Source: Sphingomonas hankookensis
Lineage (GTDB): Bacteria > Pseudomonadota > Alphaproteobacteria > Sphingomonadales > Sphingomonadaceae
Length of the DNA stretch: 64,000 nt
NCBI RefSeq assembly: GCF_028551275.1
Contig: NZ_CP117025.1
Coordinates: 496,001-560,000, forward strand
Direction of reading: 5' to 3'
Below, in pieces: positions 1 through 64,000 of this stretch. Within the stretch, counting starts at the first letter, position 1; each line of letters starts with the position of its first letter. The notes under the pieces were generated by a model. That model made no database searches and was not told the origin of the DNA. It worked only from the letters and a program-made list of their open reading frames with translations. The position numbers were made by a program, and so were the translations under genes.

Positions 1-881
1 CCCTCGATCGCCAGCACTTCCTCCGGCGTAAAGGCGTTCGGCCCTTCCTCGACCAGCGCGCCGAAGGTGCCGTCGCGGTGGTGCCGCCCGGCGCGCCCGG
101 CGATCTGCGCCATCTCGGCGATGGTCAGCCGCCGTTGCCGCCGCCCGTCGAACTTGCGCAGGCTGGCGAAGGCGACATGCGCGACGTCGAGGTTCAGCCC
201 CATCCCGATCGCGTCGGTCGCGACCAGATAATCGACCTCACCCGACTGGAACATCGCGACCTGTGCATTGCGGGTGCGTGGGGACAGCGCACCCATCACC
301 ACCGCCGCACCGCCGCGCATCCGGCGGATCGCCTCCGCCACGGCATAAACCTCTTCGGACGAGAAGGCGACGATCGCCGACCGGCGCGGCAGGCGCGACA
401 GCTTGCGCGCGCCGGCATAGCTGAGCGTCGAGAAGCGCGGACGCGAGATGATCTCGGCATCCTTCACCAGCGCGCGGACCATCGGTTTCAGCGAATCGGA
501 TCCGAGGATCATCGTCTCCTCCCGCCCCCGTGCGCGCAGCAGCCGATCGGTAAAGACATGGCCGCGTTCCGGATCGGCGCCCAGCTGCGCCTCGTCCAGC
601 GCGACGAACGCCGTCTCCCGCTCCAGCGGCATCGATTCGGCGGTACACAGGAACCAGCGCGCCTTGGGCGGGACGATGCGCTCCTCTCCGGTCACCAGTG
701 CGACATTCTCCACGCCTTTCATCGCGACGACGCGGTCGTAATTCTCGCGCGCCAGCAACCGAAGCGGGAAACCGATCATTCCCGAGGCATGACCGCACAT
801 CCGCTCGATCGCGAGATAGGTCTTGCCGGTATTGGTCGGCCCCAGCACTGCCGTGACCGGGCTACGCGCGAACTGGCTCAT
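1..881 (-). CDS. Suv3-like ATP-dependent RNA/DNA helicase, C-terminus beyond window
   Basis: Superfamily 2 helicase of the SUPV3L1/Suv3 type, expected to unwind structured RNA or RNA-DNA duplexes using ATP. I translated the reverse strand by hand. It starts MSQFARSPVTAVLGPTNTGKT, so the Walker A motif GPTNTGKT is at about residues 14-21. A DEAQ box follows in ALDEAQLGADPERG, then the second RecA-like domain with ATDAIGMGLNLDV and the arginine-finger motif QIAGRAGR. The frame is open to base 1, so about 293 residues are present and the C-terminal part is missing. An in-frame ATG at 893 would add four residues; 881 is preferred because the family usually begins with MSQF-like sequence, but neither start has a good ribosome binding site. 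It is transcribed away from the divergent M23 peptidase gene. Confidence 0.88.
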   Translation of the reverse strand, partial: MSQFARSPVTAVLGPTNTGKTYLAIERMCGHASGMIGFPLRLLARENYDRVVAMKGVENVALVTGEERIVPPKARWFLCTAESMPLERETAFVALDEAQLGADPERGHVFTDRLLRARGREETMILGSDSLKPMVRALVKDAEIISRPRFSTLSYAGARKLSRLPRRSAIVAFSSEEVYAVAEAIRRMRGGAAVVMGALSPRTRNAQVAMFQSGEVDYLVATDAIGMGLNLDVAHVAFASLRKFDGRRQRRLTIAEMAQIAGRAGRHHRDGTFGALVEEGPNAFTPEEVLAIE

Positions 882-1078
882 CTCGCACAACATCGGGGGT
901 CGCAGGCGCCGGTGCAACGGGTTTCGCGGGTTCCCGCAAAGCTTTCGTCCGGTCGCAGCATGGCCACGCTCCGTCGCAGCCGAATCTGAGGCCGCCGTGG
1001 TTCATTTGACTTTAAAGTTTTGGCTTCACAGGGGAAGCAGACCGGGCCGGGTCGGGCGGCCGTCTCTGGGGGCTGGGT

Positions 1079-2536
1079 GTGTTCCTGCGCACCGATCATG
1101 GACTGGAACTGGCGGGCGGCACCAGCGCATTGCGCTTCGGGCGTGCCCCGGTCCTGTCCGCACCAGCCCGCACCGCCGAATGGCGCGGCCGTATCGAATC
1201 GTTTGGCTGGACCCCGGATTTGGGCGCCGCAATCGGATCGCGCGACTGGTGGCGGGGCCTGGCGACCTGCACCGCATTATGCGCCGCCGTCTGGGCATTG
1301 GCACCGTCCTGGAACCGGCCGATCCTCAGCACCGTTCCCGCGCCGCTCGACGGCAGCGCGCTGGACGAGGCGCGCAGCCTGTCTTTCGGTGCAAGCGCGC
1401 TGGGCGGCACCAGCGGCATGCGGCTCGCCGCCACGTCGCGCGTCGTGCCGCTCGCCAACACCCCTGAACGGCCGATCGTCGAGGCGACCGCAACGCTGGG
1501 TGGCGGCATCGCCAGCGCGCTCGAACGTACCGGAGTCGGTGCCAACGAAGCGCGCGAGGCGGCGGCGCTCGTCGCAGGCCGGGTCGATCCGGCCGAACTG
1601 ACACCCGGCACCCGGCTCGACATTACGCTCGGCCGGCGTGACAGCCCGTCCCAGCCGCGACCGCTCGAACATCTCGCTTTCCGCGCCAGGTTCGACCTCG
1701 CGCTCGAAATCGTCCGCGAAGGCGGTACGCTACGGCTCGATGCCCGACCGATCGCGATCGACCATACGCCGCTGCGCATCCGCGGCCGGGTCGGCGCCAG
1801 CCTGTACCGCGCCGCCCGCGCCGCCGGGGCCCCGGCCAAGGCGGTCGAATCCTATATCCGCACCGTCTCCGGACTCGTGCCGATGGGGCAGGTCGGACAG
1901 GATGATTCGTTCGACCTGATCGTCGAACAGGCCCGCGCCGCCACCGGCGAAGTCCAGCTGGGCCAACTGCTCTATGCCGGTCTTTCAGGACGCCGCGACG
2001 TGCGCCTGGTCCGCTGGCAGGATGGCAGCCGTACCGAATGGCTCGATCCCAAGGGCGTGGGCGAGCGCAAGGGTACGATGATGTGGCCGGTCGCCGCGCG
2101 CATCTCGTCCAATTTCGGCTGGCGTGTGCATCCGGTGCTGGGCTTCCGTCGCCTGCACAAGGGCATGGACTTCGCCGCCGCCTATGGCAGCCCGATCCGG
2201 GCGACCACCGACGGACGGGTGGCCAGCGCCGGCTGGCATGGCGGCTATGGCAATTTTGTGAAACTCGACCATGGCGGCGGTCTCGCCACCGGCTATGGCC
2301 ATATGAGCCGGATCGTGGTGCGCGCGGGCAGCCGCGTGTCGCAGGGGCAGGTGATCGGCTATGTCGGGTCGACCGGTCTGTCGACCGGCCCGCACCTGCA
2401 TTACGAGCTTTGGAAGAACGGCGTGCCGGTCAATCCACGGTCGGTGGCGTTCGCCACCGTGCAGCAGCTGCAGGGCGACGAACTGGTCCGCTTCCGCCGG
2501 CATGTCGCCGGACTGATGGGCGTCGCGGCGCGCTGA
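1079..2536 (+). CDS. M23 family metallopeptidase (peptidoglycan endopeptidase)
   Basis: Predicted zinc endopeptidase that cuts peptidoglycan cross-links in the periplasm. The 485-residue product starts with GTG. It has a probable membrane anchor at about residues 57-75 (GLATCTALCAAVWALAP), a middle region with an LysM/OapA-like look, and a C-terminal M23 domain at about 335-450. The zinc site is visible as H360 and D364 in LHKGMDF, and H439 and H441 in GPHLHYE. The domain also has the usual GYGHMS segment. The upstream GGGGG at about 1067-1072 could serve as ribosome binding site. It converges with the HerA-type ATPase. All zinc ligands are present, so it is probably active rather than a LytM activator such as EnvC/NlpD, but the substrate bond is not known. 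Confidence 0.88.
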   Translation: MFLRTDHGLELAGGTSALRFGRAPVLSAPARTAEWRGRIESFGWTPDLGAAIGSRDWWRGLATCTALCAAVWALAPSWNRPILSTVPAPLDGSALDEARSLSFGASALGGTSGMRLAATSRVVPLANTPERPIVEATATLGGGIASALERTGVGANEAREAAALVAGRVDPAELTPGTRLDITLGRRDSPSQPRPLEHLAFRARFDLALEIVREGGTLRLDARPIAIDHTPLRIRGRVGASLYRAARAAGAPAKAVESYIRTVSGLVPMGQVGQDDSFDLIVEQARAATGEVQLGQLLYAGLSGRRDVRLVRWQDGSRTEWLDPKGVGERKGTMMWPVAARISSNFGWRVHPVLGFRRLHKGMDFAAAYGSPIRATTDGRVASAGWHGGYGNFVKLDHGGGLATGYGHMSRIVVRAGSRVSQGQVIGYVGSTGLSTGPHLHYELWKNGVPVNPRSVAFATVQQLQGDELVRFRRHVAGLMGVAAR

Positions 2537-2550
2537 CCCGCCTGCTTTGA

Positions 2551-2606
2551 ACGGACTTCGGTCCGGCAACGGCGGAAATCGCTTGGTTGTATCCCGGTAC
2601 CGGGAT
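2551..2606. terminator. Hairpin and palindrome between convergent genes
   Basis: CGGAC-TTCG-GTCCG (2552-2565) is a stem with a TTCG tetraloop. It is followed by the 16-bp palindrome ATCCCGGTACCGGGAT (2591-2606). They fill the gap between the stop of the M23 gene and the stop of the opposing ATPase gene, so they may end transcription from both sides. There is no clear T-run, so Rho-independent function is uncertain. Confidence 0.35.
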
Positions 2607-2612
2607 GGCGGA

Positions 2613-4271
2613 TTACCGACCCTGGGTTCGCCAGCGGCGGATGGTACGGTCGACCAATGCGTCCTCGCCCCCTTCCTGCTGCCACATCTCGATAAAGGAC
2701 GGCGACGCGGACGCGGGGCACAGCGCCGGTTCGAGCAGGTCGAACGACAGCCGGATCGGCGTCGTGACTCCTTCGCCGACGATGATGCACTCACGATTGC
2801 GCAGCGCCGGAATCGCGTCGAGCAAGCCGCGCGCATCTTCGGGCATCGCAGCACGGACGAATGCCTGATCGCGTTCATTATTGAGCCGCATGGTCAGGAT
2901 CGTGCCGCATTGCGACAGCACGCCCTCGGCCAGATCGGACGGACGCTGGGTGATGAGGCCCAGCGACACGCCATATTTGCGGCCTTCCTTGGCGATCCGG
3001 CTGAGGATACCCGCCGCCGACGATCCCGATCCGGCCCGCTCGTTGGGGACGTAGCGATGCGCCTCCTCGCACACCAGCAGCACCGGCTTGCTCGTCTCAC
3101 CCCGCGACCAGATCGCGAAATCGAACACCAGCCGCGACAGGACGGCGACGACGACCGAGGTGATTTCGGACGGCACCGCCGATACGTCGACGATCGAGAT
3201 CGGCTTGCCCTGCGCAGGCAATCGGAACACGCGCTTCAGGAACGCCGCCATCGTGTCCGCGACCAGCATGCCGGAAAACATGAAGGCATAGCGCGGGTCG
3301 GAGCGAATTTCCTCCAGCCGCGCCTTCAACCGCAGATAGGGTGCGTTGTCGCTCCCCCGGTCCATCCGCGTCATTTCCGCCTGCAGGATCGCGGTCAGGT
3401 CGGACAACAGATAGGGAATCGGGGCATCGACGGTCAGGCGCGGAATATCCTGTGCCGCGCGGCTCTTGGCCTTCGCCGCAAGGATGCAGCGTGCGAGAAT
3501 ATCGGCTTCGATCTGCCGCGCGGATCCTTCCGACGTCAGCAGGATATCGCAATGTTCGTGAAAATTGAGCAGCCAATAGGGCAGCTGCAAATTGGATACG
3601 TCGAGCAATTCACCCTTGTCGGCGAATGCCTTCCCATATTCGCCATGCGGGTCGATCACGACGATATGACCGTGCGGGCTGTAATCGCAGATCCGGTGCA
3701 GGATCAGCGCAGCGGTGGTCGACTTGCCCGTGCCGGTCGACCCGACAAGCGCGAAATGCTTGCCGAGCAGTGGGTCGACATACAGCGCCGCCGGCAGGTC
3801 GCGCGTCATGTGCACCGTGCCGACGGTGATATGGGGGCGATCCTGCGTCGCATAGATTTGCCGCAGCACGTCGCGCGGGACCGGATAGACCGGCGATCCG
3901 GGCAGCGGATAGCGCGTCACGCCGCGGCGAAAACCGCGCATCCCCTGCCCGGGTGCGGGCTCATAGCCCTCCCCCATTAGGTCGACATCGGCGATCAGGT
4001 TCGATCCGTCATCCGCCAGCCGGGTCGAGCGGATGCCGGCCACTACCCAGATCTTGCCGATCTGCAATTTGACCAGCGACCCGACCTGTCCGGCCGGTTC
4101 GACGTCCGGTCCCTGCTGCGCCGCGAAGGCGGACAGGGCGTGCATGTCCAGCAGCAGCCGGCTCGACGCGCCCGATATGTCGAGCAGTACCCCGATGGTC
4201 GGCGCACGTTCGTCGGTTCCGGTGCTGGCAGCGCCGGACAGCGGCGGGCGAATCGGCATGTTCATGTCCAT
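2613..4271 (-). CDS. HerA/VirB4-type ATP-binding protein (DUF87)
   Basis: A 552-residue hexameric-type ATPase resembling bacterial HerA, a family linked to DNA translocation and end processing. The first 150 residues look like a HAS-barrel-type domain. The motor domain has Walker A GSTGTGKS at residues 177-184, then VVIDPHGEYG, a second acidic strand LLVCEEAHRYVP, and GLITQRPSDLAEGVLSQ near the C-terminus. No NurA-like nuclease lies beside it in this window, unlike archaeal herA operons. It sits just downstream of parB (31 bp) on the same strand and could be cotranscribed with parAB. Start chosen at the first ATG; an in-frame ATG follows two codons later. Role in this organism is not known. 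Confidence 0.82.
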   Translation of the reverse strand: MDMNMPIRPPLSGAASTGTDERAPTIGVLLDISGASSRLLLDMHALSAFAAQQGPDVEPAGQVGSLVKLQIGKIWVVAGIRSTRLADDGSNLIADVDLMGEGYEPAPGQGMRGFRRGVTRYPLPGSPVYPVPRDVLRQIYATQDRPHITVGTVHMTRDLPAALYVDPLLGKHFALVGSTGTGKSTTAALILHRICDYSPHGHIVVIDPHGEYGKAFADKGELLDVSNLQLPYWLLNFHEHCDILLTSEGSARQIEADILARCILAAKAKSRAAQDIPRLTVDAPIPYLLSDLTAILQAEMTRMDRGSDNAPYLRLKARLEEIRSDPRYAFMFSGMLVADTMAAFLKRVFRLPAQGKPISIVDVSAVPSEITSVVVAVLSRLVFDFAIWSRGETSKPVLLVCEEAHRYVPNERAGSGSSAAGILSRIAKEGRKYGVSLGLITQRPSDLAEGVLSQCGTILTMRLNNERDQAFVRAAMPEDARGLLDAIPALRNRECIIVGEGVTTPIRLSFDLLEPALCPASASPSFIEMWQQEGGEDALVDRTIRRWRTQGR

Positions 4272-4302
4272 AACCTGCTCGCCTACCTGTAAATTTTGCG
4301 TA

Positions 4303-5226
4303 TCAGATGCGCTCGCCGCTTAACCTTTGGCAAACCATGTCCAATTGTCCGAGCGTCGAATAGCCGATCGCGATCGATCCGCCCTTGTCGCCATGGCTGA
4401 TCTGGACCTTCAGCCCGAGAACGTCGCCCAGCTGCCGTTCGAGTGCGCGCAGATCGGCGTCGCTCGCGCCGTCCTGGCTGGCACCTGCCGCCGGATCGCG
4501 TGGGGTGCGGGTCCGCTTGGCCTCGGGCTCGCGCGCCTGCCGCGCCATCCGCTCGACATCGCGTACCGACAGCCCCTTCGCGACCACCTTCTCGGCGATC
4601 GTCTCGGCACCGGGGACGTGTATCAGCGCGCGGGCGTGACCCATGCTCAGCCGCTGGTCGCCGACCATGTCCTGGATCGGCTTGGGCAATTCGAGCAGCC
4701 GCAGCAAATTGGTGACATGGCTGCGCGACTTGGCGACCAGATTGGCGAGCGCCTCCTGGGTATGACCGAACTCGTCGATCAGCCGGCGATAGCCTTCGGC
4801 CTCCTCGATCGCGGTCAGGTCGCGTCGCTGGATATTTTCGACCAGCGCGATTTCCATCGTCTCGGCATCGGTGAAGTCGCGGACGACCACCGGTACCTCG
4901 TGCAGCCGCGCCCGCTGTGCCGCCCGCCAGCGCCGTTCGCCGGCGACGATTTGATATCCCTTGCCATGCGGCCGCACGACGATCGGCTGGATCACCCCGC
5001 GCGCCGAGATCGATTCCGCCAGCTCGTCCAGCGCCGATTCGTCGAAGAATCGCCGCGGCTGGCCCGGCAGCGGCGACAGCGCGGTTACCGGCAGTTGTCG
5101 CACGCCGCTGGGCGGGGTCGATCCGCGCGCGGTCGAAACCTCGCCTTCGGGGTCGCCCAGCAATGAACTCAGCCCCCGACCGAGGCCCCCCATGCGCGGA
5201 CGGCGCGGTGTCGCCTGCTCGCTCAT
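4303..5226 (-). CDS. parB: Chromosome partitioning protein ParB (CTPase, parS-binding)
   Basis: ParB binds parS near the origin, closes into a CTP-dependent sliding clamp, spreads along DNA and recruits ParA and SMC. The 307-residue protein shows the whole family layout: a basic N-terminal tail, the CTP-binding region with GERRWRAA and ENIQRRDL, a helix-turn-helix around GHTQEALANLVAKSRSHVTNLL, a charged linker, and a C-terminal dimerisation segment. It overlaps parA by four bases (ATGA), so the two are translationally coupled. Candidate target sites are in this window at 6057, 8452, 15676, 19810 and, less well matched, 35014. The proximity of the ori-linked gene set argues for the chromosomal rather than a plasmid system. 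Confidence 0.97.
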   Translation of the reverse strand: MSEQATPRRPRMGGLGRGLSSLLGDPEGEVSTARGSTPPSGVRQLPVTALSPLPGQPRRFFDESALDELAESISARGVIQPIVVRPHGKGYQIVAGERRWRAAQRARLHEVPVVVRDFTDAETMEIALVENIQRRDLTAIEEAEGYRRLIDEFGHTQEALANLVAKSRSHVTNLLRLLELPKPIQDMVGDQRLSMGHARALIHVPGAETIAEKVVAKGLSVRDVERMARQAREPEAKRTRTPRDPAAGASQDGASDADLRALERQLGDVLGLKVQISHGDKGGSIAIGYSTLGQLDMVCQRLSGERI

Positions 5227-6002
5227 GCCGCCTCCGCCAGGCTCGGTAGCCGTGCGATCACTTCACGGGCAAGCGCGATATAGGCTTCCGACCCTGCACA
5301 GCGATAATCGTAGATCAGCGCCGGCACGCCATGACTGGGCGCCTCGGACAGGCGGACATTGCGCGGAATCACCGTATCGAACACTACTTTCCCCAACACC
5401 GCGCGCACATCGTCCGACACCTGGTCGGTCAGCCGGTTGCGCCGGTCGTACATCGTCAACACCACGCCCAGGATCGACAGCCCCGGATTGAACCGCCCGC
5501 GAATCCGCTCGACGGTGCTCAGCAGCTGGCTCAGGCCCTCCAGCGCGAAGAACTCGCACTGGAGCGGCACCAACAGCGCATGGCTCGCTACCATCGCGTT
5601 AATGGTCAGCAGCCCGAGCGATGGCGGGCAGTCGATCAGGATCACGTCCCATCGCCCCCCGCTCGCCTCGACGACCCGGTCGAGCCGATGGGTGCGCGCC
5701 TCGAACTCGATCAGCTCGATCTCCGCCCCCGACAAGTCGACCGTCGCCGGCACGATCGACAGGCGCGGCACCTTGGTTTCGACCGCCGCTTCGTTCAGCA
5801 TCAGGTCGCCGACCAGCAGGTCGTAGGTCGAATATTCGCGATCGTTGCGACCGATGCCGAGTCCGGTCGACGCATTACCCTGCGGATCGAGGTCGAGGAT
5901 CAGCACGTTCAACCCGGTGGCGGCCAGCGCCGTACCGACGTTGATCGCCGTGGTGGTCTTGCCGACGCCCCCCTTCTGGTTCGCGATGGCAATGCAAATC
6001 AT
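5223..6002 (-). CDS. parA: Chromosome partitioning ATPase ParA (Soj)
   Basis: Deviant Walker A ATPase whose ATP-bound dimers coat the nucleoid and pull the ParB-parS complex apart after replication. The 259-residue product begins [20 protein letters not shown], with the signature lysine-containing KGGVGKTT at residues 10-17. The Walker A' and B regions are seen as ILDLDPQGNAS and VILIDCPPSLGLL. It overlaps parB downstream and rsmG upstream by four bases each, so rsmG, parA and parB form one coupled unit. There is no long N-terminal DNA-binding extension of the plasmid P1/F type. Confidence 0.97.
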   Translation of the reverse strand: MICIAIANQKGGVGKTTTAINVGTALAATGLNVLILDLDPQGNASTGLGIGRNDREYSTYDLLVGDLMLNEAAVETKVPRLSIVPATVDLSGAEIELIEFEARTHRLDRVVEASGGRWDVILIDCPPSLGLLTINAMVASHALLVPLQCEFFALEGLSQLLSTVERIRGRFNPGLSILGVVLTMYDRRNRLTDQVSDDVRAVLGKVVFDTVIPRNVRLSEAPSHGVPALIYDYRCAGSEAYIALAREVIARLPSLAEAA

Positions 6003-6619
6003 GCTTGGCGCACTCCCCTGGCGACCACGATCGACGATGTCGGATCGGTAATGCTATGTTCCACGTGAAACATTCCGCGCCAGTCGGCCTTCGCTTCGGC
6101 CAGCTCCTCGGTGGTGGAACGTCCCTTCGGCAACACCCATATCGTATCGGCGTCGCTATGCCGATGGCCGATCGCAAATAACGCGGCCAGTCGCGCGACC
6201 GCACGCGCGGTGATGATCGCCGCCGGGCAGTCGGCGGGCAACTTCTCGATCTTGGCCTGATGGACGACGACATTGGTCAGTCCCAGATCGGCCGCCATAA
6301 CGCGCAGCAACGTGGCGCGTCGCGCGCGCGGTTCGACCAGCACGACAGGGCGATCGGTCAGGATGGCGGCGACGATCCCGGGAAAGCCTGCGCCCGATCC
6401 GATATCGATCCAGGCGCCTTCGTTCGCTGCGTCGGCCAGCGGCACCAGCTGAGCCGAGTCCAACAGATGCCGTTCCCAGATATGGTCGATCGTCGACGCC
6501 GCGATCAGATTTTGATGGGCGGTTTCCGCAACGATCCGATCCGCGAATCTTGCCAGCAACGCCGTACGTTCGACCCCGAAGCGGGTTTCGAGCCAGTCGC
6601 GCGCGTCCTGCTCGGTCAT
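5999..6619 (-). CDS. rsmG: 16S rRNA (guanine527-N7)-methyltransferase RsmG
   Basis: Methylates G527 of 16S rRNA at N7 using S-adenosylmethionine (formerly GidB). The 206-residue protein has the class I methyltransferase motif [16 protein letters not shown] and downstream ITARAVARL. Start ATG overlaps the mnmG stop and its own stop overlaps the parA start, giving a coupled mnmG-rsmG-parA-parB run. The C-terminal stretch MFHVEHS is encoded by a parS-like site (6057-6072), so this end of the protein is shaped by a DNA-binding signal as well as by protein function. Confidence 0.96.
6057..6072. promoter_or_regulatory. parS site 1 (inside rsmG)
   Basis: TGTTCCACGTGAAACA, a 16-base near-palindrome centred on CACGTG, matches the conserved bacterial parS pattern TGTTNCACGTGAAACA. 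It lies inside the 3' part of rsmG, directly beside parA, and about 8 kb left of the putative oriC. Best match of the five sites. Confidence 0.88.
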
Positions 6620-8442
6620 GCCGCCAGCTTCCCGCCACGATAATGCAGTAGGATCGCCACCAGCGCCGCCGGCGTCACCCCCTGTATGCGACCGGCAGCC
6701 GCGAGCGTTTCCGGCGCAGCCGAGGTCAATCGCTCCACCATCTCGTTCGACAGCCCCGGGACCGCGCCATAGGCGAAGTCGGCGGGTAGCACGACATGAT
6801 CCACGCGCGCCGCGGCCAGCTCGGCCGCCTGCCGCTCGAGATAGGGAGCGTAGCGCGCATCCTCGATCAGTTCGCCCAGCACCTCGTCCTGCACATCAAT
6901 GCCCAGATGTTGCGGCGTCACGCCGGGCACCAGCAACCATTCGCCGCCGCTGCGGGTATCGGTCCCGGTAACCGGCGCCCCTTTCGCCGCCAGCATATTG
7001 GCGCCGTGGCGCGTCGACAGCGCAGCCGCCAGGCTGGCGCGTCGCTCTTCGCGCTCCGTGTTGAACACGATCCGCTCGGCCGACAACAGGCCGGCCTGCG
7101 CACCGATCGCCCCCAACCGCGTCGCGGCATTGTCCGACCGCAACCGCAGGCGATATTCGGCGCGCGCCGTCATCATCCGGTAAGGCTCGGACACGCCCTG
7201 CAGCACAAGGTCATCGATCATCACCCCGATATAGCTCGACTCGCGCGGCAGGATCAGCGGGTCGAGACCCAGTGCCTCACCCGCCGCGTTGGCACCGGCG
7301 ACCAGCCCCTGCCCGCCTGCTTCCTCATAGCCGGTCGTGCCGTTGATCTGCCCGGCGAAATACAGCCCGCCGAGCGCCCGCAGCGCCAGCGTCGCCGACA
7401 ATGCGCGGGGATCGATATAGTCATACTCGACGGCATAGCCCGGCGTGACGATCTCGACCCGCTCGAGCCCCGCCACGCTGCGCAGCATCGCCAGCTGCAC
7501 ATCGGTCGGCAGCGAGGTCGACACACCGTTGGGATAGACCAGATGGGTGTCGAGCCCTTCGGGTTCGAGGAAAATCTGGTGCCCGTCGCGGTCGCCGAAG
7601 CGATGCACCTTGTCCTCGATCGACGGACAATAGCGCGGCCCCCGCCCCTCGATCGATCCGCTGAACAGCGGCGACCGGTCGAGCCCGGCTCGGATAATGT
7701 CGTGCGTCTCGGCCGTCGTCCGTGCGATCGCGCAGGCGAGCTGCGGTAACCGTTGCGCAGGATCGGACAGCGGCGACATGGTCCACACATCCGCGTCCGA
7801 AGGCTGTTCGGGTAGCGCCGCCCAGTCGATCGTCCGCCCATCGAGCCGGGGCGGCGTGCCGGTCTTCAACCGCGCGATCGGCAGCGACAGCTCGCGCAGC
7901 TGCTGACCCAATCGGGTTGCCGCTCGCTCCCCGACCCGTCCGCCGACCGACCGCTCCTCGCCCCGGAACATCGTCCCGCCGAGGAAGGTGCCGGTGGCCA
8001 GTACCACGGTCCGCGCAGCGATCCGGCTGCCATCAGCCAGCTCGACTCCCGTTACCCGACCGCCGCTGCTCTTCAGCGCAACGGTATCGCCGCCAAGCAC
8101 CGTCAGCTTCGGATGCGCCAGCAGCGACCTAACCGCCGCAGCATACCGCACGCGGTCGGCCTGCACCCGCGGCCCCTGCACCGCCGAGCCCTTCGACCGG
8201 TTGAGCATCCGGTGATGGATCGCCGCCGCATCCGCCGCGCGGCCCATGAGCCCATCGAGCGCATCGATCTCGCGAACGATATGGCCCTTGCCCAGCCCGC
8301 CGATCGCCGGATTGCACGACATCGCACCGATCTTGCCGGGATCGAAATCGATCAACAGCGTCGTCGCACCCCGTCGCGCCGCGGCTGCGGCGGCTTCGGT
8401 GCCGGCATGGCCGCCGCCGACGATTACTACATCATAGGTCAT
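6616..8442 (-). CDS. mnmG: tRNA uridine-5-carboxymethylaminomethyl synthesis enzyme MnmG
   Basis: FAD- and NADH-dependent partner of MnmE (formerly GidA). Together they add the carboxymethylaminomethyl group to U34 of tRNAs reading split codon boxes. The 608-residue product begins with the FAD-binding motif [20 protein letters not shown]. It has [13 protein letters not shown], the [16 protein letters not shown] motif characteristic of GidA, and an alpha-helical C-terminal MnmE-binding region. The length is usual for the family. It lies 25 bp downstream of mnmE on the same strand, with a parS-like palindrome in the gap, and overlaps rsmG by four bases. Confidence 0.97.
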
Positions 8443-8451
8443 GCTGTTCTA

Positions 8452-8467
8452 GGTTCCACGTGGAACA
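8452..8467. promoter_or_regulatory. parS site 2 (mnmE-mnmG gap)
   Basis: GGTTCCACGTGGAACA contains the perfect 14-bp palindrome GTTCCACGTGGAAC (8453-8466). It fills most of the 25-bp gap between the mnmE stop and the mnmG start, about 5.5 kb left of the putative oriC. Confidence 0.82.
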
Positions 8468-9760
8468 TTATTTGCCGATACAGAAGCGACCGAACAGATC
8501 GTCGAGAACCGCCTCGGTCGCGCGCATCCCGGTCAATGCCGCGAATGCCTGTACAGCATAGCGCAATTCCTCCGCCAACAACAGCGGGTCGTCCTGCATT
8601 GCAGCACGTTGGAGCGCAGCTTGTGCGACACCCGCATGATGCGCCTGCCGCCGGTTCAACGCCAGCTCGTCCACCTTCGGCAGCAGCGAGGCGGCTTCGC
8701 GACCAAGGGCGCCCCAGACCGTATCGATCCCGGCTCCGGTCGCCGCCGATACCGCAATGCGACCGTCCGCCCCCAGCGGATCGCGGACGTCCGATCGCGG
8801 GTAGAGCGAGATCACCCGCGCTGCGGCCGGCGGCGCGTCGTCCCCCAGCCACAGCACGATATCCGCCGCCGCGATCGACCCGGTCGCACGGTCGATGCCG
8901 ATCCGCTCGATCGGATCGTCGCTGTCGTTACGCAGCCCGGCGGTATCGAGGAACAGCCACGCCATCCCCTCGCGCGTTACCGGAATTTCGATGACATCAC
9001 GCGTCGTGCCCGCCACCGGCGACACGATCGCCGCCTCGCGCCCGACCAGTGCGTTGAGCAGGGTCGACTTGCCAGCGTTGGGCGGCCCCGCCAGCACCAC
9101 GCGGATGCCATCGCGGAGCCGTTCGACCGGGGGCGCCGCCAGCGCCACCCCGATCGTGTCGGCCAAGACGCCTGCCCGCCCACGCAGATCGGCCAGCACC
9201 TCGTCCGCTGCATCGACATCGTCTTCGTCGGCGTGATCGAGCACCGCCTCGACCACCGCCGACAATTGGGTCGCCGTCGCGGTCCAGTCCGCCACCGCCC
9301 GCCGCAGCCGGCCGTCGCTGTTCGCCAGCGCCATCTGCCGCTGCGCCTCGGTTTCGGCCGACAACAGGTCGCCCAGCCCCTCCGCCTCGGTCAGGTCGAT
9401 CCGGCCATGCGCCAGCGCCCGCCGCGTGAACTCACCCGGCTCGGCAGCGCGCAGTCCCGGCATCGCCGCCAGCGCCCGCTCGACGCTCGCCACCACCGCG
9501 CGACCGCCATGCAGGTGCAGTTCGACCAGATCCTCACCCGTGGCGGTCGCCGGCCCCGGAAACACCAGCACCAGTGCCCGGTCGAGCAACAGCTTATCCA
9601 CAGGGTCGCGCAATGCCCTGACCGCCGCCCGACGCAGCGGCGGCAAGCGGCCTGCCAGCAGCGTCGCCGCATCCAGCGCCCCGCCCCCCGAAATCCGCAG
9701 CACGGCGATGGCGGCGGGCGGACGCCCGCTCGACACCGCGAAGATGGTGTCAGCCGCCAC
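8468..9760 (-). CDS. mnmE: tRNA uridine-5-carboxymethylaminomethyl GTPase MnmE
   Basis: GTPase (formerly TrmE) that works with MnmG in modification of U34 in tRNA. The 430-residue product has an N-terminal folate-binding domain starting DTIFAVSSGRPPAAIAVLRI. The G domain has GPPNAGKSTLLNAL, the G2 segment VAGTTRDVIE and DTAG. The C-terminal CIGK motif contains the conserved catalytic cysteine. Start is GTG at 9760, which overlaps the end of the upstream DUF6489 gene by 11 bases. It carries a perfect DnaA-box sequence in its coding region (9594-9602). Confidence 0.96.
   Translation of the reverse strand: MAADTIFAVSSGRPPAAIAVLRISGGGALDAATLLAGRLPPLRRAAVRALRDPVDKLLLDRALVLVFPGPATATGEDLVELHLHGGRAVVASVERALAAMPGLRAAEPGEFTRRALAHGRIDLTEAEGLGDLLSAETEAQRQMALANSDGRLRRAVADWTATATQLSAVVEAVLDHADEDDVDAADEVLADLRGRAGVLADTIGVALAAPPVERLRDGIRVVLAGPPNAGKSTLLNALVGREAAIVSPVAGTTRDVIEIPVTREGMAWLFLDTAGLRNDSDDPIERIGIDRATGSIAAADIVLWLGDDAPPAAARVISLYPRSDVRDPLGADGRIAVSAATGAGIDTVWGALGREAASLLPKVDELALNRRQAHHAGVAQAALQRAAMQDDPLLLAEELRYAVQAFAALTGMRATEAVLDDLFGRFCIGK
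9594..9602 (+). promoter_or_regulatory. Perfect DnaA-box sequence inside mnmE
   Basis: TTATCCACA, identical to the consensus DnaA box, read on the + strand through codons of mnmE. It lies about 4.4 kb from the putative oriC. It may be a chance match or a DnaA-binding site outside the origin; sequence alone cannot decide. Confidence 0.4.
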
Positions 9761-9980
9761 GACCCGCCGTCTCGAACATTTTGCGCCAGAAGGTCATGCC
9801 CGCCTCGCCCATCGGTGCCCAGCTCTTCATCATCTGGTCGAGCAGTTCGGGGCTGGCCCCCTTCTCCATCGTTTCGGTCAGCATCGCGACATAGCGTTCA
9901 TGGACCGGCGTGAAGTCGGGCAGGCCCATCGCGCGACGCGCTTCCTCCGGCGTGCAATCGACTTCGACGTTGATCTTCAT
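9750..9980 (-). CDS. Small conserved alphaproteobacterial protein (DUF6489 family)
   Basis: A 76-residue acidic protein starting MKINVEVDCTPEEARRAMGL and containing LLDQMMKSWAPMGEAGMTFW. It matches my memory of the DUF6489 family, short proteins often found next to mnmE in this class; function is not known. The ATG at 9980 is chosen over an upstream in-frame start because the upstream part is repeat-derived and low quality, and the family begins MKI/MKV. Its stop overlaps the mnmE GTG start, so translation is probably coupled. Confidence 0.78.
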   Translation of the reverse strand: MKINVEVDCTPEEARRAMGLPDFTPVHERYVAMLTETMEKGASPELLDQMMKSWAPMGEAGMTFWRKMFETAGRGG

Positions 9981-10064
9981 GGGCGGTTCCCCGGTTGGTT
10001 TGGGGCACGATAGGGGGAAAAGCTGTGGATGGCGATAAGGGTTGGGGACGCCCCCGCCGTACCA

Positions 10065-10089
10065 CGTCACCCCAGCGAAGGCTGGGGTC
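10065..10089. repeat. Short palindromic repeat (CGTCACCCC type)
   Basis: CACCCCAGCGAAGGCTGGGGT forms a stem of CCCCAGC with GCTGGGG. It belongs to the loose family of 'CGTCACCCCNGN...CNGGGGTC' repeats seen again at 26198 and 50751. Confidence 0.5.
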
Positions 10090-10170
10090 TCTGTCCACAG
10101 GCGTGCCCCACCGTGCATACGACAACGCCCGCCTTTCCCTGTGGAAAAGACGGGCGGTTCGTTGTTGCCG

Positions 10171-10211
10171 GACGCGGGCGAAGCCCGCGTCGTCGGTCGG
10201 GGCGTTGCCCC
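10171..10211 (-). terminator. Tandem hairpins downstream of rho
   Basis: Two perfect stems follow rho on its strand: GGGGC-GTT-GCCCC (10199-10211) and GACGCGGGC-GAA-GCCCGCGTC (10171-10191). They start about 50 bp after the rho stop codon and could stop or stabilise the rho transcript. No T-run follows the second stem. Confidence 0.4.
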
Positions 10212-10263
10212 GCCGGCCGGATCGTCGCGTCTCCTGCGACAGCATGTCGCCGGGCGCGCTCGA

Positions 10264-11520
<1,257 letters not shown>

Positions 11521-11622
11521 CGGGGGGTGGTCCAGATCAGCGATGGTGAGGCAAGGTCGGCAAACGGGGCGGACGCAAGCGGCTGGGACGGGCGCACCGA
11601 GGACCGGGCGCCACTGTCGCTC

Positions 11623-11651
11623 GACCTAGGTGGCGGTCGCAGTCAAGTCAA
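11623..11651 (-). promoter_or_regulatory. Possible rho promoter
   Basis: On the minus strand TTGACT (11651-11646), a 17-base spacer and TAGGTC (11628-11623) resemble -35 and -10 elements, about 100 bp upstream of the rho start. The -10 element is weak. Confidence 0.3.
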
Positions 11652-11665
11652 GCAGGTGCGGTGGT

Positions 11666-11998
11666 TCAGCGCGCCGGTTCGACCTTCGTCACGCCCGGAT
11701 CGAGCTGCGCGAACAGCGTCGTCTTCGCCAGTATCTGCCGGGCACAGGGCAAGGCCGCCGCGTCGAGTGCCGCCTTTGCTCCAGGCGCACGCCGGATCCG
11801 CTGCACCGACGCCACGATGTCGGTCGCAGGCGCAGCACCTTCAACCCGGCCGATGAAATAGACCATCCCGGCAGTCAGCATCGCCCGCTGGCTCGACGGC
11901 TCGGTTTCGAACGATTGCGAAATGCTGGCGATGCAGCGCAGATCGTTCTCGACCGCGGGCGTCGCCGCCTGCGCCGCGACCAACAGCCATGCCAGCAT
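11666..11998 (-). CDS. Small exported protein, paralogue of its upstream neighbour
   Basis: I do not recognise a named family. The 110-residue product begins MLAWLLVAAQAATPAVENDL, a likely signal peptide ending near AQA. The mature part has two cysteines (DLRC and ALPC) and the core GMVYFIGRVEGAAPATDI. The upstream gene (11998-12336) has the same layout, with GFMYFMGRIDHAAPGFDY and cysteines at matching places, so the two are tandem paralogues. The stop of the upstream gene and this ATG share one base (TGATG), which points to translational coupling. Upstream in-frame starts were rejected because they lie in the neighbour's coding region. Probably periplasmic; function not known. Confidence 0.7.
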   Translation of the reverse strand: MLAWLLVAAQAATPAVENDLRCIASISQSFETEPSSQRAMLTAGMVYFIGRVEGAAPATDIVASVQRIRRAPGAKAALDAAALPCARQILAKTTLFAQLDPGVTKVEPAR

Positions 11999-12336
11999 CA
12001 CTTCTGGTTCCGCTTTTGAAGATGTTCTCCCCACTTCGCGAGCGACCCGCTAATCTCACGCAGCTTGGCTACGCAGCGCGGTCTGGCCGCCTGTATCTTC
12101 GTGTTTCCTTCAGCGTCGTCGATCAATCGAACAAGATGGGCTGGATAGTCGAACCCGGGTGCAGCATGGTCGATACGACCCATAAAGTACATAAATCCGC
12201 CTTGCAGGCCGCTTTGCTCCTGCGGAGGCGCCTTGTTCGCGGTTGCCGCGATAATAGCGAGGCAGGTCAGATCATCCTCGACCCCCGCCGGCAGCGGCGC
12301 TGATACCGCCTGAATCAACGCCAACGCTATCCACAT
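11998..12336 (-). CDS. Small exported protein, first of a tandem paralogous pair
   Basis: A 112-residue protein starting MWIALALIQAVSAPLPAGVE, a short signal peptide, followed by DDLTCLAIIAATANKAPP, GFMYFMGRIDHAAPGFDY and RPRC. It shares the two-cysteine, helix-rich pattern of the following gene and is unknown to me as a named family. It starts 13 bp after the hemJ stop on the same strand, so it is probably in the hemE-hemJ operon. Lysine and glutamine content at the C-terminus (HLQKRNQK) is higher than in the paralogue. Confidence 0.7.
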   Translation of the reverse strand: MWIALALIQAVSAPLPAGVEDDLTCLAIIAATANKAPPQEQSGLQGGFMYFMGRIDHAAPGFDYPAHLVRLIDDAEGNTKIQAARPRCVAKLREISGSLAKWGEHLQKRNQK

Positions 12337-12349
12337 CGCCCATCCCCCT

Positions 12350-12805
12350 TCAGAACGGTTTGACCACCGCCAGCACGACCGCCGCGATCGCCGCCAGCGC
12401 GGGCAGTTCGTTCGCCAGCCGCAATTGTTTCGGCGTCAGCGTCGGCCGCCCCGCCGCCAGCTTCCTCGCATAGCCGACCGCCCAGCCATGATAGCCGCTC
12501 AGCAGCACGACGACGAGCAGTTTGGCGTGCAGCCACCCCAGCCCGGCGCCGCCGTCGAACAACCCGACATTGGCCGCAAGCAACAGCCCCAGCACCCACA
12601 CGACGACCATCGCCGGCGTCAGGATCATCCGCTTGAGCAACGCCTCGCGCCGGATCCAGCGCGGCGGCTCTGCCGGGTCGGACAGCCCCTCCTGATGATG
12701 GACCAGATAGCGGGGCAGCATGAACAGCCCGGCCATCCAGAAGATGACGAACACGATATGTGCCGCCTTCATCCACAGATAGGCGCCGCCCAGAAACCCG
12801 CTCAT
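12350..12805 (-). CDS. hemJ: Protoporphyrinogen IX oxidase HemJ
   Basis: Membrane enzyme that oxidises protoporphyrinogen IX to protoporphyrin IX, the penultimate step of haem synthesis, in bacteria without HemG or HemY. The 151-residue protein has about four hydrophobic segments. It carries the conserved histidine in YLWMKAAHIVFVIFWMAGLF and the lysine in WLHAKLLVVVLLSGYHGW, matching the two residues known to be essential in the family. The ATG at 12805 overlaps the hemE stop by four bases, so the two haem genes are coupled. Confidence 0.9.
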   Translation of the reverse strand: MSGFLGGAYLWMKAAHIVFVIFWMAGLFMLPRYLVHHQEGLSDPAEPPRWIRREALLKRMILTPAMVVVWVLGLLLAANVGLFDGGAGLGWLHAKLLVVVLLSGYHGWAVGYARKLAAGRPTLTPKQLRLANELPALAAIAAVVLAVVKPF

Positions 12806-13818
12806 GCCCCGCGCACCCGGGCCAACAGCGCCTCGACATGCGCGATCGGCGTATGTTGGCCGATCCCATGGCCGAGGTTGAAGACATGGGGGCGTTCCGG
12901 AAAGGCGTCCAGCACGCGCATGATGGCACCGTCGAGCGCCTCTCCGCCAGCCAGCAGCGCCAGTGGATCGAGATTGCCCTGCACCGGCATTCCCGGCGGC
13001 AGGACGGCATCGGCCCACACCGGGTCGACCGTCTCGTCCAGCCCGATCGCATCGATACCGGTCTCGCGGGCATAGCGGGGCAGCTTGCCGCCCGCGCCCT
13101 TGGGGAAACCGATCACCGGCACACCGGGCCGGCGCTGATGCAGCGCATCGACGATCCGAGCGGTAAACCCGATCACCCAGTCGTCGAACTGCGCCGGGCT
13201 GAGGCTGCCGGCCCAGCTGTCGAACAACTGGACCGCTTCGACCCCCGCATCGATCTGCCCCACCAGATAATCGATGGTCAGGTCCGCAATCGCCTCCAGC
13301 AGACCGGCAAAGGTCGCCGGATCGCGATAGGCAAGGCTCCGGCTCGCTTCATGGTCCTTCGACCCCTGCCCCGCCACCATATAGGTCGCGACGGTCCAGG
13401 GTGATCCGGCGAACCCCAGCATCGTCACATCGGCCGGCAGACGGGCCACGGTACGCCGGACCGTCTCGTACACCGGATCGAGCCGGTGGAAGGGATAACC
13501 GCCCTGTGACAGGCCGGGAATGCCCGCCAGCAGCCCGTCGAGCAGCGGCGGGTTCAGCCGCGGCCCTTCGCCGGGGCCGAAGGTCAGGTGCTGCCCCATC
13601 GCCCACGGGATCATCAGGATGTCGGAGAACAGGATCGCGCCATCGAACGCGAACCGCCGGATCGGCTGCAGCGTAACCTCCGATGCCGCCTCCGGATCGG
13701 TCGCCAGCGCGAGAAAGCCGCCCTTCTCCGCCCGGAGCGCACGATACTCCGGAAGATAGCGTCCGGCCTGTCGCATGAGCCAGATCGGCGGGACGGCAAG
13801 CTTCTCGCCGGCAAGCAC
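12802..13818 (-). CDS. hemE: Uroporphyrinogen decarboxylase
   Basis: Decarboxylates the four acetate side chains of uroporphyrinogen III to give coproporphyrinogen III in haem synthesis. The protein has the conserved substrate arginine region PPIWLMRQAGRYLPEYR, FSDILMIPWAMG, and GFAGSPWTVATYM. The coordinates use the GTG at 13818 (338 residues). The frame stays open upstream, and translation from a CTG at 13854 gives TGPVPTKPLLR before VLAGEKLAVPP. That extension looks like the N-termini of sphingomonad HemE proteins, and an AGAGAG stretch precedes it, so the real start may be CTG 13854 or GTG 13842. It borders the putative replication origin and overlaps hemJ. Confidence 0.95.
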   Translation of the reverse strand: MLAGEKLAVPPIWLMRQAGRYLPEYRALRAEKGGFLALATDPEAASEVTLQPIRRFAFDGAILFSDILMIPWAMGQHLTFGPGEGPRLNPPLLDGLLAGIPGLSQGGYPFHRLDPVYETVRRTVARLPADVTMLGFAGSPWTVATYMVAGQGSKDHEASRSLAYRDPATFAGLLEAIADLTIDYLVGQIDAGVEAVQLFDSWAGSLSPAQFDDWVIGFTARIVDALHQRRPGVPVIGFPKGAGGKLPRYARETGIDAIGLDETVDPVWADAVLPPGMPVQGNLDPLALLAGGEALDGAIMRVLDAFPERPHVFNLGHGIGQHTPIAHVEALLARVRGA

Positions 13819-14001
13819 GCGGAGAAGCGGTTTCGTGGGGACAGGACCGGTCAGCGTCGTCGCTCTCTCTACTATAAAGTAGAATCTAAATGGGTGGTTG
13901 GAAGCAGTTGGGGCGTGGATAGCGGGGCTTATGGTGGATTACCCGAAATGCCAACAGATTGACCCTATGGGAGTCGCTCGAATCCGTCGATTCCAATGAA
14001 G

Positions 14002-14019
14002 CCATCCACACTATCCACA
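14002..14019 (+). promoter_or_regulatory. Two adjacent DnaA-box-like sites in oriC
   Basis: CCATCCACA and CTATCCACA sit head to tail with no spacing. They differ from TTATCCACA by two and one bases. Confidence 0.6.
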
Positions 14020-14052
14020 GGCTGTTGGCTGAATCGCTCCCTGTGTCGGGAT

Positions 14053-14061
14053 TGTGGATAA
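14053..14061 (-). promoter_or_regulatory. Perfect DnaA box in oriC
   Basis: TGTGGATAA, the reverse complement of the consensus TTATCCACA. Confidence 0.8.
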
Positions 14062-14131
14062 TCTGGGCATGAAACAGGGCTTTCCCACAGCTTGGCGGAC
14101 CGGCCGAGTTGCGCTAGCCCCTGCCCCCGAC

Positions 14132-14140
14132 TTATCCACA
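14132..14140 (+). promoter_or_regulatory. Perfect DnaA box in oriC
   Basis: TTATCCACA, consensus, 22 bp before the ppsR start codon and in the opposite orientation to the box at 14053. Confidence 0.8.
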
Positions 14141-14161
14141 GCCTTGTGCAGAAAGGCGCCG

Positions 14162-14980
14162 ATGCGACTGCACCTCCACCTCCTGTCCGACTCCACCGGC
14201 GAAACGCTGGAGAATATCGCCAAGGCGGCGCTGGCGCAGTTCGACGATGTCGACACGATGCGCCATTTCTGGCCGATGGTCCGTTCGGAAACCCATCTCG
14301 AACGCATCCTCGCCGAAATCACCGTCAATCCCGGGCTGGTGCTCTATACGCTGGTCAACCCGGCGATCCGGCGGATGCTGGAGGCGCGCTGCGCCGCACT
14401 CGGCCTGCCGATCGTCGCGCCGATGGATGCGGTCAGCAACGCGCTGTCCAGCCTGCTGGGACAGGAGGCCAAGGCGCGGCCGGGCCGTCAGCACAGCCTC
14501 GACGCCGCCTATTTCGCCCGGGTCGATGCGATCCAGTGGACCATCGCCCATGACGACGGCATCGCGTCGGAGGACTGGGAAGAGGCCGATATCGTGCTGG
14601 CCGGCGTGTCGCGTTCGTCGAAGACGCCGACGTCGATCTATCTCGCCAATCGCGGGTTCAAGACCGCGAACATTCCGATCGTGGTCGAAAGCCCGCCGCC
14701 GCCGATCCTGTTCACGCTTAAAAAGCCGCTGGTCGTCGGGCTGACCACCAGCGCCGACCGGTTGATCGCGATCCGGCGCAACCGGCTGTTGTCGCTCAAC
14801 CAGATGCCCGACACCGATTATGTCGAACAGGATGCCGTGATACGCGAACTGTCCTATGCCCGGCGGATGTTCGCCGACAATGGCTGGCCGGTGATCGACG
14901 TTACCCGCCGCTCGATCGAGGAAACGGCGGCGGCGATCATCACCCTGTGCAACGACCGCAAGCTGGAGGCCCGCGCATGA
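14162..14980 (+). CDS. ppsR: Bifunctional kinase-pyrophosphorylase PPSR (DUF299)
   Basis: Regulatory protein that phosphorylates, and by phosphorolysis reactivates, PEP synthetase or pyruvate phosphate dikinase on a threonine. The 272-residue protein starts MRLHLHLLSDSTGETL, with the family's LSDSTGET motif, and has the P-loop GVSRSSKTPTSIYLA. The ATG at 14162 is chosen over the in-frame ATG at 14054 because the family begins at MRLHLHLLSD and an AAAGG ribosome binding site precedes it; the earlier start would run through DnaA boxes. It corresponds to RP001, the gene beside the origin in Rickettsia and Caulobacter. Its last bases overlap maf (ATGA). Confidence 0.93.
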   Translation: MRLHLHLLSDSTGETLENIAKAALAQFDDVDTMRHFWPMVRSETHLERILAEITVNPGLVLYTLVNPAIRRMLEARCAALGLPIVAPMDAVSNALSSLLGQEAKARPGRQHSLDAAYFARVDAIQWTIAHDDGIASEDWEEADIVLAGVSRSSKTPTSIYLANRGFKTANIPIVVESPPPPILFTLKKPLVVGLTTSADRLIAIRRNRLLSLNQMPDTDYVEQDAVIRELSYARRMFADNGWPVIDVTRRSIEETAAAIITLCNDRKLEARA

Positions 14981-15573
14981 GCTTCATCCTCGCCTCGATG
15001 AGCGCCACCCGCCGTGCGATGCTCGACGCGGCCGGCATTCCCCATGACGCGATGGCCAGCGGGCTGGACGAGGAAGCGGCCAAGGCGGCATTGGCGGCCG
15101 AGAACCTCAAACCCCGCGACCTCGCCGATGCGCTGGCGGAGATGAAGGCGATGCGCGCCGCCACCCGCGTCGGCGGGGCGATGGTGCTGGGTGGCGATTC
15201 GGTCGTCGCGCTGGCCGATGGCACCGTGCTCGACAAGCCGGTCGACCGCGCCGATGCCACCGCGCATCTCCGCGCCCTGTCCGGCGGACGCCACGACCTG
15301 TTCAGCGCGGCGGTCTTCGTCGAAGGGGGCCGCCCGGTGTGGCGGCATATCGGCCATGCGAAGCTGACTGTCCGGCCCTTGTCCGATGCCTTCATCGACT
15401 CCTATCTCGATGCCGAATGGCCCGCGATCGCCGGCTGTGTCGGCTGTTTTCGGATCGAGGGGCCGGGTGTGCAGCTGTTCGACCGGATCGATGGCGACCA
15501 TTGGACGATCCTCGGCATGCCCTTGCTCGAAATCGCGCGCTATCTGCGCCAACGGGGAAAATTGCCCGCATGA
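14977..15573 (+). CDS. maf: Maf family nucleoside triphosphate pyrophosphatase
   Basis: Hydrolyses non-canonical or surplus nucleoside triphosphates to monophosphates and pyrophosphate. The 198-residue protein starts MSFILASMSATRRAMLDAAG, with the S-x-S-x-R-R substrate motif, and has VLGGDSVVALADG and the DKPVDRADA segment. Start at 14977 overlaps the ppsR stop by four bases, and its stop overlaps aroE in the same way, so ppsR-maf-aroE are translationally coupled. Which nucleotide it prefers (m7GTP, dTTP/UTP) cannot be told from the sequence. Confidence 0.92.
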   Translation: MSFILASMSATRRAMLDAAGIPHDAMASGLDEEAAKAALAAENLKPRDLADALAEMKAMRAATRVGGAMVLGGDSVVALADGTVLDKPVDRADATAHLRALSGGRHDLFSAAVFVEGGRPVWRHIGHAKLTVRPLSDAFIDSYLDAEWPAIAGCVGCFRIEGPGVQLFDRIDGDHWTILGMPLLEIARYLRQRGKLPA

Positions 15574-16379
15574 AACCCTATGCGGAGGTGATCGGCGACC
15601 CGATCGCCCACTCCAAATCGCCGCTGATCCACGGCTTCTGGCTCGACCAGTTGGGACTCGATGCCGAGTATCGAAGGTTCCACGTGAAACCTGACGATCT
15701 CCGAGCCTATTTCGAGAGCCGCCGTACCGACCCGCACTGGCGCGGGTGCAACGTCACCGTGCCGCACAAGCTGGCCGCGCTCGACCATGTCGCCGATCCC
15801 GGCGACGTGCGCGGTTCGATCGGCGCGATCAATACCGTGTTCCGTGGCGAAGGTGGTGACTGGATCGGCACCAATACCGATTCGGCGGGGTTCCACGCCC
15901 CGATCGCCGGTCTCGACCTGACGAAACAGCCGGTCGCGGTGATCGGTGCGGGCGGCGCGGCGCGCGCGATCCTGTTCGCCTTGTCGCGGCTGGGTGTCGG
16001 ACGCGTGACCTTGCTGAACCGCAATCCGCTGAAGGCAGCGGCGTTGCTGTCGACCTTCGGCCTGAAGGGCGACGCCTTGCCGCTCACCGCTCCCCTGCCT
16101 GCGGCGAAGCTGCTGGTGAATGCCAGCACGCTCGGCATGACCGGTCAGCCCCCGCTGGAAATCGACCTGGCACCGCTGCCCGAAGATGCGGTGGTATATG
16201 ACGCGGTCTACGCCCCGATCGAGACACCGCTGCTGGCACAGGCCCATGCGCGCGGGCTCGATACCGTCGACGGCCTCGAAATGCTGGTCGGGCAGGCGGC
16301 ACTGGCGTTCGAACTGTTCTTCGGAGTCGCCCCGCCGCGCGACCGCGACGACGCCTTGCGGGAACGGTTGCTGGCGTGA
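15570..16379 (+). CDS. aroE: Shikimate dehydrogenase
   Basis: NADPH-dependent reduction of 3-dehydroshikimate to shikimate in aromatic amino acid synthesis. The 269-residue product has GDPIAHSKSPLIHGFWL (shikimate-binding serines), the catalytic lysine in NVTVPHKLAAL, the aspartate in TNTDSAGF, and the nucleotide-binding GAGGAARAI. ATG at 15570 overlaps maf; the longer open frame upstream lies inside maf and is rejected. Codons for FHVKP are written by a parS-like site (15676-15691). A palindromic repeat follows the stop. Confidence 0.95.
   Translation: MKPYAEVIGDPIAHSKSPLIHGFWLDQLGLDAEYRRFHVKPDDLRAYFESRRTDPHWRGCNVTVPHKLAALDHVADPGDVRGSIGAINTVFRGEGGDWIGTNTDSAGFHAPIAGLDLTKQPVAVIGAGGAARAILFALSRLGVGRVTLLNRNPLKAAALLSTFGLKGDALPLTAPLPAAKLLVNASTLGMTGQPPLEIDLAPLPEDAVVYDAVYAPIETPLLAQAHARGLDTVDGLEMLVGQAALAFELFFGVAPPRDRDDALRERLLA
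15676..15691. promoter_or_regulatory. parS site 3 (inside aroE)
   Basis: GGTTCCACGTGAAACC, core GTTCCACGTGAAAC, within the 5' part of aroE and about 1.6 kb right of the putative oriC. It is the site nearest to the origin. Confidence 0.82.
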
Positions 16380-16397
16380 GCGATCCGCGATCGAACC

Positions 16398-16481
16398 GTA
16401 CCCTCGCGCAGGCGGGGGTCCAGAGTACCACGCGCAACCGCCGCGTTGCTTGGCCCTGGATCCCCGCCTGCGCGGGGATAC
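16398..16481. repeat. Inverted REP-like pair (CCCCGCCTGCGCGGGG type)
   Basis: Two opposed units, one with CGCGCAGGCGGGGGTCCA and one with TGGATCCCCGCCTGCGCGGG, separated by about 35 bp. They form a long imperfect hairpin that fills the aroE-coaE gap. Related units occur at 32446-32590 and 39322-39420. Confidence 0.75.
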
Positions 16482-16496
16482 GCGAGTGAGACGCCC

Positions 16497-17093
16497 ATGA
16501 CCCACATCCTCGGCCTCACCGGATCGATCGGCATGGGCAAGTCGACCGTCGCGCAGATGTTCCGCGACTTGGGCGTGCCGGTGTTCGATGCCGACGCCAC
16601 CGTCCATGCGCTGCAAGGCCCGGACGGCGCGCTGCTGCCCGCGATCGAAGCCGCCTTCCCCGGCACCACCGGCCCGACCGGCATCGACCGCCCGACCTTA
16701 CGCGAACGGATTTTCGCCGATCCGGACGCACGCCGACGCCTCGAAGCGATCGTCCATCCGGCCGTCGCAGCCGAGCGGCAACGCTTCCTCGACGCCCATC
16801 GCGAAGCCCCGCTGGTCGTGCTCGACGTCCCCCTCCTTTTCGAAACCGGCGGCGACTCGCGCTGCGATTCCGTAGCGGTCGTCTCGGCCGCACCCGAGGT
16901 TCAGCGCGCCCGCGTCCTCGCCCGCCCCGGCATGACCGAGTCGGCGTTCGCAGCGATCCTCGCCACCCAGATGCCCGACGCCGAAAAGCGCGCTCGTGCC
17001 CAACATCTTATCTACACCGATACGACACTCGCCGCGAAACGGGCGCAGGTCGCCGCGCTGGTCGCTTGCATGGGGCTCCGCGAAGGCGGATAA
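16497..17093 (+). CDS. coaE: Dephospho-CoA kinase
   Basis: Phosphorylates dephospho-CoA at the 3'-hydroxyl of its ribose, the last step of coenzyme A synthesis. The 198-residue protein starts MTHILGLTGSIGMGKSTVA, P-loop at residues 8-15, followed by VFDADATVH and VLDVPLLFETGGD, both typical of CoaE. The ATG at 16497 is chosen; an earlier in-frame ATG lies in the repeat upstream and adds a non-family N-terminus. Followed seven bases later by dnaQ. The order aroE-coaE-dnaQ is common in this class. Confidence 0.95.
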   Translation: MTHILGLTGSIGMGKSTVAQMFRDLGVPVFDADATVHALQGPDGALLPAIEAAFPGTTGPTGIDRPTLRERIFADPDARRRLEAIVHPAVAAERQRFLDAHREAPLVVLDVPLLFETGGDSRCDSVAVVSAAPEVQRARVLARPGMTESAFAAILATQMPDAEKRARAQHLIYTDTTLAAKRAQVAALVACMGLREGG

Positions 17094-17100
17094 GGTGGGA

Positions 17101-17787
17101 ATGCGTGAAATCGTGTTCGATACCGAAACCACCGGCTTCAAATTTTCGGAAGGCGACCGACTGGTCGAAATCGGGTGTGTCGAACTGGTCAACCGGGTCG
17201 AAACCGGCGCCACCTTTCACGCCTATTTCAATCCCGGCCGATCGATGCCGAAAGAGGCGGAGGCGGTCCACGGCCTGTCCGATGCGTTCCTTGCCGACAA
17301 GCCGGCGTTCCACACCGCGATCGACGACCTGCTCGCCTTTATCGGCGACAGCCCGCTGGTCGCGCACAATGCCAATTTCGACTTCGGCTTCCTGAACGGC
17401 GAACTGGGCGCATGCGGGCGCGATGCGATCTGCCTGAGCCGCATGGTCGACACCCTCGCCATCGCGCGCAGCCGCCATCCCGGCGCCAAGCATACGCTCG
17501 ACGCGCTGTGCGTCCGCTTCGGCATCGACCGCAGTCGCCGCGTGCTGCACGGCGCGCTGCTCGACGCGCAGCTGCTGGCGCAGGTCTATGTCGAGCTGAT
17601 GGGCGGTCGCCAGATCGGCTTCGGCCTCGACGCCACGCCGACCCTCGTCGCGGAAGTGGTGGAGACCGTTGCCCCCTCGCGCGTCCGCCCGCCGCGCCAG
17701 TTTTCGGCCAGCGCGGCCGAACTCGCCGTCCACGCCGCGTTCGTCGGCACATTGAAGGACCCGTTATGGGGCCAGTCGCCGACCTGA
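17101..17787 (+). CDS. dnaQ: DNA polymerase III epsilon subunit (3'-5' exonuclease)
   Basis: Proofreading exonuclease of the replicative polymerase. The 228-residue protein has ExoI FDTETTGFKF at the N-terminus, ExoII LVAHNANFDFGFLN, and ExoIII HGALLDAQLLAQVY with the H and D ligands, so all DEDDh residues are present. Its C-terminal tail would bind the polymerase alpha subunit. ATG at 17101 has an AAGGTGGGA ribosome binding site; the longer frame begins inside coaE and is rejected. Confidence 0.95.
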   Translation: MREIVFDTETTGFKFSEGDRLVEIGCVELVNRVETGATFHAYFNPGRSMPKEAEAVHGLSDAFLADKPAFHTAIDDLLAFIGDSPLVAHNANFDFGFLNGELGACGRDAICLSRMVDTLAIARSRHPGAKHTLDALCVRFGIDRSRRVLHGALLDAQLLAQVYVELMGGRQIGFGLDATPTLVAEVVETVAPSRVRPPRQFSASAAELAVHAAFVGTLKDPLWGQSPT

Positions 17788-17845
17788 GGCGTTGACACCA
17801 CCCGCTTTGAGCGGCTCACAGGATTTCACAACGACGGAGGATTAC

Positions 17846-18445
17846 ATGGACATCCGGGTTTCGGGGCACCAGGTCGACACCGGGGACGCGCTGAAGGAGA
17901 TGGTCCAGGAGCGACTCCAGGGCATCGCCGACAAATATTTCCAGCGCGCGATTTCGGCGACCGCGACGTTCAGCAAGGGTCCGCACGACAATGGCTTCGT
18001 GTGCGACATCGTCTGCCACGTCACCCAGGGCCTCGTCCTCAAGGGGCATAATAGCGGACAGGAGGCGCAGGGCGCGTTCGTCGGTGCCGCCGACAAGATC
18101 GAAAAGCAGCTGCGTCGCTACACCCGCCGCCTGAAGGACCGCAACGCCGCGCAGGTCGTGGCGATGAACGAGGCCGGCGGGTACGACAATGGCTTCGACA
18201 ATGCCGGCTACACCGTGTTCGGTGGTAGCGAGCAGGAAGAGGAAGAGGTCGCCGACGCGCCCCTCATCATCGCCGAGACCCGGGTCGATGTGCCCGACGC
18301 CAGCGTGTCCGACGCGGTGATGATGCTCGACCTGCGCAACACCAACGCGCTGCTGTTCAAGAACAGCGGCACCGGATCGTTCAACATGGTCTATCGCCGC
18401 CATGACGGCACGATCGGCTGGGTCGAACCCAATCGCGCGGCCTGA
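17846..18445 (+). CDS. hpf: Long-form ribosome hibernation promoting factor
   Basis: Binds the 30S subunit and dimerises ribosomes into inactive 100S particles in stationary phase. The 199-residue protein has the HPF/RaiA domain from MDIRVSGHQVDTGDALKEMV to about residue 105. A linker follows, then the C-terminal dimerisation domain ending DLRNTNALLFKNSGTGSFNM and GTIGWVEP. The ATG at 17846 has a clear GGAGG ribosome binding site; the earlier ATG at 17792 is rejected. The next gene, ptsN, starts one base after its stop codon, a pairing common in Proteobacteria. Confidence 0.95.
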   Translation: MDIRVSGHQVDTGDALKEMVQERLQGIADKYFQRAISATATFSKGPHDNGFVCDIVCHVTQGLVLKGHNSGQEAQGAFVGAADKIEKQLRRYTRRLKDRNAAQVVAMNEAGGYDNGFDNAGYTVFGGSEQEEEEVADAPLIIAETRVDVPDASVSDAVMMLDLRNTNALLFKNSGTGSFNMVYRRHDGTIGWVEPNRAA

Positions 18446-18446
18446 C

Positions 18447-18914
18447 TTGTACGATTTCCATGATCTCGTGACATCTGAAACGGTGCTGGCGGACGTGTCC
18501 GCCGGCACCCGCAAGGCATTGTTCGCGCATATCGCCTCCGTCGCGCAGGACGCGGCGGGGGTCGATCCGAAACTGGTCGCCGACCGCATGGCCGACCGTG
18601 AGAAGCTGGGCACCACCGCGTTCGGCGGCGGCATCGCCATTCCCCATGCCCGGATCGACTGTCCCGACAGCGTCTTCGGCATCTTCGTGCGGCTGGATCG
18701 CCCGATCGATTTCGCCGCGGTCGACGAATTGCCGGTCGACCTGATCTTCGCGCTGTTCTCGCCGCTGGATGCGGGCAGCGACCATCTGAAGGCTTTGGCA
18801 CGGGTGTCGCGCGCGCTGCGCGACGCGGCGTTCCGGGCCAAGCTGCGCGGGGCCGGGTCGGCCGACGCGCTCTATGCGCTGCTATCGGGTGTCGAGGCGC
18901 GTGACGCAGCCTGA
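18447..18914 (+). CDS. ptsN: PTS IIA-like nitrogen regulatory protein PtsN
   Basis: EIIA-Ntr, the phosphate acceptor of the nitrogen-related phosphotransferase system, which controls regulators and transporters rather than importing sugar. The phosphorylated histidine is in GGGIAIPHARIDCPDS, about residue 67 of 155. I place the start at TTG 18447 (YDFHDLVTSETVL), one base after the hpf stop, because the family N-terminus has an F-x-D-L pattern and no ATG fits. The upstream ATG at 18402 lies inside hpf. The gap and weak ribosome binding site suggest coupling to hpf translation. Confidence 0.88.
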   Translation: MYDFHDLVTSETVLADVSAGTRKALFAHIASVAQDAAGVDPKLVADRMADREKLGTTAFGGGIAIPHARIDCPDSVFGIFVRLDRPIDFAAVDELPVDLIFALFSPLDAGSDHLKALARVSRALRDAAFRAKLRGAGSADALYALLSGVEARDAA

Positions 18915-19365
18915 TGTGCCCGCCGGGGAAGCGGCGCATTTCCGGGCATTGGAGGCGCTCTATGCTGCGGCGCCGATCAACCGGCTGTTCGATTCCCGGC
19001 TGGAGATCGTCTCCGCCGGGGTGGCGCGCATCCATTTCAGCATCGACGAACGCCATTTCCATGCCGCCGGCGCGGCGCATGGCACGACCTATTTCAAGAT
19101 GCTCGACGACGCCGCCTTCTACGCCGCCAACAGCCTCGTGACCGATCGCTTCCTGCTGACCACCGCCTTCAACCTGCTGCTCCAGCGGCCGCTCGGCCCT
19201 GGCCAGGTCATCGCCGAAGGGCGCTGGGTATCCGGCAAGCGTCGCGTGTTCATCGCCGATGCGCATCTGATCGATGCCGATGGCGAGGAAGCGGCACGCG
19301 GCACCGGAACCTTCATGAAAAGCCGGATTCCGCTCGCCACCCTGCCCGGCTACGCCCAGCCATGA
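18901..19365 (+). CDS. PaaI-type hotdog-fold thioesterase
   Basis: Probable acyl-CoA thioesterase of the hotdog fold. The 154-residue product has HFHAAGAAHGTTYFKMLDDAAFYAANSL, matching the HGG..T/D active-site helix region, and RPLGPGQVIAEGRW with the second strand. The GTG at 18901 overlaps the end of ptsN by 14 bases; another GTG five codons downstream is possible. Its stop overlaps the DUF1491 start (ATGA). Substrate not known. Confidence 0.82.
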   Translation: MTQPDVPAGEAAHFRALEALYAAAPINRLFDSRLEIVSAGVARIHFSIDERHFHAAGAAHGTTYFKMLDDAAFYAANSLVTDRFLLTTAFNLLLQRPLGPGQVIAEGRWVSGKRRVFIADAHLIDADGEEAARGTGTFMKSRIPLATLPGYAQP

Positions 19366-19697
19366 GCGACTGGCCGACGGCGCTGCGCGTCAACGCCTTC
19401 GCGCGCGCCGTCGAGGCAGCCGGCGGGACCGCCATGGTGCTGGCGCGGGGGGACCGCGAATCGGGCGTCGTGCTGCTGCTGGCGATGGATCGCGACGGCA
19501 CCGCTCGCCTGTTCGAGCGCGAACGCGATCTCGACGGTCGTGCCCGGATCGTGCAGCGCAAACCCGATCTTGTGGGTGAAGCCGCGCTGACCGACTATTG
19601 GCAGGGTCGCCGCCGCAACGATCCCGATTTGTGGGTGATCGAGGCGATCGTCGCACGCCCCGAACCGCTCGCCGCTGAAACCCTGTGGGCCGATTGA
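19362..19697 (+). CDS. DUF1491 family protein
   Basis: A 111-residue protein with the pattern of DUF1491: LRVNAFARAVEAAGGTAMVLARGDRESGVV, then RDGTARLFERERDLDG and a C-terminal DYWQGRRRNDPDLWVIEAI. The family is widespread in alphaproteobacteria and has no known function. It is translationally coupled to the thioesterase by a four-base overlap and ends the hpf-ptsN-thioesterase-DUF1491 unit. Confidence 0.82.
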   Translation: MSDWPTALRVNAFARAVEAAGGTAMVLARGDRESGVVLLLAMDRDGTARLFERERDLDGRARIVQRKPDLVGEAALTDYWQGRRRNDPDLWVIEAIVARPEPLAAETLWAD

Positions 19698-19809
19698 CGG
19701 CGCGACTCGTGCACCCCTAAGCGCTGTGCATCGGAGACAAAGCGCTGGGCCGACCGGGTTGGGTCGGTGGCGTAGTCGGGGGCAAACGCCAAAGTTGCAT
19801 GTGGCCATA

Positions 19810-19825
19810 GGTTCCACGTGGAACG
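19810..19825. promoter_or_regulatory. parS site 4 (intergenic)
   Basis: GGTTCCACGTGGAACG with the perfect palindrome GTTCCACGTGGAAC at 19811-19824, between DUF1491 and the cell-wall hydrolase gene, about 5.8 kb right of the putative oriC. Confidence 0.82.
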
Positions 19826-19863
19826 TGTGTTGGCGCAGGTCGACCGCAAGCTAGTGACGACGG

Positions 19864-20493
19864 ATGAAGCTGCGCTTCCCGATGGTGGTGCTTGCCGCCA
19901 TGACCCTGTTCGCCGGACTGCCCGCTGCCGTATCGGCAGAGGAAGCCTCGCCCGGTTCCGTCACTAACCTGTCCGTCCCGGCAAAGGTTCCCGTCCGCTT
20001 CGCCCCTGCCCAGGAAATCGTACAGGACATTGCGGCCAAGCCCGAGCCGGCCGACGATGCGGTCGACCCGACCGATGCCGACTATGCCACGCTGGCCGCC
20101 GCCGTCGCCGCACAGCCCGCCACGATCGACGACGAAGAACTCAACTGCGTCGCGATCGGCGTCTATTATGAATCGAAGGGCGAACCGTTGACCGGCCAGC
20201 TCGCCGTCGCCGACGTCATCCTCAACCGCACCAAATCGGGCCGCTTCCCCGCCTCGGCCTGCGGCGTGCTGACCCAGCGCAGCCAGTTCTCGTTCGTGAA
20301 GGGCGGTCGCCTGCCCGATGTCGACACCAGCCGCCCGGCGTGGAAGACCGCGGTCGCCATCGCCCGCATCGCCCGCAACGACCTGTGGAAAAGTCCGGCA
20401 GAAGGCGCGCTGTTCTTCCACGCACGCCGCGTCAGCCCGAACTGGGGCAAGACCCGCGTCGCCTCGCTCGGCAACCATATCTTCTACCGCTGA
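19864..20493 (+). CDS. SleB-like cell wall hydrolase
   Basis: Exported peptidoglycan hydrolase of the Hydrolase_2/SleB family, probably a lytic enzyme acting in the periplasm. The 209-residue protein has a signal peptide (MKLRFPMVVLAAMTLFAGLP...VSA). A linker rich in A, P and D follows, then the catalytic domain from about residue 90 with CVAIGVYYESKGEPLTGQ, including the family glutamate, and ends in FFHARRVSPNWG. A parS-like palindrome lies upstream of the start. Confidence 0.86.
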   Translation: MKLRFPMVVLAAMTLFAGLPAAVSAEEASPGSVTNLSVPAKVPVRFAPAQEIVQDIAAKPEPADDAVDPTDADYATLAAAVAAQPATIDDEELNCVAIGVYYESKGEPLTGQLAVADVILNRTKSGRFPASACGVLTQRSQFSFVKGGRLPDVDTSRPAWKTAVAIARIARNDLWKSPAEGALFFHARRVSPNWGKTRVASLGNHIFYR

Positions 20494-20511
20494 GCCGACC
20501 ACTCTTTCCTT

Positions 20512-20526
20512 GTTCGCATAATGTTC
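20512..20526 (+). promoter_or_regulatory. LexA SOS box upstream of mmcB
   Basis: GTTCGCATAATGTTC is an exact GTTC-N7-GTTC site, the alphaproteobacterial LexA operator, ending 14 bp before the mmcB ATG. A TATACT element (20528-20533) follows directly and could be the -10 element. mmcB is known to be LexA-controlled in Caulobacter, which supports the call. Confidence 0.78.
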
Positions 20527-20539
20527 CTATACTCCACCG

Positions 20540-21037
20540 ATGGCCAGTATCGCCCTCGGTGCCCGACCCCTCGCCCCTGATACCCATCCGCTGATCGCGG
20601 CGGAGGTCGCGCGCGGTGTCACGCGCATGTTGCTGGCGCATGATCTGACCGCGATGGCGGAGGTTCCGCTCGACGGCGGGCGGCGTGCCGACCTGATGGC
20701 GCTCGATGCGCGCGGGCAGATCGTCATCGTCGAGATCAAGGTATCGCGCGCCGACCTGCTCGGCGACGGCAAGTGGACTGATTATCTTAGGTCTTGCGAC
20801 CGCTATTTCTGGGCGGTGCCGGCCGGGTTCGACGTGACGCCGCTATCGGGCGAGGCGTTCCTGCCCGAACGTACCGGAATCATCGTCGCCGACCGCTATG
20901 AAGCGACGATCCTGCGCGAGGCGTCGACCACCCCCCTGCCCGCCCATGTCCGCAAGCGCTGCACCCTCGCCTTCGCCCGCCGCGCCGCCCGCCGCCTGAT
21001 CGGCGCGGTCGACCCCGAAGCGATCCAGGGCTTTTAG
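20540..21037 (+). CDS. mmcB: MmcB family DNA repair protein
   Basis: A 165-residue PD-(D/E)xK-like protein of the MmcB family, needed in Caulobacter for tolerance of mitomycin C cross-links. The nuclease-like core is GGRRADLMALDARGQIVIVEIKVSRADLLGD, with the D, then E-x-K. DYLRSCDRYFWAVP and RTGIIVADRYEATIL follow. An SOS box directly in front of the gene predicts induction by DNA damage. The gene is transcribed alone, and its 3' end faces a repeat and the convergent TIGR02186 gene. Confidence 0.88.
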   Translation: MASIALGARPLAPDTHPLIAAEVARGVTRMLLAHDLTAMAEVPLDGGRRADLMALDARGQIVIVEIKVSRADLLGDGKWTDYLRSCDRYFWAVPAGFDVTPLSGEAFLPERTGIIVADRYEATILREASTTPLPAHVRKRCTLAFARRAARRLIGAVDPEAIQGF

Positions 21038-21043
21038 CATGTT

Positions 21044-21100
21044 CCTCTCCCATCGGGAGAGGGAGGGAGGCGCGCAGCGCCGCAAGGGTGAGGGCGACCC
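21044..21100. repeat. Palindromic repeat (CTCTCCC...GGGAGAG type)
   Basis: CTCTCCCATCGGGAGAG is a perfect stem, followed by GCGCAGCGCCGCAAGGGTGA, a repeat type common in high-GC genomes. It separates the convergent mmcB and TIGR02186 genes. Related in the arm sequence to the repeat at 48981-49092. Confidence 0.6.
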
Positions 21101-21214
21101 GGGGGAGACGAAGCGCCGTCCGGCGTGACAAACTGCGCGCGAGTGTGAACTTAGTGAACTTTGGAACGCGTCAGGACAATATATCCACGGATTGCAACGA
21201 CTTAGCGACTTCGA

Positions 21215-21976
21215 TCAAAACCGCCGCCACAGCGCCCCGGCGGCCCAGCCGAACCCGACCGACAACAACACCGCCGCCAATCCGTACCACAACGACGCCT
21301 CGTTCGCGGCGATCGCCACGAAGCGTTCGAACCCCGACTTGCGAATCTCGATATCGCGCACCGCCGCCGCCAGCACGCGCCCGTCGCGGATCAGGAAGGT
21401 TTCGGCGGTGAACTTGCCCACCGGCACCCGTGCGGGAATGGTAATCGACGCGCGGTACAGCACGTCGTCGGTGATCTCGACCGCGTTCGGCGTCTCGCGG
21501 TACAGCCCGGCGCGTTCGCGCAACGCCACGAACCCCCTGGCGAACCGCGCCTGATCATCGGCCGACGTGCCGGCGGCAGGCGACAATTGCAGGCTGTCCA
21601 ACCCCAGCTCATAGATCGCGCGCGTCCGCTCATCGACCATCTGCTCGATCGGTCGGGCCGAAGCGATGGCGTAGAAGGACGGGGCCGAGCGATAGCGCAT
21701 CCGGTCGGCATTGACCCAGATGCCCGCCACCTTCTCCTTTTCGCGCACCACGATCGACTCGGGCGGCCCCTTCACCACCACGACGATGTCCGCCGGCCGG
21801 TCGCCCTGCGGCACCCGCCCGCCGGGATACAGGATCGCCCCGAACAGCAGCAGTTCGGCCCCGGTGAACGAATAGGCGATCTGCACGTCGCGGGTCGACA
21901 CATCGGGCACCAGCACCGGGGCCGCCGCGCCCATCGCCAGCGGTGCCAGCAGCGCAAGGGTCAGCGCGCGCCTCAT
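21215..21976 (-). CDS. TIGR02186 family membrane protein
   Basis: A 253-residue protein with an N-terminal signal peptide (MRRALTLALLAPLAMGAAA), a large periplasmic part starting VLVPDVSTRDVQIAYSFTGA, and one C-terminal membrane helix (GLAAVLLSVGFGWAAGALW). This is the TIGR02186 layout; the family has no known biochemical role. The ATG at 21976 overlaps the stop of the TSUP transporter gene by four bases. The longer frame upstream is the transporter read in the wrong frame. The pair occurs together in many alphaproteobacteria, which suggests a joint role in sulfur-compound or organic-anion export. Confidence 0.85.
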   Translation of the reverse strand: MRRALTLALLAPLAMGAAAPVLVPDVSTRDVQIAYSFTGAELLLFGAILYPGGRVPQGDRPADIVVVVKGPPESIVVREKEKVAGIWVNADRMRYRSAPSFYAIASARPIEQMVDERTRAIYELGLDSLQLSPAAGTSADDQARFARGFVALRERAGLYRETPNAVEITDDVLYRASITIPARVPVGKFTAETFLIRDGRVLAAAVRDIEIRKSGFERFVAIAANEASLWYGLAAVLLSVGFGWAAGALWRRF

Positions 21977-22887
21977 GCCGGCTGCACCGTATAGATATCG
22001 TCGGGCCGCCACCCCAGCCCCAGCGCCATGCGGAACGCCACCGCCAGCACGATGATCGCCAGCGCGAGGCGGAGATATTCGGGCTTCGCCTTCTGCGCGA
22101 ACCGCGCGCCGATCTGCGCGCCGGTCACCGATCCGACCAGCAGCAGCACCGCCAGCACGATATCGACCGCCTTGGTCGTCAGCGCATGGACCATCGTCGA
22201 TGCGGCGGTGACGAACAGGATCTGGAACAGCGACGTGCCGACCACCACCCGCGTCCCCATGCCCAGCAGGTACAGCATCGCCGGCACCAGGATGAACCCG
22301 CCGCCGACCCCCAGCAGCACGGTCAGCATGCCCGTGGCGAACCCCAGCAGCAGCGGCGCGAGCGGCGAGATGTACAGCCCCGAGGCATAGAATCGCCAGC
22401 GCAAGGGGAGAGCCGCGACCAGCGGATGGTGCCGCCGCCGCGCCGCCCGCGGCGGGATCGCCCCGCGCAGCACGCGCACCGCGCCGATCGCTTCCTTCAG
22501 CATCAGACCGCCGATCGACCCCAGCATTACCACGTACAGGATCGCGATGACGGTATCGATCTGCCCGCTGGCTTGTAGCAGGCGGAACACGCCCGCGCCT
22601 GCCACCGACCCCAGCACGCCGCCCGCGACCAGCACCCAACCCATGCGGAAATCGACCCCGCCGCGCCGCAGATGCGCGAACACGCCCGACACGCTGGCCC
22701 CTGTCACCTGGCTGGCGGCGGACGCGGCGGCGACGGTCGGCGGGATGCCGTAGAAGATCAGCAGCGGCGTGGTCAGGAACCCGCCGCCGACCCCGAACAT
22801 GCCCGACAGAAACCCGACCCCGCCGCCCAGCAGCACGATGACCAGCGCATTGACCGACAGGTTGGCGATGGGGAGGTACAGATCCAT
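21973..22887 (-). CDS. TSUP (TauE/SafE) family transporter
   Basis: Inner-membrane permease of the sulfite exporter TauE/SafE family. The 304-residue protein has about eight hydrophobic segments. Two repeats carry the family motif, seen as GGGVGFLSGMFGVGGGFLTT near the N-terminus and LLGFATGMLTVLLGVGGGFI in the second half. Translationally coupled to TIGR02186. The actual substrate (sulfite, sulfoacetate or another anion) cannot be read from sequence. Confidence 0.9.
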   Translation of the reverse strand: MDLYLPIANLSVNALVIVLLGGGVGFLSGMFGVGGGFLTTPLLIFYGIPPTVAAASAASQVTGASVSGVFAHLRRGGVDFRMGWVLVAGGVLGSVAGAGVFRLLQASGQIDTVIAILYVVMLGSIGGLMLKEAIGAVRVLRGAIPPRAARRRHHPLVAALPLRWRFYASGLYISPLAPLLLGFATGMLTVLLGVGGGFILVPAMLYLLGMGTRVVVGTSLFQILFVTAASTMVHALTTKAVDIVLAVLLLVGSVTGAQIGARFAQKAKPEYLRLALAIIVLAVAFRMALGLGWRPDDIYTVQPA

Positions 22888-22933
22888 GGGCCTCCCGGTT
22901 ACCGCGTTCGGAAGCGCCGTGCCACCCGGCGCG

Positions 22934-23956
22934 TCAAAAGTCGCTGCCGATCGTCAGCGCCGGCCCCGACCCCGGCGCCGCGTTACCCCCTACCCGCTGC
23001 CGCCAGGCGAGCGACACGCGTACCGCGCCCCGCCCGACCGGCAGCGACGCGACGGCGGACGGTCCGATATCGACCCGCGCCCCCTCCCGCTGCGCCCCGC
23101 CCCAGCTGCCGATCCCCAGCCGTAGCGCGCTGCGCCCGATCCTCGCCACCGGATGCAGCACCCGCGCCGCGCCATCGGCATAAGGTTCGATGCCGTCGCG
23201 CGCGACCGCGCCCGCCTGCCCATAGGCTTCCAGCGCCAGGTCGCCCGGCAACGCCCGGTCGATCCCGGCGATCACCCCCATGCCGGTCCCGCTGCGCCCG
23301 CTGTCGAGCGCCACGCGCCGTTCGACCACCAAGGCGACCGGCACCGGCAGCGGCCGCCATTCGATGCCCAGCGCCGCTTCGCGTCCCAGACCCGCCAGCG
23401 GGGTCGCCACCCGCGCCGCGACCGCCGCCTGCCCGTCCGGCGTCACCGGCAGGCGCAGCCGCATCCCGGCCTGCCCGCCGCCCAGCTGCACCGGACCGCC
23501 GCTTGCCGCGCCCGGCCGGGCAAGCGCCCACAGGCTGACCGTCATCGGTGGTCCGCCGGTAGGGGGCACCGGCGGCGACAGGATCGGCGCGGCACCACGA
23601 TCGACCGGCTCGGCCGAGGCGAACCCGACCAGCGCCAGAAGCGCCAGCCGTACCCGGTCCGGTACAGCAGCCGGCGCATTTGCCGTGCCAGCCATGGTCG
23701 GCACCGATCGCGTGCCGACTGCGACCCTGGCCGGCATCGCAATCCTCTGTTGGCGCATCTGTTGTGCGACGTGACGACCCGGCGGAGCGGCAGCGATCGG
23801 GGAGACAAGCCCCGCTCCCTGCCCGCCCGGCAGCACGATCCGTACCCATCGGTCCGGCGGCAACCCTTCGGGCCACAGCAGCGCCACCCGCATCCCGACC
23901 CAGCCGACCGTGACCAGCGCCAGGAACCGCAGCGGCCGCCCGCGTGCCCGGCTCAT
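22934..23956 (-). CDS. Probable outer-membrane beta-barrel protein, partner of the glycosyltransferase
   Basis: I do not recognise a firm family. The 340-residue protein starts MSRARGRPLRFLALVTVGWVG, a single N-terminal hydrophobic segment, then a Pro/Ala/Arg-rich linker to about residue 130. The remaining region alternates polar and hydrophobic residues in strand-like blocks (LWALARPG, AGMRLRLPVTPDGQ, ALEAYGQAGAVARDG). The last residue is F (LTIGSDF), as in outer-membrane barrels. The C-terminal half recalls the C-terminal domain of the phage N4 receptor NfrA. Its ATG overlaps the stop of the glycosyltransferase gene by four bases, so the two are made together. Confidence 0.6.
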   Translation of the reverse strand: MSRARGRPLRFLALVTVGWVGMRVALLWPEGLPPDRWVRIVLPGGQGAGLVSPIAAAPPGRHVAQQMRQQRIAMPARVAVGTRSVPTMAGTANAPAAVPDRVRLALLALVGFASAEPVDRGAAPILSPPVPPTGGPPMTVSLWALARPGAASGGPVQLGGGQAGMRLRLPVTPDGQAAVAARVATPLAGLGREAALGIEWRPLPVPVALVVERRVALDSGRSGTGMGVIAGIDRALPGDLALEAYGQAGAVARDGIEPYADGAARVLHPVARIGRSALRLGIGSWGGAQREGARVDIGPSAVASLPVGRGAVRVSLAWRQRVGGNAAPGSGPALTIGSDF

Positions 23957-25344
23957 CGATCCGGCAACCCGGCGATGTCGGGGAAATGATGCGCGGTCTT
24001 GTCCCAGCGCAGCGGCCGTCCGCGCAGCGTCGCGGCGTAGCGCACCACCGCCCGCCGCGCCGCGAGCAACGCGACCAGATTGCCGACCAGCATGCGCGGG
24101 ATCGACCGCCATGCCTCGCCCCGACCATAGGCGCGGCGCACCAGGGCCCAGCGCATCGCCGTCCGCCACACCAGCAGGCACAGGTTGATCGCCAGCACCA
24201 GTTGCAGCGCCGGATCGACCACCGGTGCCACGCTGCCGCGCACGGCGTGCAGCATGCCGCTCGCCCCCCAGGCGACCAGCGCGCAATAGGCCACCGCCAG
24301 CACAGGGATAGCCAGGATCGCCCGCCGGTCGCGCATCCGCATCCAATGGTCGTGCAGTCCCCCGCCCGCCTGCCACCCGATCCGGTCCCATCCGGCAAGG
24401 GCAATGCCGGTCATCCACCGCGCCTTCTGCCGGACGGCGGCGTCGAGCCGCGCGGGGAAATAGGCGCGCACCGCTACCGGCGGCCCGCCCGCATCTTCCA
24501 GCACCCGCACGAACATCCCGCGCCCGCCCAGTGCCCGGACGGTCAGCCCCAGTTCGTAATCCTCGGTCAGGCTGGTATCGTCGAACGGCAATCCGCCGCG
24601 CCGCTCGGCGATGCGCGCGAGCATGTCGGCCGAAATCGCGCAGCCGACCCCGGCCAGCGGCAGCTCCGCCCCCAATGCGCCCCGCACCGGCAGCTGCCGG
24701 CCATGCGCCTCGGCAAACTCGTCGATATAATGGCCCGATACCCAGCGTGATTCGCGATCGGCCAGCGGCAGGACCGGGACCTGCACCGTATCGGCCCTGC
24801 GCAACAGGTGATCGTACACCCGCAGCTCGCCGGGATGGACCACATCCTCGGCATCGTGCAGCACCATCGCGGTAAACGGCCGCCCCTCCGCCGCGCCGTC
24901 GGCCATGACGGCGCGCCACAAGGCGTTCAGGCAATCGGCCTTGGTCGTCGGGCCGGGATGCGGGGTCAGCGTCAGCCGTACCCGGTCGTCCTCGGTCGCG
25001 ACCGCGACGATCGCGGCAATGGTCGCCCGGTCGTTGGGATAGGCCCCGACATAGAGCCGCCAGTCGGGATGATCGAACCGCGCCAGCGTCGCACGCAGCA
25101 TCGCGCCGATCACCGCCGCTTCGTCCCATGCCGGCACCAGCACCGCGATCCGCCCGCTACATCCCGCCACCGGGAAATCGGCCAGGGTAGCCTCGGGCGT
25201 GCGCCGCCACCATCGGCGCAGCGCGCGGACCAGGAACGCGCCATCGACCGCCAGATCGTCCAGCCCGCCGATCAGGAACCCGACACCGGCAAACAACATG
25301 GTTTCGCGCGCAATCGCGTCGATCCACGCGATGACCGCGTCCAT
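23953..25344 (-). CDS. Membrane glycosyltransferase, NrfB/N4 adsorption protein B-like
   Basis: Family 2 glycosyltransferase fused to membrane helices, resembling phage N4 adsorption protein B (NfrB). The 463-residue protein has an N-terminal hydrophobic segment (ETMLFAGVGFLIGGLDDL). The GT-A domain includes IAVLVPAWDEAAVIGAML, the acidic VLHDAEDVVHPGEL and the acceptor motif TEDYELGL. RQKARWMTG (QxxRW-like) precedes the C-terminal helices. It lacks the extra C-terminal type II secretion-like domain of the long NfrB proteins. Coupled by a four-base overlap to an outer-membrane-like protein, suggesting synthesis and export of a surface glycan. The glycan is not known. Confidence 0.82.
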   Translation of the reverse strand: MDAVIAWIDAIARETMLFAGVGFLIGGLDDLAVDGAFLVRALRRWWRRTPEATLADFPVAGCSGRIAVLVPAWDEAAVIGAMLRATLARFDHPDWRLYVGAYPNDRATIAAIVAVATEDDRVRLTLTPHPGPTTKADCLNALWRAVMADGAAEGRPFTAMVLHDAEDVVHPGELRVYDHLLRRADTVQVPVLPLADRESRWVSGHYIDEFAEAHGRQLPVRGALGAELPLAGVGCAISADMLARIAERRGGLPFDDTSLTEDYELGLTVRALGGRGMFVRVLEDAGGPPVAVRAYFPARLDAAVRQKARWMTGIALAGWDRIGWQAGGGLHDHWMRMRDRRAILAIPVLAVAYCALVAWGASGMLHAVRGSVAPVVDPALQLVLAINLCLLVWRTAMRWALVRRAYGRGEAWRSIPRMLVGNLVALLAARRAVVRYAATLRGRPLRWDKTAHHFPDIAGLPDR

Positions 25345-25571
25345 CCCCGTTCCCCCGGAACCTGCCCCGGAACTTATCGTATAACGATGCGGTGCGGCGG
25401 AACAAGCAATTCGCCGCCACCCGCCGCACGTTCATCCTTAATATTTATCGATGACGATTGAACCGGCGGGGACTCGGGACGTTGGCGCAAACGGTCCTAA
25501 ATCCCCCTTCGGGACTGGTGCCCCGCGCACCGGCCGCGCCGAGCGTATCGACGGCGCGGCCGAACCGGGCC

Positions 25572-26081
25572 TTACCAATAGAAGTTGCGGATCACGTCGA
25601 CCACGCGTCCGCGCCGGTAATCGACCAGCACGACGTCGTTATAGTGCCGCACCCAGCGCTGGGCCCCCCGCGCGGGCGGCAGGCGATAGCGGCCCGGATC
25701 GGCGATCCAGTAACGCTGCGCATAATAGGGGCGACCGATCGCCAGCCCGGGGCGGAAGCTCTGATAGCGGAACGGCGCATTCCAGTTGCCGCGCGCATAG
25801 AGGTTGCGATGCCCCTGACGATAGGCGCGCCAGTCGTTCCGGCCCCATGCCCGTTCGCGCAGGTTCTGCCGATATTCCCACCGCGCCCGGTTCAGTTCGC
25901 GGCGTTCCTCGCGAATGTCGCGCGGGCTGCCATAGCGCAGCGCCTGGCGATATTCGCGCCGTTCCTCGCGAATATCCTGCCGGTCGCGGCGCAGTTCGTG
26001 GCGCGATTGCGCCATGGCGGGCGTGGCGACGGCGGGGAGGGCGACGGTGGCGGCCAGTGCCGCCAGGATGATCTTTCGCAT
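25572..26081 (-). CDS. RcnB family periplasmic protein
   Basis: A 169-residue exported protein: signal peptide MRKIILAALAATVALPAVATPAMA, then an arginine- and tyrosine-rich part (RRDRQDIREERREYRQAL). The C-terminal RcnB-like domain ends in DVVLVDYRRGRVVDVIRNFYW. RcnB of E. coli takes part in nickel/cobalt homeostasis, but in sphingomonads the family is expanded and its role is not settled. The start has a GGAG-type ribosome binding site (AAAGGAGCAATCCCG). It is a single gene with a repeat in its upstream gap. Confidence 0.85.
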   Translation of the reverse strand: MRKIILAALAATVALPAVATPAMAQSRHELRRDRQDIREERREYRQALRYGSPRDIREERRELNRARWEYRQNLRERAWGRNDWRAYRQGHRNLYARGNWNAPFRYQSFRPGLAIGRPYYAQRYWIADPGRYRLPPARGAQRWVRHYNDVVLVDYRRGRVVDVIRNFYW

Positions 26082-26197
26082 CGGGATTGCTCCTTTCCTC
26101 GTGATGAGGATGCAATGCCCGAGTCCCGCTGAACGCTCCGCGAATGCGATCGTCAGGGTTTTGAAAGGCTTGGCGGACGAGCTTCCGGAAGAAAGCC

Positions 26198-26233
26198 GTC
26201 ACCCCGGACCTGATCCGGGGTCCCGCTTCTTCC
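26198..26233. repeat. Interspersed repeat (CGTCACCCCGGA...TCCGGGGTCCCG)
   Basis: ACCCCGGACCTGATCCGGGGT is a stem-loop repeat followed by CCCGCTTCTTCC. The same element with one base changed in the loop, plus an opposed copy, is at 50751-50832. Confidence 0.75.
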
Positions 26234-26285
26234 TTCCGCCGCCTGCTACGTTTGGCCGACGGCCGCCGAAACCGCGCCGCAATCC

Positions 26286-26759
26286 TTACTGGTTCGGCCC
26301 CGGCCCGCCGGTCCCCGGCGCGCCGACCGTGCCGATATTGCCGAACAGGTCGCGGAAGAAGTTCGATTCGCGGCCCAGCGTCGGGGTCTTCTTGTCCCAC
26401 GGGCTGATGCCGACGACCTGGTCGACGCCGGTGCGGTCGATCTTGGTGACGTTGCCCGCCTGGTCGAACGTGATCTTCAGCGTCGTCTGGTCGACGGCGC
26501 GCGGGCGGTTGAACGCCAGGTTGCGGCTGTCGCGCGACAGATAGAACCATTCGCGGTCGGAAAACTGGCCGACGAAGGTCGGGGTGCCCAGCGTCTGCAA
26601 CACCGACTGGCGGGTATCGACGCCCGGCTGCACCGCGTTCACCAGATCGGGGTCGATGACATATCCCTGATGGCTGCGCAGCTTCGTGCAGCCTCCCAGG
26701 CCCGCCGCGGCACAGGCGATCATCAGCGCCACGGCGCCACGGGTGGGGAAGCGAACCAT
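26286..26759 (-). CDS. bamE: Outer membrane assembly lipoprotein BamE
   Basis: Lipoprotein subunit of the BAM complex that inserts beta-barrel proteins into the outer membrane. The 157-residue product has a lipoprotein signal with the lipobox AGLGGC. The SmpA/OmlA domain follows with GYVIDPDLVNAVQPGVDTRQSV, LGTPTFVGQFSDREWFYLS and ITFDQAGNVTKID. A Gly/Pro-rich tail ends the protein. The ATG at 26759 has a good GGAGA ribosome binding site, and the longer open frame is antisense to the neighbour. It is divergent from the cytochrome bc1 chaperone gene. Confidence 0.92.
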   Translation of the reverse strand: MVRFPTRGAVALMIACAAAGLGGCTKLRSHQGYVIDPDLVNAVQPGVDTRQSVLQTLGTPTFVGQFSDREWFYLSRDSRNLAFNRPRAVDQTTLKITFDQAGNVTKIDRTGVDQVVGISPWDKKTPTLGRESNFFRDLFGNIGTVGAPGTGGPGPNQ

Positions 26760-26877
26760 AAAATCTCCGTCCAGCGAACGCGCGACCGGGCCCCTCGCGA
26801 TTGCATCGCGCGGCCATGCGTTCAATATGACGGACCCGCGCCATCCACAAGTGCGCCCTTCATCTGCCCGGAGAGTC

Positions 26878-27387
26878 ATGCCGCTATCCCGCCTGTTCCG
26901 TCGCGAACCGCCGCCGCGCATTGCCGCCACGCTGTATAACGCGGTCGTGGCACGCGGGCGGCAGCCGCACTGGTATCTGGCCGGCGCGGTGCCCGACACG
27001 CTCGACGGCCGGTTCGACATGATCGCCGCCGTGCTGGCGATGGTGATGCTGCGGCTGGAGCGCGAAGGGGCAGGGGCCGTGCCCGCCGCCAGCCTCGCCG
27101 AATGTTTCGTCGACGATATGGACGGACAGCTGCGCCAGATCGGGTTCGGCGACATGGTCGTCGGCAAGCATATCGGGCGGATGATGGCGGCGCTGGGCGG
27201 GCGGCTGGGCGCCTATCGCGACGGGCTGGCCGACGGCACGTTCGAAGCGGCGCTGGTGCGCAACCTGTATCGCGGCGACGCACCCGCCCCCGACGCCCTC
27301 ACCCATGTCGCGACCGAATTGCGCGCCTTCCGCGCCGCGCTGGACGGCGTGGCCATCGACGACCTTCTTGCCGGAACCCTGCCATGA
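26878..27387 (+). CDS. Ubiquinol-cytochrome c chaperone family protein
   Basis: A 169-residue protein of the CBP3/UQCC family, which helps assemble the cytochrome bc1 complex in mitochondria and alphaproteobacteria. Visible signatures are LYNAVVARGRQPHWYLAGAV, FDMIAAVLAMVMLRLERE, ECFVDDMDGQLRQIGFGDM and VGKHIGRMMAALGGR. The start at 26878 follows a CGGAGAG ribosome binding site; the upstream frame is antisense to bamE. It is coupled to the DUF177 gene by a four-base overlap. This chaperone-DUF177 pairing beside bamE is common in the class. Confidence 0.9.
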   Translation: MPLSRLFRREPPPRIAATLYNAVVARGRQPHWYLAGAVPDTLDGRFDMIAAVLAMVMLRLEREGAGAVPAASLAECFVDDMDGQLRQIGFGDMVVGKHIGRMMAALGGRLGAYRDGLADGTFEAALVRNLYRGDAPAPDALTHVATELRAFRAALDGVAIDDLLAGTLP

Positions 27388-27902
27388 CTCCCGAATTCCA
27401 CCGTCCCGTCCGCATCGACCAGATCGGGGAGGGGGAGATGCGCCAACATATTTCCGCCGACACCGACGAACGCCGACGGCTGATGGGCCGCTTCAACCTG
27501 CTCGAGCTCGATTCGCTGGAGGCCGACTACAGCCTGCGCCGCGATGCCGCCGGCATCGTCGCGACCGGGCGACTGACGGCACAGGTCGCGCAACCCTGCG
27601 TCGCCAGCGGCGAACCGGTGCCCGAATCGGTCGACGAAGCCTTCACCCTGCGCTTCCTGCCCGAAGGCAGCGTGGAGGGCAGCGATGTCGAGCTGGACGA
27701 CGATGCGATGGATACGATGTTCTACACCGGCGCATCGATCGACCTCGGCGAAGCGGCAGCGGAAACGCTGGCGTTGGCCCTCGACCCCTATCCCCGCAGC
27801 CCCCATGCCGAAGAAGCCTTGCGCGCCGCCGGCGTGCTGAAGGAGGAAGAGGCGGGACCGATGTCCGCGCTGGGCGGCCTCAAGGACCTGCTCAAGAAAT
27901 AG
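27384..27902 (+). CDS. YceD family protein (DUF177)
   Basis: A 172-residue acidic protein of the YceD/DUF177 family, starting EFHRPVRIDQIGEGEMRQHI and containing TGRLTAQVAQPCVASGEPVPE and EGSDVELDDDAMDTMFYTGA. YceD homologues are needed for normal 23S rRNA levels and usually stand in front of rpmF; here no rpmF follows. Instead a long inverted repeat begins directly after the stop codon. ATG at 27384 overlaps the chaperone gene stop. Confidence 0.87.
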   Translation: MTPEFHRPVRIDQIGEGEMRQHISADTDERRRLMGRFNLLELDSLEADYSLRRDAAGIVATGRLTAQVAQPCVASGEPVPESVDEAFTLRFLPEGSVEGSDVELDDDAMDTMFYTGASIDLGEAAAETLALALDPYPRSPHAEEALRAAGVLKEEEAGPMSALGGLKDLLKK

Positions 27903-28087
27903 GTTCACGCGAAGGCGCGGAGAGGAAGAGAGCAAGCTGCGAAGCAGCCCTTACTCTTCGCCATCACCGGGCGCGACGTCTCCCGAACGCGCGCCGCTCG
28001 CCAAGTATACAACCCCCCCGCGTCTCCGCGCCTCCGCGCGAACCCCTAAATGCCTTCCTTCGCGCCCTTCGCGCCTTCGCGTGAACC
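27903..28087. repeat. Long imperfect inverted repeat, family R1 copy 1
   Basis: Begins GGTTCACGCGAAGGCGCGGAG and ends with the opposed CTTCGCGCCTTCGCGTGAACC. An internal CGCGTCTCCGCGCCTCCGCG is shared with the copies at 34234-34491 and 42356-42538. It spans the end of the DUF177 gene and the last codons of the opposing TetR gene. Confidence 0.8.
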
Positions 28088-28690
28088 AAAAATCCCCCGC
28101 GCCAGTAGCGATGCGATGACATCCGCCACGTCCTCGGGCGACCGATCCTCGTCCCACACGCCGTAGCGCAGGCCCAGAAACACGTTCATCCCCATGATCG
28201 CCCAGGCATGCACCTCGGCCTGCGCATCCTCCGGCCCGGTGCGAATCCGCGCCGCGATCCGTTCTGCCGTGGTCGAATAATGCCGGCGAAAGCTCGCCGG
28301 ATCGACGAACTCCGCCTCGTCGATGATCCGGTAGATTTCCTTGTGCGTCCGCACGAAGCGGATGAATTCCAGCAACCCCGCGCGCTCCGCCGCGATGCGC
28401 CCGTCCGCCCCGCGAATCGCCGGGGCGACATGATCGCGCACCTGCGCCGACATGTCGGCGACCAGCGCGCGGAACACCGCGTCCTTCGAATCGAAATAGG
28501 TGTAGAAACTGCCCAGCGCCACGCCAGCGCGGCGGGTGATCCCGCTGATCGATCCTTCGTGAAACCCCTTTTCCCCGAACTCGGCGGCGGCGGCGTCGAG
28601 GATGGCGCGCTGCGTCCGGCGACCGCGTTCGGTGCGCGGCATCTTGTCCACCGGCACGTTCCCGTCCGGCCCGGCAGCGTCGGTCGCCAT
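28046..28690 (-). CDS. TetR family transcriptional regulator
   Basis: A 214-residue one-component regulator. The DNA-binding domain is at about residues 20-70 (RRTQRAILDAAAAEFGEKGF, then GITRRAGVALGSFYTYFDSK), followed by a ligand domain of the type with FIRFVRTHKEIYRIIDEAEF. It is divergent from a TonB-dependent receptor gene followed by an MFS transporter, the probable targets. The start at 28690 has a GGAGAGGAGAA ribosome binding site. The last residues (GSREGAKGAKEGI) are written by the interspersed repeat R1, so the natural C-terminus may have been extended by repeat insertion. Confidence 0.87.
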   Translation of the reverse strand: MATDAAGPDGNVPVDKMPRTERGRRTQRAILDAAAAEFGEKGFHEGSISGITRRAGVALGSFYTYFDSKDAVFRALVADMSAQVRDHVAPAIRGADGRIAAERAGLLEFIRFVRTHKEIYRIIDEAEFVDPASFRRHYSTTAERIAARIRTGPEDAQAEVHAWAIMGMNVFLGLRYGVWDEDRSPEDVADVIASLLARGIFGSREGAKGAKEGI

Positions 28691-28718
28691 GTTTTTCTCC
28701 TCTCCCCACGGGCATAAG

Positions 28719-28741
28719 TTGAAACCCGGTTCAGCTTTCAG
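28719..28741. promoter_or_regulatory. Possible TetR operator
   Basis: TGAAA-N11-TTTCA (28720-28740), with an inner TGAA-N6-TTCA, lies in the 114-bp gap between the divergent TetR and receptor genes. Symmetric and well placed, but not proven as the binding site. Confidence 0.4.
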
Positions 28742-28804
28742 TATAGCGAAGCGCAACGGCGTACAACCCGGCCAACGGGTGGCGTTCATGTCAGGGAGAG
28801 GTCG

Positions 28805-31042
28805 ATGCGTCGCACATTCGGAATCCGCGCCAGTCTGTTGATGGGAGCGGCGCTCGCCGCATCGCCCGCGCTTGCGCAAACCACCGAAACCCCGCCCGCA
28901 GCCCCCGCCGACTCGGCCTCGGTGGTCGAGGATCAGGGCGACGGCGACATCGTCGTCACCGCGCGGCGGCGCGCCGAAAGCGTCATCGACGTGCCGATCG
29001 CCATGTCGGTCGTGACCGGCGACCAGCTGGAGCGCACCGGCGCGGTCGATATCACCGCCTTGCAGGACAAGACGCCCAACCTGACGCTGCAGATCGCGCG
29101 CGGCTCCAACTCGACGCTGATCGCCTTCAGCCGCGGCGTCGGGCAGCAGGATCCGCTGTGGGGCTTCGAACCCGGCGTCGGCCTGTATCTCGACGATGTC
29201 TATGTCGCCCGGCCGCAGGGCGCGGTGCTCGACATTTTCGACGTGGAACGGGTCGAGGTGCTGCGCGGGCCGCAGGGCACGCTCTATGGCCGCAACACCA
29301 TCGGTGGCGCGATCAAGTACGTCACCAAGCGGCTGGGCAACGACTATGCCGCCACCGCCCGCGCCTCCTACGGCTCGTACAACCAGTTCGACCTGGTCGG
29401 GCAGGTGACGGTGCCGATCGGCGATACCTTCGCGATCGGCGGCGCGATCGCCCGCTACAAGCGCGACGGCTATGGCACCAACCTGACCACCGGCGCCGAC
29501 CAATATGACAAGGACGTGCTCGCCGCGCGTGTCTCGGCGGAATGGACGCCGACCGATGCGATCTTCGTGCGGGTGGCGGGCGACCGCACGCTCGACCGGT
29601 CGAACCCGCGCCACGGCACCCGCCTCGTCGGCAACGGCAACGACCCGCGCTACGCCCCGACCGGCAATGTCTATGACACCCGCGCCGGCATCGGCGACCG
29701 CAACCGGGTGGTGGCGCAAGGGCTGTCGCTGACCGGCGAGTTCAGCTTAAGCGACCTGCTGACCTTCAAATCGATCAGCGCCTATCGCGAAGGCGCCACC
29801 AACACCGTCATCGATTTCGACAACACCGCGCTGCCCACGCTCGACGTGCCGGCGGAATATGACGACAACCAGTTCACGCAGGAACTGCAACTGCTGTTGC
29901 AGGGCGACCGGGTGCAGGGCGTCGTCGGTCTCTATTACCTCAACGCCACCGCATCGGGCGCGTTCGACACGGTGGTCGGCGGCCTCAACCTCACCACGCT
30001 GACCTCGGGCGAGGTCAAGACCAAAAGCTATGCCGCGTTCGGCGACATCAGCTTCGACGTGACCGACCGGCTGAAGATTTCGGGCGGCCTGCGCTATACG
30101 AAGGACGACAAGACCGGCACGGTGTTCCGCCGCAACTATGCCGGCATCCGCAGCCCCCGCTTCGGCAATGCGAACGCGGTGCCCGGCCTGATCCGCACCG
30201 ATTACACCAACGACCGCAGCTTCGACCAGTTCACCCCGCGCGTCTCGATCAGCTATGAGCCGCGCCGCGACCTGAACCTGTACGCGTCGTGGGGCAGGGG
30301 GTTCAAATCGGGCGGGTTCGACATGCGCGGCGACGCGGTGTTCACCCCGACGACCGTCAATGGCTACGACCCCGAAAAGATCACCAGCTACGAAGTCGGC
30401 ATGAAGGGCGCGTTCCTCGACCGCACCCTGTTCCTCAACATGGCCGGCTATTATTCGCGCTACACCGACCAGCAGGTCACGATCCAGGTGCCCAACATCG
30501 CCGGCGGCATCGCCAGCTTCGTCGATAACGCCGGCAAGGCCGACATTTACGGGCTGGAGATCGAGGGGCGGATGGTGCCGTCGCGCAATTTCTCGGCACA
30601 GGTGTCGTTCGGCTACACCAATGCCGATTACAAGGAATTCCTGACCTTCATCGGCGGCGGCACCACCCCGGTCGATGTATCGAACCAGCGCGTGTTCCAG
30701 AATACGCCCGAATTCACCGCCGCCGCATCCTTCACCGCCTCGACCGACTTTGCCGGCGGATCGCTGTCGGTGACGCCCGAAGTCACGTTGCGCAGCGACT
30801 ATGCGCTGTTCGAGATCCCGACGCCCGCACTCGACCAGGACGGCTATGCGCTGGTCAACGCCGCCGCCAACTGGATTTCGGGCGACGGCCGCTACCGGCT
30901 CGGCATGGCGCTGCGCAACCTGACCGACCAGCGCTACCGGGTGGGCGGCTACAACTTCCCCGGTGCGGTTTTCGGCAATTCGATCATCGGCTATTACGGC
31001 CCGCCCCGCACCGCGACCGCAACGTTCGAAGTGAAGTTCTAA
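28805..31042 (+). CDS. TonB-dependent outer membrane receptor
   Basis: Energised outer-membrane channel for a large or scarce nutrient. The 745-residue product has a signal peptide (MRRTFGIRASLLMGAALAASPALAQ cut after AQ) and a TonB box-like DIVVTARRRAE. The plug domain ends in VERVEVLRGPQGTLYGRNTIGGAI, and the 22-strand barrel ends ATATFEVKF with the terminal phenylalanine. It resembles the sphingomonad receptors that take up plant or aromatic compounds rather than siderophore-specific ones. It is followed by an MFS transporter and is divergent from a TetR gene. Substrate not known. Confidence 0.92.
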   Translation: MRRTFGIRASLLMGAALAASPALAQTTETPPAAPADSASVVEDQGDGDIVVTARRRAESVIDVPIAMSVVTGDQLERTGAVDITALQDKTPNLTLQIARGSNSTLIAFSRGVGQQDPLWGFEPGVGLYLDDVYVARPQGAVLDIFDVERVEVLRGPQGTLYGRNTIGGAIKYVTKRLGNDYAATARASYGSYNQFDLVGQVTVPIGDTFAIGGAIARYKRDGYGTNLTTGADQYDKDVLAARVSAEWTPTDAIFVRVAGDRTLDRSNPRHGTRLVGNGNDPRYAPTGNVYDTRAGIGDRNRVVAQGLSLTGEFSLSDLLTFKSISAYREGATNTVIDFDNTALPTLDVPAEYDDNQFTQELQLLLQGDRVQGVVGLYYLNATASGAFDTVVGGLNLTTLTSGEVKTKSYAAFGDISFDVTDRLKISGGLRYTKDDKTGTVFRRNYAGIRSPRFGNANAVPGLIRTDYTNDRSFDQFTPRVSISYEPRRDLNLYASWGRGFKSGGFDMRGDAVFTPTTVNGYDPEKITSYEVGMKGAFLDRTLFLNMAGYYSRYTDQQVTIQVPNIAGGIASFVDNAGKADIYGLEIEGRMVPSRNFSAQVSFGYTNADYKEFLTFIGGGTTPVDVSNQRVFQNTPEFTAAASFTASTDFAGGSLSVTPEVTLRSDYALFEIPTPALDQDGYALVNAAANWISGDGRYRLGMALRNLTDQRYRVGGYNFPGAVFGNSIIGYYGPPRTATATFEVKF

Positions 31043-31049
31043 CCAAGGC

Positions 31050-31184
31050 TCCTCCCCACATCGTGGGGAGGGGGACCAGCCGCAGGCTGGTGGAGGGGCA
31101 GGGCCGCGATCGCTGACGTAGCGTGTGGGGCAATGCCCCTCCACCATGCTACGCATGGTCCCCCTCCCCGCGGAGCGGGGAGGA
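31050..31184. repeat. Interspersed hairpin repeat, family R2 copy 1
   Basis: About 135 bp with opposed ends CCTCCCCACATCGTGGGGAG and CCCCTCCCCGCGGAGCGGGG. Inner arms are GGACCAGC...GGTGGAGGGG and CCCCTCCACCATGC...GGTCC. The same element is at 63268-63400. It lies between the TonB receptor and the MFS gene and could attenuate expression of the second. Confidence 0.8.
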
Positions 31185-31198
31185 TTTAGAGGGACGAC

Positions 31199-32425
31199 AT
31201 GAAAAACCCCCGCATCACCCTCGCCATGTTGCTGCTGGTCTACAGCTTCAACTTCCTCGACCGGCAGATCCTCTCGATCCTGGCGCAGCCGGTGCAGCGC
31301 GACCTCGGCCTCGACGACGGGCAGATGGGGATGCTGGGCGGCCTCGCCTTCGCCGCGCTCTATTCGACGCTGGCGATCCCGCTCGCGCTGATCGCCGACC
31401 GCACCAGCCGCACCTGGGTCATCACCATCAGCCTCGCGGTGTGGAGCGGCTTCACCGCGCTATGCGGCGCGGCGCAGAATTTCACGCAGATGTTCCTGTT
31501 CCGCCTGGGCGTCGGCGTGGGGGAGGCGGGCGGCGTCGCCCCGTCCTATGCACTGATCGCCGACACCTTCCCGCCCGAACGCCGCGCCCGTGCACTCGCC
31601 ATCTACTCGCTCGGTATCCCGCTCGGCGCAGCGGGCGGTGTGCTGCTCGGCGGCTATATTGCGCAGGCGGTCGAATGGCGCACCGCCTTCTACACGGTCG
31701 GCATCGCCGGCCTCGTCATCGCGCCCTTCTTCCGCTGGATCGTGCAGGACCCGCCCCGCGTCGCCGCCAGCGCCGACCGCATCCCCGTCGGCCGCGTCTT
31801 CGGCATCCTCGCGGCCAAACCCGGCTTCTGGCTGCTGGCGTTCGGCGCAGCGGCGGGATCGACCTGCGGCTATGGCGTCGGCTTCTGGCTGCCCAGCCTG
31901 ATGATGCGCAGCTTCGGCCTCGACCTCGTCCAGTCGGCCCAGTTCATCGGCGCGCTGCTGCTGAGCGGCGGGGTGGCGGGCATCCTGCTCGGCGGGGCGC
32001 TCGGCGACCGGCTGGGCGCGCGGAACCGGCGCTGGTACGCGCTGCTGCCGGCGCTGTGCTACATACTGGGCACGCCGTTCTTCATCGCCGGGGTATTGTC
32101 GAGCAGCTGGATCGCTGCCTTCGCGCTGTTCGTGATCCCGCAGGCGCTGGTCTATGTCTGGCTCGGCCCGGTCCTGACCGCCGTCCAGCATCTGGTGCCC
32201 GCCCACATGCGTGCCACCGCTTCGGCCTGTTTCCTGCTCATCAACAACCTGATCGGGTTGGGCTTGGGCAGCTGGTTCGTCGGCCAATTGTCGAAGGCGC
32301 TGACCCCGACCTATGGCAACGAATCGCTCCGCTACGCCATCGCGGCGGCGCTGTGCCTGTATCTGGTCGCCGGCGCGCTGATGGCACTCGCCAGCCGCCG
32401 GCTGGGGCGCGATTGGGTGGCGTAG
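31199..32425 (+). CDS. MFS transporter, spinster/hexuronate-like
   Basis: A 408-residue twelve-helix major facilitator. The first helix has LVYSFNFLDRQILSILAQPV, typical of the spinster-like subfamily, followed by the loop 2-3 motif IADRTSRTWVITI and FRLGVGVGEAGGVAPSYALI. The start has an AGAGGGA ribosome binding site provided by the end of the repeat upstream. It probably moves the nutrient brought in by the adjacent TonB receptor across the inner membrane, under TetR control. Substrate not known. Confidence 0.88.
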   Translation: MKNPRITLAMLLLVYSFNFLDRQILSILAQPVQRDLGLDDGQMGMLGGLAFAALYSTLAIPLALIADRTSRTWVITISLAVWSGFTALCGAAQNFTQMFLFRLGVGVGEAGGVAPSYALIADTFPPERRARALAIYSLGIPLGAAGGVLLGGYIAQAVEWRTAFYTVGIAGLVIAPFFRWIVQDPPRVAASADRIPVGRVFGILAAKPGFWLLAFGAAAGSTCGYGVGFWLPSLMMRSFGLDLVQSAQFIGALLLSGGVAGILLGGALGDRLGARNRRWYALLPALCYILGTPFFIAGVLSSSWIAAFALFVIPQALVYVWLGPVLTAVQHLVPAHMRATASACFLLINNLIGLGLGSWFVGQLSKALTPTYGNESLRYAIAAALCLYLVAGALMALASRRLGRDWVA

Positions 32426-32445
32426 CAGCACCGACGCCCCCACCC

Positions 32446-32590
32446 GTATCCCCGCGAAGGCGGGGATCCAGACTATGCCATTACGGGAAAACCCAATTTG
32501 GAGAACGTATCCCCGCGAAGGCGGGGATCCAGAGCCAGGCAATGCAACGTCACGTTCGAAACCCTGGACCCCCGCCTGCGCGGGGGTACG
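32446..32590. repeat. Three REP-like units, family R4
   Basis: Two direct copies of GTATCCCCGCGAAGGCGGGG with ATCCAGA (32446 and 32508) and one opposed copy, TGGACCCCCGCCTGCGCGGG with GGTAC, near 32570. They occupy the gap between the convergent MFS and prfC genes. Same family as 16398-16481 and, more distantly, 39322-39420. Confidence 0.8.
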
Positions 32591-32602
32591 GGATCAAGCG
32601 AA

Positions 32603-34173
32603 CTACCGCTCCCGCGTCGCCGCGAACGCCACCTTCGAATAGCGGTCGGCAATATACCCGACCTCCCACGCGCTTTTCGCCAGGAACACCGGATTCCCGT
32701 CCCGATCCTTCGCCATCGCCGAGCGATGCAGATCGGTGAACGCCTTCAAATCCGCAGGATCGGCCGCCGACACCCAGCGTGCGGTTTCGAACGGCGCCAT
32801 TTCCAGCCCCGCCGCGACTTTATATTCGACCTCCAGCCGGCTGAGCAGCACTTCCAGCTGCAACTGTCCGACCACCCCGATCACCCAGTTCGACCCGATA
32901 TCGGGATAGAAGACCTGCGTGACGCCTTCCTCGGCCATGTCGTCCAGCGCCTTGCGCAACTGCTTGGTCTTGGTCGGGTCCTTCAGCACCACGCGCCGCA
33001 GGATTTCCGGCGCGAAGTTCGGCAGCCCGGTAAAGCGCACATCGGCCCGCTCCGACAGCGTATCGCCGACCCGGAGCGTCCCATGGTTCGGAATACCGAT
33101 GATATCGCCCGGATAGGCCTCATCCGCCAGCTCGCGTTCGCGCGCGAAGAACAGGATGGGGGAGTGGATCGCGATCGGCTTGCCATGGCCGGTCGGGGTC
33201 AGTTTCATGCCGCGCTTGAACGTTCCCGAACACAGCCGCATGAACGCGATGCGGTCGCGGTGGTTCGGGTCCATGTTCGCCTGCACCTTGAACACGAAGC
33301 CGGTCACGCGGTCGTCGGTCGGATCGACCGGGGCGGGTTCGGCGGGCTGCGGGCGGGGCGGGGGGCGTGGCGCGCGATCGCGTCGATCAGCGAATCGACC
33401 CCGAATTCCTTCAGCGCCGACCCGAAATAGACCGGGGTCAGGTCGCCCGCGCGATACGCCGCACCGTCGAACGCGGCATAGCCCCCGGTGGCAAGCTCCG
33501 CCTCCTCGCGCAGCCGCTCGGCGCCTTCGGCCGACAGCACCTCGTCGATGCGCGCATCGTCCAGCCCGGTGAACTGCTCGACCTTGCCCTGAAAATCCTT
33601 GGTCCCGGCCTCGGGCTGCAACAGCCGGTTGTCGACCAGGTCGTAAATCCCCTCGAACTGCCCGCCCATGCCCGCCGGCCATGTCATCGGGCAGACGTCG
33701 AGCGCCAGCATGTCGGCGACTTCGTCCAGCAGCGCGAACGGGTCGCGACCCTCGCGATCGACCTTGTTGACGAAGGTGATGATCGGCACGCTGCGCAACC
33801 GGCACACTTCGAACAGCTTGCGCGTCTGCGGCTCGATCCCCTTGGCCGCGTCGATCACCATCACCGCCGAATCGACCGCGGTCAGCGTGCGATAGGTGTC
33901 CTCGGAAAAATCCTCGTGGCCCGGCGTGTCGAGCAGGTTGAAGGTCAACCCGTTCCGCTCGAACGTCATCACCGACGAGGTGACCGAAATTCCGCGCTGC
34001 TGCTCGATCTTCATCCAGTCCGACCGCGCGCGCCGCGCGGCGCCACGTGCCTTGACCTCGCCCGCCAGATGGATCGCACCGCCGAACAGCAGCAGCTTTT
34101 CGGTCAGCGTGGTCTTGCCGGCGTCGGGGTGGGAGATGATCGCAAAGGTGCGGCGATCGGAAATATGGTCCAT
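32603..34173 (-). pseudogene. prfC: Peptide chain release factor 3 with a one-base frameshift
   Basis: RF3 is the GTPase that removes RF1/RF2 from the ribosome after termination. The N-terminal part starts [20 protein letters not shown], with G1 [13 protein letters not shown]3 DTPGHEDF and G4 NKVD, but ends in a stop at 33304. Domains II and III continue in another frame ([20 protein letters not shown] to FAATRER, stop 32603). The break is at a run of six G on the + strand (33360-33365). Adding one base there restores [14 protein letters not shown] and a 523-residue RF3 of normal length. Both halves look well conserved, so this is either a sequencing error, a recent mutation, or slippage on the homopolymer. 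If real, full-length RF3 is lost. Confidence 0.9.
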
Positions 34174-34233
34174 CGCCGGCCTTTAGGGCCGGGCGGGGAG
34201 GGCGGCAAGATTCGGGTGCGTACGGCGGGGGAA

Positions 34234-34491
34234 GAAGAAGGTGGGTTCACGCGGAGGCGCGGAGGCGCGGAGAGAAGAAGGATTGCGCGCAGAGGCGCAG
34301 AGGACGCAGAGGAGTTGCGTGGGCGGCGAGGCTCCGCCGCGCCAGCGGCTCTTTCGCTCGTTGCCGCGAATGCAGCGGTCTCCCGAACGCACCCGCTCGC
34401 AGCGAACGCACCCCCTCAGCGTCCTCTGCGCCTCCGCGCGCAATCAACCTTACTCCTCCGCGTCTCCGCGCCTTCGCGTGAAAATCAACCT
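34234..34491. repeat. Long imperfect inverted repeat, family R1 copy 2
   Basis: Begins GGTTCACGCGGAGGCGCGGAG and ends CTCCGCGTCTCCGCGCCTTC with GCGTGAA. Inner arms repeat AGAGGCGCAGAGGACGCAGAG and its complement. It lies between prfC and the aldose epimerase gene, both on the minus strand, and accounts for most of the 311-bp gap 34174-34484, in which I see no gene. Confidence 0.8.
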
Positions 34492-35354
34492 TCCAACGTC
34501 ACCGACATAGCCGCCCGATGCGACTGCCCCGGCGCGACGCGGCGAATCCCCGGCTTGTCGAAGATGTCACCGGCAAATCCTTCCGGATCGGCAATCCCGT
34601 CCCACGGCTCGATACAAACGAAGCTCGCACCCGGCTTCGTCCAGATCCCCAGCTTCGGCATCCCCGGAAAATCGACCCGCAACTGCGGCCCGTCCGGCGC
34701 CCCGTACCGCACCCAACTACTTGCAACCGGGTCATAAACCAGCGCATCGTCCGCAAACAGATCGTCGGTCAGCGTCAGCACCCGATCGACCGCCGGATCG
34801 GGCCGACGCTCCGGCGCGATCGTGCCGTTGGCCGCAATCGCGGCGACCGTGCCAACTTCCGCGTCCGAAAACACCATCCGGTGCGCCGCCCGATCGCGTC
34901 CATAGGGCAGCGGCCACGCAAAGGCCGGATGAAACCCGATGCTCGCCGGCAGGTCGCGGTCGCCGGTATTGGTCACCGTCACCTCGCTATGGAGGGTTGC
35001 CCCCTCCAGCCGATGTTCCACGTGGAGCATGAACGCGAACGGATAGAGCTTCCGCGTCTCCGCATCGTCGACCAGCTCGAACCGCACGAAAGTATCGGAA
35101 TGCGCAACCTTCGCGAACATCCGCCGCCGCGCAAAGCCGTGCTTGGCGAGGTGGTAGACCGCGCCACCCACATGATAGCGATCGTCCTGCACCGCGCCGA
35201 TGATCGGGAACAGGATCGGCGCATGGCCGGTCCAGAACGCCGGATCGGCATTCGTCATCAGCTCGCGACCCTGCGCGTCCCGGATCGACTGCAATTCCGC
35301 GCCCAATGCCTCGACCGCGACCGTCAGCGTGCCGTTGCCCAGCGTCACCGTCAT
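34485..35354 (-). CDS. Aldose 1-epimerase family protein (LacX-like)
   Basis: A 289-residue member of the galactose mutarotase superfamily, expected to act on the alpha/beta anomers of an aldose or hexose phosphate. The conserved histidines are in HAPILFPIIGAVQDDRYHV...LAKHGFARRR and IGFHPAFAWPLP, and the C-terminal glutamate is in SFVCIEPWDGIADPEGF. The pattern fits the LacX/YeaD-like branch rather than GalM. ATG overlaps the pheT stop by four bases, an unusual partner for a tRNA synthetase gene. A degenerate parS-like sequence lies within the coding region. The stop codon abuts repeat R1. Confidence 0.85.
   Translation of the reverse strand: MTVTLGNGTLTVAVEALGAELQSIRDAQGRELMTNADPAFWTGHAPILFPIIGAVQDDRYHVGGAVYHLAKHGFARRRMFAKVAHSDTFVRFELVDDAETRKLYPFAFMLHVEHRLEGATLHSEVTVTNTGDRDLPASIGFHPAFAWPLPYGRDRAAHRMVFSDAEVGTVAAIAANGTIAPERRPDPAVDRVLTLTDDLFADDALVYDPVASSWVRYGAPDGPQLRVDFPGMPKLGIWTKPGASFVCIEPWDGIADPEGFAGDIFDKPGIRRVAPGQSHRAAMSVTLEG
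35014..35029. promoter_or_regulatory. Degenerate parS-like site 5 (inside aldose epimerase gene)
   Basis: TGTTCCACGTGGAGCA differs by one base from a perfect palindromic parS-like site. It encodes MLHVEH and lies about 21 kb from the putative oriC. It could be a weak ParB site or a remnant. Confidence 0.45.
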
Positions 35355-37714
35355 GCGCGCAAACTCCCGCCGATCTTCTTCGCCGCCGCCACGATCTTGT
35401 CCGAAATCGCCTTCAGTTCGACATCGGTGAAGCTCTTGGCGCCCGGCTGCAACGTGACCTCAATGGCGAGGCTCTTGTGGCCCGGCTCGACGCCCTGTCC
35501 GGCAAAGACGTCGAACAGCCGCGCATCGACGATCGCCGCCTTGTCCGCGCCGCGCACCGCGCGCACCAGCTGGTCGCCGGTCACGTCCTCGGCGACCAGG
35601 AATGCGAAATCGCGCGTCACCGCCTGCAACGCCGGCGGCGCATAGGCCGCGCGCATGAAGCCGCTGCCCCGCTTGGCCGGCAGCGCGTCGAGATAGATCT
35701 CCGCCGCCACCACGCCGCTGCCCAGGTCGAATGCCTTGGCGGTGGTCGGGTGCAGCACGCCGAAGCTCGCCAGCACCGTCTTCGGCCCCAGCCTGAGCGT
35801 CGCCGACTGGCCCGGATGGAACACGTCGCCGGCACCGTCCATCACCTGAAGATTGCCGACCGGCGCGCCCGCCGCCTCCAGCAGCGCCAGCACCTCCGCC
35901 TTGGCATCGAACGCGTCGAAGCCCTGCGCCTTGCCGGTCCGCCAGTTGCGCACCGCGCGCTCGCCCGACAGCACGATGCCCAATGTCGCGCGCTCACCCT
36001 CGGCCAGATAGCGCCGGCCGATCTCGAACAGCCGCACGCTCGACTGGCCCCGCTTCGCATTGCGCGCAGCCGCACTCAGCAGACCGGGCAGCAGCGACGG
36101 GCGCATCACGCGCATGTCGCTGGCGATCGGGTTCACCACCTCCCACGCGCCGCCGCCGAACGGGGCGGCTTCGTCGTCGGCGATGAAGCTCCACGTGATC
36201 GCTTCGGCCAGACCGCGCGCCGCCGCCGCGCGGCGCATCCGCCGCTCCAGCTTCTGTTCGGGCGTCGCCGTCGGCGTCGCCACTCCGGCAGGACGGTCGA
36301 GCGGGGTGGACGGCACCTTGTCCAGCCCCTCGATGCGGATCACTTCCTCGACCAGATCGGCCACGCCCTCGACATCGCGCCGCCACGACGGGACCGTCAC
36401 CTGCCAGCCATCGCCAACCACGAAGCCCAGCCGTTCGAGAATGTCGCGCTGCCGGTCCTCGGCCACGTCCAGCCCGCCCAGCGTCGCGACGCGGCCAGGC
36501 TGATGCGTGATGACCCGCGGCTCGGTCGGCGGGCTGCCGGCCGTGGTCACGCGGCTCGCGGTCCCGCCGCACAGCCGCAGGACATAATCGGTCGCAATGG
36601 CCAGGCCCTGATCCAGAAACGCCGGATCGACCCCACGTTCGAACCGGGTGCGCGCATCGCTGGTCAGCGCCAGCTTCTGCCCCGTCCGCGCGATCGCCTC
36701 GGGCGTGAAATAGGCGCATTCGATCAGCACGTCGGTCGTCGTCTCCGACACGCCCGAATGCTCGCCGCCCATGATCCCGCCAATGTCGTGCACCGCCGCG
36801 TCGTCGGCGATCACCGTCTCGCCGCCGTCCAGCGTATAGGACTTGCCGTTCAGCGCGACGACGCTTTCGCTCGGGCGAGCCTGCCGCGCGACCAGCCCAC
36901 CGTCGAGCTTCGCCATGTCATAGACGTGCAGCGGCCGCCCCAGATCGAACATCACGTAATTGGTGATGTCGACCAGTGTCGAAATCGGCTTCTGCCCGAT
37001 CGCGTTCAGCCGCCGGCGCATCCACTCCGGCGACTCGCCATTGGTCAGCCCGCGCACCGCCTGCGCATAGAAGGCCGGGCAGCCCGCCGCGTCCTCGACC
37101 CGCACGTCGGGGCCATCGCCTTCGCCCGCGACCACCGGCACCGCCAGCGGTTTCAGCGTCCCATAACCCGCCGCCGCCAGGTCGCGCGCAATCCCGCGCA
37201 CGCCCATACAGTCCTGCCGGTTCGGCGTGACGCTGATGTCGATCACCGGATCGTCCAGCCCGGCGTAGGCGGGGAAGGGGGTGCCGGCCGGTGCATCGGC
37301 GGGCAGTTCGATGATCCCGTCATGATCCTCGCCCAGCTCCAGTTCGCGGGTCGAACACATCATGCCGTTGGATTCGACGCCGCGGATCGCCGCGACCTTC
37401 AGCACCATGCCATTGGCCGGCACCGTCGCGCCGGGCATCCCGAACACGCCGACCAGCCCCGCACGGGCATTGGGCGCGCCGCACACCACCTGCAACGGGC
37501 CGTCGCCGGCGTCGACCGACAGTACCTGCAGCTTGTCCGCCTGCGGATGCGGTTCGGCGGTCAGCACGCGGGCGACGCGGAACGCGGCCAGCTTCTCGCC
37601 CGGATTCTCGACGCCCTCGACCTCCAGCCCGATCGCGTTCAGCGCGCCCAGGATCGTGTCGAGCGACGCATCGGTGTCGAGATGCTCGTGCAGCCAGCTC
37701 AGGGTGAACTTCAT
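35351..37714 (-). CDS. pheT: Phenylalanine-tRNA ligase beta subunit
   Basis: Beta chain of the alpha2beta2 phenylalanyl-tRNA synthetase. The 787-residue protein has the N-terminal core ([19 protein letters not shown]) and the tRNA-binding OB domain around [18 protein letters not shown]. The B3/B4 editing domain and class II-like core follow. The C-terminal FDX-ACB domain begins [17 protein letters not shown]. Start at 37714 overlaps the pheS stop by four bases; longer frames upstream lie in pheS. It is in an operon pheS-pheT-aldose epimerase. Confidence 0.97.
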
Positions 37715-38964
37715 GCGCCTACTCCCCCCGACAGCGTGGGAACGTCCAGCGCCGCAAAGCCATAATGTTTCAACCAGCGCAGATCGCCGTCGAAGAACGG
37801 GCGCAGATCGTCCATGCCGTATTTCAGCATCGCCAGCCGGTCGACGCCGGTGCCGAACGCAAATCCCTGCCACTCATCGGGGTCGAGCCCGCACGCGGCG
37901 ATGACCTTGGGATGGACCATGCCGCTGCCCAGCACCTCCATCCAGCCGCCATTGCCCTTGGTCGGATCACCGCCGACGACGCGCCGACCCTTTTCCAGCG
38001 TATAGCCGATATCGACCTCTGCCGACGGTTCGGTGAACGGAAAATAGCTCGGGCGCAGCCGCAGCACGATATCGTCGCGCTCGAAATAGGCCTTCAGGAA
38101 CGTCTCCAGCGTCCATTTGAGATGCCCCATATGGATGCCGCGATCGATGACCAAGCCCTCGATCTGGTGGAACATTGGCGTGTGGGTCGCGTCGCTGTCG
38201 CTGCGATAGACCCGGCCCGGTGCGATGATGCGGATCGGAGGTTGCTGGGTCATCATCGTGCGGATCTGGACCGGCGATGTATGGGTCCGGAGCACGAACC
38301 GTTCCACGGTTCGGTCCTGCTCCGGACCGGCCGGCGGTGCATCTGCACCGTCCGACGGCGACGGGCTTTGCCCGGCGCGGGCCGATGGGATCGCGCCGGT
38401 GGCGGAGCCACCGTCGTCGGACGGTGCAGATGCACCGCCGGCCGCGCTTTCGCTGGTCTCGCCCTGCGGGCTTCGGCGCTGCGCGTAGAACGTATCGTGC
38501 ATCGCGCGCGCCGGGTGTGTCTCCGGAATATTGAGCGCGGTGAAGTTATGCCAGTCGTCCTCGATCTCCGGCCCCGTCGCGACGGCAAAGCCCAGATCGG
38601 CGAAGATCTCCGCCAGTTCGTCCATCACTTGGGCAACCGGATGCACCCCACCCGGCGCGATCCGGTCGACCGGCAGCGTCAGGTCGACCCGCTCGCTCGC
38701 CAGCTTGGCCGCCAGCGCCTTTGCTTCGAGGTCCGCCTTGCGCGCACCGATCGCCCCGGTCACCGCCTCGCGCAGCGCGTGGATGCCGGGCGCGACCGTC
38801 TGGCGTTCTTCGGGCGACAGGCCGCCCAGCGTCTTGAGCAGGCCGGTGATCGCCCCCTGCTTGCCCAGTGCATGAACACGCACCGCCTCCAGCGCGTCGA
38901 CGCCGGCAGAGGCATCGATGGCGGCGAGCAGGTCGGCACGCAATTGGTCGAGATCGGGGGTCAC
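37711..38964 (-). CDS. pheS: Phenylalanine-tRNA ligase alpha subunit with in-frame insertion
   Basis: Catalytic alpha chain of phenylalanyl-tRNA synthetase. Class II motifs are present: the N-terminal coiled-coil, [23 protein letters not shown] (motif 1/2 region), [10 protein letters not shown], and motif 3 [17 protein letters not shown]. The protein has 417 residues, about 55-60 more than usual (roughly 330-365). The excess is a low-complexity block between residue 160 and 222, rich in S, G, A, P and D, encoded by a perfect inverted repeat (38329-38443). Flanking family sequence is intact and in frame, so the enzyme should still work, as it is essential and single here. Confidence 0.95.
38329..38443. 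repeat. Palindromic element inserted in frame in pheS
   Basis: Two arms of about 29 bp, 38329-38357 (starts GGCCGGCGGTGCATCTGCAC) and 38415-38443, are reverse complements of each other without mismatch. They are separated by 57 bp containing further small hairpins (CGGGCTTTGCCCG, GGTGGCGGAGCCACC). It encodes residues about 174-212 of PheS. No other copy was seen in this window. Confidence 0.85.
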
Positions 38965-38997
38965 GGTCGCTCCGGTGGTCGGGATAGGCGACCGGCT

Positions 38998-39309
38998 TTA
39001 TTGCGGAACGGGAAAGAAGCCTAGCCCCGAGGACAGGTCGGACCAGTGGGGGTTGTCCCGCTCGACCAGATTCTGCTTCCAGTCGCGGTTCCACTTCTTG
39101 ATCCGCTTCTCACGCTGGATCGCGGCGTCCATGGTCTCATGCCGTTCGAACCAGACGAGGCGGTGGCAGTCATGGTCGGCGGTGAAGCCGGGGAAGCTGC
39201 CGCTGCGATGCTGGTGCAGGCGCTGGATCAGGTTGCTGGTGACGCCGGTGTAGATGGTGCCGTTGCGACGGCTGGCGACGATGTACACGCAAGGTTCGAA
39301 GATGCGCAT
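38998..39309 (-). CDS. GIY-YIG nuclease family protein
   Basis: A 103-residue single-domain GIY-YIG protein: PCVYIVASRRNGTIYTGVTSNL contains both Y-I/Y-T signature strands, IQRLHQHRSG the conserved arginine helix, and AIQREKRIKKW the catalytic glutamate. Stand-alone proteins of this kind are common in sphingomonads and often have repeats next to them; their role is not known. It sits between rplT and pheS, a pair that is adjacent in many bacteria, and is separated from rplT by a terminator and a REP-like hairpin. It could be a late insertion. Confidence 0.85.
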   Translation of the reverse strand: MRIFEPCVYIVASRRNGTIYTGVTSNLIQRLHQHRSGSFPGFTADHDCHRLVWFERHETMDAAIQREKRIKKWNRDWKQNLVERDNPHWSDLSSGLGFFPVPQ

Positions 39310-39321
39310 TCGCCCGCCCCT

Positions 39322-39420
39322 ATTCGTCGTTCCCGCGCAGGCGGGAACCCATACACGCTGACGATGCTAATAGAGCCGAGACGCCAGCGTCTATGGATTC
39401 CCGCCTGCGCGGGAATGACG
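39322..39420. repeat. Long REP-like hairpin upstream of the GIY-YIG gene
   Basis: Opposed arms CGTTCCCGCGCAGGCGGGAA and GATTCCCGCCTGCGCGGGAA flank an inner ACGCTG...CAGCGT stem. The whole forms a nearly 100-bp imperfect palindrome directly upstream of the GIY-YIG start codon. Confidence 0.8.
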
Positions 39421-39431
39421 AAGCCCCAAAA

Positions 39432-39463
39432 GAAAAACGCCGGCAGGTCACCCCACCGGCGTC
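39432..39463 (-). terminator. Rho-independent terminator after rplT
   Basis: On the minus strand ACGCCGG (39462-39456), a 12-base loop and CCGGCGT (39443-39437) are followed by TTTTTCTTTT. Classic stem plus T-run, 30 bp after the rplT stop, ending the rpmI-rplT transcript. Confidence 0.85.
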
Positions 39464-39491
39464 TTTCATCCCGCAAACAGGAACCGTGCGC

Positions 39492-39863
39492 TTACGCGGC
39501 GGCCTGTTCCGGCAGGGCGGCCTTCGCCTGCGCGACGATCGCCTTGAAGGCGGCCTCTTCGTGCATCGCGATATCGGCCAGGACCTTCCGGTCGAGTTCG
39601 ATGCCGGCCAGCTTGCAGCCGTGCATGAACTGCGAATAGGTGATGCCCTCCGCGCGGACACCGGCGTTGATGCGCTGGATCCACAGACCACGGAAGGTCC
39701 GCTTCTTCACCTTGCGGTCGCGATAAGCGTACTGACCGGCCTTTTCGACGGCCTGGCGAGCGATGCGGATCGTGTTCTTGCGACGGCCATAATAGCCCTT
39801 CGCCTGATCCAAAATGCGCTTGTGCTTCGCCTTGGTGGTCGTGCCGCGCTTGATACGTGCCAT
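39492..39863 (-). CDS. rplT: 50S ribosomal protein L20
   Basis: Binds 23S rRNA and is needed for early 50S assembly. The 123-residue basic protein starts [20 protein letters not shown] and has [21 protein letters not shown] and [20 protein letters not shown], all family signatures. It is 13 bp downstream of rpmI and followed by a terminator. The C-terminal tail ([11 protein letters not shown]) is slightly longer than in E. coli. Confidence 0.98.
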
Positions 39864-39876
39864 GCTTCAGTACTCC

Positions 39877-40080
39877 TTAACGAAGGCCGTAAGGCGCCCA
39901 CGCCTTGATGCGAGCCACATCGGCGTCGGCCAGGACCGAGGTCCCGCGGTTCTGACGGATATACTTCGCATTGTGCGAGATCAGGCGGTGACGCTTGCCG
40001 GCGACGCCGTGCTTCACCTTGCCGGTGGCGGTGAACTTGAAGCGCTTCTTCACGCCGCTCTTGGTCTTGAGCTTGGGCAT
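39877..40080 (-). CDS. rpmI: 50S ribosomal protein L35
   Basis: Small 50S protein, 67 residues, MPKLKTKSGVKKRFKFTATG to APYGLR. The ATG at 40080 has a strong GAGGAGACC ribosome binding site; the longer open frame upstream is rejected. infC, which often precedes rpmI, is not in this window; the preceding gene is the divergent AsmA gene, so the promoter must lie in 40081-40237. Confidence 0.97.
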   Translation of the reverse strand: MPKLKTKSGVKKRFKFTATGKVKHGVAGKRHRLISHNAKYIRQNRGTSVLADADVARIKAWAPYGLR

Positions 40081-40237
40081 TTTGGTCTCCTCAAAAATCA
40101 CGACGTGCGGATTGCCGCGGCAGCCCCAGATGGCCGGGCGAATCCCTAAAAGGTCGTGGAAAGAGCGCGCCCCTAACCCGCCTGTCACCAAAACGCAACC
40201 GCCGGAACTCGTTTCGCCCCCGAACGCTGTTGCCGCG

Positions 40238-42355
40238 ATGGCCGAGCTTTCCCCGACTGAAGGCGCTCCCGACGCCCCCCGCCGCCGCGACTGGCGGCGG
40301 ATCGCGATTCGGACGCTGATCGGCATCGTCGCGGCGATTGTCCTGGCCTGGCTGATCCTGTTCGTCACCAAGGGCCGGTTCCTGAAGGGCACGTTCGAAC
40401 GAATCGCCTCGTCGCAGAGCGGCCGCACGGTGCGCGTCGCGGGCGACTTCCAGTTCTACTTCAACCCCATCGACCTCAAATTCCTCGCCGAGGGACTGTC
40501 GGTATCGAACCCCGCCTGGGCCGGGGGCGGCAATCTGTTCGAGGCGAAGAAGCTCGACAGCTCGACCGCCACGCTGACCTTCCTGTTCGGACGCCGCCGC
40601 GTCAACTGGCTCGAACTCGACGGCGCGCGGGCCGACCTGCACTGGGACGCGGCACGCAAGCGTAACACCTGGACGTTCGGCGATCCGAACAAGCCCGGCA
40701 AGAAGCTCGACCTGCCGGTCGTGCGCAGCGGGATCTTCCGCGATACGCAGATTCGTTACCGCGACCCGCAATTTCTGCTCGACGGGACGTTCGACCTCGA
40801 CACGACGATCAGCGAAGGCACCCAGTTCGCCAGCGCGATCCGGGCGACCGGGCGCGGCACGGTGCGCGGCCGTCCGTTCCGCCTGACCGGGCAACTCCAA
40901 TCGCCCAATGCGACGATCCGCGGGGGGCAGAATCAGCTGACCGCCCGGATCGAGGTCGCCCGTTCGGTCGCGATCGTCGCCGGCACGCTGCCCGGCCCGA
41001 CCCAGCTCGACGGATCGAACCTCGCCGTCCGCCTGCGGGGGGCAAATTTGGCCGACGTCTTCGCGGTGCTCGGCATCGTCACCCCCGACACCCGCACCTA
41101 TCGCCTGACCGGACGCATGACCAAGGACGGGCCGGACTGGAAATTCACCCGGTTGAAGGGCGTGTTCGGCGACAGCGACCTCGCCGGCAGCCTGACCGTT
41201 ACCCAGCGCGAACCGCGCCTGCTGCTCACCGCCGACCTGACCTCGCGCAGGCTGGATATCGTCGATATGTCGGCATTCGTCGGCTACGACCTTGAGCGTA
41301 TCGAAGCGCAGGGCGCCGCCGGTGCGATCGTCCGCGAAGGCGGCGCCCCCCGCCTGCTCCCCGATGCCCGGCTGAACGTCGAGGCGCTCAGGAATTTCGA
41401 TGCAAAGGTCCGCTACAAGGTCGGCAATGTCCGCGCGCGCAGCCTGCCGGTGTCGAATGTCGACCTGACCCTCGACCTGAACGACCGGCTGCTCAAACTC
41501 TCGCCGCTGACCTTCGCCATGGCGCGCGGCAATGTCGCGTCGGACATCGTGATCGACGCCCGCCGCCGTCCGGCGGTCACCGATTACGACATCCGCCTGT
41601 CGCCGACGCCGATGGGACGGCTGCTCGCCGGCTGGGGCGTCGAAGAAGCCGGCACCACCGGCACGGTCAAGGCGCGCGTCCAGCTGACCGGCACCGGCGA
41701 CACCGTCCACGACTCGCTTGCCGCCTCCAACGGCCGCATCGCGATCATCCTGCCCGCCGGCAGCTTCTGGACCCGCAATGTCCAGCTGTCCGAACTCGAC
41801 CTCGGCACCTTCGCGCAGAAGATGTTCGAGGGGAAATTGAAGGAACCGGTGCGGATCAACTGCGGCCTGATCGGCTTCACCGTGCGACAGGGGGTGGCGG
41901 CGGCAGACCCGATCCTGATCGATACGCAGAAGAATGTGATGCTCGGGCGTGGCGGCTTCAGCTTCCGCAACGAATCGATCGATCTTGCGGTACGGGCCGA
42001 TTCGAAGAAATTCTCGCTCTTTGCCGGCCAGTCGCCGGTCGGCATCGGCGGCTATTTCGCGGCACCGCGCTATTCGGTCCTCAGCCCCGAACTGCTGGGC
42101 CGCGCCGGCGCCGGACTCGGCCTTGCCACCGTGGTCACCCCGCTCGCCGGTGTGCTGGCCTTTGTCGATCCGGGCGATGCGAAGGGGGCGGCGTGCGGCC
42201 CGGTCCTCGCCGGTGCCACCGCCCGGGCGCAGCGCACGACCAAGGGCGAGGCGCGGGACGATGTCGGTCGCGGGACGACGGCCAAGGCGGAAGACGGCCG
42301 CTCGAACAAGGGCGAGCGCAAGGAGCAGCGGAAGAAGTTTCTCGGGATTTTTTGA
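40238..42355 (+). CDS. AsmA family protein
   Basis: Large AsmA-like protein anchored in the inner membrane, a family now linked to bridge-like lipid transport to the outer membrane. The 705-residue protein has a cytoplasmic start (MAELSPTEGAPDAPRRRDWR) and one transmembrane helix (TLIGIVAAIVLAWLILFVTK). The repetitive beta-rich periplasmic part contains FQFYFNPIDLKFLAEGLSVS and the C-terminal AsmA domain. A low-complexity charged tail (GERKEQRKKFLGIF) ends it. The ATG at 40238 is chosen since the upstream frame is antisense to rpmI. A copy of repeat R1 starts at its stop codon. Confidence 0.88.
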   Translation: MAELSPTEGAPDAPRRRDWRRIAIRTLIGIVAAIVLAWLILFVTKGRFLKGTFERIASSQSGRTVRVAGDFQFYFNPIDLKFLAEGLSVSNPAWAGGGNLFEAKKLDSSTATLTFLFGRRRVNWLELDGARADLHWDAARKRNTWTFGDPNKPGKKLDLPVVRSGIFRDTQIRYRDPQFLLDGTFDLDTTISEGTQFASAIRATGRGTVRGRPFRLTGQLQSPNATIRGGQNQLTARIEVARSVAIVAGTLPGPTQLDGSNLAVRLRGANLADVFAVLGIVTPDTRTYRLTGRMTKDGPDWKFTRLKGVFGDSDLAGSLTVTQREPRLLLTADLTSRRLDIVDMSAFVGYDLERIEAQGAAGAIVREGGAPRLLPDARLNVEALRNFDAKVRYKVGNVRARSLPVSNVDLTLDLNDRLLKLSPLTFAMARGNVASDIVIDARRRPAVTDYDIRLSPTPMGRLLAGWGVEEAGTTGTVKARVQLTGTGDTVHDSLAASNGRIAIILPAGSFWTRNVQLSELDLGTFAQKMFEGKLKEPVRINCGLIGFTVRQGVAAADPILIDTQKNVMLGRGGFSFRNESIDLAVRADSKKFSLFAGQSPVGIGGYFAAPRYSVLSPELLGRAGAGLGLATVVTPLAGVLAFVDPGDAKGAACGPVLAGATARAQRTTKGEARDDVGRGTTAKAEDGRSNKGERKEQRKKFLGIF

Positions 42356-42538
42356 ATCACGCGGAGGCGCGGAGAGGTCGCGCCTGTGGCGACCGATTGC
42401 GTGCGGGAGACCATCGTCTCCGCTGCAACGATGACTGAACGCCGCTGTCGCGGCAGACTTCCCCGCGAGCGCAACTCCTCCGCGTCTCTGCGCGAAATCT
42501 ACCTTAAGAACCCTCTTCGCGCCTTCGCGTGAAAATCA
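42356..42538. repeat. Long imperfect inverted repeat, family R1 copy 3
   Basis: Begins TCACGCGGAGGCGCGGAGAG and ends TTCGCGCCTTCGCGTGAAAA. The inner CTCCGCGTCTCTGCGCGAAA is shared with the other copies. It fills the gap between the convergent AsmA and SDR genes. Confidence 0.8.
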
Positions 42539-43315
42539 GAGAATCCCCGGAAACGCCCCGCCATCGATCAACAGGCTCTGCCCGGTGATGAATCCGGCCT
42601 TGTCCGAACACAGGAACGCACAGGCCGCGCCGAACTCGGCGGGATCGCCGATCCGCTTCGCCGGGATCGACTCCGCCCGCTTCGCCTTTTCCTCGGCCGG
42701 GGTCGTGCCGTTCTTCTTCGCCGCCGCCTCGGTCATCGACGCGATGCGCGCGGTGTCGAACGATCCGGGCAGCAGCCCGTTGATCGTGACGTTCGACCCC
42801 GCCACCTGCCGCGCAATCCCCGCGACGAAGCCCGTCAGCCCGGCACGCGCCCCGCTCGACAGGTCGAGTCCCGGCAGCGGCATCTTGACCGATCCGGAGG
42901 TGATGTTGACCACCCGCCCGAACCCGCGCTCGACCATCCCCGGCAATACCGCCTGAATCAACAGGGCAGGGGTGACGAAATTCGCTTCGATCCCGGCGCG
43001 GATGCCGTCGGCTTCCAGCTCGGTATAGGGTTTGAGCGGCGGCCCGCCATTGTTGTTGACGAGGATGTCGGGGTCCGGACAGGCAGCGAGCAACGCCGCG
43101 CGGCCCTCCTCGGTCGACAGGTCGCCGACGACCTCGATTACCGTCACCCCGGTCTCCGCCCGGATCGCCGCCGCCGTCTCGGTCAGCTTCGCCGTATCGC
43201 GCCCGTTGACGACGACATCGACCCCGGCCCGCGCCAGTTCCAGCGCGCACGCCCGGCCGAGGCCGGCGCTCGACGCGCACACGATCGCCTTGCGGCCGGC
43301 AATTCCTAGATCCAT
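42536..43315 (-). CDS. SDR family oxidoreductase with altered catalytic residues
   Basis: Short-chain dehydrogenase/reductase fold, 259 residues. The cofactor site is CASSAGLGRACALELARAG (a relaxed G-x3-G-x-G), with VVVNGRD and NNNGGPP. The serine of the catalytic set is in NITSGSVKM, but the usual Y-x3-K is replaced: the aligned region reads DLSSGARAGLTGF, so Tyr becomes Ser and Lys becomes Arg. The C-terminus LLIDGGAFPGIL is normal for SDRs. Some 3-oxoacyl-ACP-reductase-like SDRs share this variation; activity is uncertain. It lies 11 bp downstream of an ABC permease gene and may be in the same transcript. Confidence 0.85.
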   Translation of the reverse strand: MDLGIAGRKAIVCASSAGLGRACALELARAGVDVVVNGRDTAKLTETAAAIRAETGVTVIEVVGDLSTEEGRAALLAACPDPDILVNNNGGPPLKPYTELEADGIRAGIEANFVTPALLIQAVLPGMVERGFGRVVNITSGSVKMPLPGLDLSSGARAGLTGFVAGIARQVAGSNVTINGLLPGSFDTARIASMTEAAAKKNGTTPAEEKAKRAESIPAKRIGDPAEFGAACAFLCSDKAGFITGQSLLIDGGAFPGIL

Positions 43316-43326
43316 CGTGTCCGTCC

Positions 43327-44094
43327 CTATTTCTTGAGCCGCCATCCGGTGCGGAAGATCATGGTGATGACGGTCACGCAGATCAGCAGGAAGCCCAGGG
43401 TCGCCCCCAGGCTGGCCGCCACCGAAACATCGCCCGTCCCGAAGAATGTCCAGCGGAACCCGCTGATCAGATAGACGATCGGGTTGAACAGGCTGATCGT
43501 ACGCCACACGCCCGGCAGCATGTCGATCGAATAGAATGCCCCGCCCAGGAACGTCAGCGGCGTCACCACCAGCAACGGGATGACCTGCAACTGTTCGAAC
43601 CCCTTGGCCCACAGTCCGAGGATGAAGCCGAACAGGCAGAAGGTGATCGCCACCAGCAGCAGATAGCATAGCGCCCAGAACGGATGCGCGACGCTGACGT
43701 CGACGAACAGATGCGCGGTTGCAAAGATCACCAGCGCGACGATCGTCGACTTGGTCGCCGCCGCGCCGACATAGCCGACCAGCGTCTCCAGCGTGGAGAT
43801 GGGCGCCGACAGCAATTCATAGATGGTGCCCGACCATTTCGGCATGAAGATGCCGAAACTGGCATTGAAGATGCTCTCGGTCAGCATCGTCAGCATCATC
43901 AGCCCCGGCACGATGAACGCGCCATAGGGGACGCCCGACACCTCGTTCATCCGGCTGCCGATCGCGGTGCCGAACACCACGAAATAGAGCGAGGTGGTGA
44001 TGACCGGCGTCATCAGCGAGGTCCAGATCGTCCGCCCGAACCGCGCCAGTTCAAAGCGATAGATCGCCAGCACGCCATGCCAGTTGAACGTCAT
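43327..44094 (-). CDS. ABC-2 type transporter permease
   Basis: A 255-residue permease with about six hydrophobic segments, e.g. [20 protein letters not shown] and [21 protein letters not shown]. The ABC2 signature region is [23 protein letters not shown]. It belongs to the YadH/DrrB-like group that exports drugs, lipids or glycans. ATG overlaps the stop of the ATPase gene by four bases, so both subunits are made together. Substrate not known. Confidence 0.92.
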
Positions 44095-45026
44095 GCCCGG
44101 CCCTCCTGTTCATGGACCAGCCCGACGAAGATATCCTCGAGGCTCGATTGCTTGGTCGCGATGTCCTTCCACGCGATGCCGGCCTCGTCGGCGGCACGCA
44201 GCAGCGCGCGCACGCCATTATCCTCGGCATTGGCATCGAAGGCGAAGGTCAGCGCATGGCCTTCGTCGGTCAGCTCCAGCGGCCAGTGCGACAGCGCCGC
44301 CGGCACCGCCGGCAGCGGATCGGACAGCGTCAGCGTCAGCGTCTTCTTGCCCAGCTTGCGCATCAGCGCCTGCTTCTCGTCGACCAGGATCAGCTTGCCC
44401 TTGGCGATCACCCCCACCCGGTCGGCCATTTCCTCGGCCTCCTCGATATAATGGGTGGTCAGGATGATGGTGACGCCGCGCTCGCGAAGGTCGTGGACCA
44501 GCCGCCACATGTCGCGGCGCAGTTCGACATCGACCCCGGCGGTCGGTTCGTCGAGGAACAGGATGTCGGGTTCGTGGCTCAGCGCCTTGGCGATCATTAC
44601 CCGTCGTTTCATGCCGCCCGACAGCTCGGTCATCTTCGCATCGCGCTTGTCCCACAGGGTCAGGTCACGCAGCAGCTTCTCGATGAACGCCGGGTCGCCA
44701 TGCCGCCCGAACAGTCGCCTGGAAAAGGTGACCGTCGCCATCACGCTTTCGAACGCATCGGTCAGCAATTCCTGCGGCACCAGCCCGATCCGGGTCCGCG
44801 TCTCGCGATAGTCGCTGACCGTGTCGAACCCGGCGGCGGTGATCGTCCCCGCGCTCGCCGTCACGATGCCGCAGATGATGCTGATCAGCGTCGTCTTGCC
44901 CGCGCCGTTCGGCCCCAGCAGCGCGAAAATCTCGCCCTTCGCAATGTCGAGGTCGGTCGGCTGGAGCGCGACGGTGCCCGACTTGTACGTCTTGGCGACG
45001 CCCCGGATCGAAAGAATGGTTTCCAT
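44091..45026 (-). CDS. ABC transporter ATP-binding protein
   Basis: A 311-residue ATPase of the YadG/DrrA-like group that drives the neighbouring ABC-2 permease. Motifs: Walker [12 protein letters not shown]-loop LVPQELL, signature LSGGMKRR, Walker [14 protein letters not shown]-loop [11 protein letters not shown]. The domain is followed by a C-terminal extension of about 90 residues typical of drug exporters. Start at 45026 ([15 protein letters not shown]); the longer frame upstream is the dsbA-like gene in another frame. Confidence 0.95.
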
Positions 45027-45069
45027 GGCAACGGCTTGTTCCACGCTTCGATGACCGGGGGAAGTCGCC

Positions 45070-45804
45070 TCAGGTCGCCGGTGTCGATTTCGCCTTGCGG
45101 GCATCGGCCACCGCGGTCTGCAGCGCGGGCAGCGTCTGCGCACCGCTCAGCACCTGGTCGCCGACCACCCAGGACGGGGTGCCGGTAAAGCCCAGCGTGC
45201 CTGCCGTCTTCAGGTTGCGCTCGATCTCGCCCACGACCTGCGGCGACTGGATCGCGGTGCGGGCGGCGGCAATGTCGAGGCCCGCGGTTGCAGCGGCCTG
45301 CTGGATCGACGCCTCGTCCACCCGGCCGCTGGCATAGAGGGCGTCGTGGAACGGCTTGAACTTGTTCTGGAGCGCGGCGGCGAGCGCCCACTCTGCGGCG
45401 CTGCGGCTGTCGGGTGACAGAATCGGCAGCTCGCGATAAACGATGCGGACGTTCGGATCGCCCGCGATCAGGCCGGTGATCGCCGGCAGGCTGGCGCGAC
45501 AGAAGCCGCAGGCATAGTCGAGATAGGCGACCACGCTGACATCGCCGTTCGGATTGCCGGCGATCGCGCCGGGGAAGGGCTCGACGATAGCGTCGCGATT
45601 GGCCGCCACCGCCTTGCCCGATTCCTTCGCCTGCAACCGCCGCATGGCTTCGGGCAGGATTTCGGGATTGGCGAGGATATAGTCGCGCACCACCGTCTCG
45701 GTCGCGGCACGATCGCCGGAATACTTGCCTGCTACGATCGCTCCGCCCGCGCCCGCCAATGCCGCCGCCGCCAGCATCAACGCATTTCCGATTCTACCCA
45801 TCAT
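45070..45804 (-). CDS. DsbA family thiol-disulfide oxidoreductase
   Basis: Periplasmic thioredoxin-fold protein that makes or reshuffles disulfides. The 244-residue product has an N-terminal signal or anchor ([20 protein letters not shown]) and a helical segment with [16 protein letters not shown] as in the Com1/BdbD type. The active site is CGFC (C99-C102) in [13 protein letters not shown], and the cis-proline segment is TGTPSWVVG. Start ATG at 45804 overlaps the stop of the M48 protease gene, so the two exported proteins are coupled, which may link disulfide formation and quality control of outer-membrane proteins. Confidence 0.9.
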
Positions 45805-47159
45805 CCTCCCCGGCGGCGCCGCTGGCGCTGTTCTTCCTCGAACGCCGTCTGCGACGTCATTTGAATATCCTGCGCCCGAATCCAGTCCCGCGACCCTTGT
45901 GGCAGCAACCCCATCGCCCGCCGCGCGCTGGCCAGCGCCATGCGCGAATCGCCTGCCAGCGACGCATATTCCGCCATCGCCAGCGCGACCCGCGCCGGAT
46001 CGCCGCGCCGTTCGTACAGGATACTCAGCTGATACCACGCGAACGGGTTCTGGTTGTCGCGCGCGATCGCCTGTTTCAGCACCCGTTCCGCCTCGTCCAG
46101 CAGCGCAGGGTCCTCGGCGGCGATCAGCGCGTGGCCGAAGGTCGCGGCGATCAGCGGCGACGACCGCGTCCGCTCGGTCGCCTCGCGCAGCGGCGCCAGC
46201 GCGTCCTTCGGCTTGCCCGATTCGAGCAGGATCTGCCCCTCGAGTTCGAGGAAATAGGGATCGTCGGGCGCGGCCTTCACCAGCGCCAGCGTCTCCGCTG
46301 CCGCCTGCTCGGGGTAGCCCGACTTGTGATAGGCATAGGCGCGCGCATAATGGGCGTACACGCTCTGGTCGCTGGCCGGATAGCGGCGCAGCGTGTCCTT
46401 CGGATCGCTGACATAGCCGCGCAATTTGGCCTGCACCCGCTTGAACCGTGTCTCCAGCGCCTGATCGGTCGGCGCCTTGAACGACGGCGACGCCTGCACG
46501 TCCTGCGTCAGGTTGGCGATGCGTTCGCCGGTCAGCGGGTGGGTGCGCTGATAGCCATTGTCCTGCGGGATCGCGAGGCGATATTCCATGTTCTGGAGCT
46601 TCTTGAAGAAGTCCAGCATCCCCTGACCCGAGATATTGGCCCCCCGCAGGAACCGGGCACCGGCGGCATCGGCCGAGCTTTCCTGCGTGCGACTGAACGC
46701 CAGATAGCTGCCCATCGCGGCCTGTTGTCCGGCGGCGAGGATGCCCGCCCCGGCTTCGCCCGCGCCCGCCGCCATCGCGGCCACGCCCAGCAACAGGCTG
46801 AGCACGGTGATGCCGGTCGCCGGGGCCATGCCGCGCCCGGCCAGGGGCACGTGCCCGCCGACGATATGGCCGATCTCGTGCGCGACGACGCCTTGCACCT
46901 CGTTCGCATCGTCCGCCGCGTCGATCAGCCCGCTATGGATATAGACCGTCTGTCCGCCCGCGACGAAAGCGTTGATCGACTTGTCCTGTAGCAACACGAC
47001 GTTGAAGTTGCGCGGGTCGAGGCCCGCGGCGACCGCGATCGGGCGCGACATGTCGTTCAGCAGCGCTTCCGTCTCGGCATCGCGCAGCATCGACTGGGCG
47101 GCGGCGGGCTGCGTCAGCAGGAGGATGGCGGCGACAATGCCGCCGAGCGCGCGCTTCAT
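45801..47159 (-). CDS. M48 family metalloprotease with TPR domain (BepA-like)
   Basis: Periplasmic zinc protease resembling BepA (YfgC), which assists or degrades outer-membrane proteins such as LptD. The signal peptide is MKRALGGIVAAILLLTQPAAAQ. The zinc motif HEIGH is at residues 94-98, with the third ligand glutamate in RTQESSADAAGARFL. The C-terminal half is TPR-like repeats (DQSVYAHYARAYAYHKSGYP, YQLSILYERRGDPARV). I prefer the ATG at 47159, which has an AAGGACC ribosome binding site and gives a clean signal peptide, over the in-frame ATG ten codons earlier. 452 residues. Confidence 0.9.
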   Translation of the reverse strand: MKRALGGIVAAILLLTQPAAAQSMLRDAETEALLNDMSRPIAVAAGLDPRNFNVVLLQDKSINAFVAGGQTVYIHSGLIDAADDANEVQGVVAHEIGHIVGGHVPLAGRGMAPATGITVLSLLLGVAAMAAGAGEAGAGILAAGQQAAMGSYLAFSRTQESSADAAGARFLRGANISGQGMLDFFKKLQNMEYRLAIPQDNGYQRTHPLTGERIANLTQDVQASPSFKAPTDQALETRFKRVQAKLRGYVSDPKDTLRRYPASDQSVYAHYARAYAYHKSGYPEQAAAETLALVKAAPDDPYFLELEGQILLESGKPKDALAPLREATERTRSSPLIAATFGHALIAAEDPALLDEAERVLKQAIARDNQNPFAWYQLSILYERRGDPARVALAMAEYASLAGDSRMALASARRAMGLLPQGSRDWIRAQDIQMTSQTAFEEEQRQRRRRGG

Positions 47160-47229
47160 GATGGTCCTTATCGGCGATGCGGCGGACATGGGTCAACGCC
47201 GCGATGCCGCCGGCCGGCTGAACCCCGGG

Positions 47230-47676
47230 TTAAGCCGAACCGTGGAACGCGGTGCTCGCGGAGAACAGCTTGATCCCCGTCGGCGGCTGCGACAGGTCGC
47301 CCTGGCGGGCACGGACCGCGAAATCGACCAGTTCGCCGACCGAGTGATAGGCACAGGGCTTCGACACGACGCCCAGGGTCCCGTCGATTCCGTCATCCAG
47401 CATTGCCGGATTTGCCGTGAGAAAGATGACGGTCGTCCCATAGGTCTGGCCGAGCATCCGCCCGATCAGCGGGCCCGTGGGACCGTCACGCAGATTGCAG
47501 TCGACCAGCGCGACGTCCGGGCGGATCGATGCCAGTTCCATCGCCCGCGACATGTCGGCGGCGATGCCGACCGGACGATAGCCATGCTCCTCCAGCGAGG
47601 CCTCCAGATCGATCGCGACCAGCATTTCGTCTTCGACGATCAGAACCGTGGGGGTTTGCATGGGAATTCCGGACAT
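47230..47676 (-). CDS. Single-domain response regulator
   Basis: A 148-residue receiver-only protein. The acidic pair is in VLIVEDEMLVAID, the phosphorylated aspartate is D59 in VALVDCNLRDG, the conserved threonine in IFLTANP and lysine in VVSKP. No output domain follows; the C-terminal 25 residues are unstructured-looking. Such stand-alone receivers in sphingomonads often act in the general stress or HWE-kinase pathways; an HWE kinase is 5 kb away on the other strand, but pairing is only a guess. A second ATG five codons in is also possible. Confidence 0.88.
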   Translation of the reverse strand: MSGIPMQTPTVLIVEDEMLVAIDLEASLEEHGYRPVGIAADMSRAMELASIRPDVALVDCNLRDGPTGPLIGRMLGQTYGTTVIFLTANPAMLDDGIDGTLGVVSKPCAYHSVGELVDFAVRARQGDLSQPPTGIKLFSASTAFHGSA

Positions 47677-47794
47677 AATCTAGAGCAAGGCAACGCGGAA
47701 TCGTCCGGTCGGTTCCGCGGCGCGGCGCAAACCGACCGCAATAATGTTGCGCCGATGATGCTTGTGCCGTCCGGTCGACATCGCTAATGGCCGC

Positions 47795-47847
47795 GACGGG
47801 CCACGCTGTCCCAACGCAGCGCGTGCTCTCTGTGAGGAGAGACTGAC
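47795..47847 (+). ncRNA. Possible structured serC leader RNA
   Basis: The 53 bases before serC can fold into a hairpin CGCTG-N8-CAGCG (47804-47821, or the alternative CACGC...GCGTG). A second hairpin, CTCTC-TGTGAG-GAGAG (47826-47841), would hide the GAGGAGAG ribosome binding site. The serC motif is a known leader in alphaproteobacteria in front of serC-serA; I cannot verify the match without a covariance model. Confidence 0.35.
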
Positions 47848-48978
47848 ATGACTGATCTTCCGCCTAAGCCGGCCACGACTCCCGCTCGCCCGTATTTTTC
47901 GTCCGGGCCCTGCGCCAAGCCGCCGGGCTGGTCCGCCGACCGCCTCAACCCCGTCAGCCTCGGCCGGTCGCACCGTTCGAAGATCGGCAAGCAGCGTCTG
48001 CAATATTGCATCGACCTGATGCGCGAATTGCTGAAGCTCCCCGATACGCACCGCATCGGCATCGTCCCCGGTTCCGACACCGGCGCGTTCGAAATGGCGA
48101 TGTGGACGATGCTGGGCGCCCGCCCCGTCACTGCGCTGGCATGGGAGAGCTTCGGCGAAGGCTGGGTGACCGATGCGGTCAAGCAGCTCAAGATCGATCC
48201 GACCGTCGTGCGAGCCGATTACGGCCAGCTGCCCGACCTGACTGCGATCGACTGGACCCACGACGTGCTGTTCACCTGGAACGGTACCACCTCTGGCGTC
48301 CGCGTTCCCAGTGCCGATTTCATCCCCGCCGACCGCGAGGGCCTGTCGTTCGCCGACGCGACCTCGGGCGTGTTCGCCTATGACATCGACTGGGCCAAGA
48401 TCGACGTCGCCACCTTCAGCTGGCAGAAGGTGCTAGGCGGGGAGGGCGCGCATGGCGTGCTGATCCTCGGCCCGCGCGCGGTCGAACGCCTCGAAAGTTA
48501 CACCCCCGCATGGCCGCTGCCCAAGGTCTTCCGCCTGGTGTCGAAGGGCAAGCTGACCGAGGGCATCTTCAAGGGCGAGACGATCAACACCCCGTCGATG
48601 CTGGCGGTCGAGGATGCGATCTTCAGCCTCGAATGGGGCAAGTCGCTGGGCGAGAACGGCCTGATCGCGCGCAGCGACGCCAATGCCGCCGCACTCGACA
48701 AGATCGTGGCGGAACGCGACTGGCTCGGCCATCTCGCCGCCGATCCGGCGACCCGGTCGAAGACCAGCGTCTGCCTGACGGTCGAGGGCGCCGACGAGGC
48801 GCTCATCAAGAAGATGGCGTCGCTGTTGGAGGCCGAAGGGGCTGCCTATGACGTCGCCGGCTATCGCGACGCTCCGGCGGGCCTGCGCATCTGGTGCGGT
48901 GCGACGGTCGATACCGCGGATATCGAGGCGCTCGGGCCATGGCTCGACTGGGCCTACGCGACGGCGAAGGCGGCATAA
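47848..48978 (+). CDS. serC: Phosphoserine aminotransferase
   Basis: PLP-dependent transamination of 3-phosphohydroxypyruvate to phosphoserine, second step of serine synthesis. The 376-residue protein is of the alphaproteobacterial SerC type: it starts with ARPYFSSGPCAKPPGWS. The PLP lysine is in FSWQKVLGGEGAHGVLILGP, and APAGLRIWCGATV is near the end. The start has a GAGGAGAG ribosome binding site. It is followed by serA after a 122-bp repeat-filled gap, in the usual serC-serA order. Confidence 0.95.
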   Translation: MTDLPPKPATTPARPYFSSGPCAKPPGWSADRLNPVSLGRSHRSKIGKQRLQYCIDLMRELLKLPDTHRIGIVPGSDTGAFEMAMWTMLGARPVTALAWESFGEGWVTDAVKQLKIDPTVVRADYGQLPDLTAIDWTHDVLFTWNGTTSGVRVPSADFIPADREGLSFADATSGVFAYDIDWAKIDVATFSWQKVLGGEGAHGVLILGPRAVERLESYTPAWPLPKVFRLVSKGKLTEGIFKGETINTPSMLAVEDAIFSLEWGKSLGENGLIARSDANAAALDKIVAERDWLGHLAADPATRSKTSVCLTVEGADEALIKKMASLLEAEGAAYDVAGYRDAPAGLRIWCGATVDTADIEALGPWLDWAYATAKAA

Positions 48979-48980
48979 AG

Positions 48981-49092
48981 CCCTCCCCCCTTCAGGGGAA
49001 AGGGTTGGGAGAGGGGCAGTCGCGCCACCTTTCCGCCCGCTCCCCGACTTCCCCTCTCCCGGCCCTCTCCCCTGAAGGGGAGAGGGAGAAGG
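48981..49092. repeat. Interspersed hairpin repeat, family R3
   Basis: Opposed arms CCCTTCAGGGGAAAGG (48989) and CCTCTCCCCTGAAGGGGAGAG with a GGGAGAGGGGCAGTC... inner part fill the serC-serA gap. The right arm ends eight bases before the serA start and contributes to its GGAGAAGG ribosome binding site. Confidence 0.75.
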
Positions 49093-49100
49093 AACGAAAC

Positions 49101-50678
49101 ATGCCTAAAGTTCTCATTTCCGACAAAATGGACCCCAAAGCCGCCCAGATCTTCCGCGAACGCGGGGTCGAGGTGGATGAGATCACCGGCAAGACGCCCG
49201 AAGAGCTGATGGCGATCATCGGCGACTATGACGGCCTCGCCATCCGCTCGTCGACCAAGGTGACCAAGGCGATCCTCGACGCCGCGAAGAACCTCAAGGT
49301 CGTCGGCCGCGCCGGCATCGGTGTCGATAACGTCGACATTCCCGCCGCCTCGGCCGCCGGCGTCGTCGTGATGAACACGCCGTTCGGCAATTCGATCACC
49401 ACCGCCGAGCACGCCATCGCGCTGATGTTCGCGCTCGCCCGCCAGCTTCCCGAGGCCGATGCCTCGACCCAGGCGGGCAAGTGGGAAAAGAACCGCTTCA
49501 TGGGCGTCGAGCTGACCGCCAAGACGCTGGGCCTGATCGGCGCGGGCAATATCGGCTCGATCGTCGCCGACCGCGCGCAGGGCCTGAAGATGAAGGTCAT
49601 CGCCTTCGATCCGTTCCTGTCGCCCGAACGCGCGATCGAGATCGGCGTCGAGAAGGTCGAGCTGGACCAGCTGCTGGCCCGCGCCGACTTCATCACGCTG
49701 CACACCCCCCTGACCGACCAGACCCGCAACATCCTGTCGGCGGAAAATCTGGCAAAGACCAAGAAGGGCGTGCGGATCATCAACTGCGCGCGCGGCGGGC
49801 TGATCGACGAGGCGGCATTGAAGGCGGCGCTCGACAGCGGCCATGTCGCGGGTGCCGCGCTCGACGTGTTCGTGCAGGAACCGGCCAAGGAATCGCCGCT
49901 GTTCGGTACGCCGAACTTCATCTCGACCCCGCATCTGGGCGCGTCGACCAGCGAGGCGCAGGTCAATGTCGCGATCCAGGTCGCCGAGCAGATGGCCGAT
50001 TTCCTCGTATCGGGCGGCGTCACCAACGCGCTCAACATGCCGTCGCTGTCGGCCGAAGAGGCACCGCGCCTCAAGCCATACATGGCGTTGGCCGAAAAGC
50101 TCGGGAGCCTGGTCGGGCAGCTGACCACCGGCGCGATCGCCCGCGTGTCGGTGCACAGCGAAGGCGCCGCGGCCGAGCTGAACCAGAAGCCGATCGTCGG
50201 CGCGGTGCTGGCCGGGTTCCTGCGCGTCCAGTCGGACACGGTGAACATGGTCAACGCGCCGTTCCTGACGAAGGAGCGCGGCATCGAGGTGCGCGAGGTC
50301 CGCAACGACCGCGAGGGCGATTACCAAACGCTGATCCGCGTCAGCCTCAAGACCGAAGCCGGCGAGCGGTCGGTCGCGGGCACGCTGTTCGGCAACGCCC
50401 AGCCGCGTCTGGTCGAACTGTTCGGCATTAAGGTAGAGGCCGATCTGGCCGGGCACATGCTGTACGTCGTCAACGAGGACGCGCCGGGCTTCATCGGCCG
50501 CATCGGCACCACACTGGGCGAAGCGGGTGTGAATATCGGCACCTTCCACCTCGGTCGTCGCGATGCCGGTGGCGAAGCGGTGGTGCTGCTGTCGGTCGAC
50601 GAAGCGGTGACGCCGGAGCTAGTGGCCAAGGTTCGCGCGCTTCCGGGCGTCAAGACGGTCATGCCGCTCAAGTTCTGA
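49101..50678 (+). CDS. serA: D-3-phosphoglycerate dehydrogenase
   Basis: NAD-dependent oxidation of 3-phosphoglycerate, first and regulated step of serine synthesis. The 525-residue product is the long type: the substrate domain starts MPKVLISDKMDPKAAQIF, the Rossmann motif is GLIGAGNIGSIVADRAQG, and the catalytic residues are in NCARGGLIDEAAL and HLGAST. An intervening ASB domain with NQKPIVGAVLAGFLR follows. The C-terminal ACT domain (MLYVVNEDAPGFIGRIGTTL) is likely to sense serine. The start at 49101 fits the family; the in-frame ATG at 48894 lies inside serC. A strong terminator follows. Confidence 0.97.
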   Translation: MPKVLISDKMDPKAAQIFRERGVEVDEITGKTPEELMAIIGDYDGLAIRSSTKVTKAILDAAKNLKVVGRAGIGVDNVDIPAASAAGVVVMNTPFGNSITTAEHAIALMFALARQLPEADASTQAGKWEKNRFMGVELTAKTLGLIGAGNIGSIVADRAQGLKMKVIAFDPFLSPERAIEIGVEKVELDQLLARADFITLHTPLTDQTRNILSAENLAKTKKGVRIINCARGGLIDEAALKAALDSGHVAGAALDVFVQEPAKESPLFGTPNFISTPHLGASTSEAQVNVAIQVAEQMADFLVSGGVTNALNMPSLSAEEAPRLKPYMALAEKLGSLVGQLTTGAIARVSVHSEGAAAELNQKPIVGAVLAGFLRVQSDTVNMVNAPFLTKERGIEVREVRNDREGDYQTLIRVSLKTEAGERSVAGTLFGNAQPRLVELFGIKVEADLAGHMLYVVNEDAPGFIGRIGTTLGEAGVNIGTFHLGRRDAGGEAVVLLSVDEAVTPELVAKVRALPGVKTVMPLKF

Positions 50679-50699
50679 TCGGCCTGTAAGGGTAGGCAG

Positions 50700-50735
50700 C
50701 GGGCTGTCGGAGCGATCCGGCAGCCCGTTTGCGTT
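50700..50735 (+). terminator. Terminator after serA
   Basis: CGGGCTGTCGGA-GCGA-TCCGGCAGCCCG forms a 12-bp stem (one T-G pair) with a GCGA loop and is followed by TTTGCGTTT, 21 bp after the serA stop. Confidence 0.8.
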
Positions 50736-50750
50736 TGCGCTACCCTTCTT

Positions 50751-50832
50751 CGTCACCCCGGACTTGATCCGGGGTCCCGCTTCTTCTTCTGCGACCGGAA
50801 AAAAGCGGGACCCCGGGTCAAGCCGAGGGTGG
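50751..50832. repeat. Interspersed repeat pair, same family as 26198
   Basis: CGTCACCCCGGACTTGATCC with GGGGTCCCGC is followed about 35 bp later by the opposed AAGCGGGACCCCGGGTCAAG. It lies between the serA terminator and hisZ. Confidence 0.75.
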
Positions 50833-50896
50833 CGTATGGGGTAAGGCAATGCGTCCATGCTTTCCCGCTCGCCTCGCACCCGCTAGGGGAAACCCC

Positions 50897-52000
50897 ATGA
50901 ACGACACCGGCCTCCTGCCCGAAGGGTTTCACGACCGCCTGCCCCCCGCCGCCGACGGCCTGCGCCGGTTCGAAGGGGCGGTGCTGGGCGTCGCGCATGG
51001 CTATGGCTATGAACAGGTCGACCCGCCGCTCGCCGAGTTCGAGGCGGGGCTGGCCAACCGGTTGAAGGGCACGGCGGCGACCGACGCGGTGCGCTTCGTC
51101 GATCCGGTCAGCCAACGGACGCTGGCGATCCGCCCCGATATCACCGCGCAGGTCGCGCGGATCGCGGCAACCCGCATGGGGCACCATCCACGTCCCGTCC
51201 GGCTGTCCTATGCCGGCCCGGTGCTGAAGCTGCGCGCGGGCGAACTCGCCCCGCGCCGCGCGCTGCGCCAGATCGGCGCCGAACTGATCGGTCTCGACAG
51301 CGTGGCGGCGGCGATCGAGGTCGTGACCGTCGCGGTCGAATCGCTGCGCGCGGCGGGCGTCACCGGCATCTCGATCGACTTTACCCTGCCCGATCTGGTC
51401 GCGACGCTGGCGGGCGATCCGCCGGGGCCGCAGCATGACGCGCTGATTGCCGCGCTGGATGCGAAGGATGCCGGGCGGGTCGCGGCGATCGATCCGGCCT
51501 ATCTGCCGCTGGTGGAGGCGGCGGGTCCGTTCGCTGCCGCCGTGGCCCGGCTGCGCGCGACCGATGCCGCCGGGCGGCTGGCGTCGCGGCTGGATGCGAT
51601 CGAGGCGGTGGTGGCGACCCTGCCGGCGGATGTCGGCGTGACGCTCGACCCGACCGAACGCCATGGCTTCGAATATCAAAGCTGGCTCGGCTTCTCGCTG
51701 TTCGCGCGCGGCGTGCTGGGCGAGGTCGGGCGGGGCGGCAGCTATGCGGTGTGCCATGCCGATGGGCGTGAGGAAGCGGCGGTCGGCTTCTCGCTCTACG
51801 CCGATGCGCTGCTCGATGCCGGGCTGGGTGCCAAGGATCGCCAGCGGCTGTTCCTGCCGCTCGGCACCGCCCCGGCTATCGCGACGCGGTTGCGCGGCGA
51901 AGGCTGGGTGACGGTCGCGGCACTGGCCGAAGGCGATACGCCTCAGGCGCAGCTGTGCACCCATGTCTGGGATGGCGAAACCGCCCAGGCGGTCGCCTGA
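50897..52000 (+). CDS. hisZ: ATP phosphoribosyltransferase regulatory subunit HisZ
   Basis: Histidyl-tRNA-synthetase-like protein without aminoacylation activity, which joins short-form HisG to make the first enzyme of histidine synthesis. The 367-residue protein starts LLPEGFHDRLPPAADGLRRF, and has VDPVSQRTLAIRPDITAQVARIAA and RLSYAGPVLKLRAG, the class II core. It lacks the C-terminal anticodon-binding domain of HisS and has GFEYQSWLGFSLFA near its end. Start at 50897; the longer frame is repeat-derived. hisG is not in this window. It converges with mucR. Confidence 0.9.
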   Translation: MNDTGLLPEGFHDRLPPAADGLRRFEGAVLGVAHGYGYEQVDPPLAEFEAGLANRLKGTAATDAVRFVDPVSQRTLAIRPDITAQVARIAATRMGHHPRPVRLSYAGPVLKLRAGELAPRRALRQIGAELIGLDSVAAAIEVVTVAVESLRAAGVTGISIDFTLPDLVATLAGDPPGPQHDALIAALDAKDAGRVAAIDPAYLPLVEAAGPFAAAVARLRATDAAGRLASRLDAIEAVVATLPADVGVTLDPTERHGFEYQSWLGFSLFARGVLGEVGRGGSYAVCHADGREEAAVGFSLYADALLDAGLGAKDRQRLFLPLGTAPAIATRLRGEGWVTVAALAEGDTPQAQLCTHVWDGETAQAVA

Positions 52001-52007
52001 ATGCGAC

Positions 52008-52031
52008 AGGGGCGACCGATCGGCCGCCCTT
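52008..52031. terminator. Hairpin between convergent hisZ and mucR
   Basis: AGGGGCGACCG and CGGCCGCCCTT pair with one mismatch in the 38-bp gap. On the minus strand it follows mucR, and on the plus strand hisZ, so it may serve both. No long T-run. Confidence 0.5.
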
Positions 52032-52038
52032 GGATCAC

Positions 52039-52536
52039 TTATTCGGCGGCCTTGGGCTTGCGGCCGCGACGCGGCGCGGCGTCACCCGTGGCTTCGCCAT
52101 CCTCGCTGGCGGTGCGTGCCTTGCGGCCGAGGCCAATGCGCTTCGCCATGTCGCGACGGCTCTGCGAATAGGTTTCGGCGACCATCGGATAGTCGGGGCG
52201 CAGGCCGTACCGCTCGCGATAGGTTTCCGGGGTCAGGCCATGGCCCGCCAGGTGACGGCGCAGCGTCTTGTACGGCTTGCCGTCGATCATCGAGATGATG
52301 TGATCCTTCGATGCCAGCGACTTGCGCACCGACACCGCCGGAACATGCTCCTGCTGCGGCGCCGATTCTTCCGGCTCCGACGTGCCCGATGCCAGCCCCA
52401 GGACGGTCGCGTGCATCGTCTGCAGGAATGCCGGAACATCCTCTGCCGCGACGCGGTTGTTACCATTGTTCAACCAGGCGATGGTAAGTTCGGTGGCCAG
52501 TTCGATCGCGTTGAGTTCGGAACTATCGTCGGTCAT
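52039..52536 (-). CDS. MucR family transcriptional regulator lacking zinc cysteines
   Basis: Ros/MucR-type regulator, a class that silences genes by binding AT-rich DNA and controls exopolysaccharide, motility and cell cycle. The 165-residue protein has the N-terminal oligomerisation part (LNAIELATELTIAWLNNGNN). The DNA-binding fold is DHIISMIDGKPYKTLRRHLAGHG, then LTPETYRERYGLRPDYPMVA. In Ros the zinc is held by Cys-x2-Cys/Asp and two His; here the first cysteine position is Ser and the second Asp, with both His kept, so zinc binding is unlikely. The lysine/arginine-rich tail (RRGRKPKAAE) is typical of sphingomonad homologues. Confidence 0.9.
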   Translation of the reverse strand: MTDDSSELNAIELATELTIAWLNNGNNRVAAEDVPAFLQTMHATVLGLASGTSEPEESAPQQEHVPAVSVRKSLASKDHIISMIDGKPYKTLRRHLAGHGLTPETYRERYGLRPDYPMVAETYSQSRRDMAKRIGLGRKARTASEDGEATGDAAPRRGRKPKAAE

Positions 52537-52814
52537 GGATATCTCCTCAATGCGGGCGAAATGCTACGGGCCCGGCGGCAGGTCAATGGCTGTGACCCGG
52601 ATAATCTTATTTTCAACTGAATTATTCGGTCGAAACGCCGATTTCAGCGGATGGCATACGAATTGTTTACCCTCCATCGACCTGAATCGACAATGTGCGC
52701 GTTGAGTGAGATGTCTCTCGACCGCAATAGGGTACGATGGCGGCCTTGCGAATATTCTTGGCGCAGCGACCTTGCCCGCAACGGCGCGGTCCACCTTGGA
52801 CAAAAGATGTGAAC
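52537..52814. promoter_or_regulatory. A+T-richer divergent promoter region of mucR and the HWE kinase
   Basis: 278 bp with no gene. It contains A+T-rich blocks unusual for this window (CTTATTTTCAACTGAATTATT at about 52606 and GAATATTCTTGG at 52748), possible sites for MucR or promoters. No exact motif assigned. Confidence 0.4.
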
Positions 52815-54179
52815 ATGACAGCCGGCACCATCGATCCATCGTCACCGATTTGGCATGATATTGCCGACACGATGCCGATACTGGCATGGGTGGCGGACGA
52901 TGACGGCCGGTTGCTATGGGGCAATCGCTGCTGGCAGGCCGATTTTCACGATACGACCGGCCGGACTCTTTGGGACTGTTGTCACGACGGGCCAGGGCGC
53001 GATGCAGTACGGCGAACGTGGCGGGATGGCGTGGCCGCCGGCACGTCCTTTGCCCTGTCGCTGCCGCTGGCTGCCGATCATATCGACGTGCCGGTCGGAT
53101 TTTGCGTGCGCCCGGAAGGTGCCGGCCGCTGGATCGGTATCGCATCGGGTGAGGAATCGCGGCGTCAGGCGGAATCGGCGCGGGCGGCAACGCGGGCCGA
53201 ACTCGATACGCTGACCAACGCCATGCCGCAGATGGTGTGGGCGACCCGGCCAGATGGCCATCACGACTATTACAATGCGCAATGGTATCGCTTCACCGGC
53301 ATGCCGGAGGGTTCGACCGATGGCGAGGGGTGGAACGGCATGTTCCACCCGGAGGACCAGGATCGCGCCTGGGCGCGGTGGCGGCACAGCCTGACCACCG
53401 GCGAGGATTACGAGATCGAATATCGCCTGCGCCACCGCAGCGGAGCCTATCGATGGGTGCTGGGACGGGCGCAGCCGGTGCGCGATGCCGACGGCATGAT
53501 CGTACGCTGGATCGGCACCTGCACCGATATTGATTCCGCCAAGCGTGCCGCCGAACAGAACGATATCCTGAGCCGTGAACTCAGCCACCGGATCAAGAAC
53601 ATCTTCGCGATCATCAGCGGGTTGGTGCGGATGTCGGCGCGGCGTATGCCGGCGGTGCGGGAATTTGCCGACGACCTTGCCCGCCGGATCGCGGCGCTGG
53701 GCGCGGCACACGACCTCGCCCGCCCGCACAGCGACATATCGCGCCCGCTGATCGGCGAGGCGACGCTCCATCACGTCCTGCGCGAGTTGCTGACGCCCTA
53801 TGCGCCCGACCAGTGGCGGATCGCGGGGGACGACGTGCCGATCGACGATCGCGGCGCCACGCCGATCGCGCTGATCTTTCACGAACTGGCGACCAACGCC
53901 GCCAAATATGGCGGACTGTCGGTGCCAGAAGGGCGCGTGACGGTTCACACCCGGCTGGACGGCGACACGCTGCGCATCGACTGGTGCGAAACGGACGGTC
54001 CGGCGATCGCCGGCGAGCCGGAGGCGACCGGGTTCGGCACGCGGCTGGCAGCGCTCAGCATCGAACAGCAGCTCGCCGGCAGGATCGCCCGCGACTGGCG
54101 GCCGGAAGGGCTGGCGGTACGCATCGAGCTCAGCCCGTCGGCGCTGGTACGCGAGCGCCCCGTTCCGGTCGACGCCTGA
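52815..54179 (+). CDS. PAS domain-containing HWE-family sensor histidine kinase
   Basis: A 454-residue soluble sensor kinase without membrane segments. There are two PAS-like regions, about residues 10-110 and 130-250; the second has MVWATRPDGHHDYYNAQWY and a PAC ending RWIGTCTDIDSAKRAAEQ. The HWE kinase core has the phospho-accepting histidine in SRELSHRIKNIFAIISGLV, the N-box histidine in FHELATNAAKYGG and the WxE in IDWCETDG that give the family its name. The start at 52815 is preferred over an upstream ATG because the family PAS start and spacing fit. Sensed signal (possibly light, redox or stress) and partner regulator are not known. Confidence 0.9.
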   Translation: MTAGTIDPSSPIWHDIADTMPILAWVADDDGRLLWGNRCWQADFHDTTGRTLWDCCHDGPGRDAVRRTWRDGVAAGTSFALSLPLAADHIDVPVGFCVRPEGAGRWIGIASGEESRRQAESARAATRAELDTLTNAMPQMVWATRPDGHHDYYNAQWYRFTGMPEGSTDGEGWNGMFHPEDQDRAWARWRHSLTTGEDYEIEYRLRHRSGAYRWVLGRAQPVRDADGMIVRWIGTCTDIDSAKRAAEQNDILSRELSHRIKNIFAIISGLVRMSARRMPAVREFADDLARRIAALGAAHDLARPHSDISRPLIGEATLHHVLRELLTPYAPDQWRIAGDDVPIDDRGATPIALIFHELATNAAKYGGLSVPEGRVTVHTRLDGDTLRIDWCETDGPAIAGEPEATGFGTRLAALSIEQQLAGRIARDWRPEGLAVRIELSPSALVRERPVPVDA

Positions 54180-54186
54180 ACGCAAA

Positions 54187-54214
54187 GGGGCGGCACCCTT
54201 TCGGATGCCGCCCC
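54187..54214 (-). terminator. Hairpin between convergent kinase and rne genes
   Basis: GGGGCGGCA (54187-54195) pairs perfectly with TGCCGCCCC (54206-54214) around a 10-base loop. On the minus strand it is 22 bp after the rne stop and followed by TTTG, so it probably ends the rne transcript. Confidence 0.65.
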
Positions 54215-54235
54215 CTCCTGTGGCCCGTTCGGCGA

Positions 54236-56935
54236 TCAGTTGCCGAAGGTGCGCTGCCACCAGCCGCGACGCGGCGATGCCGAAGCGTCAGCGGCAGGCT
54301 CCTCGGCCTGGACCTCTTCGACAGGCGCTGCCGGCGCTTCCACGACGGGCGCGGCTTCCTCGGCCGGCGCTTCTGCCGGAGCGGCCGCCTTGCGACGCGG
54401 CGCACGGCGCTTCTTGGGCGCGGCTTCCGCTTCCGCTTCCGGTTCTGCCGGGGCGGGGGCAGGGGCCTCGACCTCGGCGTCCACGTCCGCCTTGCGCTTG
54501 CGGGTCCGCTTCGGCTTGGGCGCGTCGGCGACCGGCTCGGCATCGACCTTCGGCGTTTCGACCGGTTCGGGGGTGACGATCGGCGCGGCATCCCCCGCCT
54601 CGACGACCTCCGGCTCGGCCGGCGCCGCCTCGGTCACGTCGCCGACCTTCGCGCGGGCGCTCGGGCGGCGGCGGGTACGCTTGGGCGCAGGGGCAGGGGC
54701 CGCCTCGACGACCTCCGGTTCGGCGACCGGCTCGGGCGCGGCTTCGGCGACGTCCTCGCTCGCATCGTCCTCGATCGGCAGGTCGGCAACGGCGCCGGCA
54801 CCATCGGCCGCGTCGAACGCACCCTCGCCGCGGCGACCGCCCCGACGGCCGCGCCGGCGACGCTTGCGCCGGGTGCCTTCATCGGCCTGTTCGGCTTCGG
54901 GAGCGGTGTCGGTCGATGCCTCGACCTCGTCGTCGCCAGCTTCATCCGCGGCATCGTCCGCGTCTTCGGCCGTGTCGGCGTCGTCGCCGGCTTCGCCTTC
55001 CTCCCGATTGCGACCGCGACGACCGCGCCGGCGGCGACGGCGCTTGCCGCGTCCTTCACCTTCGTCGTCGCCGCGCGGGGTACGGGCGACTTCCTCGACG
55101 GCGTCCTCCTCGACCTCGTCGTCGATCTCGTCCTCGATGTCCTCATAGGCATCGTCCTCGTCGTCGATGACGACCAGCGGCTCGACCTTCGGCGGATGCG
55201 CGGGCGGCGGGCCGGAGGCTTCGACCGCCATGCGTGCGCCCTCGATCTCGGCATCGGGCACGATCTCGACGGTCACGCCATAGCGGTCCTCGACCTCGGC
55301 GATGTCGGCGCGCTTCTTGTTCAGGACATAGAAGGCCGCTTCCTGGCTGGCGCGCAGCACGATCAGCGAGCCGCGACCACGCGCCGCTTCGTCCTCGATC
55401 AGACGCAGCGCCGACAGGCCCGCCGACGATGCGGTGCGGACCAGCCCGGTGCCCTCGCAATGCGGGCACTGGCGGGTCGATGCCTCAAGCACGCCGGTGC
55501 GCAGCCGCTGCCGGCTCATTTCCATCAGGCCGAAGGCGGAGATGCGGCCGACCTGGATGCGTGCGCGATCGTTCTTCAGCGCCTCCTTCATCGCCTTCTC
55601 GACCTTACGGACGTTCGATCCGTGGTCCATGTCGATGAAGTCGATCACGACGAGACCGGCCATGTCGCGCAGGCGCAGCTGGCGGGCGATTTCCTGCGCC
55701 GCTTCGAGGTTCGTCGCGGTCGCGGTCTGTTCGATATTATGTTCGCGGGTCGACCTCCCTGAGTTGATGTCGATCGACACCAAAGCCTCGGTCGGGTTGA
55801 TGACCAGATAGCCGCCCGACTTCAGCTGCACGACCGGATTGTACATCGCGGCCAGCTGATCCTCGACATGCGCACGCTGGAACAGCGGCACGGCATCGGC
55901 ATATTGCTTCACCCGGCGGGCATGCGCCGGCATCAGCAACCGCATATAGTCCTTGGCGTGGCGGAAGCCGTCCTCGCCCTCGACGATCACCTCGTCGATA
56001 TCCTTGTTGTAGATATCGCGGATCGCCCTCTTGATCAGGTCGCTGTCGCCATAGACGAGCGCGGGCGCCGACGAGGTCAGCGTCTGTTCGCGAATCCCGT
56101 CCCACAGGCGGGCGAGGTAATCGAAGTCGCGCTTGATCTCCTGACGCGAGCGCTGGAGCCCGGCGGTGCGGACGATGCAGCCCATTGACGCCGGCAGCGT
56201 CAGTTCGGCCATGATCGACTTCAACCGCTTGCGGTCGGCGGCCGAGCTGATCTTGCGCGAAATGCCGCCGCCATGCGCGGTGTTGGGCATCAGCACGCAA
56301 TAGCGGCCGGCAAGCGACAGATAGGTCGTCAGCGCCGCACCCTTGTTGCCGCGCTCTTCCTTGACGACCTGCACCAGCAGCACCTGCCGCCGGCGAATGA
56401 CGTCCTGGATCTTGTAGCGGCGACGCAGGTTCAGCCGGCGCTGGCGCAGCGCTTCCACGGCGGCATCGTCGCCGCCATTCTTGCGCTTGCGCGGGGCCGG
56501 AGCCTCGCCATCCTCTTCGTCGTGATGCTCGTCGTCTTCCTCGTCGCGCTCGACGACTTCGACGCCGCCTTCGGCATCCTCGTCGTGATCGTCGTAATCG
56601 AGGTCGTCGTCATGGTCGCCCGCGCGCAGCGCCGCTTCCTCGGCGGCATGCGCGGCTTCCTCGGCCAGCAGCGCGTCGCGATCTTCCTTAGGAATCTGGT
56701 AATAGTCGGGGTGGATTTCGCTGAAAGCGAGGAAGCCGTGGCGGTTGCCGCCATAATCTACGAACGCCGCCTGCAACGACGGTTCGACCCGCGTCACCTT
56801 GGCCAGATAGATATTGCCCTTGAGCTGCTTGCGCTCGGCCGATTCGAAATCGAATTCCTCGATCCGGTTACCCTTGACGACGGCGACCCGGGTTTCCTCC
56901 CGGTGGCGAGCGTCGATCAACATCCGCGTGGTCAT
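54236..56935 (-). CDS. rne: Ribonuclease E (long RNase E/G family)
   Basis: Endoribonuclease of mRNA decay and rRNA/tRNA maturation, scaffold of the degradosome. The 899-residue product has the S1 domain (GNIYLAKVTRVEPSLQAAFV) split by an acidic insertion at about residues 77-155 (runs of D and E). The catalytic aspartates are in VSIDINSGRS and VVIDFIDMDHG, and the zinc-link in RQCPHCEGTG. The C-terminal half (from about residue 570) is a low-complexity scaffold of acidic, Arg-rich and Pro/Ala blocks. The acidic insertion is typical of alphaproteobacterial RNase E. A structured 5' leader lies upstream (56936-57401). Confidence 0.96.
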   Translation of the reverse strand: MTTRMLIDARHREETRVAVVKGNRIEEFDFESAERKQLKGNIYLAKVTRVEPSLQAAFVDYGGNRHGFLAFSEIHPDYYQIPKEDRDALLAEEAAHAAEEAALRAGDHDDDLDYDDHDEDAEGGVEVVERDEEDDEHHDEEDGEAPAPRKRKNGGDDAAVEALRQRRLNLRRRYKIQDVIRRRQVLLVQVVKEERGNKGAALTTYLSLAGRYCVLMPNTAHGGGISRKISSAADRKRLKSIMAELTLPASMGCIVRTAGLQRSRQEIKRDFDYLARLWDGIREQTLTSSAPALVYGDSDLIKRAIRDIYNKDIDEVIVEGEDGFRHAKDYMRLLMPAHARRVKQYADAVPLFQRAHVEDQLAAMYNPVVQLKSGGYLVINPTEALVSIDINSGRSTREHNIEQTATATNLEAAQEIARQLRLRDMAGLVVIDFIDMDHGSNVRKVEKAMKEALKNDRARIQVGRISAFGLMEMSRQRLRTGVLEASTRQCPHCEGTGLVRTASSAGLSALRLIEDEAARGRGSLIVLRASQEAAFYVLNKKRADIAEVEDRYGVTVEIVPDAEIEGARMAVEASGPPPAHPPKVEPLVVIDDEDDAYEDIEDEIDDEVEEDAVEEVARTPRGDDEGEGRGKRRRRRRGRRGRNREEGEAGDDADTAEDADDAADEAGDDEVEASTDTAPEAEQADEGTRRKRRRRGRRGGRRGEGAFDAADGAGAVADLPIEDDASEDVAEAAPEPVAEPEVVEAAPAPAPKRTRRRPSARAKVGDVTEAAPAEPEVVEAGDAAPIVTPEPVETPKVDAEPVADAPKPKRTRKRKADVDAEVEAPAPAPAEPEAEAEAAPKKRRAPRRKAAAPAEAPAEEAAPVVEAPAAPVEEVQAEEPAADASASPRRGWWQRTFGN

Positions 56936-57401
56936 GATAATGTCTCCGGGCGCGCGGGACGGCTCGGCCAGTCGGCGCGCCTAAACGCGCGGCGGGGGCC
57001 ATGCCCGGTGCCTGCGCGCGATTGCTGGGATATGCGTCTGCTGGCATGGGCAGCCCGGAACGCTCCGGGCGGACAATTGTCGCCCCGACGCCGGCCGCGA
57101 CAGCGGCACAGGCGGTACGGGACGGAACTTGCCACATGCGAACATCAACCTGGTTAGACCCCCTGAAGCGGGTACGCTTTGGGGGTGTCGCGTCGGTTTC
57201 CCCGAACCAAGTCCGGGACCGACGTAATTGCGGGCGTAGCACCCGGTGTCGCCGACAGCAACAGTATCGGCGCGTTCGTTACGCTAACGAAGCAAATCCG
57301 AATAAATGGTTAAAGCGCGATTCATCGTGCTGGTTCACCGTGGGTTGAGCGGCGGGGCGTAGGAGAATGCTTCGGAATTAGTCGGAAGCGGACCCCCGTT
57401 C
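56936..57401. promoter_or_regulatory. Divergent leader and promoter region of rne and the amidase gene
   Basis: 466 bp without a convincing gene. On the rne side are two strong hairpins: GCCCGGA-ACGC-TCCGGGC (57053-57070) and CCCCC...AAGCG-GGTA-CGCTT...GGGGG (57159-57185). RNase E mRNAs often carry 5' structures used for autoregulation, so these may do the same. An A+T-rich stretch near 57283-57330 (CGTTACGCTAACG, AATCCGAATAAATGGTTAAA) may hold the promoters of both genes. Confidence 0.5.
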
Positions 57402-58679
57402 ATGGATTTGCGCTGGACCGGAAATGCGATTGGGCGGCATAGCGCGCCGATGGGCGCATGGCTGGCCTTTCTGTCGATCTGGTTCGGCGTCCCCGTCGCC
57501 GCACAGACGGTCGATACCGTCGATGTCGCCGACGACCGCATCACCATCCGCCTCGATGCCGCCGCTACCGCCGCGTCCAGCTTCGTGCTCGCCGGGCCCG
57601 ACCGCCTCGTCGTCGACCTAGACGGCGTGCGTCCGGGCGGGCGCAGCGAATCGGGCGGCGGCGTGCGGGCGGTGCGTCAGGGAACGCGCGAGGGCGGCAG
57701 CCGGATCGTGTTCGATCTCGACCGGCCGCTGATCGTCACCGCCGGGCGCTTTTCGGATGACGGGCGGCGGCTCACCCTGACGCTCAGCAACGCCGCGCCC
57801 CAGCGCTATGCCCGCGCGACCACCGCCGGGCGGATGCGGTTCCAGCCGCAGATCGCGATGGCGACCGTGGTGCCTGCATCGTCCTCAGCGGCGATGATCG
57901 TCGACCGGCGCCAGCGCGCGACTGCGTCGGTCCCGATCCCCGCCCGTCGTCGCGGCCATCGCCTGCCCCGCATCGAAGGGGATGTCGACCGGCCGCTGGT
58001 GGTGATCGATGCCGGCCATGGCGGGCATGATCCGGGTGCCATCTCACCCCATGGCGGGATGCAGGAAAAGGACCTGACGCTGAAGACCGCGCGCGCCGTG
58101 CGCGACGTGCTGCTGGCGAGCGGGCGGGTACGCGTGGCGCTGACCCGCGACCGCGACGAATTCCTCGTGCTGCAGGAACGCTATGCGATCGCGCGGCGGC
58201 TGGGGGCCAGCCTGTTCATCTCGATCCACTGCGACAGCGCCGATAACCCGCAGGCGACCGGCGCCAGCATCTATACCCTGTCCGAAGTCGCCTCCGACCG
58301 CGAGGCCGCGCGCCTCGCCGCGCGTGAGAACAAGGCCGACATCCTCGCCGGCGTAGATCTCGGCCGCCAGAGCGCCGATATCTCGTCGATCCTGATCGAC
58401 CTGACCCAGCGCGAGACGATGAACGCCTCGGCTGGCTTCGCCCGGCTGCTGGGCCGCGAAGCGACCGGCGTCATACCGCTCAAGCCCAATTATCACCGCA
58501 TGGCGTCGCTGATGGTGCTCAAAGCGCCCGACCTGCCCTCGATCCTGTTCGAAACCGGCTATCTGTCGAACGAAGCGGACGCCCAGCGGCTCGATTCGGT
58601 CGAGGGTCGCCGCGCGATCGCCAAAAGCGTGGAACGCGCGGTCGAGGTCTATTTCGCGCGGCGGCTGGCGGCGCGCTGA
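57402..58679 (+). CDS. N-acetylmuramoyl-L-alanine amidase (AmiC-like)
   Basis: Periplasmic zinc amidase that cuts the stem peptide from muramic acid during cell separation. The 425-residue protein has a signal peptide (SAPMGAWLAFLSIWFGVPVA...AQT) and an N-terminal AMIN-like beta domain (about 35-130). A basic linker follows, then Amidase_3 from about 195: VVIDAGHGGHDPGAIS and MQEKDLTLKTA (zinc His and Glu), SLFISIHCDSADN, and ILFETGYLSNEAD with the catalytic glutamate. The start could also be the ATG at codon 9 or 17. It has an alpha-helix block (SSILIDLTQRETMNAS) like the inhibitory helix of AmiB/AmiC, which implies activation by an EnvC/NlpD-type protein. Confidence 0.92.
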   Translation: MDLRWTGNAIGRHSAPMGAWLAFLSIWFGVPVAAQTVDTVDVADDRITIRLDAAATAASSFVLAGPDRLVVDLDGVRPGGRSESGGGVRAVRQGTREGGSRIVFDLDRPLIVTAGRFSDDGRRLTLTLSNAAPQRYARATTAGRMRFQPQIAMATVVPASSSAAMIVDRRQRATASVPIPARRRGHRLPRIEGDVDRPLVVIDAGHGGHDPGAISPHGGMQEKDLTLKTARAVRDVLLASGRVRVALTRDRDEFLVLQERYAIARRLGASLFISIHCDSADNPQATGASIYTLSEVASDREAARLAARENKADILAGVDLGRQSADISSILIDLTQRETMNASAGFARLLGREATGVIPLKPNYHRMASLMVLKAPDLPSILFETGYLSNEADAQRLDSVEGRRAIAKSVERAVEVYFARRLAAR

Positions 58680-58682
58680 GGA

Positions 58683-59354
58683 TCAGATCGCGGTCAGCGG
58701 TCCGCTGGCGACGACCGGGCCTGTCGGTGTCGCCTGCGGCGATCCGCCCGGAGGCTCGATCGAGATGGCAAGCACTAATCCTGCCTGCAACGCCTCCCGC
58801 TCAGTCGCTGTCAATGCAAGACGAGTCGTTCCCGTGTCCGACAACAGCCCGAGCGAACGGGGCACGCCATCGCGAATGACCCAGAGCTGCGCGGCCTTGC
58901 CTGCGGGTGCGATACCGGTCGCAACCACCCGGATCTGCCCCGCTCCACGATCGACGATCGCGCTGATCGGCGTTCCTGCACCATCCGACGATTGCAGTGC
59001 GGCAAGCAACGTCACCGCCGGCGATCGGTCGACCGGCGGCAATACGGTTGGGGTCGGGCGCAGGATCATCAACAAGGCGGCTGCGGCGACAGCGGTGAGC
59101 GCGGCCGGAACGACCAGTCGCAGGCGGTTGCGCGGTTTCGGTAATGACGGTGCGCCGATGTTGTCGATCAGTCCCTGCGGCGCGGGAACCGGCCGAACCT
59201 CGGCGAGCATCGTAGCGAAATGCGCGCGCCACCATTCGACCTCGCGCGCAAAGTCCGGATCGGACAGCGTCCGGCGCAGAGCCTGTGCGCGTTCCTCTCC
59301 ATCGAGCAGCCCTAATGCCAGTTCGCCGGCAAGCGCTTGATCCTCAGGCGTCAC
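58683..59354 (-). CDS. Anti-sigma factor, RskA/ChrR-like
   Basis: A 223-residue protein with an N-terminal zinc-less anti-sigma domain (TPEDQALAGELALGLLDGEE and VEWWRAHFATML), one membrane helix (LVVPAALTAVAAAALLMIL) and a periplasmic RskA C-terminal domain (GAGQIRVVATGIAP, AAQLWVIRDGVPRSLGLL). GTG start at 59354 overlaps the sigma-factor gene by 11 bases and gives the family N-terminus MTPEDQ; the upstream ATG lies in the sigma gene. It should hold the ECF sigma factor at the inner membrane until a periplasmic signal frees it. Confidence 0.88.
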   Translation of the reverse strand: MTPEDQALAGELALGLLDGEERAQALRRTLSDPDFAREVEWWRAHFATMLAEVRPVPAPQGLIDNIGAPSLPKPRNRLRLVVPAALTAVAAAALLMILRPTPTVLPPVDRSPAVTLLAALQSSDGAGTPISAIVDRGAGQIRVVATGIAPAGKAAQLWVIRDGVPRSLGLLSDTGTTRLALTATEREALQAGLVLAISIEPPGGSPQATPTGPVVASGPLTAI

Positions 59355-59916
59355 GGACGCATCCCCGCAAATTGAGCAGGCCACGACGTGCCCAGCTGCG
59401 TACCGTCGGTTCGGGTACGCCCTTGTCCTCGGCCAGCTGGGCGTAGGTCAATCCGCCGAAAAATGCGGTACGAAGGGTATCGCGCTGCCGAGGCTCTAGC
59501 GCATCGAGGCAATCGTACAGACGCTGCGCTTCCTCCGTGCGCTCGAGGACGGCGAGCTGGTCGGGCGTGTCGTCGGCAATCTGGTCTGCATCTTCGATCG
59601 GCCGCATCCGCCGCTTGCCATGCCCGCGCACCCAGTCGATCGACCGGTTGCGGGCGATCGTTCCCAACCACGACATCGGATGCGCCGCGGTCGGCACGAA
59701 GGTGCCCGCCCGGTTCCAGATCAGCTGGAAAACCTCGTGCAGGACGTCTTCGGCCGCACTGCGTTCCTGGCAGATTCGTAAGCAGATGCCGAACAGCGAC
59801 GATGCGGTGAGTTCGTACAGCTGCCCCAAAGCTGCACGGTCCGCCGTACCGACGCGGTGCAGCAATTCGCAAATCGCGACGCGCGCTTGATACGGGTCGG
59901 CCGGACGATCCTTCAC
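59344..59916 (-). CDS. ECF family RNA polymerase sigma factor
   Basis: A 190-residue ECF sigma factor. Region 2 is LYELTASSLFGICLRICQER to SWLGTIARNRSIDWVRGHGK, and region 4 is CLDALEPRQRDTLRTAFFGG and LTYAQLAEDKGVPEPTVRSW with the recognition helix. It resembles the SigK/EcfK-type sigma factors paired with RskA-like anti-sigma proteins. The start is uncertain: I use the GTG at 59916; a TTG at 59922 is equally possible, and the ATG at 60063 would give a non-family N-terminus. The anti-sigma gene overlaps its 3' end. Confidence 0.88.
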   Translation of the reverse strand: MKDRPADPYQARVAICELLHRVGTADRAALGQLYELTASSLFGICLRICQERSAAEDVLHEVFQLIWNRAGTFVPTAAHPMSWLGTIARNRSIDWVRGHGKRRMRPIEDADQIADDTPDQLAVLERTEEAQRLYDCLDALEPRQRDTLRTAFFGGLTYAQLAEDKGVPEPTVRSWARRGLLNLRGCVRDA

Positions 59917-59984
59917 GTCCAAGGGCGTAGCGCGGTGACCGGTGCCACGCAACGAACGTGAACCGTACCGATCGCTTTCATCGC

Positions 59985-60518
59985 CTAATCGTGATTCGGC
60001 CCCAGCGACGGATCGAGATCGCGCGGGCGCACGAAGCTCGTCAGGTGCCCGCACCCGTCGCATGCTCCGGCCCAGTCGCCGTCCAGCTCGAGCACCGCGA
60101 CGCTGGCGGTCGGGAATTTCTCTTCCACCGCCCCGCGCAACGGATTGCTATCCGCCGACAGCAGCAGGACGAGGTCTTCCAGCCCCGGATTATGCCCGAC
60201 CAGCAGCGCGCGCTCCGCATCGGCGGGCAACGCGCGGATGACGTCGAGCATCGTGCCGGCCGAGGCGAGGTAGAGCGTGCGATCGTGGCGGGCCTCAGGC
60301 ATCGCGCCAAACCCACGCCGGAAATGGTCGAGCGTCTCGACCACCCGCTTCGCCGAACTGGCAACCACCGTGTCGAAGGTCAGCCCGGCCTGTCGCGCAT
60401 GGGCACCCATCGCGGTCGCGGCGCGTGCACCCTTGGCATTGAGGGGCCGTTCGTAATCGCTGAGCGCCGGATCGTCCCAGCCCGACTTGGCATGGCGCAG
60501 CAGCGTCAGCGTCTTCAT
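59985..60518 (-). CDS. SixA-like histidine phosphatase
   Basis: A 177-residue phosphoglycerate mutase-like phosphatase. LTLLRHAKSGWDDPALSDYERPLNAKG has the RH phospho-histidine motif, SSAKRVVETLDHF the second pocket, and ALLVGHNPGLEDL the second catalytic histidine. SixA of E. coli dephosphorylates phosphocarrier histidines; the same activity is possible but not shown. The start overlaps the stop of the DinG-like helicase gene by four bases, so they are coupled. A cysteine pair (CDGC) near the C-terminus is an extra feature. Confidence 0.9.
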   Translation of the reverse strand: MKTLTLLRHAKSGWDDPALSDYERPLNAKGARAATAMGAHARQAGLTFDTVVASSAKRVVETLDHFRRGFGAMPEARHDRTLYLASAGTMLDVIRALPADAERALLVGHNPGLEDLVLLLSADSNPLRGAVEEKFPTASVAVLELDGDWAGACDGCGHLTSFVRPRDLDPSLGPNHD

Positions 60519-63217
60519 AGCGGCGGCTCCATCGGCAGGGCCTGCGCCCCATGCCCGACTTCGGCTCCCAAGGAAAGAGCGCGCGCGACCGCCTCGTCCA
60601 GCGTGCAGCGGATGACCGGTGTTCCTTTGGGAAACGCGCCGAGCAACCGCGATGGCATGGCGGCCGACAGCAGCACGAACAGCCCGCGATCGTCGGCGCG
60701 GCGGATCAGCCGCCCGAACGCCTGGGCGAGGCGCGCGCGGACCATCCGGTCGTCATAGGCGCTGCCGCCCCCCGCCAGCCGGCGCGCGGCGTGGAGCACG
60801 CCGGGCTTCACCCATGGCACCCCCTCCATCACCACCATCCTCAGCGAATGGCCGGGCACATCGACCCCGTCGCGCAGCGCATCGGTGCCGATCAGCGAGG
60901 CGCGCGGATCGTCGCGAAAGATATCGACCAGCGTGCCGGTATCGATCGGATCGACATGCTGGGCATAGAGCGGCAGCCCGTCACGCGCCAACCGGTCGGC
61001 AATCCGCGCATGCACGCCGCGCAGCCGTCGGATCGCGGTGAACAGTCCCAGCGTGCCGCCGCCGGCCGCAACGATCAGTCGGCCATAGGCATTGGCGAGC
61101 GCGGGCAGGTCGCCGCGCTTCACATCGGTGACGATCAGCACCTCGGCCTGTCGCGCGTAGGCGAACGGGCTGACCGCCTCGAAATGGCTCGGCTGGCGCA
61201 GCAGGTGCGGCGCGCCGACGCGCGCATCTGCCACGTCCCAGTCGCCGCCGGCGCGTAAGGTAGCGGAGGTAACCAGCACGCCATGCGCGGGCTTCAGCAC
61301 TTTTTCGGCGAAGGGGCGGCTGGGGTCGAGCCAATGGCGATGCAGGCCCATGTCATATTCGCGGCCCTCGACCCGGTCGACCGTCATCCAGTCGACGAAA
61401 TCGGGATCGACCGGCCCGCCGATCCGCGCGAGCAGCCGACCCCATGCGGCGACCGTCTCCGCCCGCCAGCCAAGCGAAGCGATCGCCCCCTCGATCCGCG
61501 CCCGCGCCGGCCCGTCCATCCAGTCCGGCCCTTCGGTCAGCACCGCCTCCAGCCGCTTGCCGAGCGCTATGAGGGGCCGCAGCAGCGCGTCCAGCGCCTG
61601 CGCGGCCGGGCCGGCGGCATCGACCAGCTCGGGCGGCGGTTCGCTGAGTTCGGTCTCCAGCCCATAGCCCGCCTCGCCATCCTTCGCGCGGGCGAAGACC
61701 GCACCGCGGACGCAGGCGAGCAGTTCCTCGACCGGCCCGAACGGATTGCCTTCCTGAATCCGCGACAGCCACCCCTCGGCCGGCAGCAGTCGCGCGGCAT
61801 CGACCGCCGCCACAACCGCCTCGCCGCCCGCTGCGTCATAGCTCGCGACATCGGACAGCCGCGCCGCCAGTCCCCGCCGCCGCCCGCGCCCGCCGCCTTC
61901 CGGCCCCAGCACCCAGCGGCGGATCTCGATCGCCTCCATGCCCGTCAGCGCGGCGGAGAACATCGCGTCGGCCGCCTCGAACAGGTGATGGCCCTCGTCG
62001 AAGACATAGCGTGTCGGCCGCGTGCCGGTTTCGCGTCCCCGCGCGGCGTTGACCATCACCAGCGCATGGTTGGCGATGACGATATCCGCCTGCGCCGATG
62101 CCCGCGCCGCGCGTTCGATGAAGCATTTGCGGTAATGCGGGCAGCCGGCATAGATGCACTCGCCCCGCCGGTCGGTCAGCGCGGTCGACCCGTTGCGCCG
62201 GAACAGCGTCGGCAGCCAGCCGGGCAGGTCGCCGCCGACCATGTCGCCATCGGCGCTGTATGCCGCCCAGCGCGCGACCAGTTGCGCCAGCACCGCCGCC
62301 CGCCCCTGAAACCCGCCCTGCAGCGCGTCCTCGAGGTTCAGCAGGCACAGATAATTCTCGCGCCCCTTGCGCGTCACCACCTTCGCGCGGCGCACGGCGG
62401 GATCGGGAAAGACACGGGTGCTTTCCTGCGCCAGCTGGCGTTGCAACGCCTTGGTAAAGGTCGATACCCACACCGCGCCATCGGCGGTCTCGGACCAGAG
62501 CGACGCGGGGGCGAGATAGCCCAAGGTCTTGCCGATGCCGGTCCCGGCCTCCGCCAGCACCAGATTGGGCGTGTCGCGCGCCACGCGCGGGGCAAAGGCA
62601 ACGGCGGCGGCAGCGGCAAAGGCGCGCTGTCCCGGCCGTGCCTCCGCCGCACTCCCGGTCAGGCTCGCCAGCCGCTCGGCAACCGCATCGGGTGCCAGCG
62701 TCACCGTGCGCGGATGGGCACGCGGCGGCGCCTCCTCCCATTCAGGCAATTTGCTGAACAGCCAGCGTTCGGCGGTATCCGGCTTGGGCAGCACCTGCCC
62801 CAGCGCCGGTGCCCAGGGCCAGCGCAGCCGGAACAGCGACCGCGCGGCGGTCCACGCGCCTTCCTGTTCGGCCCAGGGCGCAGACGCGGTCGCGATCAGC
62901 GCCGCCGCCGCCCGCCGCAACAGGTCGGCGATGCCCGCTTCGTCCGCCGGCAGCGGCAGGTCGAGCGCCTGCGCGATCCCCTTGGGCGTCGGCACCGCGA
63001 AGCGCGCGGGATGGACGAAGGCAAACAGCTCCAATAGGTCGAGCCCGGACAGCTCGGCATAGCCCAGCCGTTGCCCGATCAGCGGCGCGTTGAGCACGAT
63101 CGTCGGCGTATCCGCGACCAGCGCGATCGCCTCCCCCCGGCTGACCTCGCGCGTGCCGTCGCGGGTCGCGATCCAGACGCCCGAATGGCTGGCGTGCAGG
63201 GCGGGATAGGGGAGCAT
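60515..63217 (-). CDS. DinG/XPD-like ATP-dependent DNA helicase
   Basis: A 900-residue superfamily 2 helicase of the XPD/DinG type with a Fe-S cluster. An N-terminal region of about 180 residues is specific to this group (starts MLPYPALHASHSGVWIATRDG). Walker A is LAEAGTGIGKTLGYL. Four cysteines for the cluster are in ENYLCLLNLEDA and GECIYAGCPHYRKCFIERA. Motif II is VFDEGHHLFEAAD and motif VI contains RLAQAFGRLIRR. It is transcribed with sixA and is preceded by an R2 repeat. The role is probably resolution of R-loops, forks or damaged DNA. Confidence 0.9.
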   Translation of the reverse strand: MLPYPALHASHSGVWIATRDGTREVSRGEAIALVADTPTIVLNAPLIGQRLGYAELSGLDLLELFAFVHPARFAVPTPKGIAQALDLPLPADEAGIADLLRRAAAALIATASAPWAEQEGAWTAARSLFRLRWPWAPALGQVLPKPDTAERWLFSKLPEWEEAPPRAHPRTVTLAPDAVAERLASLTGSAAEARPGQRAFAAAAAVAFAPRVARDTPNLVLAEAGTGIGKTLGYLAPASLWSETADGAVWVSTFTKALQRQLAQESTRVFPDPAVRRAKVVTRKGRENYLCLLNLEDALQGGFQGRAAVLAQLVARWAAYSADGDMVGGDLPGWLPTLFRRNGSTALTDRRGECIYAGCPHYRKCFIERAARASAQADIVIANHALVMVNAARGRETGTRPTRYVFDEGHHLFEAADAMFSAALTGMEAIEIRRWVLGPEGGGRGRRRGLAARLSDVASYDAAGGEAVVAAVDAARLLPAEGWLSRIQEGNPFGPVEELLACVRGAVFARAKDGEAGYGLETELSEPPPELVDAAGPAAQALDALLRPLIALGKRLEAVLTEGPDWMDGPARARIEGAIASLGWRAETVAAWGRLLARIGGPVDPDFVDWMTVDRVEGREYDMGLHRHWLDPSRPFAEKVLKPAHGVLVTSATLRAGGDWDVADARVGAPHLLRQPSHFEAVSPFAYARQAEVLIVTDVKRGDLPALANAYGRLIVAAGGGTLGLFTAIRRLRGVHARIADRLARDGLPLYAQHVDPIDTGTLVDIFRDDPRASLIGTDALRDGVDVPGHSLRMVVMEGVPWVKPGVLHAARRLAGGGSAYDDRMVRARLAQAFGRLIRRADDRGLFVLLSAAMPSRLLGAFPKGTPVIRCTLDEAVARALSLGAEVGHGAQALPMEPPL

Positions 63218-63267
63218 GGAACCGCCTTACCGATCTACGCGCCAGAACGGAAGCGGAACGCGCCAAA

Positions 63268-63400
63268 TCCTCCCCGGCACGGGGAGGGGGACCAGCGAAG
63301 CAGGTGGAGGGGTCGGTCCACATACGGAAGGGTAACGTTGCGCCGCCCGCCCCCTCCACCATCCTTCGGATGGTCCCCCTCCCCATGAATGGGGAGGAGC
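63268..63400. repeat. Interspersed hairpin repeat, family R2 copy 2
   Basis: Ends TCCTCCCCGGCACGGGGAGG and CCCTCCCCATGAATGGGGAG, inner arms GGACCAGCG...GGTGGAGGGG and CCCCTCCACCATCC...GGTCC, matching the copy at 31050-31184. It lies between the small phage-like gene and the helicase gene, both on the minus strand. Confidence 0.8.
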
Positions 63401-63721
63401 TTAGTCGCCGATCTTCTCCCGCTGCCGCTCCGCCCAGTCGCGACCCTCGTCACCGCCCCACAACAGCCAAGCAATATACCCTGCCGACGGATCGTTGTCG
63501 TCGCCCCAGCTATGCGCCTTCGTATCCTTGTCGACCTTGTGCCGCGCGAAATAGCTGTGCATCGATTTGACGTCGGCGTCCGACATCGGCCCGCCATCGG
63601 CGATCTGCTTCGCCCGCTTTACGCCGACCTCGGTCCCGCCGCGATCGAACTTGTCGCGCAGCTTCAGGCCCTTTTCGGCGTTCGCCGCCATCTTCTTCGT
63701 CGGTTTGTGCTCGTCGGCCAT
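63401..63721 (-). CDS. Small conserved protein with SAGYIAWLLWGGD motif
   Basis: A 106-residue charged protein: NAEKGLKLRDKFDRGGTEVGVKRAKQIA then GPMSDADVKSMHSYFARHKV and DPSAGYIAWLLWGGDEGRDWA. This pattern recalls a small domain often fused to or next to phage capsid or head-maturation proteins, but also present as a chromosomal gene in many alphaproteobacteria. Function not known. No other phage gene is near it. The stop codon touches repeat R2. Confidence 0.72.
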   Translation of the reverse strand: MADEHKPTKKMAANAEKGLKLRDKFDRGGTEVGVKRAKQIADGGPMSDADVKSMHSYFARHKVDKDTKAHSWGDDNDPSAGYIAWLLWGGDEGRDWAERQREKIGD

Positions 63722-63771
63722 CGGCTATCCTCTCTGGACGGCTCAATCGTTTCAGCCGCTTGCCCGTTCCC

Positions 63772-64000
63772 TTACCACAGCACGCCCTTTTCGGGTTTCA
63801 GCGGTTCGGGCGCCGAATCGCCGATCGCCTGCAACAGGTCGATCTCGATCGTCCGGCACATCGCGGTCAGCGGCAGGTCGTGCACCGTATTGGCGAACGG
63901 ATCGGCCAGATCCTCGCCGATCTGCAACACCGCCAGGAACATCAGCCCGGCAAGACCCGAGCCGAGCGGCGTCGCAATGCCCAGCGTCTCGACCAGCCCG
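63772..64000 (-). CDS. Bestrophin-like membrane channel, 5' part beyond window
   Basis: The last 75 residues of a protein on the minus strand, read by hand: LVETLGIATPLGSGLAGLMF, then GEDLADPFANTVHDLPLTAM, CRTIEIDLLQAIG and a short tail ending GVLW. The D-P-F and HDLP...CRTIE patterns are those of bacterial bestrophin family (UPF0187) channels, which conduct ions across the inner membrane. The start and most membrane helices lie outside the window. Confidence 0.8.
   Translation of the reverse strand, partial: GLVETLGIATPLGSGLAGLMFLAVLQIGEDLADPFANTVHDLPLTAMCRTIEIDLLQAIGDSAPEPLKPEKGVLW

Follow-up and report, generated by a model that had tools for sequence, protein, structure and literature searches.

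Structure of the pheS locus

The 64-kb window, that is, the whole stretch of Sphingomonas hankookensis DNA that was analysed, contains the pheS gene; its features and a related one 3′ of rho are collected in Table 1. When PheS was aligned with its counterparts from E. coli (3pco, 327 aa) and P. aeruginosa (4p71, 338 aa), the alignment was obtained in two pieces, with the break between reference residues 160 and 164/165, and smaller gaps were also observed near query residues 318–337. The loop of PheS is 63 residues long; the commonest type has 9 residues, and an identical loop of this type is present in 37 of the 118 parsed homologues. The HTSPVQ motif, which we take to contain active-site residues, occupies residues 227–232, directly C-terminal of the expanded loop.

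Table 1. Features of pheS, its enlarged loop and the related repeat copy in the window
Feature	Position	Strand	Basis or remarks
pheS, phenylalanyl-tRNA synthetase alpha subunit	37711–38964	−	417 aa, GTG start
Expanded PheS loop, residues 160–222 (63 codons), C-terminal to DTFY	38299–38487	−	Alignment
Putative leader-like hairpin of copy A, CGGTCC-TGCTCC-GGACCG	38312–38329	+	Read from the sequence; partly covered by a further inverted-repeat pair, I2
Repeat copy A with its P3 and P4 core hairpins; antisense to pheS	38327–38382	+	Covariance model R1, 60.3 bits; copy in the model alignment
Inverted-repeat left arm (copy A)	38328–38360	+	Repeat search
Repeat copy B with its P3 and P4 core hairpins; sense to pheS	38391–38445	−	Covariance model R1, 64.2 bits; copy in the model alignment
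Inverted-repeat right arm (copy B)	38412–38444	+	Repeat search
Putative leader-like stem of copy B (cf. P1/P2 in intergenic copies)	38446–38487	−	Sequence and folds of related loops
Third repeat copy, 3′ flank of rho (stop codon 10264–10266), leader stem before it	10167–10220	−	Covariance model R1; copy in the model alignment

A repeat search revealed two arms of 33 nt each in the loop, which are 97% complementary and separated by a spacer of 51 nt; the outer 30 pairs are perfect and the next pair is mismatched. The corresponding strand of 125 nt was predicted to fold at −104.7 kcal/mol (z = −11.6), and none of 200 shuffled sequences reached so low a value. From the complementarity of the arms and the folding score, we conclude that the palindrome is real; the initial annotation had described perfect arms of 29 bp, and its coordinates were correct within a base or two. 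The block is in frame with the coding sequence, and its description as an in-frame palindromic repeat in an essential gene stands. The unit that had been proposed, a single palindrome with a structured loop, had to be abandoned, since a smaller multi-hairpin repeat is present twice; the single-palindrome reading was ruled out because the spacer carries the P4 hairpins of both copies.

The pheS block is made up of two oppositely oriented copies of a repeat that has two hairpins and spans about 55 nt. The repeat was represented by the covariance model R1, built from an alignment (A1) of 18 copies of this genome; both pheS copies went into it, so that their R1 E-values are not independent. In R1, a conserved box GGCCGGCG is followed by hairpin P3, a second box CCGACGAC and hairpin P4. 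The model detected three copies in the window, two in pheS and one 3′ of rho. DNA searches of this genome were made in both directions: the pheS block matched ten places, the other loci at E 4e-7 and weaker, and another repeat copy matched 19 places, among them the pheS copy (A) at E 4.3e-7. As sequence comparisons, these searches point independently to the presence of the repeat in pheS. Hairpin P4 of copy A (GGGCTTTGCCC) is of the type common in the genome, and that of copy B (GGTGGCTCCGCCACC) differs. We also observed complementarity between the copy A leader hairpin and the adjacent VLRT codons of pheS (window positions 38284–38297 and 38315–38328), which is perhaps a trace of template switching.

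The reading frame of the repeat was followed in the pheS genes that carry it. All 26 rows with a sense or double label, among which certain strains occur twice under different handles, share a single codon phase for the sense core. Of the eight rows with an antisense copy, six have the antisense core in one phase, L317 has it in another, and in L320 the pattern was not found; L342 has R1 matches on both strands. As judged by eye from the consensus, the frames that are used yield peptides rich in S, G, A, P and D, and the other frames are arginine-rich. An AlphaFold model of PheS, computed with a diverse alignment, had a mean pLDDT of 70.5; residues 158–226 were below 50 and nearly without secondary structure, and the same holds for residues 93–105, 136–141, 251–262 and 398–416. 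Within the loop, pLDDT was 33–37, compared with 82–94 for residues 271–380. A Foldseek search with this model gave PheRS alpha chains as the best matches (TM-scores 0.44–0.47 by query length). The inserted residues are probably disordered, and the enzyme seems to tolerate them as a floppy loop.

Covariation, spread and genomic position of the repeat

P3 and P4 are covarying stems. In A1, which was aligned without structure, 97.7% of the cells pair and 5 of the 13 pairs changed on both sides; the covariation score was 0.236, compared with 0.080 after shuffling, and was reached by none of 500 shuffles, while the further pair types were reached by 83 of them. In the relatives, 87 matches from 76 loci showed 99.2% pairing and double changes at 10 of the 13 pairs, in an alignment that was fitted to R1 and leans to it. 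For the pheS copies (15 matches at 13 places, two of which match on both strands), likewise fitted to the model, pairing was 96.1%, with double changes at 7 of the 13 pairs and a score of 0.445 compared with 0.117 after shuffling; the double-change pairs were reached by 8 of 500 shuffles and the further pair types by 78. According to the available text of PMC8794818, template switching can maintain stem pairing without selection. The pairing of the repeat may stem from selection or from template switching.

This genome contains at least 31 R1 matches at E ≤ 0.01, a lower bound given that 150 of the 14909 first-look candidates were scored. Together with the DNA searches, these matches bear out the expectation that other copies of the repeat would be present elsewhere in the genome. 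At E ≤ 1e-4, matches were detected in 49 of 61 genomes of the genus, this one included. In a survey of 147 genomes of the order, 10 had matches at E ≤ 1e-6, eight of them in the same genus and the remaining two, with a single match apiece, in other genera of the family; distant forms of the repeat may be missed, because few candidates were scored per genome in both surveys and the model comes from one genome. When 25 repeat loci were searched with the 4227 models of Rfam 15 (with an E limit of 0.5 for 5 loci and of 1 for the other 20), none of the matches listed overlapped the element. The pattern GGTGCNNNTGCACC gave 15 rows in this genome and its backward control gave 8, an uninformative result.

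Most copies of this genome are single or tandem, and at least one other opposed pair exists (C1:1175381 and 1175627). At L008 (G000:C1:2586957-2587480), a tandem array of four units with a period of about 155 bp lies between genes that, by eye, are acyl-CoA ligase-like and ABC-F-like; the number of units at this array and at one further site varies among near genomes. A repeat like CCAAAGTTCACTAAGTTCACAC was seen downstream of the element at L029, L033, L034 and L012. A different repeat is present in the window at 39325–39420, where CGTCGTTCCCGCG (plus strand) and CGTCATTCCCGCG (minus strand) form an opposed pair between ORFs that, by eye, are GIY-YIG-like and ribosomal protein L20-like. This pair resembles the CGTC-type REP as it appears in the available text of PMC3733652.

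Open reading frames around the repeat copies were called by codon-position GC, a rough method. By these calls, the repeat is preceded on the same strand by a stop codon at most 100 nt away in 88 of 130 contexts, a figure in which orthologous places of different species are counted separately: 19 of 30 in this genome, 24 of 29 in the genus, 21 of 30 in four near genomes and 24 of 41 in a further set. Rows under long open frames are excluded from this rule, and the last number becomes 25 if L311, which lies under such a frame, is counted. The other 42 contexts include later units of tandem arrays, such as the one at L008. The nearest upstream gene was on the other strand in 11 of them (2, 1 and 1 in the first three sets and 7 of 41 in the further set). 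L114 and L116 are near contig ends, which makes their context reading unreliable.

With respect to coding copies, the two in pheS were the only certain ones in the 30 contexts (of 31 matches) of this genome, and among the 130 contexts, in which L086, L091 and L265 are in pheS, this gene was the only certain coding site. Long open frames also extend over L098, L099, L114, L116, L280, L282, L291, L309 and L311. Those over L099, L280, L282, L309 and L311 look spurious, with a same-strand stop codon 48–209 nt upstream (at L099, the stop codon of groEL, 48 nt upstream), and those over L098, L114, L116 and L291 may be coding or spurious.

The genes upstream of ten copies of this genome are nrdB, rho, rpoA, typA, etfA-like, glnA, groEL, rplL, rplA and rpsD, the typA (partial sequence) and etfA-like calls being below curated cut-offs; the gene before L090 was identified as rpoA by NCBIfam. 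The same upstream C-termini recur across species, for example those of rho, typA and rplL. Between the stop codon and the repeat core, an extra stem is usual. Judged by folding energy only, this leader stem (P1/P2) had a mean z of −3.71, with 31 of 40 chosen loci below −2, against a control mean of −0.37, with 3 of 40 below −2. GC-rich hairpins after stop codons are also a feature of intrinsic terminators; the repeat, however, has no T run, and it was rejected as an intrinsic terminator since 1 of 40 copies passed the test. A terminator-like site within 115 nt downstream was detected in 14 of 40 copies, and in 1 of 40 in each of two controls.

Occupancy and history of the PheS loop

PheS was found in 60 of the 61 genomes of the genus. 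In this even sample, our own genome included, R1 matched 7 of the 60 pheS genes and gave no match in 53. The positive loci are L045 (this genome), L047, L053, L061 and L152, together with two weak ones, L048 (E 0.0011) and L162 (E 0.045); the single copies among them are five sense and one antisense. Thus, the block is missing from most relatives, as had been proposed, and we found neither a block common to all of them nor a lack of other copies joined to poor conservation of the palindrome. Further selected pheS loci gave an R1 match in 4 of 6 cases. Many more occupied loops were found among 30 additional loci, of which 27 were scored with R1; these had scored best when 295 genomes of the genus were searched with a long-loop query, which enriches the set for occupied loops.

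On a PheS tree built with the loop removed, the presence of the repeat needs at least 15 changes (14 without five doubtful rows), the antisense copies need 5 and a second kind of palindrome, the CTCTCCC type, needs 2, in a parsimony count where gain and loss are not distinguishable. The tree has 166 rows (167 were given, and L198 was unparsed); L324, L331 and L334 had been omitted beforehand as repeats of the same genomes. Its labels were set by hand from the R1 matches, L342 being matched best in the sense orientation and L318 not at all, and its 31 occupied rows correspond to 27 distinct loops because two handles may denote one strain. A previous tree, with 184 rows labelled partly by protein, required 13 changes; in its near clade, all 28 rows had the repeat or a remnant by hand labels (22 sense, 4 double and 2 remnants).

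These changes of occupancy may be gains, losses or exchanges of the loop by recombination. In L328 (occupied) and in L133 and L181 (both empty), PheS is identical outside the loop and the loops are unrelated, which offers a natural test case for the importance of the block. Between L328 and the nearest empty gene by DNA, L143, the flanks are 95.4% alike and the loop is wholly different, and the same holds for L319 and L139, with flanks 95.2% alike. Because such occupied and empty pairs differ over the whole loop, exchange by recombination may explain much of the patchiness. Similarly, the antisense copies were not counted as proof of separate insertions, since they may also have arisen by inversion in place or by exchange of loops.

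Other sequences occupy the same loop. CTCTCCC-type palindromes fill it in L313 and L315, with lengths of 105 and 126 nt and predicted folds of −58.7 and −92.8 kcal/mol; by protein, this type was recognised in five of 120 listed homologues (118 parsed). A third, short palindrome-like block, GGCCTCAA..GAAGCGGTAGGCC, is present in the loop of L208, L238 and L239, which belong to Qipengyuania, Altererythrobacter and Porphyrobacter (Erythrobacteraceae). Shortened forms of the loop were found in P0012 and P0021; as judged by reading the sequences, these two and L323 look like deletions across the block.

Near relatives suggest an order for the two copies. L164 and L165 carry copy B alone and are 84 nt shorter, and S. 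hankookensis L163 carries both copies. In L163 the A and B arms agree at 26 of the 33 positions, compared with 32 here; the B arm of L163 is the same as that of L164 (33 of 33), and the B arm of this strain matches A of L163 at 30 of the 33 positions, compared with 27 for B of L163. In P0001, whose PheS is 98% identical, B is still unlike A, by protein. The near-perfect arms therefore look recent, and the simplest reading of these sequences would be that copy B was converted towards A in this lineage.

Possible origin and relation to known repeats

Taken as a whole, the block is probably (at about 0.75) an in-frame opposed pair of a Sphingomonas 3′-flank repeat, in which B came first and A later, the arms were homogenised, and the insert was tolerated in a variable turn. 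The usual home of the repeat is the 3′ flank, soon after the stop codon and on the strand of the gene, where its copies may act on mRNA ends or stability; the repeat itself would move as DNA. Sense copy B would have been in the pheS loop before copy A, because near relatives carry B alone, and antisense copy A (84 nt, 28 codons) would have been added later. Afterwards, the two would have become almost the same in this strain, with template switching between the arms as the likeliest cause. The insertion may be tolerated because the PheS turn is variable in length and the frame gives residues rich in S, G, A, P and D that are probably disordered, so the linker would be neutral. A non-systematic look revealed no target-site duplication.

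BIMEs and REPINs are opposed pairs of REPs, and units in opposite orientation are also what we observed in pheS; here, however, there is no Y1_Tnp and most copies of the genome are single or tandem. The Y1_Tnp transposase was not detected in this genome; it occurs in 4 of 61 genomes of the genus, while the seven even-sample genomes that carry pheS copies all lack it, and mobilisation by a RAYT was rejected on the basis of its absence from this genome. In the available text of PMC3733652 (Di Nocera 2013), GTAG and CGTC REPs are described mostly downstream of ORFs and as head-to-head dimers, with some intragenic copies, including ones in tRNA synthetase genes of Erythrobacter litoralis and Sphingopyxis alaskensis, among which PheS may be. 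The initial annotation held that insertions tolerated by a protein are little described in sphingomonads, a view that cannot be maintained since intragenic REPs are already published in that text. Our repeat is like these REPs, as described there, in its small hairpins, its position mostly 3′ of ORFs, its opposed dimers and its coding cases, sphingomonad tRNA synthetases included. Our repeat differs from them in its core, two hairpins linked by a conserved box, and often in a leader stem after the stop codon. GTAG REPs have GTAG at one end, which the consensus of the repeat lacks. CGTC REPs, in the text of PMC3733652 available, have a terminal CGTC, a stem of 8–9 bp starting with A-T pairs, a loop of 4–5 and a CCA tail, whereas in our consensus P3 starts with C-G, the P4 loop has 3 nt and no CCA tail is present; the string CGTC is found only on the opposite strand, between the hairpins. 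The repeat may equal a minor family of PMC3733652, from whose text descriptions it was set apart. Among the matches listed in the open-access literature, no paper names this repeat.

A likeness to the Rickettsia palindromic elements (RPE) had also been suggested. The available text of PMC3733652 presents RPE as palindromic repeats in frame in genes likely encoding functional proteins, in many ORFs. Compared by description, RPE and this repeat have in common the in-frame coding insertion, seen in pheS here and in other genomes, and within pheS the repeat appears to behave like RPE. This part of the likeness stands; the scatter through many genes does not, since the repeat is mostly 3′ of stop codons and pheS is its sole certain coding site. 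Moreover, RPE-4 and RPE-6 are placed among the CGTC repeats in that text, whereas our repeat is without CGTC stem features.

Other explanations were weighed against the opposed pair of a 3′-flank repeat. That the block is an ordinary REP or BIME, belonging to the GTAG or CGTC superfamily and mobilised by a RAYT transposase, would fit its small palindrome, 3′-flank preference, opposed dimers and intragenic cases, all as for the REPs in the text of PMC3733652; the missing GTAG end, a consensus without the CGTC-family features of that text and a genome without Y1_Tnp make it quite improbable. It is also unlikely that the second copy and the palindrome were made locally, by template switching from copy B, and not by arrival of another copy: P4 of copy A is of the common genomic type and unlike P4 of copy B, even though the arms, unlike in S. 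hankookensis L163, are almost the same here, the copy A leader shows complementarity to the adjoining VLRT codons, and template switching homogenises arms and inverts spacers (PMC8604942, in the text available).

Two further explanations assign a function to the block within pheS. An RNA structure in the pheS message, kept for a role such as pausing ribosomes or setting PheS:PheT output through a processing site, would account for the paired changes among the pheS copies, for the five sense copies against one antisense among the single copies of the even sample, and for the one orientation to the gene that the repeat mostly has elsewhere. We hold this to be improbable, given that 53 of the 60 sampled pheS genes have no R1 match and that antisense copies and unrelated palindromes occupy the same loop. 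A functional protein insert of PheS agrees with the finding that all 28 rows of the near clade have the block or a remnant; yet the insert is of low complexity, has no predicted structure and is missing in most sampled relatives, and the loop is filled by unrelated sequences in others or shortened, as in P0012 and P0021. This last explanation is very hard to sustain.

An extension of these ideas, rather doubtful, is that the repeat is an undescribed class of functional Sphingomonas 3′-UTR RNA behind rho, rpoA, groEL, rplL and other core genes. The pheS copies would be the same RNA read as protein, serving both as mRNA structure and as enzyme linker, in a loop that would be a landing site for several unrelated palindromic repeats. 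For the genus, the finding points to a structured 3′-flank element behind core genes, absent from Rfam, whose role at mRNA ends would be directly testable. In addition, one loop of one essential gene offers a natural series of states, empty, with one copy, with two, with two nearly identical, shortened, and filled by foreign palindromes, so that the gain, arm conversion and loss of coding palindromic repeats may be traced step by step.
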